64,000 nucleotides of DNA, from assembly GCA_949752745.1 (NCBI GenBank), contig OX457027.1, positions 55,742,053 through 55,806,052 of the forward strand, in the 5' to 3' direction. The notes beneath the pieces were generated by a model, which was not told the origin of the DNA, searched no databases, and worked only from the letters and a program-made list of their open reading frames with translations. The stretch comes from Protula sp. h YS-2021. Taxonomy: Eukaryota; Annelida; Polychaeta; Sabellida; Serpulidae. This document shows positions 1 to 64,000 of this stretch, in pieces (within the stretch, counting starts at the first letter, position 1; each line of letters opens with the position of its first letter). The position numbers and the translations under genes were made by a program.

Positions 1-1
1 C

Positions 2-426
2 CATATTCTCTTCATTGAGAAATGTAGTGAAATTTTTCGACAAAAACTTCCTAAGATGGGTCGGAAGAACTAGGCCAGACTGATCCGCAGTGGGATCGAA
101 CATATTGAAATTTTCCTCCGAGCTATCAGTGTCCGGTTTAGCACGTTTACCGGGATTTATTTTAGGCTTGAAACACTCGTCCTCGGAATCTGACGAGGAA
201 TCGCTATCGGAATCAGGTGTTTCCGTTTAGAGGATTCACCCCGTTTTTTGCGTGCCGAATGGCTATCTGTTACTTTTGTCGAATGACTATGTGTGCTGAA
301 TGCCGAATAGCTAGGTTTACCCGAACATTTAGAAGGCGATTCGCCGGGAGCCCCGGGCTTCGTTTTATAACTTTCTGTATTTTCAACATTTGTCGAATGG
401 CTTCCAATTTCATGATCTGATTCCAT
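2..426 (-). pseudogene. Gag-like ORF1 N-terminal fragment of a DIRS-type retroelement (tentative), frameshifted
   Basis: Read on the minus strand, an ATG at 426 opens a Ser/Lys-rich low-complexity segment beginning MESDHEIGSHS. At about 225 the sensible reading moves to another frame, where an acidic stretch (PDSDSDSSSDSEDE) is followed by a more ordered part containing LPTHLRKFLSKNF that runs off the window edge. A disordered, acidic N-terminus before a short hydrophobic/basic segment is the layout of gag-like ORF1 proteins of DIRS-type elements, and other relics of that type occur at 13.7, 45.6 and 49.4 kb on the same strand. It could instead be an exon of a host gene whose remainder lies left of the window. 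The frameshift argues for a dead copy. The family assignment is inference. Confidence 0.4.
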
Positions 427-3400
427 TACCGAAAGGCTGTCTTACCTTTTAAAAGCAATATTCTGTTTTAATTGCGTTAAATAACTAAGATTTTCTAAGA
501 TTCTAAGTTTTGTTTTAGAAATACATGTGTATCCAATGAGAGCAAATGAGGAGAGGAAATCGAATCTTTGAACCGCTATCTACATGGTTGTTGTGAGGAG
601 AAAGCAGTGTTAGACCTTATGTAGGATCACGAAGTAAAATGAAGCGCAACGATCACCTTGTTTTAGAATTCTTCCACTTGTAGATAAATGTAATTTTATT
701 TCGCTAAACAAGATTTATATGAACGTCTGGAACATATTATTAATTGATGATAATTCTGACTCAGTAAAATTGTTTTATGTTTGTTAAATGTGTGTGTGAA
801 ATCGAGGAAAACAGTGACCTGACCTGTTGATAAATGCATCAGCCCACCTGTGCACTCTTAGGAAAGAATTTAACAGACTTGTCTAAATTCTTACTTCATC
901 TCAATAGATAGTAAATGCAGTAACAATTTGCTGTAACAAATTTTGATCTAGAGAAGAATCTGCAAACTGAATAAACACTAGAGGCAATTAATTCGCCATA
1001 TTGGTCATTCGATCCCAGCACCGTCAACAGAAAGCGAAATTTTTTCATTCTTCATTGAAACAATATCAATTTGACTCAGAGACCGCTGTTTGTGCAGCTC
1101 ATCGCACCGTCGACTACTTCGTGCAAGAAAGGGGCAGTTTTTTACGGCTATGGGAGTAGGGCTGTTCTTAGGGTCGGATGTAAATAGAACTTGATTTCGA
1201 AGCAGATTCCTATAAAATATGTGCTAGACACCTACTGAAGACAATCGATTAGTATGGTAAACTGCGTTATTGAGCCACTAAACAGATATATTGGCGAAGG
1301 GCTTAAAATAAACACCACTGAATAAAAGATTGGCTGGATTCGAATTGATGAAAACCTTCCCTTTCACTCAGTTCTAAACAGCTATGAATTAACTAGTTAT
1401 AAAATCTTTAGCAACAAGAGTCATTTGTAGATTCTGAAATTAAAAAGCTTACTACCTTCGAGGTTATTTTAGAAGTAGATAGTAAAGGTCAATTACACTT
1501 GGATAACATTTGCAAATTTCTATCACATGTTTTAACAACACAGAACTAATGTTCTTTCTGACCAGTTAAAAAGCGATGATCACTTATAGTCGTTGATTTC
1601 ATTGATTTATAGGAGGGTTCCAGAACTGAGGTAAAAAGCACATTTTGCATCTTTTTGGATGTTCAGTGGCAATGTAAATACTTCTGGTCAATGGTATATC
1701 ATTGAAATTGAACGTGAGCCCATAGTTTGCAAGAAATCTTTAGTATCAACGAATACAGGAATCGGATGGTCACATTTCGCTTATATCTCAAACTAAATTA
1801 ACATAGGGCTTGGGGCTTACCCGGTAGGTTGAATCCTTCGGCTCATTAAAATAAAATTTGATGTGTTAAATAAACGTACTACAGTTAATCCTATACCAAC
1901 CAAATATTTGCAATAACTTAGTACTGTGCTGAAATTCATACATTTAGACAAAAACATGTAACCTTTCATAAAGTCATTTTAAAATAATATTCCAAGTGTT
2001 TAGAAGTTGTGTAATTACTTAAAAATATTACCAACGCACTTCAATCAATGAAAAGTCCTGATTAATTTAACAATTTTTACCAGAAGCTGCCCAAGAAAGA
2101 ATAAACAGCTATCAGCGACGTGATTTTGTTGAGACAATAAATATTAGATAAATACATCCTTAAAAACTTGTAAAGCCAACGTTTAAACAATTTTATAAGT
2201 TGAATGTAAAGAATTACAAAATATAAACACTTGTAGTGTGAAGTAAATATTATATTTCTTGGTCATAATATGATCGTATATTCTGATTATACACTAAAGC
2301 AATTAAGAAAAAGAATTATATGTTTTAAAATGTTTGCTGGGTATACGAGAACGCTTTGATTGGAACAACCCAAAAAACTGGACCATTTGTTATCAGAACC
2401 AAACTTCTGCCATTCATTTCTTTATTAAAGAACTCCTCAAATGGGATCAACCCTCTTATCGAACGTAAGGATCACTTTTTCCAGTCTTATATGTCATTGT
2501 GAATCCCGCAAATAGAACCGGTCACAGAATAAACAAAACATACGGGTGCTGAATAAATTGCAGTCGGTGAGTTCCAAGTAGACAGATTATAATTCTGCTT
2601 TCATTGAAGCTAATTGCTTGTTATCGAAGTGGGGATCGGAATGTTTTAAGTAAAGAACTGAATTGTTGGAATGAATAAGATGACATGGAACTGAATCGTA
2701 ATGTTAGGTTTTAATACAGAAGAAGTGCATTTCCAGCGTTAATTAGCACTTTGCAACAGCATTTCAATTGTCCTTTGAGACCATGAAATCAACTAGGTAG
2801 TTCTTCGTATCCCATTTACTCGAGTTACTCGCAAAGAATCTATACTTTAATTGTATACCAGAAGCAAAAATTTGATTATTAACATTGAAATTCATGTAAA
2901 AAAACAAAAAAACAAAAAGATCTGTCACTTCAGGGTAAGGTAAAAATAATTAAATTATGCCATGTAGAAAGTCAGTGACATTATGGAACAAAATTTATGA
3001 GTAAACATTTCTTTTATTTTTTAATGAGGTTTTGACAGAATTGATCAAACAATAGTCGTAATCATCTGCGTTTTTCTTTGCGTAATAAAACTGGTTAAAC
3101 AAAGCGATACAAAATGTGTTTATTTATCGACTATCATGTGGATACATAATTATAGGTAATGATGCACTCCTATGTCATCAAAATTCTTCAAACGCTGGGA
3201 ATCGGACCACTTTCGCTAAATCCCAAGGGTGGTCCGATTTCTTTTGTTTTTGTGTATTGAGTGCAGAAAATTAAATTGCTGTCTGTAAGTTGTAATCCCA
3301 GTGTCGCTATATTACACTTTGTTTGACACGAATACACGATATTGATTTAAAAGAAATTAACACCCTGCAGTCTGTAGCCTTTCTGTAATGCATGTAATGG

Positions 3401-4479
3401 AGCGATCGTCACTGAAGTTTGAGCATTTTGAAGCTCATGTACTTACGGTCCAAGTAAAGGCCAAATCAATAGCAATGAACAAAATTCAAACAGAATGGTA
3501 CTAAAATGCCAGGGCTTAACGAGGAATGATAGCAAGCAATTGATATGCTTCTTACTGGCATGTCACAAGAGGTGAATTTCAGCTAGAAACTGCCAACTAC
3601 CGGGTAAATTAAGAGAACAACGCTGGAGCAAGATCGAGCTACGTTAACGATGTGCCTGCTCAATCGTTCCAGGTCTGCAGTGGCAAAAGTGCTAATCACC
3701 GCAGGCAGAAGTAACAAACATATCAGCAGAAAACTATGATAAACCGGCTTCATAAGCGTAGAATAATGCTCGAGCAAGTCGGGCCAATGTTAGAGTGAAG
3801 AGACTGTGGGAACAACCATTCGGAAATCATATCAGCCAACGATCTGTGAGGACTTGGCCACAAAAGCATTAATTGGAAACCATCTAAGAAGGTGAAATCG
3901 TATTACACTGTACAAATGGCTGTACAAAGATTTTTATACTCGATAACAGGCACTCTAATATGGCTGAAATTTTGCAAATCTGTTGCGTGTTAATTGCATT
4001 CATATCCTGTATGCATTCTCACATATGGATGGTATGTTGTACGGATAATATAAAATCGCCTATTATCTCTCCTTATTAATATTTTCCTAGGTTTTGTCTA
4101 AATTTGTTAAGCTGTTAGCCTTGTCAATACCATCATTTGAACATTATTCTGATGATGTTGAACTACAAATATTTATTTTCTTTTGTACTTTTTGTTTAAT
4201 TAAATGATATTCTTGGGCTCACAGATCTGTGAGACTAGTGTCCCAGTCGAACTCGAACATTAAACAATATGCAGCATGGAGATGACAAGTTGTGCTATTT
4301 CAAGGTAATTACTTATTATTTTGTTTAACAAGCAGTTTGTTGAACACCACCAAAACGCAGAGATAAAATTCGCTTTTAACAAAGAGGCATTGGGAGGGGT
4401 GAATATGAACACAAATGGTAATATATGTTTAAAACAATAGCTTTTATAAACCAACAATGAGTGCAGAATGTCGAAAGCC
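427..4479. other. No gene seen
   Basis: AT-rich sequence without long reading frames, convincing splice-flanked exons or RNA genes. The only structured item noticed is the hairpin at 3200-3239. Confidence 0.5.
3200..3239. repeat. Perfect 11-bp inverted repeat (hairpin)
   Basis: The arms AATCGGACCAC (3200-3210) and GTGGTCCGATT (3229-3239) are exact reverse complements around an 18-nt loop. No poly-T or gene context assigns a role. Confidence 0.6.
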
Positions 4480-5425
4480 GTGAGTTAAAGGGTAAGTGTC
4501 AGAATCTGGGGCAAAACGTCTCAGCCCAAAATGTCTCCGGCAATAATATCCCCAAAGAATGTAAGAGGTGTCACATTGTCTCCGCCCAAAATGTTTCCAG
4601 AAAAGAAAGTGGATTCCAATCGATTATAAACTGTAGCACACAAAGCAATGGTAAATAACATGGCTCTTGATTGCAATTAATATCTTTTATTCCTTTATTG
4701 CAGTTTATTCTCCGGTTATCAAAACTAATCTAAACTGCGGAGAATTATATGAATCCACACCTTTGATAATTTCATTGCAATTTGTTCCCCGGTTATCGCG
4801 TAAATTCGAAAACGCGCAGAATGTTATTTGAGTGAATACTGAAGTGATCCTTGAGTAAATCTCATTTTGTATAAATGTGGAGAAAATTTTATGCCCATCA
4901 TTTAAATCTGAAACACACTACGATATGGATATGTAGACATTTGAATTGCGGTTGATGGTAAAATTTGGGTTGATGGATTTATGTAAGCTAAGCGGAAAGT
5001 TATGAAATCCGGTATTTTTCATGGCATTGTGTCCGCAGGTCATACCGTTGTTCTGGAAGCATATCGACTTCTTCAGAACTTAACGATGTGCTTAGACTTT
5101 GGTACTGGTGCTAGTTTGCTTTTTGTAAAGTAATAGTGCTTTGTATTGGTAAAACAGTGCTTTTCGTAAAGTAATAGTGCTTTGTATTGGTAAAACAGAG
5201 TTAAGGTGCTTTTGAAACTGCAAGAAAATTGTATCTTGTTTATTTATTTGTGTGTTGGATAAAAAGTAATGCTATATGGTGGCCACTATTAGCGGAGAAT
5301 AAATTCTTGGCGGAGACATTTTGACCCCCTCACAAATAGAGACATTTTGGGCGAAGACATTATGACTCCTCTTACATTCTTTGGAGACATTATGGCCGGA
5401 GACATTCTTGGCGGATACCGTCAGG
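4480..5425. repeat. Foldback element with iterated AATGTCTCCGCC / GGCGGAGACATT ends
   Basis: The left part (about 4490-4610) repeats AAAATGTCTCCGGC-like units; the right part (about 5300-5420) repeats GGCGGAGACATT and GGAGACATTATGGCC in the opposite orientation. The two flanks are therefore multi-copy inverted subterminal repeats around about 0.7 kb of non-coding filler, typical of a non-autonomous foldback or MITE-like element. A shorter relative lies at 60100-60620. Confidence 0.55.
5118..5200 (+). repeat. 41-bp tandem duplication
   Basis: The segment TAAAGTAATAGTGCTTTG and its flanks occurs twice, beginning at 5126 and 5167, with near identity. It lies inside the foldback element. Confidence 0.7.
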
Positions 5426-7760
5426 CAATGTTCAGACAGGTAAATATCTCAGTTTGTTTATATAATTTAACCATTCAGCTCATTTTAAAACTATGCGGTT
5501 ATGCTTCTACGCAGTTTAGTGGCATACAGTTATCCGGTTAAAATACGATTAGGTGACACAAAAATGTATGTCATAAAACAGATACTAAATGGTTCCGAAC
5601 AGAATCTTTGCAAAGTTCCGGGAAGTTTGCAGATAGACATACACTCCCAACAGATTTTGCTGATTACCAATTGATCCCATCGGAATACGAGTGTAGGATT
5701 TTGCTTTTTATAATCTAATTCCTACTTTTCGCCTAAGCGACTAGTTTTATTCGAAATATATTTAACGTCTTTCAACATACGTTCTGGTAAAACATTCTAG
5801 TCCTGATTTTTGAAGTGTCATGAGTCGTAAAATTTGTAAATTGATTTATTGAAAAGATTTCTTATGTTTTGGAGTTATTATTTAAGTAACTAGACAAAAG
5901 TTTCATTGCCCAAACCTCATCATAGACTTATAAAACAGCCATAGATTGCAACATATCATAGATTATGAAACTGCCTTTATGCTTGGGCAATCCTACCAAT
6001 CCAGTAATAACCTAAATAATTAATTAGGAGACTGGACATAACTTATGGCTTAATTTGAAGGAAACAGTATTGAAAGGAGTTATTTGATTTAAGCATTTTC
6101 TCCTCGTTTTGTGTGAATCGGATCTCCACTACTCTGGCCTTTGATCCTGTTCGGGAAGATGTTTTGTAGCACGGGTTGACCGTTTTCAAGGATTCTTTGT
6201 AGCAGCGGATGACAACAGTTCGCAGCTCCAGCCAGATCTTTAATTTGCAACGGTGGCAGCACAAGATGGGGAGTTAGTTCAACAAGTCTCAGTTTCAGTT
6301 AGTCATCCTCTTATTTACCCATCACATAAAATTCAACTTCGAACATTTTTCACAAACCCTACAGTGCATTGAATTTGAAAGATAAGTGAGGCGGTTTCTC
6401 TTTTTTCGTTTCATTAGCTTATCTAGAGATAGTTGGGTATACAAGAAACAAAACTGGAGAGATGCCTATCATAGGGCAGTTCACTATTCGCTACTCTTTT
6501 TATTCATTCACAGTTTCGGTATGAATAACTGGTATGGATTTTTTTTATAGAAAATTTGGTACCCTTTACTGCTGAAATCTGTGGCAATGAAATAGATACG
6601 AATTTGAAGATTAAAGTAGCAATGCATGGCGGTGAGCCTGAGATTATAAGCTCACAGCTGACTCCCTTCAACATCCAACACCTATTAATATACCATCTGA
6701 ACATATAATTTGGGGCATATGTGGTGAATGACAAGCCCTATGTGAAAGAAAGTCTACACAGCTGGCTCTAGACAGAGACAGTAAAATATCGTTATAGAGA
6801 CGCCACCTGCGCACTTTTTTGCATTACAGAAAAAATAGGCTAAACACAATTCTGCTAGAAAAAGAATAGGACGAGCCCTCATATTGAGCATCTCACAACT
6901 GGGGTTACTTTTCACTGGTCTCATACCAAGTGCCCTCTATGTTAAAGAACCCAATAAATAGGACCAAATGGAGGAATTAACGAGGTTCCACTGTATTGTG
7001 TTTCATAGTCTATTCAAAGCTATTTCAATAAGGAAAGGGTGAATGTGTATCATGAAAGTACGACAGTTACCTAAAGCACAGCTTACATTGTGGCAAACGG
7101 CTAAAAGAAAAAGAAGTATCTGGTGTATGTGTCTCAAAATGTGAATCGTCTTCTTTAGCAGCATATATTTATGCTTGGGGGTTTACATTTCCTGACTAGC
7201 ATTAGGATATGGAAACAATATATAGCAAAAATGTAATTAAATTTCTATCTGTGCGTGTGCTTTGTATATTCAGGTAATAATTGATTAATTTCTTATGCTA
7301 TAAATAAACTACTGCAAATGGCTTGTAGAATTTTGGCAAACTACTTGTTGTAAACTTATTTCGCAAGCATGCGGTATTTTTAAAATATTTAGAATACTTA
7401 ACTGCATGAAGAGCAGAGAGTTTTTTGAAGGAGTGGGAAGGCAAGGGGGCGTCAGTTCCACAAGAAATATGATTTTTAAAATGTCAACATCACAACAAGT
7501 ATATGTATCTCCTTCTAGTTCTCTCTGTCTCTCTGCCTGTGTCTTACACATGTTGGTTGCATTTTCATGAATCTTAAGGCTACGAAGTGCCACGGTAACA
7601 TGATGACACTTCACCAAAGTTCATCATCTTTGCTGCGTCAGTCAGAATTATCGATAGCGGGTGAGTCCTTGCTTATTCATTATTGATAAAACGTTATATA
7701 TAAATGTCTAACGTTTCCAATCGTGCTTCCTCATAGCTGAAAGCCAGTGATATAAACCCG
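5426..7760. other. No gene seen
   Basis: AT-rich sequence with only short chance frames. No recognisable domains, repeats or RNA genes were found. Confidence 0.45.
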
Positions 7761-7930
7761 TAATTCAAATGTAAAAAAAACAGGTGCAAAAAATTGCGCA
7801 AATAAAAAAGTATCGAAACTAAATATTTAAATATATATGTGTATGATCACACTTTATTATTATTATTATTATTACTATCACTACTACTATTACTACTACT
7901 ACTTCTACTACTACTACTACTACTATTGGC
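7761..7930 (+). repeat. Dispersed 100-bp module followed by an ATT/ACT microsatellite
   Basis: The stretch 7761-7860 (containing GCGCAAATAAAAAAGTATCG and TGTGTATGATCACACTTTA) is the reverse complement of 25670-25764. In both places the module is followed, in its own orientation, by a long (ATT)n tract. A repeated unit with a microsatellite always on the same side indicates a mobile element carrying its own microsatellite. Confidence 0.65.
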
Positions 7931-7959
7931 ATTATTAGTGCATTATTATTGCTGTTATT

Positions 7960-9054
7960 ATTGGAGTTATTGTTGCATGCGCAGTTCAGTAAACTTCGAT
8001 GATAATACGTCCAACAGCTTTGAAATTCTTAACGGTGTGAAGCAGGGGTGCGTTACCGTCGCAATTCTGTTTTGCATATTCTTCTCCTTATTACTCCACT
8101 TTGCGTTTCACTCTGTCGAGGAAGGTATCCATGTATACACGAGATCAAACGGCATATTGTACAGTGCTTGTAGACTTCGGACAAAGACTAAACGCAGACT
8201 CGTCATGATACAGGAACTCCTGTTTGCGGACGATGCCGCTCTACTGGCACACAGCGAACAGAAACTGCAGCACTTGATGGACCACCTCGCCATTGCTTGT
8301 GACAAGTTCGGTCTAACAACCAGCGTGAAGAAAACGGTTATCGTGGCACAAGGTGCCCAGCAGGCTCCTGTAATTACACTGAACAACGTTCTCCTAGAAG
8401 TTGTGCACAGTTTCTGCTACCTTGGATCAACCGTCACAAACTTAGTTTCGATGAACGACGAAATAAACATACGCATAGGCAAAGCCGCAACCACCTTTGG
8501 TCGTCTTACGAAGCGTGCCTGGAACAACCCAAAACTTACGACAAGAACGAAGATGTGCATATACAGAGCGTGCGTTATTAGTACTTTGCTCTATGTCAGC
8601 GAATCATGGACTTCCTACCTCTACCAAGAATGGAAACTAATTTTCACGAGATGCCTGCGTCGTATACTTCACAGAACCTGGCAGGACCGTGTACCAAGCG
8701 CGGTTATACTATAGAAGGCCGAACTCCCAAGTGTTTCTGCATTGCTGAAACGGAGACGAATACGCTGGCCTCTCCATGTTCGCCGTATGGATGACGGCCG
8801 TATCCCTAAGGATCTACTTTATGGTAAATAGCAGATGCCAAAAGGCCAAAAGGACGTCCAAGACTCAGGTTTAAAGACGCGTGCAAACGGTACATGAAGG
8901 CATTTGGGATCTCATGGGAGAGCTGGGAGACCCGTGCAGACAGCAGGTCCACGTGGAAACGCGACATTTGTGATGGCGTGAGGCTTCATGATGACAAGTG
9001 GATTAGCGAACTTAATGCCCGCAGACTGAAGAAGAAACCCAAACAGAATTAAGC
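7960..9054 (+). pseudogene. 3' end of a non-LTR retrotransposon (LINE) reverse transcriptase, broken
   Basis: The translation shows LINE RT signatures in order: NGVKQGCV (motif B region), then LLFADDAALLAHSE with the FADD catalytic box (near 8218-8250), then the thumb region ending near RRILHRTWQDRVPS. In-frame homology continues past a stop at 8712 (LHVRRMDDGRIPKDLLYG) and then, after a further stop and a frame change, into GRPRLRFKDACKRYMKAF, which is the usual LINE C-terminal tail, ending near 9050. The endonuclease and upstream RT motifs are missing, as in ordinary 5'-truncated insertions. It sits between two ATT/ACT microsatellite tracts, suggesting insertion into, or expansion beside, a microsatellite. 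Inactive; clade not assigned. Confidence 0.88.
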
Positions 9055-9089
9055 AGATACCCACCGTCTCTAGCAGAAGGACGGATGCC

Positions 9090-9195
9090 AATCATTATTG
9101 GAGTTATTATTATTATTACTACTACTATTACTGGCATTATTAGTGCTTTTTTGCAGTTATGATTGCATTATTATTATTATTATTATTAATATTCG
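9090..9195 (+). repeat. ATT/ACT compound microsatellite after the LINE
   Basis: Imperfect (ATT)n and (ACT)n runs include GGCATTATTAGTGC, a phrase also present just 5' of the LINE near 7927. Confidence 0.7.
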
Positions 9196-9220
9196 CCATT
9201 ATTTTGTTTCCCTCGTCTAG

Positions 9221-9450
9221 GAGAAGGAGCCATTGCACACTCGCTGTCATCGATTCGCTCCGCATTTGTGCCCTCATTCGATATTGCCAGTCGATTATCA
9301 AGAAAGCGGTATGGAGCTACTCCAAGATGTGAAGGCTTGACAGGGGCAGACAACCCGGCTTTCTCCGAGAGCGATTCCACACTGTCTCATCGCCACAAAG
9401 ATAGTCCATTCCGCTCTATTGACAGCATACGACACAACCGTGTTGGGCAG
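9221..9450 (+). CDS. Putative cassette exon A (GEGAIA-type), Ser/Arg-rich, unknown protein
   Basis: A pyrimidine-rich acceptor (TTTCCCTCGTCTAG) ends at 9220. The frame then reads xGA-EGAIAHSLSSIRSAF and continues through a polar segment with RLSRKRYG, NPAFSESDS and SHRHKDSPF. A possible donor CAG|GTTACA after 9450 leaves phase 0; without splicing the frame stops at 9474. The exon starts with two leftover bases, exactly like exon B at 12184, and both open with GEGAIA(H/D)S(L/V)SS, so the two look like duplicated alternative exons of one gene. I do not recognise the family. Phase 0 exit would allow joining to the first recognised SLC34 exon at 22608, but this is speculation. It could also be an alternative 3' end of a gene left of the window. 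Confidence 0.45.
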
Positions 9451-9474
9451 GTTACACCTCCAAATTGTACCTAA

Positions 9475-10690
9475 ACTTCTTGTAAAATATATAGCAGTTT
9501 GCAGTAAAGCGTTCTTGTGTTTACCATCTCTCGCTCTTACAAATTAAACAGGGAAGACGGGTTGAGCAATATGATTTATTTAGAACACAAATCAATGAAA
9601 CACTGACCGAGTACTGAATATTTTAATATATTTTTTAAAAGTCCAGAAAACCCCAACCAGTTAAGTAGGGTAGTAAATCTGCGTTATACACGGAAGAGTT
9701 CATGTGGATTGGTGGTTTAACTTCTGCTGTAGCTCTTCATGTAATACAGAGTCGGTTCGCTATAGTCCTTGAGTATCACCACCAACCATTTGATGGTATA
9801 TCCAAATATCTTTCGTGTGCATCTGAACGCGGCACTATTCTCAAACCTCCATAGACAGAAGTTGTGTTATCTTTCCTACTCGAATCGTGGCTACACTGTG
9901 CCTAGCCCGAGTGTCTGTGAGCAGGGTAGTCTTACGAAAATAACAGTAGAAAGCAAATAGACAGGTGGCCTAGAAGCATTGTAGAAACGAGTCCTTCAAA
10001 GGTAGCAGTGCCCTGATTTGACATGACCCTTTACATGAATTAGAGTACCGAAGAACGTTATTCGTTGTGTTTGTTGGACACAATTATCCCAAGTGATTGT
10101 AAATACCAAGGTAGGGCAACATGTTTGCCGCTATGTGGCAGTCCTCCCTTGTGGATGCTGCAACGAAGAAGTGGTGTAGAAGGTAGTAGTCACTGGCTTA
10201 TTTCGCGGCTGCATATAATACGGATGACACTTTTGATTATTCTATGAAACGCACTAACGTTTAGGGAAGAGCTAAATGGTAAGTGGGTGCCAGTTATATA
10301 TGTGTAATGTGCATCTCCCTTGAACCACCATGTTAAGCCTGTTACGCGTTGGTTGCGAATCTCTGCTTATAGGGTGTGTCTGTACGTGCTCTTTAAATAT
10401 ATTTTCGCAATATACCAGTTTATATCCACAAAGTTAACTGCCGTCTCATAGTTGAAAAAGGTGTGTTTATCTGGTTTTGCACAGTCGTTAGAACAATGTA
10501 CCACTGGCCGAGAGCAGTCATCTCCCTTTGGAAAGCATGATATCTGGCTGATTGTACCTGATTTAACAACTTTCCTGTACTAACCAAGTTCGAGCTCCTT
10601 TTCTGTGTGCTTTTCTACACGATACACATTTTCCTCTTTTCGACTATTTGTAAAGCAGACATGTGGGAGCTGGACTTCTAGTGATAGGAT
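9475..10690. other. No gene seen
   Basis: Short chance frames only; no repeat structure noticed. Confidence 0.4.
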
Positions 10691-11010
10691 GTCGAAACCG
10701 CGTTTTAAGCCATTTACGATAATTTCGATAATTTTGATGGTCAAGGTCAAATCGCGAAAAATTGTTTAAGAAAAACAATGATTTATCTCGAAAACGGTAA
10801 GAGAGCAATTTTGACCTCATTTTCAACCTCCACTCCCTATACGACGCTACGTAAGATATAACTTCCGGTGTCCTTGACCTCCAGGTCACTTCGAGCCCCA
10901 AACCGGAAGGTGGCCTTTATCTCGAAAACGGTAAGAGATAGAGCAATCGGTTTCCAGACATCTCCTCCAAGACCGCTGTAGCTAGACTAACCAAACTTGA
11001 CACATTTATG
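10690..11010. repeat. Dispersed AGGTCA-rich repeat, copy a
   Basis: Contains GGTCAAGGTCAAATCGCG, the everted pair TGACCTCCAGGTCA and twice the phrase TCTCGAAAACGGTAAGAGA. The same mixture of AGGTCA half-sites and 'tatctc(g)aaaacngt' phrases recurs at 34775-35375, 47320-47735 and 54185-54490, defining a diverged interspersed family. Confidence 0.5.
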
Positions 11011-12090
11011 GAGGGTCATCTGAAGTGATGATGATCTTATTGGTATAGTTGGTAGTGTTTAGGGGGTGTTCTACATTCAGACAGGTAAAAATTGTTAACA
11101 AATAGCAATATCGTCTACCTTCCGTTTTAAGTTATCATTCCAAGTCGAGTCTAATTCGCTGTGCGAATTTCGGTCTAGTTATATTAACAAATAGTGACGT
11201 AATTGGTCAGTCGTGTTTTCATCTGAATCTGCACGAGTGGTCTTGTCGAGCTTGTTTGGATCATTAGTTTTGCGGTTTCTATATTTCAGAACGATTTAAT
11301 CAGGTACCATGATTGATTTTCCCCAGGCAGCTGCTTTCAGCAATGTTAATACATTTCAAAATGGGGGTCAACGTTTGCCACGGCTGGCTTCGGACAGTAT
11401 GGTAACTCGTCGAAGCAGGGCGTCGCTACTGGAGAACGGCAACTGCCCTTTAGCAGGTATACCTTATCATTGAACCAGGACTGATTACGCAAAATACATA
11501 AATACATCACATCCTACAAAAATTTCCCCTGGGAGCATGACTGTTCATATGACCCTTTTGCAAATTTTTTAACACAATATATTTATGATATCAGATGTGG
11601 TCTTAAAAAGACATAAATAATGAAAAGTGTTAAGAGAAACCTAATGTACCAATTGCCCCTAATTTTCCTGTGGCTAACTGATCTTGAAGTTGCTCTCTAC
11701 CAATGCCCTGTAACGCTAGGGAATATTGGCAAAACTTTTACATTCACAGCTACATTCACATTTACACCAATTTTGAAATAGTAACCTATAGATTATGTTA
11801 TCGGTATTTTTATTACTGCTTGTCCTTCGGTACAATTAAATAACAGTTAATTACAAATATTTCAATATTCAACTGTACAAAAATATATGTTGGAAATTGC
11901 GCAGAGCAGTTACGCAATACATAATACAGAAAAGAACATCGTAACTTGTTTTGATTTCATGATTCCACTATTCCACATTTTTCACCACTAAAGAGCCTGT
12001 ACATTCACGCAAAACACCACATCGAACCACCATTCGCCGGCCAGCTCACACTTTTAGACATGGAAACGCCCGTAAAAACAAATATGCTTA
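11011..12090. other. No gene seen
   Basis: AT-rich intergenic or intronic DNA with no recognised feature. Confidence 0.4.
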
Positions 12091-12190
12091 GTATTGTTTT
12101 CAGGAGTTTAGTATTGTTTTCAGTAGTTTAGTATTGTTTTCAGTAGTTTAGTATTGTTTTCAGGAGTTTAGTATTGGTTTCAGGAGAGGG
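12091..12190 (+). repeat. 20-bp minisatellite made of splice-acceptor-like units
   Basis: Five units of 20 bp begin at 12091, 12111, 12131, 12151 and 12171. Each reads GTATTG(T/G)TTTCAG(G/T)AG followed by TTTA, except the last, which becomes GAGAGGG and enters exon B. Every unit carries a pyrimidine-rich tract plus CAG, so the real acceptor (CAG at 12181-12183) is preceded by four near-identical decoys. Confidence 0.85.
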
Positions 12191-12350
12191 AGCTATTGCA
12201 GATTCGGTCTCGTCGTTAATAGCTGCTAACGCATTACATGGCATGAACTCCGCAGACAACTCTTCAACAAGACTGCAAGACAACGGCAGTTCTCCGACGC
12301 TTTCCACTCCTCTGGGATGGAAATTGCTTCAGTCGTCAGCTTTTAAAAAC
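12184..12350 (+). CDS. Putative cassette exon B (GEGAIA-type), Ser/Asn-rich, unknown protein
   Basis: The acceptor TTGGTTTCAG ends at 12183 and a good donor AAC|GTATGT follows 12350. The frame reads xGA-EGAIADSVSSLIAANAL, then a polar stretch with NSADNSSTRLQDNG and LSTPLGWKLLQSSAF. The start phase (two carried-over bases) and exit phase (0) match exon A at 9221-9450, and the first ten residues are clearly related to it; the rest has diverged. Codons in the shared part differ mostly at third positions (GAA/GAG, GCC/GCT), suggesting coding constraint. Protein family unknown. Being Ser-rich and lacking hydrophobic segments, it is probably a disordered cytoplasmic or linker segment. Confidence 0.5.
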
Positions 12351-12488
12351 GTATGTTGTCGCTGTTTTTTTTATCTCAAGTATTACACACTGGGTTTTCG
12401 TGAAGCAGTGCAATGGTTCTGAAAACATTGCTGTTTCCGGTCTAGTCAATAGTCAATAACATTTTGAACATTTATTGTTAAAAGTTAC

Positions 12489-13700
<1,212 letters not shown>

Positions 13701-13701
13701 T

Positions 13702-14420
13702 TTATCTGGAAACACGGAATACTGAATAAAATTCCCACCTCCCTCTCCATTTTAACGAAATTGGTACTCCGCGAGGAACGTGCCTGGTTCTAAAATTAAA
13801 TACCACTCCCTCTATCCACAATCGAGATGGTAGTCGGCATGTGCTTGCATCCGTATTGTGACTTGGCCATGCTGAGTTAGGAACCAGTCTAAGTACTGGA
13901 AAACTAACATATCTTGCACTCCGTCCCACATCTTAAGTATTCTCATGATTTTCGTGAGGACGAAGGGCGCCGTGGAAAGACTGAAAGAGCCAGATACCAG
14001 TATTTCTCTTGCCCTGTCTGGAAGCATAGGTACTTTTTAGCGGACGCATGCGATGGCACTTGAAGGTAAGCATCGGTTAAGCGGACGGATGTACCCCATC
14101 TGTTCACGCTCAGTGACTCAATCATGTCTCGTAGGATCTAGTGCTTCACCGAGTCTTGATCGTAGAACGCAACTATGTTGCCTGGGGCGTGGTCGCGAAC
14201 AGGTATGGGTGGATTGTGACCCCGTAGGTCGCGCTTGAAAGGTAGTGTGTAACCTTCTCTCAAACAACGCACAACTCTTTTGGGAGCACCCATCTCGCGC
14301 CACTCTGGCCAGAACTTGCTAGTATGCCTGCTACGAGCAAGGAGTCTTCTGATGATTACTAACCCCCTGTACTTTCTGATTTTATTAAAGTACCTCTTGG
14401 AGGTCATTCGTATCTAACAG
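13702..14420 (-). pseudogene. DIRS-type reverse transcriptase relic (DIRS relic 1)
   Basis: On the minus strand, frame-broken pieces line up with the RT of tyrosine-recombinase (DIRS) retrotransposons. They read, from high to low coordinates: WPEWREMGAPKRVVRCLREGY and LPFKRDLR (RT entry segment), TDAYLQVPSHASAKKYLCF (motif A region, Asp kept), then LSTAPFVLTKIMRILKMW (motif B region) and YLDWFL, where the usual YLDDWL catalytic pair has lost one Asp. Several frame changes separate the pieces. These elements normally encode gag, RT-RNase H and a tyrosine recombinase and integrate as circular DNA. This copy is dead; no RNase H or recombinase was seen downstream on its strand. Confidence 0.8.
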
Positions 14421-15232
14421 ATACTTTAATTGGTTGTTACCTGCTTTGCGAGCCCCATGGAGCCCTGTGGAAGCCGCTGCGGACAGCCTTTGCTTCTTGG
14501 GTGGGAGAAGCCCTCGTCTTTCTACTGGACCTAGATCTGTTCTGCGAGTGGGCTGTGGGTATCTGCACTTCTGTGGACAAAAGTAGAGCCTGGTTGCTCT
14601 GGCCATGAGGGCTTAGTCTTGCGACAGTAACTCACTTACTTGGTTCGCTCTCTCCACTTCTTCAGCGAAAGAGTTCTTTTTGTCCCAGAATAGGGGCCTT
14701 ACGCAGTTCACGAAACCTTTGACCTTCAGCCAGCAATATAGCAGAAAGACATCACATCTCAGAAAAACCATGGATATGGTCAAGAACGCTGGCAGCTTAA
14801 CTACGTCTCCTGTTGCCGACGCCAAGCCCTCATGCAGTCTGAGTGTCACCGGATCCGTCAGATGCAGTTCATTCAGGTGCCTCTAAGAAGACTTGCTCGG
14901 TCTCTTGATGTAAGGCTGGCCAAGATTTGTCTGTAATAGCTCGTTTACCCACAGGCTACGCCGCTGTTTCGGATATTGCAGACGGCTTAGACTTCGTGGT
15001 TTTTTTTCGGTCGGACGACATCTGATTCCATACCCTTCTCTGGGTAAACAGGGGAGGAAACTTGGCCGAGAATGACAGAGCCGACTTTCTGCATTTCCAG
15101 GAACAGGGACTGAACTTTGAGACGCACTCTACGTTTTATGTCCTTAGTGCGAACCTTCTCTAAGGCGTCCCAGTCTTGTTGAGATAAGTGAGCACACTCA
15201 CAGCAAGTATGTAGCGCGCCACACAACGACAT
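14421..15232 (-). pseudogene. DIRS-type gag/ORF1 relic (DIRS relic 1)
   Basis: Directly upstream (minus strand) of the RT relic lie broken frames with a gag-like character: a charged segment QQDWDALEKVRTKDIKRRVR at about 15150, EEVERANQVSELLSQD near 14620, and a basic Gly/Arg/Pro-rich end (RRGLLPPKKQR). Position before RT and composition fit DIRS ORF1. Assignment relies on the neighbouring RT. Confidence 0.5.
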
Positions 15233-15460
15233 GCCCCTATTTCTCTCCTGTGTCTGTCACAAAGCGGGTGTGGGTTGAGAGCTGAACAGGGTGTATGAAT
15301 ACAGGTGCCGAGGTGCCAAGGTGCAGAGTAATTTCTGTCATGTCTGAAACAAATAAAAGAATAAGAATGCATAAGTAACTTATCTGTAAATTTACTAACA
15401 CCCATCTCAGAAGACTGGAATCTGTACTGAGCCAAGCAACTCGTTGTAGAAAGGTTAGTA

Positions 15461-15793
15461 TTGGTAACTGCAAGCGTGTACGAACGCAGGGGTGAAGCAG
15501 CACTGACCAAGACGCACCAAGGTCTGGTCACGAACCGATGCCTGTGTCTATTCTTGGTAGTGGGTGCGCTCCTGACCAAGATACACCAGGACCTGGACAC
15601 GAACCAAGGTCTCTGTGCTTGGCACCTGGTTGGTGGTGAGTACAAAGCTGTGACACACCACACCACCCAAGCAAGACTCGGATATCCAGTGGGTATCTTG
15701 TATCTAGGCCTAACCCAGCAGTGCGTGCTTGGTATCAGGCACCGAAAGCAACCAAGGTTTGGTATTCGAGGGCTCTGGGGGGGGGGGGGTTAG
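15461..15793 (+). repeat. Imperfect 69-bp tandem repeat inside an open frame
   Basis: Two units starting at 15503 and 15572 encode LTKTHQGLVTNRCLC... and LTKIHQDLDTNQGLC... (23 residues each). The frame is open for 110 codons but has no recognised domain; it ends in a poly-G run at 15778. Probably a low-copy repeat rather than a gene. Confidence 0.5.
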
Positions 15794-17370
15794 TTGGAAA
15801 CCAACCCTCTGCATTCAAACGTAATCAAGTAACCTAGTTCAGCTGTAGAGTTACTAGCAGCCTGCTAAGGAGCACTAAGCTACGCGGCTGGGCCACAGGT
15901 GACCAAAACGCAGCAAGAAGCTTGAAATCAGGACAGACCTCAGCAATCAGAAATGACGTGTGCTCCTTTATGGGTCCTCAGCCAGTACGCCCATACAAGT
16001 AAATGGTGGAGACTTATGAGTAACACTTATCGGGGAAAGAAAAAAAACCCAGTGATTCAAATTCAAATTTACTGGCAGAGAGATTAAAATACGAAGGTAA
16101 AATCTATAAAATTTGCCCAGCCAAATACACTCACACCAGTATCCCAGATAACAGAATATATTATCTAACGAACTGATGAAAGAAGAGGCGAAATTCGCCT
16201 TTTAGCTGAAGGCAGCAAAGAAAAATTTGCGCTTGTCTAGAAACGCGTGTAGTTGGCACCGCATGCGATACGCGAATGAAGCTTGGTGTTAGAGTACCAT
16301 CGATTCTGATTGGCCGACATCTGGGCTGGGACTATTCGAGCCACTTTTGAGCAAATTTTGTGCCAAACTTACGAGGTCCTTAAAATTTACGAGAAAACCC
16401 ATGTAAAAGTGGGCATAAGCGAATTCAGAGCTTTTGCGAAGTAAAACGTCAGTTTATTGTGATTTAAATATAATTGTAAAGAATGAAACGCATTTAAGAC
16501 TACCGCACTTGCTACCGCTTAATTAACAAGAATATATATTTGAAATATTCCACTTATATGTTAACTTATATGTATTCATATGTATGAGTAAGATTTAGCA
16601 GGGTCGAGTTTGGTGGGGAAGTGTTATGGCTGCATAATTGTACAAAAATTCTAGGACATACGCGCTCCCACACGTATTTGATATTTCTTTGCTATTTATG
16701 TACAATTAATATACCAGAAAATATTTTATTCTTTCGCGAACTACTTTTTATGCCATCCGCCATAGAGTGGTATGTTATTATTATATATTGGGGAGTAAGG
16801 GGCTTTGTGTGATTCAAAATACCCTGTACCTACAGTCATGCACGGAAAATACCAGAAAAGACATATTAGTCAATATGCACGACTGTCTGTGTATTTTTGC
16901 TTTATTTGCGCTTGAATTGTGCTTTTTTTAAAACAAATCGTTAAGGTTGTGTCGTTTTTTTTCACATACTCATTGCTCTTATTCAAAAGAATGCGGGGCT
17001 TTAAACTGTGGAAAATGCCACGAACGCCATTTATATTATCGCTGCATTTTTCTGGCTGAAATAATATTTTGGTTGAATAATTCATTTTATGTGAATAAAG
17101 CATGGGTAGTTAACATGGTAAGCGAATGTTGTCATTTTTACAATTATTTTTATAGGAGGGGGGTGGGGAGGTTAATTAAAAAGTTTCGTCCACGTGTAGA
17201 ATAGGTGCAATTATTACACAATGGGCAAACAAGTGTTGACGATAACGAAATATTTAACTATCAAAAACCCAGATCAGAAGTAATACTCTTGATGCTGACG
17301 AACAGTGAGTCACAAGTGAGGTCACAACTGTAAGGCCTCACACACGTGTGACACAGCTTTGGCCATGCTT
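15794..17370. other. No gene seen
   Basis: Non-coding sequence without recognised repeats. Confidence 0.4.
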
Positions 17371-17371
17371 G

Positions 17372-17413
17372 TTCATAGACCTCCAAAAGGCATTTGATGA
17401 CCATGATTTTCGT
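17372..17413 (+). pseudogene. Fossil RT motif A fragment of a LINE
   Basis: Fourteen codons read FIDLQKAFDDHDFR, which closely matches the motif A consensus (F-x-DLxKAFDxVxH) of jockey/CR1-like LINE reverse transcriptases. Flanking sequence shows no further alignment by eye, so this is a short ancient remnant or a chance match. Confidence 0.4.
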
Positions 17414-17599
17414 AACAATTCTCATTGTTACAGCATTTGTGTTCTTTTCAAGGGCAGACAATTCTCAGTGTTTGAATTTCACGTCGTGTATAAGTTTGTA
17501 CTGGATATTTGAAAGTTCTCTCTTTTTTTTCTCCGCAAATCGTCAAAAAATGCGAATAGCTAGCAGGTCGAACTTTTACCGAAGTAAACATTCAAGTGT

Positions 17600-18135
17600 C
17601 GATTGATTTGAGGTTGCGACGCCGATCCAACCAAACCACAACATTAACTCTAGATGTACTTTGATTGTGTTTGGCCGCCACCACAGACCAATGTCTCATC
17701 AACGTCTCTGATACAACGCTGAACAGATGTTGGGTAAGCAACGTTGTTTAGACGTCGATTTTGGTGGCAACCAAAAAAAGCTACTTTCTGCGACGTCTGA
17801 TCAAGGGCTTTAGTGCAACGTTGAATAGACGTCGAAAAATCGACGTTGGAACAACATGTGATGTGAAATGTAGCAGTGATGGCTCCACGCCAAGTGGTAG
17901 CCATGACAGGTCACTTTGAAAATAAACCAAAACGAGGACTCAAAATATGAGAATTTTGAGAGCGCAATTTTTTCCCACCTTCTTTTGAAAAATAATCATG
18001 GAATTCGACTTCATACGCATCCTGCATGACCGGATCACCCAAGTATGGGGGTACTTGGACTGTGATGTCGCTTTCCCGACTCTATGCAACGTTAGGGGAT
18101 GGACGTTGATCCGATGTCAGGTGCGACAGGAATGC
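17600..18135. repeat. Dispersed ACGTT/GACGTC repeat, copy 1
   Basis: Dense in AACGTTG, GACGTC and CGACGTT words (for example TAAGCAACGTTGTTTAGACG and AATAGACGTCGAAAAATCGA), followed by GTAGCCATGACAGGTCACT and CAAAATATGAGAATTTTGAG. The same order of phrases occurs at 63640-63990, and parts at 29370-29440, 39110-39300 and 61140-61400. Confidence 0.75.
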
Positions 18136-19827
18136 CAGGGTTATCCATTTTTCGCTGTCTGAAATTTACAGCCGAACTGTCTTATTTGTTTTATTTAGAA
18201 TAATTTTATACCGCACATGAGCGATAACAACGCATCATTTGACTTATAGTTGAAAGGTGAATAGTCAGCTGTTGCATGAACGGCCAGTAGCGCTCTGCGA
18301 GAGGCAAGAAAAATCAATGCGTACTATTCGGTAGCAAGGTAGAAATATATAAACAGTACAGGTTCTGTCTACTGGCGATTATGGATTGCATAAATGTATG
18401 CAGCCGGTTGCTTAGTTTCTCAGCCCTACAACAGCCTTCCTAGTCCAATGTTTCACATTTTCTCACAGATTCTCATCCTCTTTCTCTCTCTCAGCTTTTT
18501 GACTCGGTTCGGAATATTTGAATATATTCACTCTCAGTAACTCTTTTTTTTTGGGTGGGGATACTTAGTGAATCTATATTTTGTTCGGTCGTCAGCCAAA
18601 TATCGCTATCACTTTGAAGATATAGTCACCCCCATCCCTACAGGTTTAGTTTACTGCGTGGAATTACCAATCTCAATTCGCACAAAATGTGAAATAAATA
18701 AATAAATAAATAAAAGCAATCTGCTATAGAGAGTTTTATACGTTTCCATATGTATCATTTCCCTTTGAAATGGCCAAGTGCCGCTCTAGTTGCCTGTACA
18801 CGTCAAGTTAAAACACCAGACGGGTCTGCTTAATTAGCATGGCGTTGTCATTCCATTGTCGAGCGGGATGTGATTTCTGGTGTAGGGGTGGGAGGTATTG
18901 TGGCACGGCAGCGTCATTTGGAGGGCGTTGTTTGTGTACAGACTCCTCTCGCTTTGACTTTTTTCATATGTTGAAACTTTTTATCTGCCAATTTTCTTTC
19001 AAAACATGATAAGTTACTCTTGCTTCCCCCTTCCCCGTCCACAAGTGACGGATCCACCGCTGACTATGAATATGTATGCTTATATAAACATGGAAACTGG
19101 TTTTTACCAACCACAGAATTAATGGAAGAGTCCGTCCCCAGAGGGGCGCTTATGGGCAATAAACCTAGTCAGTGTATAAAAACACAGTACACCAGCCTTT
19201 CATTATTTTTGTTTAATTCTGGTGGATAGGAACGTGCAAAAATGACCACAGGGGTATGTCAAATCAGTATTAACATTGTCGAAGAAAAAATAAATAGCAC
19301 TTCTCTTGACTGAGCTGGAACAACTTTTCATAACAAGTCCATTGCTACAGGCGGATTAACTTGAGCCAGGGATAGTCTAACAATATAATTCTACTTTTTT
19401 TATTTACCTTGATTTTAAATTTAACTATAAATTGTGTTTTTTCTTGAACGATTTTTAAACCTTTTTTTGGGTAATTTCTTGTGAGAACAAAGGAAAACAC
19501 CATGGATATTTGAATCAAATGTTGGACTGAAATACAACGCAAACTAACAAAATGGCACAGTGTTTCTTGGCATGAGGAAAAAATACAAAAAATAAACCGT
19601 TTCTTAGTTAGAGAGAAAATTTTCAATCTATGCACAGTGGCGAAACTGAAAATTTCTGTGAATAATATCTCTGTCCACTCATACACTAACGGGGAAAGAA
19701 GACCCTGTTCCGCTAGAGTCTAGTCATAACAAAAACAAAAATAGCTCAAACGAATAAAATCAGAACTAATATCTATTGCATAGCTCACATCAATTCACAT
19801 TGAGAGATTTTAAAATAACAAAAAACA

Positions 19828-19871
<44 letters not shown>

Positions 19872-20030
19872 AAAAAAAAGACAAAAAACTGTGACAGACA
19901 AAGCAAGGACGAAAAACTATGGATGCTGTAAATTGTAAATGAACTGCTTTTGAAGAAATAAAAATTAAGGAGATAAATGTAAATGTCATAGAACCAGTTA
20001 GCCTACAAGAAAAAAATTTTAAGTACCTGT
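18136..20030. other. No gene seen; (AAAG)n tract
   Basis: Includes an AAAG microsatellite at about 19827-19872. No splice-flanked exon or RNA gene was recognised. Confidence 0.4.
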
Positions 20031-20058
20031 AGTTTACAGTAAAATCTGGTTAATCCAG
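20031..20058 (+). repeat. Pogo/Tc1-like terminal fragment
   Basis: CAGTAAAATCTGGTTAATCCAG resembles the ends of pogo-like elements. Related words occur at 20926-20965 and, inverted, at 22200-22235. The TIR element at 20059 seems to have inserted into it. Confidence 0.35.
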
Positions 20059-20882
20059 TGTAACAGGCTATCTTACCCCTGCACAGCTTCCCCCCGGAAA
20101 AAGTTATATTAGGCTAACTCCCTCTTCAGTATATTTACCCCCGCCACCCCCTCTATATTTTGATAGTATTTGTTCATGTGAACAATAGATCCGACTAAAC
20201 TGTATAAATCTTAAACTATCTTGTTGACTAAATTCAACATAATTCAAACAAAAATATAAAAAAGGCATCCTTTTAGCACCTTTAGAGAGACAGGTAGATA
20301 CCTGTGATCGCTAAGACTATGATAAATAACATCCACATTATCCAAGAAGCGCTTTGTTCAACTTCATCTTCCATTTAGAAAGATTTTTTCTCTGACTGTT
20401 TTTAATCGCCTGTTACAATACATAAATAAAAATTAAAACAAAAGAGGTGTGGATTCGTTTAATTTCAATATAGCGGTGATGTGATTTCCATTGGTACATA
20501 CAACGGAGATATTAAACAATCAGATTAACCTTACTAATTTTGGTTACCATAGAGTCGGATATTACAAGAGGATAAAGACGACTTGCCATCAAGGCTTTGA
20601 TTCAGCAACAGAAAGAAAAATACATAGAGAAAAATGGGGGAAAGCACGAATGGCTGGCGGATGGGGGGTGAATATCGGAAAAAAGAAAAAAAATGAAAAA
20701 AAAATACGTGGGGGAGGGACTAAAACTAGCCTGGGTGGGGGGAAGCTGAACAGGGGACAAAAAATACCAGTGAGGGGGGAGATAGAATAGTCTAGCTTCC
20801 CCGCCGGGGGGGGGGGGGGATAACACAGTCTGTCTCCCCCCCCCCCCGGGGGAAGCTGCAGAGGGCAAGATATACTGTTATA
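20059..20882 (+). mobile_element. Non-autonomous TIR DNA element, copy 1
   Basis: It begins TGTAACAGGCTATCTTACCC and ends with the imperfect inverse, about 35 bp of terminal inverted repeat running into GCTTCCCCC. The interior (for example TCAGATTAACCTTACTAATT and AGAGTCGGATATTACAAG) matches the second copy at 26868-27631 in the same orientation. No transposase is encoded, so it must have relied on enzymes supplied in trans. Poly-G/C runs lie near both ends. Confidence 0.8.
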
Positions 20883-21291
20883 CCCGAAAGCGATGGGACT
20901 GACAAAATTTGTGTCGATTAACAAGGTGTCCGGATTACTCAGGTTACGCAGTAAAGGTTTGGTTTGTCTGCTAAATTTACCATTGTTGGTAATGGAGGCA
21001 GTCCGCCCCCCTCCCCTCCAGTCTCTCCTTGGTGTTATGCTCAAGTGGTAGAGATTTCCGATCCCTCAGTTTCCCAGTATTCTATGAGGTCATCATTAAA
21101 TCCCATGACAGAAAATTTAGCTGCGCTGAAAGTTCAATTGTGTTGATTGACCCTGCTAAACTTGAATTGAAAACAGAGACCTATCCCAGTATCTGGACAT
21201 TACGATCTGTTAAAACTATTTGAAGTGAAAGATGAATTGACTGAAAGAATTTTCCTCGTCTGTTACCCCCACCCTCTCCCCCCCCCCAAAA

Positions 21292-21437
<146 letters not shown>

Positions 21438-22084
21438 TGCGCGATATCTCGCGACTAAAAGTGAATAAATTGTGGCGGGCCGAAAACTAGTGTACAGACA
21501 GTAAGGGTAAGAAGCTAAATGCCACATAATTTCCTAACATATCCATCAACACGATTTATACAATCACTTTTCCCCCTTTATTTCCATTTGTAATTTTGAT
21601 TAATATTAGTATTCAGTTAGTTCCTCTGATAATTTGAATGAAAAACTAGAACGACACTTCGCTTCTTCTAAATGAAGTGATGCACTTGGAAAAGCATTAA
21701 CTTTCTACATTCTACCGAGGCTCCTGGCCCCCAAAGCAGTAAAGAATATCGAACCCCGCCCACCAAAAAATTGCTAAATTTAGAAACATCGCTCTTATGA
21801 TAGAGATTTAATTGAAAGAATATTACGGTGCAATAAAGGCGACTTGAAAGATCGCTTAACTTTGGCAGTTCGAAATGTTCGCTGATTTCTTTCATCTGAA
21901 ACAGATCTGCGGCTAAACATGCTAAAACCTTCTGAACCGAGCTAAAAAGAGGAGGGAGAGGGAGAGTGTTAAGAATTGGTAGGAAAATGTAATACAGTAG
22001 ATTATGAGGGCCATAATGGGATTTCAGAATTATAACGGTTAGAAAAACTAACCACCCAACTATAGATCTACATATTTTCGGCAA

Positions 22085-22235
22085 TCCAGTGTCCGGACTA
22101 AGGAAGTGTCCGAATTATTCAGGTTCTTATTGTGTAGAAACCAATAGGAAATTAAAATGCCTTAAATATTTTGTCCGAATAAGGGAGTTGTCCAAATTAC
22201 ACAGGTTTGACAGTAAGCAGGTTTTACTGTATATG
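22085..22235. repeat. Short pogo-like repeat
   Basis: Contains CAGTGTCCGGACTAAGGAAG, several GTCCGAATTATTCAGG-type words and ends in CAGGTTTTACTGTA, the inverse of the CAGTAAAA terminus at 20037. A small non-autonomous piece; no coding capacity. Confidence 0.4.
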
Positions 22236-22607
22236 CGTCTTTTTATATTACTTTTCGATTATTTTTTTTTAGAATGGAGGCAGGATGAATTCAATCGATT
22301 ACGTCCCAGTTGGCATATAATTTTAAATTTCCAGTTCTTTAGCTCAAAACTTGCATTATTACTTTTGATATCAATAATTCTTATTTTTATATCAATAATT
22401 TCATTTTTAAATTGTGCTTACCTGAAGATTTTTTAAGTTTGCAAAATTGTTGTTTTTTTTTTATCTGAAAAATAAATTTTGGCTGTTTAAAATAGAGTCA
22501 CTGGCAGCAAAATGTAAATGAGTAAGTCTACTTTATTTTGCTGATATCTTTGATTATATTTTGACATCAAAAATTAATTTTATGCATTAAAATGGAATTT
22601 CATACAG

Positions 22608-40577
<17,970 letters not shown>

Positions 40578-40780
40578 TATCCGGATTCGACGCAAAAAAA
40601 AAAAAAAAAACAAACAAAAAAACAAAAAAACAATCATCCTTTTGGCAGTGGGAGTATTGAAAGAGCAAAGAATTTCGGTTTTGTATTTGATCTCGATAAT
40701 ATCAAGTAATGATTACTTCTCGTGTGCTTCTTTTGTAGCACTGTTTCATTTATGATACAGAATTCTAGTGTGCCCCATCG

Positions 40781-40786
40781 AATAAA
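40781..40786 (+). promoter_or_regulatory. Poly(A) signal of SLC34 gene 1
   Basis: AATAAA about 200 nt after the stop codon, the first canonical hexamer on this strand, giving a short 3' UTR. The UTR contains an A-rich run (about 40592-40632). Confidence 0.65.
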
Positions 40787-40799
40787 CGGTTTCATGAAA

Positions 40800-42590
40800 T
40801 TGTTGTTAGCTTCGGATTGTGCCCTAATTTGTGCTTGTTTAGTGTTACTTTCGAGCGTTTCCCGTCCAGAAATTCCATTTCACGACTTTCTTTGAATTTC
40901 GTCCGCACTTTTTCTCCTGTTTCTGTAGCAGTTCTATTCGTTGACCCCAGGATTTGACTCATATATGACATTTTATTTTAGAGCGCCGTGGGGGTAGGGG
41001 GGTGGGGTGGGTGGTGGCGGGGGGACGTTGAAGTTGGGATATGAGAAACTAATAAATTTTTCATTGTCTTATATATTTGCTCTTAATTCAGTCCTACAAT
41101 TTAAACCTTTCTTAAGGGATGATCAGCGAACTTGATGGGCCTTGAGTTTGACTTTCCGCCTCCGTAAAATACGCACTTTATATGCATAAAGTATATATAA
41201 AGTGTACATATAAATAAAGTGATACAATCCAGATAAGAATATGATTCAGCCAAGAAATACGACATCATATCCACGTCCAGCAAAAAAAAAAAAAAAAAAA
41301 AAAGAAAAAAAAAAGAAAGAAAAAAACTCGCAGGTGAACAAGGTCAGAGTAAATGTTTGTTTTTCGGAGCATCCACAATTGATCTGGTGACAACTGATCC
41401 GATGATTCGACGAAGTGATATAGCAAGAGCTGCTCTACTTTTCTGAAGTTTGTGCAATCCCCGCTGCACATAAGTGAACCGAAAATTCATATCAGCTAAC
41501 ACCTAACTATAGTTCGCGTGAAGACGGTATTATTATTATTCAACCCTTTTGTCAGCTCGTTATTTAATTGTCCCTATCTTTTTCTCCAGTGTTGCTTGGC
41601 GCATATTCCAAAGAGAAACTATGGAAAGTTTTTGGGTAAATTCATGAGGAACCAGTCTTATACCACCTGAAGGAGTGCAAGTTGACCTTGGAGTTACATC
41701 ACAAGTTAATTCTTGGGATGAATCCTCCTGTGGTGCAATATAGAAAAAGATGTTATTTTCAAAGCAAATGGACATAAGTATGATTCATAGTATCTAAATT
41801 TGAATATCTCGTAATGGAGCTTTGAAAACTCCCTCAAGAAGAGTTTTCGCTAGATTAATTGGCGGCAGATCTGTTGTCACTGGCTCTATTGTCGCTGGAT
41901 TTGTCAGGATATAGCTCTTAAAAACATTAGATAAAGCGCTCATTTTGTTGAACTGAAAATCATTTGTAGCTCTCTCTCTCTCCCCCTTCTCTTTTTTATG
42001 TAAAATGATAACAGAAATTATAAAGCAAAATTAAAAGGTGAATTAAAAAGACCTGATTGGGCGTATTTATAATATATGGCTGATATATTTTGATGCTGCC
42101 GCTGTGCGTAAATGTTCTTTAACCTGCAGACAAAAATTCAACAATATACTTTGATTTTAATGCGTGTAAATATTTGAAAAATAAAATTGTCATTTCACAT
42201 CTTTGGACTTTTACTCTAATCAAGAAAGGACAGTTCAAAGAAACTTCTTAAAATAAAGCTTTCACTTCCCACGGTGAATAAAATTAAAGCCCCTCTTCCA
42301 ACATTCTGGTTCCCAGAAGACTGTTTCATCTTTTTCTGTGGTGGTAGGGGCCTTATTTACTCCATATCATGACGTCATGCGCTGCTGTGTTGAAGGAGAG
42401 AGGCGTCACAACCTGTTTTGCTGGAAAGCGTGTTGACGTCCTGACAAAGGACATGAGGCCTGATGGTGTGCTAGTGAAGCTCGTGGTACTGTTGTGGTAG
42501 AGGGCTTCTGCTCGGACCCTGTTCGCTTCAAGAGTGTGGTGCCGGACGGAAGCCGTTCGGTTGTTCTCTGTTCTGTTCAGGGGCTCTGTA
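40800..42590. other. Intergenic, no gene seen
   Basis: Between SLC34 gene 1 and the 39-bp minisatellite. Contains a G-rich stretch (40985-41025) and an A-rich stretch (41280-41327). Confidence 0.45.
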
Positions 42591-42599
42591 TTGGTCTGG

Positions 42600-43035
42600 T
42601 CGGGGGTGTAATCGGACGCTGTTCTGGTGAAGCTGTGATGGAGGGTGTAATCGGACTCTGTTCTGGTGAAGCCCTGATGGATGGTGTAACCGGATGCTGT
42701 TCTGGTGAAGCCCTGATGGAGGGTGTAACCGGACGCTGTTCTGGTGAAGCCCTGATGGAGGGCGTAACCGGACGCTGTTCTGGTGAAGCCCTGATGGAGG
42801 GTGTAACCGGACGCTGTTCTGGTGAAGCCCTGATGGAGGGCGTAACCGGACGCTGTTCTGGTGAAGCCCTGGTGGAGGGTGTAACCGGACGCTGTTCTGG
42901 TGAAGCCCTGGTGGAGGGTGTAACCGGACGCTGTTCTGGTGAAGCCCTGGTGGAGGGTGTAACCGGACGCTGTTCTGGTGAAGCCCTGATGGAGGGTGTA
43001 ACCGGATGCTGTCCTAGTGAAATATGTGAGGGTAT
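42600..43035 (+). repeat. 39-bp minisatellite, 11 units, open in one frame
   Basis: Units of GTGAAGCCCTGATGGAGGGT plus GTAACCGGACGCTGTTCTG are tandemly repeated 11 times with few substitutions. Because 39 is divisible by 3, one frame (about 42494-43039) stays open and would give 13-residue units GVTGRCSGEAL(M/V)E. There is no splice context, signal peptide or domain, so coding function is unproven. Neighbouring near-unit fragments (43080-43150) show decay. Confidence 0.85.
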
Positions 43036-43149
43036 CTAACAGGATGCTGTTCTAGAGAAGGATGGGGCGAAGGACTCGGAGCCACACCACGCTGTTATAG
43101 CTAAGGGTGCGGTACGGGTCTCGATGGAGAACGTGGTACCGGACGTTGT

Positions 43150-45640
43150 GCTAAGCAACCCTAAACATTCACCGCACAGCAAGAGCAGCCTTTGTGCAAG
43201 GGATGCATATAATTCCTGGGTACTTCCACGTAATTAAATATGGAAAAAAATTATACAACCCTTTCTCAATGTTGGCTCAAAGGACTACAAAGATAATGCA
43301 TACAGAAAATAATACTGTTAATAAACATAAACAGACTGACAATACATAAAAGTTAACATTAAATAGAACTAAAACAAGCTATAAGGGGTTAACTGGCTTC
43401 TGTGTTAAAAATTGAAGAGTGTTTAATTGTAGACAATAGATTACTTCACTCACGTCACAATACTCTTATTCGAGACAAGGACCGTTTTTTGAGAGATGCA
43501 ACTAGATAATTTTAAGTTTGTAACTGATCTTTAAATGATCAAGTACTTGTATGTAGTGCATATGAAGATAAAGAAATAAAAGAACCTCAGTCAGTGGTTA
43601 ATAATGGGAAAGTCCCCCTTTTTGCTCTTTAACCTAGCCAGTAGACTTGGAAACAATATTCTACTTAGTTTTTGAGGTCAAGCAGCTCGAAGGCTTACAA
43701 GACGCCTTAAACTAGTCCCCCTAACACACAACCAGCACCCAGGCCCGAGCGATACACGCATTGCAGTATAACAAAATGGTAAATAAATTTTCCGTTAGCT
43801 TCGATAGCAATATTTGGACCAACTCATTAACAATAAGTCGCTGTCGACAACTTCTGACAACTGCTGTTTTATTTCGTAAACAGCTTTTTTACGAGTAAAA
43901 ACGTAGTTTGAGTTCTTCACCTTAAGACGGGATTACCCTTATTTACGGCAATCGACGCATAAATTATGATTTGACCTTTTCTACACGTGTAGGCGTAAAA
44001 TGTAGACAAACATTGCCAAAGATTGCCTTATAGGTGTAACCGGAAACACTCGAGTCTGAAAGACAGAGTTACTACACATTACCATATTCCTTGTCGTATC
44101 TTAATACCCTTCTGCCTAAGCGGGTGTGAAGTGGGCATAGAATATGGCGAGTGTAAGAAAGGTCTAAAGGTGGAGAGCTACGTTTTTACTAATAAAAGGG
44201 GTTTTACGAAATAAAACGGCAGTTTTAATTCGCAAAAGCTAACATTCACTTATCTCCACCTTTAGACAGCATAGCAAACCGGCGTTTGGGTAAAACACAC
44301 TAGGCACGCGTCTTGTAGAAAAGTTCTTTCAATACAACGCCACTTTTAGTGGTAGATGTGTCTTTGAGGTTTTAATAACAATTCCAATGCACACTATCAT
44401 ATGGACTTTAAAACAAAAGATTTTATAATGAAAGAACGACTGTGTAAACCCACTTGAGTAGAATCAAAATCAAGATTGGCTCCATTCTGACCTGACCATA
44501 TGGCTCCGACCATGTAGGTGGAGCCATTTACTTGCAATGGCCCCACCCAAGAGGACCCAAGTGCCTAATGGTTATAGCCATGTGGTAAGAGCCACCACCT
44601 GGGATGACTCCACCCATTTGCTTACTTGGCTCTTTCCTCCTTTTTAAGAAGGATAGACAGCGCTTATATGCTTTCAAATACTTACGAAGGCATGTACGGA
44701 CACACATAAAGCGAACGAAACCAAATAACAGAGTAAGGATAACACCATGACTAGAAGCATTCCTATGCCTTACCATCGTCCGTCCGAACAAGCACGGATG
44801 GTACACCCAACCGATGCCGGGGACAAACATACATACAGGTGTATGAAATATCTAAATTAATATTTTCAATTAAAGCTAAATCACACGATCTCTGGAATTA
44901 AGCAGTCTGTACACTAACTAGCGCCAGAGACGAACCCAACATTTGATATGATTGGTAAAAAACAAATTACCTAGAATATGTTACAAAACATAAATCGAAG
45001 ATATTTTGTCTCTCAAATCAACAGGCACACAGTGAAAATTTTTTAATTTTTACTTAAAACCAAAACTGCACGACAATACATCAGAAGTGGGGAAAAAAGC
45101 TCTGCTCGCTTGTCTATGAAGACCCACGGCTGGACAGTACGGAGCAACTAAAAGAAGAAAAATGGCAGTACTAGTGTTCTTGAGCATTACTCTCTGGGGC
45201 TGCTTTACCTCTGTGTTCTTTGACTTGTCTGAAGCTGAGCCCTCAATTATTTGACGTGGCTCCTCTCTGGCTCTGATTTTAGGTCTTGCTGTAATAGACA
45301 GAGAACCAGGATTAGACATGAGTTTTTCTGCCACAATAAAAGGGCGAAAGGCAAATGGATTAAAGTCCAGTGAATTCGTTTTTGTGTAAATTTTTTAAAG
45401 GAATTTAATAAAGATATTCGGAGAGGACCAACACCGCGAACTTAAAATGTAACATTATGTTTGGCGTTCCAGTTAGCTACCTGTCTCACTTGGTGTGCTT
45501 TAATTTTACAGACTATTCTTAGAATATTGGGGTGTGGTTGAGCTTAAGTATACATTACTAATATCACACGTTTGATTTACTCAGACACACTTTGTTTGAA
45601 AATGAAATAATTAGTGCCTTCTGACTTGGAGCTCTGTAAT
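43150..45640. other. No gene seen
   Basis: Unannotated. 44460-44660 is rich in GGAGCCA/TGGCTCC inverted words (for example ATGGCTCC at 44499 and GGAGCCAT at 44520) and may be part of another repeat. Confidence 0.4.
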
Positions 45641-45659
45641 CATTTGATAACTCAATGTA

Positions 45660-46160
45660 TTTTCTACGAGCAGGCACAGGATAGAGCATAAAGAGTGGCT
45701 CTTTCTGCGATGGGTAGGAATGGGAGGCTTATCTCTTCGAAGGTCCCTGCTCCTCTAGTGGCTATGTGGATCTTACCTATGAAAGATGGTTTAGGTTTAA
45801 GAACCACTGTGTCCCAGCAGCCATTTACTTTAAAAACCTCATTTTTCAGCGCGAGGAGCTCCGCTCTCCTTTTACCTTAAGTAAAAAAGAAGGACAATTT
45901 TCAGTGCAGCCCATCTAGGGGCTATTGTGGCTTTCTCGAAAATGTCCCTATCAGCCCAAAACCGAAGAATAAGTTCAAGATGCTATTGTGCCACATTTGA
46001 CCTGGATGGGGGTGGCACTAATTTGAAAAATCTGATCAATTTATAGATAGAAGAGTGCTATTCTGGATCATAGCCCGAACTGGCTTCAGCATCGTTTTGA
46101 TCGCTGACATATACCCTTCTATAGAAGATGGTCATAGGGCAAATCTTCATGTAAAACGTT
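45660..46160 (-). pseudogene. DIRS tyrosine recombinase relic (DIRS relic 2)
   Basis: On the minus strand, broken frames follow the RNase H relic in the order expected of DIRS elements. An N-terminal part has EGYMSAIKTMLKPVRAMI, then GKRRAELLALKNEVFKVNG (box A arginine region), VVLKPKPSFIGKIHIATR and EISLPFLPIAERATLYAL. Tyrosine recombinases replace the integrase in these elements. Stops and frame changes mark it as dead, and the catalytic Tyr end was not recognised. Confidence 0.65.
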
Positions 46161-46174
46161 TAGAAAATCGGCTA

Positions 46175-46440
46175 CTACCCCGGGGGATGTAGGCAAAAGA
46201 TTGTCCTCGTTAACTGAGTCAGCTCGGTTACGCGGGTGCCTCCCTGCTTGCGAAGGTATGTCACTGTGGTCGAGTTGTCACACATCACATTCACTGACCT
46301 GTTCCCCAGACTGAGGAGTAGTTGAGTGATTGCTAGACACACTTTCAGTTCTGACCAATTTATGCGTTCGACCTTTGAAGTAGAAAGTCCATCTCTGAGA
46401 TGAAGCATCTGTTTGAATGGATAGAACTGGAATAGTGGGT
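46175..46440 (-). pseudogene. DIRS RNase H relic (DIRS relic 2)
   Basis: The minus-strand frame reads INWSELKVCLAITQLLLSL, then VMCDNSTTVTYLRKQGGTR. The ELK...(C/S)DNxT(T/V)VxYxxKQGGTR pattern is the diagnostic RNase H block of DIRS-type elements, with the Glu and Asp catalytic positions present. It lies between the RT and recombinase relics. Confidence 0.85.
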
Positions 46441-46554
46441 CTGAATGGGTAGCCCAGTGATAGACAGTAACGACTGAAGGTCTTTGATTGCTTTTGAAGA
46501 AACGACCACTAGCATGTGATGACCTCTTTGATGAGCACTACAAATTTTACTGTT

Positions 46555-47260
46555 CTACAAAACCTCCTGTGGTGAAGCTTGCCGAATTGGATGGTCTTTT
46601 CTGCGGCTACTAGTAAGCCTAGTAGAGACTCCATTTGGGTAAGTTTCATGGGCTGATGGGGAGCAATGCTCTGACTGATTTTGAGAATTCTCTCCCATCT
46701 CTCTTCTGTAGGATAAGCTTTGGCTAGCTATAAATTCCACTTTTCTGCCAATAAAATCATGTGCTGCTTGGGCACTAGTTCTGAATTTGCCAGATTGATC
46801 ACGAGATCTGCCCAAAGCGCTTGTTTTACTAAGAAGAGGGTCTGGAGCCTGGCCTGAGCTTTTACCATGGAGATTGGAAGCCAATTGTCTAAGAACTGGA
46901 AGGCGAGCAGTCTGGCCCACGAATTAAGCACCTTCATCACTTTGAAAACACATACGAGACAGTGGAAAGGCCAAATGGGAATGTCAGAAACCACAGTTTC
47001 TTTTCCCCTGTGTGAAAGTGATATTTGCGACTTTTAAGGTTAATTGGAATATGGAGATACGCATCTGACATATCTATTCCAGCTGCTCATTTGTAACATC
47101 TTTATGATTACTTAGACTGTGTCCTACTGACATATGGTAGGTCGATGGAATGGATTTCAGTTCTGTCAGATCTATGACCATCCTGGAACTCCCTATCTTC
47201 TTGGGAACCAGAAGTACCTGACTGAAAAAAGCCCTGTTCATAGTCTGGTATTTCCTATAT
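46555..47260 (-). pseudogene. DIRS reverse transcriptase relic (DIRS relic 2)
   Basis: Pieces on the minus strand: VPKKIGSSRMVIDLTELKSI near 47200 (RT entry), VFKVMKVLNSWARLLAFQFL then DNWLPIS (catalytic YLDD reduced to FLDN), and LVINLANSELVPKQHMILL near 46760. Frame changes between pieces and the altered catalytic Asp indicate a dead copy. Order RT, RNase H, recombinase is preserved through 45660. Confidence 0.8.
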
Positions 47261-47319
47261 GGTTTTGTTGTTCAGTAACTCTTGAAGAGCCTGACTCTGC
47301 TCAGAGCCCTGGCTGTAGG

Positions 47320-47735
47320 ACCAAGAAGGTCAAGGTCACCGAGATATCGCTTATGTAACTTTGCTTAGACCCAAAGGGTCGGAAATGAGCTCAAAATCGC
47401 TCTGTCTGTAACCGTCTTTGAGATAAGTCGGCCTACCGTTAACGGCACATGCGATCACGTGACCGTTGACCTTAACCCTCAAAGTCAAGGTTTAGAATGG
47501 TACGTTACCCTCTGCTGACTACGACTTGTGTTCAGACTCGGATTTGAGCACTTTTTATAGCCACTTTTCGTGATTAACAGGCGTTTTGAAAAATTATTTG
47601 ACCTTACTTTGGCTTGACCTTTAAAGTCAAAGTCGAAAATAATTGCGATTTCACCGAGATCTGATTGTTGTCTATAAGTGTGCCAAATGTAAAGCTCCGC
47701 TGACTCAAACATTAGGAGGAGTTTTCTGGAAGCCA
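47320..47735. repeat. Dispersed AGGTCA-rich repeat, copy c
   Basis: AGGTCAAGGTCACCGAGATA, AAAGGGTCGGAAATGAGCTC, GTTGACCTTAACCCTCAAAG and the shared tail described for copy b. It borders the AT microsatellite. Confidence 0.7.
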
Positions 47736-47811
47736 TCCAAATAAAAAAAACATCCAAACGAGAAGAAAAAAAAACAAAGTAACGTGCAGACACTTCCAGA
47801 AAAACTACAAA

Positions 47812-47922
<111 letters not shown>

Positions 47923-48214
47923 TGTTAAGATGCATATTCAGCGCTTTCTGTATATTAGCCTTCTAATCTTGTTTCTGGTATCCACTTTTTTGGAGTGTGG
48001 CAATAAAGTGGGCCCGGTTGTGTGGGTGTTAATCCTTCGACACTACCTTTGAACCCAACTGGTCCGTCAAGTACTCATAAGGATTGAGATAGAGCGACAA
48101 GGACGACCACTCTAGAATTGTGCTAGATAATCTGCGGTTCGGCTGCTGAAGCTGAGCGCACGATATCCTGCTGGAAGATGGTCTCGATATTGCTCTAGAA
48201 ATAGCTCGGTGTGT

Positions 48215-48670
48215 GCTACTAAATGCCCATTTGTATCCTCTATTAAAATGGGTTTTTGTTTTGTACAAATGTCGTAGCTGTACGGTTGGATCGAGCCGAT
48301 GCTTTGGAAAATATCATCCTATCTTTTCTGTGTCCGTAACACAGTTGAAATGCAATTTCTAATAAAATTTAGAATTAATTTCACTGCAGTAGGAAATTTT
48401 ATGGTTAGCTCCAACTACGTCATGGGTAATCCCATGTTTATTTGTACTAGGATTCGATTTTTACTTTTCATCCGACGACCCAAAAATGTAAGGACCCGAG
48501 AATTGGTGGGAAGAGGTGGGACTATTTGTTGTAAGCATTGGCTCGATCCAACTATACGGCTACAACATTTGAATCAAATAAAACCCATTTAAATGGGGAA
48601 TACAAATGGGTATTTTGTTCATACAAATGCCTTGGAGCTGCCGTTTGATCGACTCGATGCTTTGAAAATA
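48215..48670. repeat. Three copies of a short repeat in alternating orientation
   Basis: Minus-strand copies run from about 48300 to 48215 and from 48665 to 48590; a plus copy runs 48534-48620. All share GC(A/T)(T/C)(T/C)GGCTCGATCCAAC-type starts and AAACCCATTT...ACAAATGGG ends. The minus copies translate similarly (KHRLDPTVQLRHLY and KHRVDQTAAPRHLY), so the source may have been coding. Confidence 0.6.
48295..48345 (-). repeat. Inverted partner of 52597-52655
   Basis: Read on the minus strand, GTGTTACGGACACAGAAAAG then ATAGGATGATATTTTCCAAAGC matches 52597-52655 on the plus strand with few changes. The two arms face each other across the third DIRS relic and the tRNA. Confidence 0.7.
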
Positions 48671-49399
48671 GATTTAGCCAGTGGTCTGGCATTTTTGGGT
48701 GCCACCTCCTAAGACCGCGCATCCCTTTAACATAACAATAAATAAAACTTCCACAAACAGTTCCTTGTCTTATTTCTGTCCGTTTTCCGACATTTCCCGT
48801 ATTCTCTTCCTTTCGGTGTGTTTCTGCGCACCTACGGGGGAACTTGTCCCTCCTTTTTTGCATGAATAGGACCATTGCGTGCGGTTTCTATCCTATGCAC
48901 GGCTGTATCTCGTCTAGACACCTAATTCTGAAGCTCACACTATCGTCGAATTTATCAGTATTGGTAAAATCCCGAAATTTACTGTTTTTGCAACGTGTTA
49001 TCAAAACGTACCCTCCGTGGATCCCACTCTCCTGGTGCTGTCGAGTCGCATTAATCATGTGCCTCCCCGAGGTGACTGTGACCCCACTTGTGCTGCCTGC
49101 TTGGTTCCCCTTGTTGTAAGCTGCTGTCACCTCGTGGGGGCACATGAGTAGCTCGCTGTTCTCACAGCTGCTCTCTTGCGTTACTCCCGTGTAGCAATCT
49201 TAACTATGGCAGAAATACATAAACAAACAGTCTGAAAGTCTTCTTATAGCCCTTGCATTTGCCGCTACAACATATGCGATCATATCTTGGCATTTTCTTT
49301 TCATTATCATGTCACTTATTAATTATGGACTCCGCTGTATGAATGGCATGCGATACAGCTTTGACACGGAATTCTGGGTGTAGTCCTGCAAAAAAAAAC

Positions 49400-49990
49400 A
49401 AATTAAACAATTAGGAGATTGGCAGGAACCCACCTTCAATATTGCTTCCATAGACGCGCCGGTTACCGCCTTGAGAGAACATGCGACCAGTCGCACTTTT
49501 CCCTCCTTTGCGATGGAGCGTCATATGCTGCCACTACTGCCCTCCTAATATAGTTAGAGATGGTGGGTTCCCTATATCTCTGTTAATATGGGGAAGACAC
49601 GGTATTACTAGTCTTTTTTGTTCTGGGCTACGTATTAGTTGACACCTCTGTGTACACACGCAGTGTGTCTACGGGGCAGAGTGATTTTCCTTTGTGCCTG
49701 GAATCTCCTTCTGATGTATCTCCGGGTAGCGCAAGCAGTGAAATCTCCAAAAGCTTGCTCTTACAGTGAGTTACGTTGTGCGTCTTTTCTAGGAGATCGG
49801 CTCAAGGCTTCAGGACGACTCTGCCATTATTGTCGTTTATAAGACAATGCTTGTCTAGTGCGTGTTTCTCACTTATTCTTTTACCTGACGCAAGGGCTAG
49901 AAGAAAAGTTACCTTGAACGTTAGTTCCCGCAATTACGTGTTCTGTTCGTTCAGGAAGGTGGGGTCCTGAAAGAAATCTGATACGGCTAT
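49400..49990 (-). pseudogene. DIRS tyrosine recombinase relic (DIRS relic 3)
   Basis: The minus-strand reading gives VTFLLALASGKRISEKHAL (box A block, canonical LALASGxRxSE(I/L)HAL), SLLALPGDTSEGDS, LCPVDTLRVYTEVSTN (canonical LCPVRALxxY) and EPTISNYIRRAVVAAYDAPS near 49540. The later catalytic boxes are not clearly seen and internal stops break the frame. The RT-RNase H part expected between this and the gag relic is missing. Confidence 0.75.
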
Positions 49991-50095
49991 GTGCAACTCA
50001 GCGCATCGTTGGTTGTGGCCTCTGGGTTTGGGCATGGTGAAACATACCTTGTGAGTTGCGTGTTGAGACGTGTTGTGAACATGTCCACATGTTGC

Positions 50096-50136
50096 GAATC
50101 AGAACCTTGAACGCTAAAACGTTCAGGTTCTGATTC
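50096..50136. repeat. 17-bp near-perfect hairpin
   Basis: GAATCAGAACCTTGAACG and CGTTCAGGTTCTGATTC pair over 17 bp with one extra T, around a 6-nt loop. It lies exactly between the recombinase and gag relics. Confidence 0.75.
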
Positions 50137-50149
50137 TCTAGGATGTGAC

Positions 50150-51390
50150 AACTATATAGTTATGTTATCTGGTGTTGCATTGCTAGCTCCCTCACCTCCC
50201 TGGCTGCTTGCATCAGGGTGGGCGACCCCATACCCCCTTGCTTCCTGATGTAACTTCCCGTGGTGGCATTTTCTATTGTCTTCCCCTTCTTTCTTGGCTT
50301 TGCTGCCCCTTAATCCTGGGTGGCGCCAACGCCGTGCGCCCACGTTGCGATGCCCGTTGGTGGTCGCTGCTGTAAACCCTCAGAAGTGGTAGGGCTCGTG
50401 CAGCGCGCGGTTCTGGAGGTCCTGTATGTGCCTGCCATTGATCTCTGCCAGGACACAGGTGCGGTTGCCCCACATAGTCTGTGTGCCGCAGCTGGAAAAG
50501 TTTGACCTACTTGAGTTTAAACCGTTGTTGTACACTGTCCCTACGTAGTTTTATGCTGGACGATAGCAGTGCTGTGTGTAGCTTAATAAGGTCTTTGGTA
50601 CTGCGCACAAGACACCCAATCAGCTTGGTCACTATGGATGCATCGGACTCCGGAGTGTCACTGATCCACCTCTGATTGGCATACTCAACAAACGAGAGCA
50701 TCCGCAGACTTTTTCTCGCGATGCCCTTGATGTAGCTGAGGTGCTTGTCTTTTCAAGTTACCTTGCGTCAGGACGGACCCCGGGTAATCAGGCTAAAGTG
50801 TGCTTAGAGTATGTGACCGGCTCGAAATTGTTGGCGTCGTCAAATGGTTTGTAACCTCTTCGGACGACGTGAATTTTGCCAGAGCCTTAACAAAAAAATG
50901 AGTCATTTGAATCAAACTCCGTCTCCTTCAAGCTTATGGCGTCCCAAATGCCCGCCTGGGGACGCGTCACGTTTCCGTGGTGACCTTAGCCAGTCCCTGC
51001 ATTCCGGATACTTGAATAGCGGGGCGTGTAGGCCTCGCTCTGCTCTCGGTCGTGCCATATATTCTGTTTCACTCTGGGAGGGGTGGGCGTGCGACGCCGG
51101 CTGTTTACACGACTGCATCTCCTTCGTTGGCGGTTTGGTGAGGGGACTCGGAGCCGCTGGAAGATGACGAACATATCAGGCCTCTATGTCCTCTACATCC
51201 TCTACATGTCCCAAGGAGGCGTTGATGTGCGCTCCGAACTACCATGTCCCTCGTCCCCCATTTCGGTCATGAGCTGGGCTAGAGGTGATGGCTCTCCTTT
51301 CGTGCTGGCCGGCTTGCGCGACGTGAATCGGAGTGACCACAGTTCTTTTATTTGTCTATTATGAAGTTGGCGTCGACGTTGTCTGTTCAA
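50150..51390 (-). pseudogene. DIRS gag/ORF1 relic (DIRS relic 3)
   Basis: On the minus strand, broken frames include a Pro/Arg-rich N-terminal part (51390-50910), the more conserved block FVEYANQRWISDTPESDASI then LVRSTKDLIKLHTALLSSS (50700-50510), and a Gln/Gly/Arg-rich end (50470-50150). The block resembles the helical region of DIRS ORF1 proteins. Position upstream of a recombinase relic on the same strand supports it. Several frame changes. Confidence 0.5.
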
Positions 51391-51573
51391 GTTTCGCTAC
51401 ACCTTGTCTGGAAGGTGCTCGCAAACAGTCTTGCCCCCGAAGCGAATAGCACAGTCCCCGCAATAATCGTGGGGATCGTCCTTGAAATGCGTGCCCAGTT
51501 TTTCATCACTGCAAGCGAATACAAAGAATTTTCTTTAATGCCATTTTGTTTTGGTTTTTCATTGAAAATTTTG

Positions 51574-51646
51574 CACCCTGAGTGAGGAGCGAACTCACGA
51601 CATTGAGATTATGAGACTCAAGCGCTGCCTACTACGCCATCGAGGC
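51574..51646 (-). tRNA. tRNA-Met(CAT)-like gene or pseudogene
   Basis: A 73-nt minus-strand cloverleaf: acceptor GCCTCGA with TCAGGGT (one mismatch, two wobbles), D arm GCGT/GCGC, anticodon arm TGAGT-CTCATAA-TCTCA with anticodon CAT, and a perfect T arm GTGAG-TTCGCTC-CTCAC. It closely follows elongator tRNA-Met. The acceptor mismatch and C in the T loop (TTCGCTC instead of TTCGAxC) suggest a decayed copy or SINE head; a promoter B box (GTTCG...C) is largely kept. No poly-T terminator was seen immediately downstream. Confidence 0.65.
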
Positions 51647-51649
51647 ACG

Positions 51650-52480
51650 TTTTTTCATTGCATATTATCGATTTGGCGTGTAGTATCACATATCAGTGTG
51701 TGTTCTGCAGCCTCTGCATCGCGCTATTGCAGGCTTTAGCGTGCAGTCTGTGATTTGACTGTGCTACCCGTGGTAGCCTGTGTGCTCCCAGGGAGTAACT
51801 CTTTTGTAACTCGTGAGTATCTCGGAGTGCGGCTGCGGTAGCATAAAGCACGGGAAAGCTACCACTTGCAAAAAGTTAGCCAAAACTTTTCTCCTAGGTA
51901 GATAGCAGCTATACTGTCTTGACCATGAATTAGGAAGTTGACGTCATAGGAAATCCACGGTGTCTCTGTCATCTTGCCGCCTTGTGGATGCCTCCCCGCC
52001 AGAATTAAAACTGCTTATGTCTCCGTGTTGAGGGTTAAAAAAAGCCCAAAGTTGCGAGTATCTACAAGAACTAAGGAGAGCCCTTTAACATTCGTGAAGC
52101 TGGAGAACTTGAAAATTTACAATTTTGGTTTGCCCACGTGTTGAGGGCGCCACCGCGTTACTCACAACCAAAAACAGCGCAAACATCTAGAAACAGTCAA
52201 AATTCGAGGTTTATCTGTTCGAATTTCCCTGTAGCAAAACAAAGTCTATAGTTGGACTGAAGATGTGCCTGAAAGGGTATACTAGCGACACAAACAACCA
52301 GGCTTCCCACCGCAGAGTGTTGAAACCGCAGTTGGCCAATTAAACTTTGCTGCGCCGCTCCTCCTGGATGGGATTCTCCCACACTTCACTTCATTGATCT
52401 TCGAGACTCCCAGCAACTCTCTGCAATGTTCATTCGTCCATCAGACCTGGAAGGGCCCTCAGAAATTAAAAGCTTTCACT
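51650..52480. other. No gene seen
   Basis: No convincing frame, repeat or RNA gene. Confidence 0.4.
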
Positions 52481-52481
52481 A

Positions 52482-53258
52482 ATGCTACAAACTGTGTTTC
52501 TTCACAGGCGTAAACATGGGATTACCCTTGATATACTTGGAGCTAACATAACATGTTATACTCCAGTGAAATTAATTCTATTTTTTACATCTCGAATGTG
52601 TTACCGGCACAGAAAAGATAGGATGATACTTTTCAAAGCATCGGGTCGATCGACCTGGAGAAGGAAAGGGGAAAGATCGACAGCAGAAGTAGCCCCAAAC
52701 TCCCCTGAAACCACACAGCTGACTCATCCCGTGATTTCTGATGCTCGGGAGAGTCAGATGTGCAAAGTCTGCAGATCCACCGAACATCAGACGCTAACAG
52801 AAAGATGTCCGATGCGCCTAACCACACCATTAACCGACGTAACACCATTTAAAGGCAAAGACGACGCCCTAAGTAATTTCTACCCATGCCAAGTGACAGT
52901 GTTTGAACGCAGATTCCGGTCCTCTGAGCACGCGTACCAGTTCTACGGCCGAGACGGGCTTGCAGAGAATATATGTAAGCAGGCGACAGCGTGTGCTACA
53001 AAGAGACTAGGGAAGAGATTACCTGCTGAGCAATCCTGGGATAATGAGAAGCTTGACGTCATGAGGGAAATAATTAGAGCGAAAGAAAGAGACGTTCCCG
53101 CATATAGACGTAAACTCCTAGAGGCAAGAACTGTAATCGCGGAGGCAGTCCCAGGAGACATCTACTGGTCTAGTGGGCTTTCCAAAGAGCAGATTGACTG
53201 GGCCAGGATGAGCCATTGGCCGGGGAAAACGTCATGGGAACCTTACACATGGAATTAA
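52482..53258 (+). CDS. Zinc-knuckle plus NADAR-domain protein, probably retroelement-derived, C-terminus frameshifted
   Basis: A single-exon frame of 258 codons. Residues about 104-123 hold a knuckle CKVCRSTEHQTLTERCP (Cx2C...H...C). Residues about 133-250 match the NADAR (YbiA-like, DUF1768) fold: FKGKDDALSNFYPC, SSEHAYQFYGRDGL, LPAEQSWDNEKLDVMREII and GDIYWSSGLSKEQI. NADAR proteins act on ADP-ribose or riboflavin-type N-glycosides. The last residues in this frame do not fit, but after GGGGAAAA near 53223 another frame gives NVMGTLHMELRDKI up to a stop at 53306-53308, the expected NADAR end: a one-base indel. Lack of introns, the knuckle and surrounding retroelements suggest a retroelement ORF. 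The true start may be downstream of 52482, since 52597-52655 is a repeat shared with 48.3 kb. Confidence 0.75.
   Translation: MLQTVFLHRRKHGITLDILGANITCYTPVKLILFFTSRMCYRHRKDRMILFKASGRSTWRRKGERSTAEVAPNSPETTQLTHPVISDARESQMCKVCRSTEHQTLTERCPMRLTTPLTDVTPFKGKDDALSNFYPCQVTVFERRFRSSEHAYQFYGRDGLAENICKQATACATKRLGKRLPAEQSWDNEKLDVMREIIRAKERDVPAYRRKLLEARTVIAEAVPGDIYWSSGLSKEQIDWARMSHWPGKTSWEPYTWN
52597..52655 (+). repeat. Repeat arm inside the NADAR frame
   Basis: The plus-strand partner of 48295-48345, coding CYRHRKDRMILFKASGRS in the NADAR frame. It suggests that the two copies derive from the 5' part of the same element type. Confidence 0.7.
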
Positions 53259-53309
53259 GAGACAAAATCAAACGAATACGACGGGATTTTGCTAGTGAAG
53301 ATAGATGAG

Positions 53310-54184
53310 CGTGGATAGATAGTGAAATATAGCGTGCCACCCCGGAGGTAGTTAGGAATGATCACCCTGGCTGACGAGCCAGACAGAGCGCGTAGCACCC
53401 TAATCGTCGAAACGCGTGTTGAAGTCTGGTCGGTGCCTGAAGAACCAAAGGGGTCTGCTGTATCAAGACAGTATTTATAGGTACGCCACCGCGCCGATCA
53501 GCCTCTCGAACGCCACAATTTGCTTTAGTATTCGTACTCCTCGAATCCATAATTGCGATTCGTCACAGAACATTAATGAAATTCTCAGACACTGATTCCC
53601 GGTGGAACCTTTGGTCTCTTTAATTATGCTGAAGCAGCGGCTCCTCATTGTAGGGCTACTAATCCGAGATTCATACCTTTACTGGAGTCCCACCTGAGAT
53701 TTTGCACGTGTCATTTTTATTAAGCCAACACGAGCATTCCTCGGTGTATACACCAGTTTCTCACCTGTCATTTCTCCCATCGTTCATTTTCCCACCACTC
53801 CGGTCATTTTCCCACAATATTTTGTTACATTTATTTTTTTATTTAGTTTTTTTTTGTAATTTTACTGAGCACTCAAAGTGACATAAAATATACAGATAGG
53901 GTGAGCCAAAAGCAGAAAATTGATTGACTGAAAAAGAAAAGAAGAAGCAGAAGAAGAATTCCGGCAAAAATTGGTTTGCACAGATTGCCTGAAACACTTC
54001 TACAAAACAAGACTTAAGGTGTAGTTTACTTCCCCATATCACTGTGTGCGGTGCGCTTTTAATTCTTCACTGAGGAAACTTTAAGTAGAGAGGATGAAAT
54101 CAAAATGCTTTCGCGTATTGAGTAAGCATTGTGCATGCTTAGAACCGAAGTGTGCAGAATGAAATGATGAGTACAAGAGTTGTA
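53310..54184. other. No gene seen
   Basis: Possibly the continuation of the element carrying the NADAR frame (53370-53450 is GC-rich and structured), but no domain was recognised. Confidence 0.35.
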
Positions 54185-54490
54185 TAAGAGGTGCCTCGTT
54201 GGCATTGACCTTCCGATCACGATCGAGGTCAGAAACCGCAAGTTGACAATTATGTCGAAAAGGCTTAGAGATAGAGCGATTTCAAACTTATTTTGGATCG
54301 ACTGAACCTAAAAAAAGACGCTATATAAGGGGCACCTCAGTGACTTTGATTTTCTCAGTCATGGTCAAAGTAAAAACCGATAGTTGATCATTTTCTCGAA
54401 AATTGTTAAAGGCAGAGCGATTTTAAGCTTAATTCGACCTTTTTGCGTTACTAAAGATGTGCCTCAGTGACTTTGACCTTGGTCTTGGGC
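54185..54490. repeat. Dispersed AGGTCA-rich repeat, copy d
   Basis: GCATTGACCTTCCGATCACG, ATCGAGGTCAGAAACC, AGAGATAGAGCGATTTC and GTGACTTTGACCTTGG. The most diverged of the four copies. Confidence 0.5.
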
Positions 54491-55740
54491 ACCATAAACA
54501 ACTTGTACTTTCTTTTTTCAAGTGGGTCATTCCGCTATCTATCGGGTCTATGCCCTCACTTGCTGCCCTTCACGATTCCTGCTACCACTCCTGCCCGCAG
54601 CGATAATCAGGTACATTATATTACATACCAGCAAGGTCTTAATAGCGAAATACGTCGATCTGTTTCCCTGGACGCATTGCCCTGCATCGAGTGCTCTCGC
54701 TGTCGCGCCTACCAGTATTGTGAACTTTCCTATATCTTCAAAAAGGTACAATTAGAAAGATTTTCAGTTGTACTTCTGGTGTCTCATGGACTTTTATGCA
54801 TATAGCATAATATAGAAAGCTGGAAAATCTAAAACAAAAATGAACGAAATATGCAAACTGCGAAACCGTTTCATCACCCACAATTGGTTGGCCTCATCTG
54901 AGCATAGCTTTTACATCACAGACTGGTCTAAATTTTACCAAAAGAACGAGCATACAAATTATCATTAAATCATTATCAACAAATTATCATGTAATAAAAA
55001 ATAATACTTCGTGGCATGGTGTCAAACTTCATGGCATGGAGCCAGACTTTGTTTTTACTGCCCTCTACAATTTAAAGGCACTTGGGACGTGCCAACCGTC
55101 CACCGCCGTGGATTTCCCGTTGCTCCCATGCCATGAAGTATTATTATAATATCCACCTCCCCCCTACTCTCTCTCAAAATTGTAATGCTATAAGTGTTAT
55201 CAAAGGTGTCGCTGTTATTTGTTTTGTTGTTCTGTGATCTTGTTCCGGTCAGACGCGGAGGCCAAGAAATCTACCACACAAGATACCATATCCTTGATTT
55301 GAGTGAACATCCAGGAAATGAGAGCCCCGGATGTATGACCATCTCGGGGAGTGGTTGCGGAAATCTGGATTCCCGATGGATTTTATCCAAGGGCTCTTAA
55401 GAAATGGGAGGAAATAACGACCGGATTCAACAACAATGATTTCATTTCTGAATCCTTAATAATTACATTATATATTACAGCAGAATATTATAAATAAATG
55501 AAGGATAAATATGTTATCAGAGGCTGTATATTTCATTGGATCAGGTCAAATGCCTTTAAATAAAAAGTGATCAATGTCAAGCGCATACAAATCAAGACAA
55601 AAGTGACTTGGCCTGATTTATTATATGTTGCTTCAGAGTCCGTATTATTGCAATACACCATATTGCCGCTTCTATAAACATCACGTCATGCTACTTAAAC
55701 GTAGCAGCCCGGATAACAACACAGCCTGTCCTTCATTGAG
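54491..55740. other. Upstream region of SLC34 gene 2
   Basis: No gene recognised. A small foldback lies at 55001-55145. Confidence 0.45.
55001..55145. mobile_element. 145-bp foldback (MITE-like)
   Basis: The left end ATAATACTTCGTGGCATGG (55001-55019) and right end CCATGCCATGAAGTATTAT (55127-55145) are inverse with one mismatch, and an extra internal CTTCATGGCATGGAGCC lies at 55028. It sits about 610 bp upstream of the gene 2 TATA box. Confidence 0.6.
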
Positions 55741-55756
55741 GTTATCTTAACCGAAC

Positions 55757-55764
55757 TATAAAAG
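55757..55764 (+). promoter_or_regulatory. TATA box of SLC34 gene 2
   Basis: TATAAAAG lies 98 bp before the start codon, placing transcription start near 55788 and giving a 5' UTR of about 65 nt. Nothing comparable was identified for gene 1. Confidence 0.7.
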
Positions 55765-55854
55765 CGACACCGCCATTCCCGATACCTTTGTCTTGGGTCT
55801 AAGTGTGTGAGTAGAAGGAACCGTTAGTACGCAAGATCATTTCCAAGCAACAAA

Positions 55855-55860
55855 ATGCCT
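55855..55860 (+). CDS. SLC34A: SLC34 gene 2, exon 1: Met-Pro mini coding exon
   Basis: ATGCCT is followed by the donor GTGAGA. Phase 0 fits the next acceptor at 56011. AACAAAATG is an acceptable start context, and the TATA box is 98 bp upstream. A start exon coding only two residues explains why the start of gene 1 is so hard to find. Confidence 0.75.
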
Positions 55861-58800
55861 GTGAGAAACCTTTTCTTTTCAAATTTAAGTCCTGTTTAAT
55901 TCTTTTGTAAATGTAATTCATACAGTAGAGAAGTGTTATATCTATCGTTTAATTCCAGACAGAGTAAAAAAGGTTAGTTAAAGAAACTAAAAAGTGCTTA
56001 TTTATTTTTAGAACACAAACAGGACTTCGAACGAAAGTGTAGAAAGCAACAATGTGTGCCAGCCATTGGACAAAGAAGAAGAAAGTGTAGTGATGGACGG
56101 TGACAATGAGAAGAGTGATCCTTCCTTAGCCTTCAGTGCTTGTAGCGAAAAGCTGGAGGACAAAGCCCGCATGATACAAGAGCTGAGCGGCTTGGCAGTA
56201 GACGCCGACAGCTATGGTGATATAGTGAAGGTATCACCGCCGCCCTCATACGTGGAAGAGGACACTGTTGTGGAGATAGAGGATGTCGCCGAAAACGAAG
56301 AGGGCACGACACAGGCACGGGAAGAGGAGGACCCCTGGTCTTTGGTTATTACGCCGAGCACCGGTAAACCATGGAAAGGTACGGCTTTCATAACCGTTAG
56401 TTCAGTATATCCCTATATACTACACCATTCACTCATGCTACCCCCCCCCCGCCCTTTCCGCCGGCCTAGGATGTCTTTCCCCGCAAAAGGCATCCCAAGT
56501 AAATGTTGAGAAGGTTAATACTATTTTTAAAAATTGCTATTGTCGACAATAAATATGTCGTTTAAAAGCAGCGGGCATAAACAAAACATTCTGGGGGGGG
56601 GGGGGAGGGGGGAGGGAGAATAAGTACATCGCTCACTTTAATTGAAACTACACTTTCGAGGTCATATCAAAGGGAAATGCCAACATCTTCTTTGAAAGTA
56701 CTCTGAGTAGATAAATAGTATCTAATGTGTATGAAGACCGATGGACAGTTTATGGAACTACCAGCTCAGTCAAAATGTACATTGCTTGTGTTATTTTGTA
56801 GAATTTCAAGAGCCATTTCTGATTTCTACCCTCAGCCCAAAAAAATACTTAAATACAACTAGGGATGAAAACATGTTTATAACAGATCACACACCCTATG
56901 GCGTTTTACTTGAACTGAAGACAAATGCAGTCGGTCCTTACTCTTTTTCCCAACCAAATCTTTCAAAACAAAACCATCAAAAAGAGCATACATAAGTGGG
57001 TTTTAAATAAGTAATGATACCTGTAACCGACTTAAGAATCTTAAAATATGGTCCCCTGCAATTCTTTAGTGTTGGCCGAAATTTAGTAAAAATTTCTGAA
57101 AAAATGTTGAATCCATATTTAATACCAGGTCAGTGATAACTTGTTGGTGACATTTTCTTGAAAAATATACCCAAACCGCTCAAAAATCTACCCAAAGAGC
57201 TCAAAAATCTACCTGAACCGCTCAATAATCTACCCCAATCGCGCAAATTTGTCTTGTTCTCAGATTGTAAGACATAAATCCGACGTATTTTTTTTTTTTG
57301 GGGGGGGTGATTTTTCAGGATTTGTTAAGTAGTAAGGAAAGTTTCCGCGCAAACTCGAAAAATCGCTCCGAAAAATGCCTTATTTGAAAAGACAGCTAGC
57401 TGAGGCACAACTTCGGAGTTTTACCCAGTTCTTCATAAAACTTTCCTCGGGCTGAAGGATGTTTGCACGAAGAAAATGTAAACTGTTGTTCAAACACTCC
57501 TACTAACACTTAAACAAGGACAAAAACACGCTCTATCACTGCGTCCTTGGTATCAGCCTTGAACCTGCGGCTAAGAGCCAGGGTCGCGACCAATGAAAAG
57601 CTAAAAAAACACAGGTATCCCACCCTTTACCTGCCTGATGTAACGCCACTCTAAAATGCGAACGCGGGACTCTAGTGAGATTATCTTCCGGGGATGTGGG
57701 AGGCAGGGGGGGTACTTGCGTTCAAATTGGTTACTTTGCGTGTCCACGACTTTTTAAAACAAGCTAAAGGCGGAGTGACAAGCTTGTTGAAAAAAATACT
57801 CCCTCTTTGTACCAAACGTGGACACCTGTGTAAATTTTATCCCTCAAACGCAGTGTCAGATTGATAAAAAGCTTGGGTAGAACGCAATTATCGAAAGTCA
57901 CATTGTGAGCTGTGTGTGCACAATTTTTGAATTCCCCCTTTTGGACGCGTAGTGTATTCTAAAGAACCCTTTTTACGGTAAACGCGGAGTACTGGATGAA
58001 AAGAAATTTTCACTCTATATAGATCGCGTCTGGCCCCAAAATTACCCCCCCCCCCCCGACTTTCTGACCTTTTTCTTTTTTGGACAAGCATGGTACCAAA
58101 TATGTAGATCATCCCACATTTAAGCGGCTGATAGCCCTGCTTTGTTGACTGTGGCTGTCACGTGACGGTGTGATAGCGCAATGTTCGTGACCCTGTCTTC
58201 AGCCTTTGAGAACACCTTTTAAAAGGTATCCGTGTTGACAAAAATTATCTTGTCTCAATGCAAGGACATGATTTATTTCAGGACGTTTATTTTTAAGTCA
58301 TTTGGGGGAAAGTTTACTTACTTTTATAAAACTGTGGATTATTTAATGCGAAAAAGGGGCTCTAGTTGCTCCAAGCGAGTTGTGTGGCGGGTCGGGGGGG
58401 GGGGGGGGGCACTTGGCATCATATGTGTTACCATGCGCGTCCAGAGACTGGAGAACATTTCGTTAAAAATCGGGGAAATTTGCCTTTGTTGGTGGGATGG
58501 TTTTACTCGCAGCGTCAAAGAACTATCATTACACAGCCAGCAGTGGAATTTTTTCCACTTAATGATATCTCGCGTATTTTAGAAAGCGACCGTTAAAGAC
58601 TAGAACGTTTACGCTAATCGGGTAGTCGATATTTACCGATATTTGCCGATATGTAATCGCATATATTTGCTTGAATCTGTACATTGCTGCTGTTTGTTTG
58701 CGCTTTCGTGTTTTTTAGTTTGTTAAGTTGTTTCTGTCCCACAATGTTTTATGCATAAACTCTTGTCAAAGAAAAGGCTCTTGTCACAAAATCCTATAAA

Positions 58801-61800
58801 AAATATCACCAAATTATTGGCAAATGATTTCCAATATTCTTAATTTCATTCACATTTTTGTGATTGGGTTTTACATGTACAAGAAGCTGCGATTTTAACC
58901 GAAAAATTGGTTCAGCCAAAAGTTAACGGATCGTACATTAAATACAAGCTCTGTCTTGTTCACATGGCAGTCAAATGACTTATAAAAATGAAATTGCTGG
59001 CAACTTCTTCCCTGAAAAAATCGTATATATGAAGAACCGATCACAGCAAACAGTTTTAAAATAATAGCTGACCCGAAATGACCTACATTTTGACCTCAGT
59101 ACCTTTGCGCCGTAGTAGACAAGTTCTTACCTGCAAAAGCATTTTGTATACTTCAAGGGTCAATTTCCTATTCTACCAAGGATCCTTTCTCCATGTCTTT
59201 GTGGCATCAGCACTTTCGAAGTAGCCGTTTTCGTTTCGTTCTTTCAGAGCTGAGTGTCCTGGAGAAGATTCAACGAGTGTGCATAGTTACCGTGAAAGTG
59301 ATCATCATCTTGTTGCTCCTCTATCTCTTCATCTGCTCTCTTGATCTCCTTGGTGCTGCTTTTCAACTAGTTGGAGGTATTATTCAATATTTTTTTTATT
59401 CTGTGCCGTTTCAAAGTCACTCACAACCCGAAGACAATTAGGTTGCTAACTTGAACTACCTCGGAACACTGGAGAAAAAAAAACCACGACGAGTATTTGA
59501 TAAATGTAAACATTAGACAATTTGCTAGTATTTCAGGAGCTAGTCTTTCGACCAGTGAGGTTTGTGGGGAAGAGGTTTCACTGGAAAGTCGTTAGTTCAA
59601 AATTCAAAAGAAGTTGATGTGTTTTTGCGCATTAAGCAGAAAAGCGCTGGAGTAAAAGTTTAAAAAAGTTCACTGAAAATACTTGAGATACCCCAAACCG
59701 GGTACAAATTCTGTACCCGCTGGGCTCCCACTGCCAGCCTTCTTGAAACAAACTCCTCTTCTACTATCCTAAACACATATGCGAAGCGCAACCCAGCAAC
59801 TTTATGTTTAAAGGAAGGACTGCGGGTGAAGCCTTTAAGAGCCCCCTGTTGCAAAATCCATTAGTTGGATTAATCATCGGCATATGGGTGACAGTGATTC
59901 TACAGAGCTCCTCCACCACAACCAGTATCGTCGTTGCCATGGTGGCAGCCAACAGTAAGTCCCTATCCGGTTCCATTTTTTATTCAAATATTACGATGGT
60001 GGCTGAAAGTCCTCAAATCTTACGCTAGTAGATTAGTTTCTGGCCATTGAGTGGCGAAGGGAATCTTACTGATAATTGGTTAATTGGTTTATCCACACAT
60101 TTGGGCCGGCGACTTTTGGGCCAGAGACATTCAAGCGAGATGTAGAAAGTGTGACATGTGGGCCACTTCAAAAATTGCTCAAAGCTCAACTGTATAATTT
60201 TTGTTGGACCTAAATTGGCTCACTAAACCCTTTTTTATAATATCCTAAAACCTGGAGAATGACAGGGGTATTAAATGACAATTGCGATTAGAACATGGAC
60301 TGTTTTTGAAGATCACGCGTTTTCTCCAACAACAGGAGTTAATCGGCAAAAGCTACTTCTCTATATACGACAGTTACTGGTACATTATGACTTTGGAGGG
60401 ACTTCTAAAAATGCGCGATAGAAGGATAGAGGGGAGGGGGAGGGTGATCTGTATTTTACGACAATGTTTGATGCATAATGACACTGAAATATAAATTTTC
60501 AAAATTCATTAGTCCTGTTCCTTGACTGGAGCAATTTAGAAAAGGAAAATGAAAAAAAATGTTAAAGAACCATCTGGGCAAAATGTCACCACCCAAAGGT
60601 CTCTGGTCCAAATGCCATGGATTCGATCATTTCTTGAGAAAAAAAACTTTGAAGTGTGCAGCCAAGGGGCATATTTTGTTTTAGAATTTAGAAGTCGTGT
60701 TATCTAAGTTGTTTTATCATTTTAACTGGCCACCTAATATGATTCAATCTAACAGCTGTATATTTTGATCTTTCTTTGACCAGTTATTTCAGTGGAACAG
60801 GCTATCTACATCATTATGGGCTCAAACATTGGAACCTCCTTCACGAGTTCCCTGGTAGCACTTGGGCAAGTGGCAGAACGCAACCAATTTCGGAGGGCCT
60901 TTGCCGGGGCCATCGTTCTTTACATGTTCAACCTTTTGACTGTGATCGTCCTCTTACCATTGGAATGGTTTACTGGTTATTTGTACCATGTAACCAAAGC
61001 TATTGTCGACAGTATGGACCTCATAAACGCTGCTCAGGAGGGCGATGACGAACCAAAATTTTTATCGGTGATAACTGATCCGTTTATCAGCTTAATCATT
61101 CAGGTATGTTATTTATTTATTTAACTGAGCACATTGCCAAAACCCAGTAAACATTGTGACGCTGGTTTTTGGTTTATTGTGGAACTCGAAACAACGTCGA
61201 TCTGCCAACCTTTGATAGACGTTGATTATCCAGCATCTTATCAACGTTGCGAACTGGTTGTAAATGGAAATTGCATTGACGTCTGGAAAATAACAATCTT
61301 ATTACCACCTAGACGTTAACAGTTGATGTTTACCTAGCGTTGATTTTCCGACGTCTATTCAACGCTGCGTCAACGACACTGAGTAAATGTTGATGTATGT
61401 CGCGAGCAATCAACAAAATTACAACTAAATTTAATGTGATCTGTTTGAGGTGACGTCAGAATGTTTATTGGAAAAGAAGTAACGTGTAAAACGCCCCCGA
61501 CCAAATGGGAGGGGCGTTCTAAGAACCGAACGAAATACTGTGAAGTATTTTTTGGGGGAGGGGGAGAAAAAGAGAGGGAGTGACAGAGTCAGAAACAGAG
61601 AAAGAATTTTTTTCATCTCTCTTTCTAGTACTTATTCCGGATTATCATGTATTTTCTGTTTTATTTGTTTCAAATTTAGGTTGACAAAGGCGTTGTCACG
61701 GCAATTGCTGAAGAAAGCTTTGAACAGAAAAGACCATTAACGAAATATCTATGCGAGGAGGTCGATCTTCCCAACTACACAGATTATCCATTAGGTAATA

Positions 61801-63271
61801 AATGCTGGTTAAAACGTCGATGGTCACAATGTCGTCTGCAAAAAGATCGACGGATAAAACGCCGACGGTCAAAACGTCGATAAATGTAAAAACAGATAAA
61901 GCGTTGACCAATTAATGTTGACTAAAATGAAGTAGACAGAGCTGTTAATAAACGTTATTAATTGACCATAATCAGTTCTACAATTGATAAATCTGTGACG
62001 TGGTCAAATCTAATTATTTATCAACGCTCTCCGCCACAAAAAATAAACAATGCTAATAAAATGCTAAACACTAAATGAGCTGGGACCAAAAACAGATCAC
62101 CAACTTAAAGACCTTAACAAAATAAGGCTTTCAGTGCGTCTAGATGTCTGCGAAAGAAGCTTGACGCAGCATTACCTTAAATAAACGTTACATTACTTTT
62201 TAAATATGGAGTGCATTTAAGCAGCACATCTCATTGGCTTCTTAATTCAATTGAACTTCTGAAGGCAACACGATTTCTGGTAAAACCCTCCACCAGCCAC
62301 TGGAGTTAAGTCGTTGACCAGAAGGCACACTTTCCAATAATACTCTTTGAGGATGACGATCGACGTTTTATCTGCTTTTAAAGTTGTCGGCGTTTTATCT
62401 GTCGACGTTTTCACAGTCGGTGTTTTGACTACGTTTTGACCGTCAACGTTTTGTCAGAATACTATAGGTAATATGTAGTATTTTGCAAAAGGACTACTGG
62501 CCAGGAATATGTTTCTTTATTTTCTCCATTTAATTATTTATAGTAAAGTTAACTGCTGAATTATTTTACTTGTGCCTATTTTGGCACAGTCATACCCAGC
62601 TTTCTCCTGCCGGTTTTAGGGATATAAACACTTTAGTACTACACTTATCTGAAAATACACCTCAATGCCACATGGTTTATGCTTGAATGCATTTTCACTG
62701 AAATAAACTTTGAAAAATGGCTAAATTTTGCATTCTGGCTCAGTTTAAGCTCCACTTATTGTATGGTGCATTACCGCGGGTGTCATCTTTCCTGGTGTGC
62801 TGCGCATTTTTTGTTGTTATTCCACCATTTCATGTTTTGAATGTTGTTCTTATTGTTGCTGCTCAAATGTTGTGAAGAAATATTGTTTAAAAGCCACAAG
62901 CATGATAACAGAGACATAAATTCCAAAAATATTGAGTTTGTCGCAAAAATAATAATAACAACAAACGCCCGTTCTTTAACTGCCGTTTCATGTCATCCGA
63001 CAAAAACCCTTCAAGGACGCTTTGAAATCAAATACGAAACATTTGATTGATGCAAATTGTGTTGTACTAGGAACGGATGTAACACAGGAAGAGGAATACA
63101 TAACAGTTCGCGACAGCAAAAGCCACCCGCTGCTCTGGGCCTATTCAGAAGAAATAGAGAACGTAACCCTTACTGATAATGGCACACAATCAGATCTCAT
63201 TACCAACGACACAGCCGTGACGAGATTCTCATACATGTTGCCCGACTTTGATGATCCGGGAACACAGGCCT
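55855..63271 (+). CDS. SLC34A: SLC34 gene 2: type II Na+/phosphate cotransporter paralogue (3' end beyond window)
   Basis: Coding exons 55855-55860, 56012-56378, 59248-59376, 59814-59954, 60784-61103, 61680-61794 and 63071-63271 join in frame for 426 codons plus one base. The terminal exon with repeat 2 is not in the window. Domain order matches gene 1: acidic N-terminus with PPPSY and DPWSL, helix 1 (FICSLDLLGAAFQLVGG), QSSST at residues 198-202, GSNIGTS, then the extracellular loop with several N-glycosylation sequons. All phases equal those of gene 1, so it arose by gene duplication. Key oddity: where gene 1 and vertebrate NaPi-IIa/b have VHD, it has VLY (Tyr 261), and FNW is FNL. Transport is therefore probably altered, for example in sodium stoichiometry or substrate. 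Introns 3 and 4 are much shorter than in gene 1. Confidence 0.93.
56012..56378 (+). CDS. SLC34A: SLC34 gene 2, exon 2: N-terminal cytoplasmic segment
   Basis: Acceptor TTATTTTTAG, donor G|GTACGG; phases 0/1. It starts NTNRTSNESVESNN and is strongly acidic; it holds VSPPPSYVEEDTVVEIED (PPPSY at residues 78-82), EEEDPWSLV and ends GKPWK. Longer than gene 1 exon 2 (367 versus 175 bp), with the extra length before PPPSY. No in-frame stop and acceptable codon use. Confidence 0.9.
57165..57245 (+). repeat. Short tandem repeat of about 22 bp
   Basis: Three to four units of ACCGCTCAAAAATCTACCC type with substitutions. Confidence 0.7.
58390..58600 (+). repeat. Poly-G-linked dispersed repeat, second copy
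   Basis: After a long G run (58396-58409) comes CACTTGGCATCATATGTGTT then ACCATGCGCGTCC, resembling 26330-26420. Confidence 0.45.
59248..59376 (+). CDS. SLC34A: SLC34 gene 2, exon 3: first membrane segment
   Basis: Acceptor CGTTCTTTCAG, donor G|GTATTA; 129 bp, phases 1/1. It reads ELSVLEKIQRVCIVTVKVI, then ILLLLYLFICSLDLLGAAF and QLVGG. The SLDLLxxAFQLVGG ending is closer to vertebrate NaPi-IIb (SLDILSSAFQLVGG) than gene 1 is. Confidence 0.95.
59814..59954 (+). CDS. SLC34A: SLC34 gene 2, exon 4: QSSST signature
   Basis: The acceptor is an atypical, pyrimidine-poor TATGTTTAAAG; the donor is A|GTAAGT. It reads GRTAGEAFKSPLLQNPLVG, then IWVTVILQSSSTTTSIVVA and MVAAN. The acceptor was fixed by alignment with gene 1 exon 4 and by phase 1. 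The weak acceptor could cause exon skipping, but skipping keeps the frame (141 bp). Confidence 0.92.
60100..60620. repeat. Foldback repeat related to 4480-5425
   Basis: GGGCCGGCGACTTTTGGGCC and AGAGACATT on the left, and GGCAAAATGTCACCACCC then AAAGGTCTCTGGTCC on the right, are diverged inverted ends of the AGACATTTTGGGC family, within SLC34 gene 2 intron 4. Confidence 0.45.
60784..61103 (+). CDS. SLC34A: SLC34 gene 2, exon 5: core of repeat 1 with VLY replacing VHD
   Basis: Acceptor TTTGACCAG, donor CAG|GTATGT; phases 1/0. It encodes SVEQAIYIIMGSNIGTS, FTSSLVALGQVAERNQF, RRAFAGAIVLYMFNLL and VIVLLPLEWFTGYLYHV. Compared with gene 1: GAN to GSN, SVTNT to SFTSS, ATVHD to AIVLY, FNW to FNL. The exon is otherwise intact, with good splice sites and no stop, so the changes look like protein divergence and not decay. 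Confidence 0.95.
61140..61400. repeat. ACGTT/GACGTC repeat in SLC34 gene 2 intron 5
   Basis: AACAACGTCGATCTGCCAAC, GATAGACGTTGATTATCC, TATCAACGTTGCGAAC, TAGACGTTAACAGTTG and CCGACGTCTATTCAACGCTG. Same word set as the other family members. Confidence 0.7.
61680..61794 (+). CDS. SLC34A: SLC34 gene 2, exon 6: extracellular loop
   Basis: Acceptor TTCAAATTTAG, donor G|GTAATA; 115 bp, phases 0/1 as in gene 1. It reads VDKGVVTAIAEESFEQKRP then LTKYLCEEVDLPNYTDYPL. It keeps the Cys found in gene 1 (KYLCE) and adds an NYT sequon. Confidence 0.94.
61811..62462. mobile_element. Foldback element of about 650 bp in SLC34 gene 2 intron 6
   Basis: The left end (61811-61915) has AAAACGTCGATGGTC, GATAAAACGCCGACGG and AAACAGATAAAGCGTTGACC. 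The right end (62359-62460) is the inverse (GACGTTTTATCTGC, GTCGGCGTTTTATCTG, GACCGTCAACGTTTTGTC). Long inverted subterminal repeats without coding capacity. Confidence 0.7.
63071..63271 (+). CDS. SLC34A: SLC34 gene 2, exon 7: extracellular loop
   Basis: Acceptor TGTTGTACTAG, donor T|GTGAGT; phases 1/1. It encodes GTDVTQEEEYITVRDSKSHP, LLWAYSEEIENVTLTDNGT, SDLITNDTAVTRFSYMLP and DFDDPGTQA, with three N-glycosylation sequons (NVT, NGT, NDT). WAY(D/S)E(K/E)IE and the FxYxLPxFDD end align with gene 1 exon 7. The split Cys codon awaits the missing last exon. Confidence 0.93.
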
Positions 63272-63639
63272 GTGAGTTAGTTGTTACGTGTCATTTTCGT
63301 TTAAATGGCCCACCAACAAATGTTTGTAGCCTAGCCGACTGTCATCGGTGCGCTATACTCATCACTTATGGCGTATCCGTCGTCCGTCGTCCGTTATGTG
63401 TGTGTGTGTGTTTGTGTTTGTGTTAGCGTGAGCGTGTGTGTGAAAATTTTCAAAATGTTACACTTCTACATTTCTCGTTTTGAAACTTGGCAGGGATTTT
63501 TTCTGGTTGATCCTACACAAAGCTTGTATTTTTTTGGTGATTTGGCCAAAACTGGCCAAGATATTGGTCAAATTTAAGAAAACAAAAAGCGCTATTCCTT
63601 CTAAAATCGTCCGATAGCATTCACTCCTTTTGCACTTTG

Positions 63640-63990
63640 GTTGTGAGTGGTCGCGACCACAGATCAACGTCTAACCAACGTCTTAAGCGCAACATCGAAG
63701 TAAATCTGGTTAGGTAAGCAATGTTGCTTAGAGTTACTTTTTAAAGCTTTTTTTTTTTTACCAAAACGCAACTTTCTCCGACGTCTACTCAATGTGTTTG
63801 GTACAACGTTGACTAGACGTAGGAAAATCGACATTGGATAGACGTCAAAAAATGGACGTTGTTACCACTCACCGCAATTGGCAGCCATGACAGGTTGTTC
63901 TGAAAGTAGACCGGAACAAGGGTGTAAAATATGAGAATTTCAAGAGCGTCCAAGTTTTTTTTTTCGACCTAAAATAGTCATGGAAATCGA
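63640..63990. repeat. ACGTT/GACGTC repeat in SLC34 gene 2 intron 7
   Basis: AACGTCTAACCAACGTCTTA, TAAGCAATGTTGCTTAGAG, GACGTCTACTCAATG, GGCAGCCATGACAGGTTG and AAAATATGAGAATTTCAAGA follow the order in the 17.6-kb copy. Confidence 0.75.
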
Positions 63991-64000
63991 GTTCAAAGTA

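Follow-up and report, generated by a model that had tools for sequence, protein, structure and literature searches.

A second SLC34 gene with tyrosine in place of the Na1 aspartate: a predicted paralogue with a remodelled sodium site

The locus described here raises the question of what an SLC34 (NaPi-II, sodium-phosphate cotransporter) gene encodes when Tyr has taken the place of the Asp on which charge coupling in this family depends. SLC34 proteins consist of two inverted repeats, and NaPi-IIa and NaPi-IIb (SLC34A1 and SLC34A2) are electrogenic, with a 3:1 stoichiometry. This Asp is near-invariant in the animals sampled; the natural case of loss for which the physiology is known is vertebrate NaPi-IIc, which has Gly instead. 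The window analyzed, the whole stretch of 64 kb, contains two SLC34 genes, both on the + strand. At the same site, gene 1 reads ATVHDVFNW (codons GTT CAC GAC for VHD) and gene 2 reads AIVLYMFNL (GTT CTT TAC for VLY), so that both the translations and the codons confirm the loss of Asp noted in the preliminary description. Residues are numbered throughout as in human NaPi-IIa, set by alignment from the VHD motif (VHD = 222-224).

Gene 2 was traced through seven coding exons (55855-63271), GT-AG spliced in frame and encoding 426 stop-free amino acids; this openness refers to the first seven exons, as the second-repeat exon falls past base 64000 (Table 1). The exon carrying the substitution, the fifth of the seven, has exact borders (acceptor gaccag before TTATTT, donor gtatgt after ATTCAG) and an open frame, in agreement with its earlier description as intact and free of stops and frameshifts. 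Gene 1 lies upstream of gene 2, extends from 22608 to 40577 and ends with a stop codon, and the five exons that run from its TM1 exon to its loop exon match those of gene 2 in length modulo 3. A tblastn search of the window, for which all gene 2 exons and the final exon of gene 1 served as queries, found no further SLC34 locus (other hits, E >= 0.4).

Table 1. Positions of the SLC34 exons and of other features within the window
Feature	Positions	Strand	Remarks
Gene 1, N-terminal exon	22608..22782	+	Ends ...DPWALTEPENKGKPWK; left border is a proposed acceptor (tacag before AACGGC); upstream exon(s) undefined
Gene 1, TM1 exon	25179..25307	+
Gene 1, exon carrying first QSSS motif	31549..31692	+
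Gene 1, exon homologous to the focal exon	36975..37282	+	VHD and TNT intact
Gene 1, exon homologous to gene 2 61680-61794	37467..37581	+
Gene 1, loop exon homologous to gene 2 63071-63271	38615..38797	+
Gene 1, last exon	39499..40577	+	Second repeat (QSSSVFTS) and stop; 1079 bases including stop
Gene 2, proposed first coding exon	55855..55860	+	ATG CCT, then GT donor; start codon inferred solely from frame and splice sites
Gene 2, N-terminal exon	56012..56378	+	C-terminal end of translation ...DPWSLVITPSTGKPWK
Gene 2, TM1 exon	59248..59376	+	Splice/frame model and tblastn of window
Gene 2, exon with first QSSS motif	59814..59954	+	Motif unchanged (ILQSSSTTTSIVV)
Gene 2, focal exon	60784..61103	+	First repeat, TM2b to TM3; Tyr at Asp224 equivalent
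Gene 2, exon 3' of focal exon	61680..61794	+	VDKGVVTAIAEE...
Gene 2, loop exon	63071..63271	+	Last inside window
ORF with reverse-transcriptase domain	7806-8714	+	302 aa; PF00078, E=1.4e-7
Tandem array	42604-43021		10.7 copies of a 39-base unit, 95% matches; several overlapping open frames on both strands
tRNA-Met (anticodon CAT)	51573-51646	-	Rfam, 46.3 bits
Stop-to-stop ORF with NADAR domain	52470-53258	+	262 aa; PF08719, E=4.3e-13; between both SLC34 genes
Inverted repeat	55000-55145		20-nt arms, 95% complementary, 106 nt between

Among the other features of the window, the tandem array is a minisatellite and not a gene, because the array itself leaves overlapping frames open on both strands. 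The inverted repeat looks like a MITE-type element, and the ORF with the reverse-transcriptase domain is probably a retroelement remnant.

The membership of gene 2 in the SLC34/NaPi-II family is indicated by its match to the family model TIGR01013, to which the focal exon aligned with E=1.8e-28 and 99.7 bits; this is lower than the whole-protein cut-off of the model (306) because the exon is a fragment of 107 amino acids. The exon also matched PF02690 (2.5e-6, 28 bits, slightly below the gathering score of 29.1 bits) and the PDB chains 9z60_A and 9z64_A (“Solute carrier family 34 member 2a”, E=1e-29), and the first repeat of gene 2 carries QSSSTTTS, the first-repeat motif of SLC34. With the 426-amino-acid part of gene 2, 1286 homologous proteins were found at E<=0.001 (7996 candidates scored), and the best 120 of these, full-length proteins, were compared in detail. 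As they were ranked by likeness to gene 2, are rich in vertebrate 2B proteins and have no row named 2C, the frequencies given below are not a census. Gene 1 is 47% identical to its best match among them.

Gene 2 departs from these best 120 of 1286 homologues by V197F, N199S, T200S, T221I, H223L, D224Y and W228L. Position 224 is Asp in 119 of them and Val in one (P0022 of Montipora capricornis), with Tyr in none, so that Tyr here is indeed as unusual as the preliminary description had supposed. The other positions are nearly as uniform in the same 120 proteins: V 118 and I 2 at 197, N 118 and S 2 at 199, T 119 and I 1 at 200, T 116 and V 4 at 221, H 119 and L 1 at 223, and W 111 at 228. FTSS for VTNT, which had also been pointed out, is thus made up of real departures. 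GSN for GAN, listed as notable at the same time, was dropped as a signal, as the middle residue varies ordinarily among the 120 (A 107, S 7, T 6) and is uninformative. D209E was likewise rejected as a second lesion, with Glu occurring in 20 of the 120 homologues and in five of the six Asp-bearing cnidarian rows.

To what extent these departures are confined to one region can be seen from the near-invariant columns, defined as those conserved at >=95% in the 34 homologues with less than 75% identity (86 of the 120 being left out as redundant). Gene 2 keeps 53 of the 59 such columns (among 239) and departs at 199, 200, 221, 223, 224 and 275, which amounts to five of 18 within 195-229 compared to one of 41 elsewhere (Fisher p=0.008, for an interval picked after the exon had been inspected). 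Gene 1 departs at none of the 18 and at five of the 41. Because the departures of gene 2 concentrate in 195-229, its predicted product is, to judge from sequence, an otherwise well-kept SLC34 protein with a single rebuilt patch.

The same patch was found in other sequences. A search with the focal exon yielded 18 exon-scale ORFs, the closest two of which (P0121 and P0122) carry LY, and a profile of three such exons gave 146 matches. Among the best 120 of these, position 224 is Asp in 112, Tyr in seven and Ala in one, a share of Tyr that is enriched by a profile built from Tyr exons. Six relatives (P0121, P0122, P0139, P0140, P0141 and P0174) share the wider LY.FN[L/F] pattern of gene 2 and are 61-73% identical to it (P0174 across 57 columns only); they are single-exon ORFs, unproven as genes, and the number of species behind them may be small. 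Gene 2 and these six, referred to as the Tyr set, were picked by positions 223-224, the other positions playing no part in the selection, and were compared with 104 other exon rows (from a total of 122 rows, made up of the 120 matches and genes 1 and 2, P0220, P0212 and nine gappy rows were left out). The residues of the Tyr set occur in <=10% of the 104 other rows at 199 (S 7), 200 (S 5, G 2), 221 (M 5, I 2), 223 (L 7), 224 (Y 7), 228 (L 5, F 2) and loop position 266; all of these except the loop position are around the Na1 site. Position 220 is Ser in five of the seven rows and Ala in gene 2 and P0141. While Thr200 and Asp224 are lost throughout the set, Gln206, Asp/Glu209, Arg/Lys210 and Asn227 are retained.

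Variants of the motif were also seen outside the Tyr set. His223 is replaced by Leu with Asp224 retained (VLD or ILD) in P0144, P0145, P0155, P0199 and P0120 (Branchiostoma), and these rows possibly represent an intermediate step. The fragment P0212, a match to the exon profile, reads VLA and is missing the Asp, and the seventh match with Tyr, a 111-aa fragment from the springtail Orchesella cincta (P0220), reads GATVLYMFNW, with the ordinary Thr221 and Trp228.

In a trimmed tree of 50 rows and 224 columns, gene 2 is sister to gene 1 (98/81), and the pair groups with proteins of Capitella, an annelid, and Paramacrobiotus, a tardigrade (96/84; with Capitella alone, 88/46), which we do not read as a taxonomic placement. 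A full-length version gave a false long branch, because gene 2 lacks its tail and the tail was misaligned. In a tree of 62 exon rows with an unsettled bootstrap, the seven rows of the Tyr set form one clade (91/86), gene 1 joins P0123, P0143, P0144 and P0147 (100/97), and P0220 stands beside the Tyr set (84/83) on the longest branch of the tree (3.21). When the 12 diagnostic columns were dropped and the long-branch rows P0220, P0212, P0134 and P0171 left out, the gene-1 set was recovered (100/96), as was the gene-1 set jointly with the Tyr set (83/77), and the branch of the Tyr set had about zero length (70/0). These groupings fit a duplication common to the sampled relatives of both genes, which they do not prove. 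The trimmed tree, none of whose rows was named SLC34A3, places gene 2 closest to gene 1, so that its loss of Asp224 probably occurred independently of that in NaPi-IIc.

The zero-length branch would agree with repeated gains of Tyr, in which case the seven rows would not be one lineage, and P0220, judged by its residues, may possibly be such a second, separate gain. We consider repeated gain quite unlikely for the Tyr set itself: the seven rows are united when all columns are used, they share four further positions that are rare elsewhere (199, 200, 221 and 228), and even P0220 is placed next to them in the all-column tree. A different explanation of the unusual residues, and one made conceivable by the 3' end of gene 2 lying outside the window, is that gene 2 is decaying or that its changes are errors of sequencing or assembly. 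This we hold to be very improbable, and it was rejected as the source of the changes, as identical residues recur in six relatives that have diverged to the extent given above, frame and splice sites are intact over all seven exons, and most near-invariant columns are retained. In addition, genes 1 and 2 differ at 63 first, 28 second and 122 third codon positions over 182 codons. Since dS is saturated (dN 0.316), selection can be read solely from these counts, which show constraint on the pair of genes and not on gene 2 alone; the six relatives are the better evidence of constraint, and they strengthen the earlier opinion that decay is unlikely. Because Tyr and its neighbours recur, the changes cluster at Na1, and the two genes are sisters, gene 2 looks like a maintained, remodelled paralogue rather than a decaying copy.

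How might such a paralogue work? In the refined model of NaPi-IIa presented in a review (PMC6325988), the Na1 sodium is coordinated by Thr200, Gln206, Asp209 and Asn227, with Ser447 also implicated, and Asp224 forms a salt bridge with Arg210 near Na1 without being a coordinating residue. The same source reports that D224G alone turns NaPi-IIa electroneutral and abolishes its voltage dependence. Because this one replacement is enough, gene 2 is naturally read as altered in its ion coupling, as had been proposed at the outset. The associated statement, that replacing the Asp removes a sodium site and makes transport electroneutral, stands in its second part, given D224G in NaPi-IIa; its first part holds for gene 2 as an inference, since the Asp is not coordinating in that model. 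Our main reading, to which we assign a probability of roughly 55%, is that gene 2 encodes a working SLC34 paralogue with a rebuilt Na1 site, functioning as an electroneutral cotransporter of 2 Na+ with 1 HPO4(2-). In this sister of gene 1, the region of the first-repeat Na1 site has changed from Asp224 to Tyr, His223 to Leu, Thr221 to Ile (Met in most relatives), Thr200 to Ser (or Gly), Asn199 to Ser and Trp228 to Leu (or Phe); the remaining Na1 residues encoded in the window (Gln206, Asp/Glu209 and Asn227) are retained, together with Arg/Lys210 and the QSSS motif of the first repeat. The first, voltage-dependent sodium would no longer be bound at Na1, and two Na+ would be carried with HPO4(2-) without net charge, as in vertebrate NaPi-IIc.

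It is also conceivable that gene 2 is still electrogenic. The first sodium site would then remain usable, though perhaps weaker, by means of the Tyr224 hydroxyl, Glu209 and Gln206, and the voltage dependence or the affinity for sodium would be altered. The retention of Gln206, Asn227, Arg/Lys210 and an acidic residue at 209 in gene 2 and its six relatives would agree with this, as would the position of Asp224 beside Na1 and outside the four coordinating residues in the model described in PMC6325988. However, the effect of D224G by itself on voltage dependence in NaPi-IIa (PMC6325988), together with the change in gene 2 of Thr200, another residue with a Na1 phenotype, makes this unlikely. Slightly less probable is a carrier that moves another substrate or is coupled to another ion, or else a protein that senses phosphate and transports little. 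Such a function would account for a coordinated set of six positions that exceeds the simple loss of Asp, and S192L and G196R, as described in PMC6825645, show that the region tolerates little in NaPi-IIc. Against it, the first-repeat QSSS does not differ from that of other SLC34 proteins, and the near-invariant columns are mostly kept; a changed substrate, also suggested in the preliminary description, is without support in the readable part of the gene. The main caveat to the electroneutral reading is a weak or silent carrier. By analogy with human NaPi-IIc, a residue as bulky as Tyr might just as well result in poor transport, because in that protein G196R (which we place at position 224 by counting from SSG) does not leave the ER, and S192L, present at the membrane, has severely lowered transport (PMC6825645).

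A comparison of the two inverted repeats, both blocks of which are present in 118 of 121 proteins, suggests how the electroneutral site might have been built. In repeat 2, the match of Asp224 is F in 73 and L in 43 of 117 proteins, and the matches of 224, 221, 228 and 199 are mostly F/L, L/F, I/L and A/G/S, respectively. The Y, I, L and S of gene 2 would thus shift repeat 1 toward the small or hydrophobic character of repeat 2 at four of the six positions, as if the asymmetric ion site had been flattened by these four replacements. H223L and T200S/G are off this pattern, as repeat 2 keeps His and has Ile at the match of T200, and a full symmetrisation of the two repeats was rejected, the pattern fitting four of the six positions only. 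Tentatively, and with somewhat less than an even chance, gene 2 would then belong to an old invertebrate SLC34 subfamily in which electroneutrality evolved independently of NaPi-IIc, by way of a hydrophobic/aromatic Na1 cluster like that of repeat 2, and which has been kept beside an electrogenic sister.

A second SLC34 copy is in itself not new, because several invertebrates have more than one SLC34 record among the best 120 of the 1286 homologues; the discussion in PMC6656865 states that the tested species other than chicken and mammals express a single NaPi-IIb-type gene. What is new is the missing Na1 Asp rather than the extra copy. No paper on an invertebrate SLC34 paralogue or on Tyr at position 224 was found by title in the open-access literature, which covers few subscription journals. 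If our reading is correct, gene 2 would represent a second, conserved and differently built solution, the ion stoichiometry of SLC34 would be retunable more than once, and one animal would possess a high-gradient phosphate carrier alongside a low-cost one. The six linked positions would be a natural set for dissecting the Na1 site.

Compared with known systems, gene 2 resembles vertebrate NaPi-IIc (SLC34A3) in being an SLC34 member without Asp at position 224. However, the two are built differently: NaPi-IIc has Gly at 224 (SSG as opposed to AAD), and gene 2 has Tyr together with H223L, T221I, T200S, N199S and W228L. The SSG/AAD motif that marks NaPi-IIc spans the same segment as the patch in gene 2 (PMC6825645); at the three positions of SSG (Ser218, Ser220 and Gly224), gene 2 has Ala, Ala and Tyr, while the Ser220 seen in five of the seven Tyr-set rows corresponds, by its offset, to the second Ser of this motif. 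NaPi-IIa and NaPi-IIb are like gene 2 in overall sequence, the first QSSS motif, Gln206, the acidic residue at 209, Arg210 and Asn227, but, like gene 1, they have VHD and TNT intact, and gene 2 has Tyr where electrogenic members of this type have Asp. The SLC34 protein P0022 of Montipora capricornis (database name transport protein 2B-like) also has Asp224 replaced (VHV) and carries Ser199; unlike gene 2, it retains His223, Thr200 and Trp228, and it is a single case that clusters with coral proteins.
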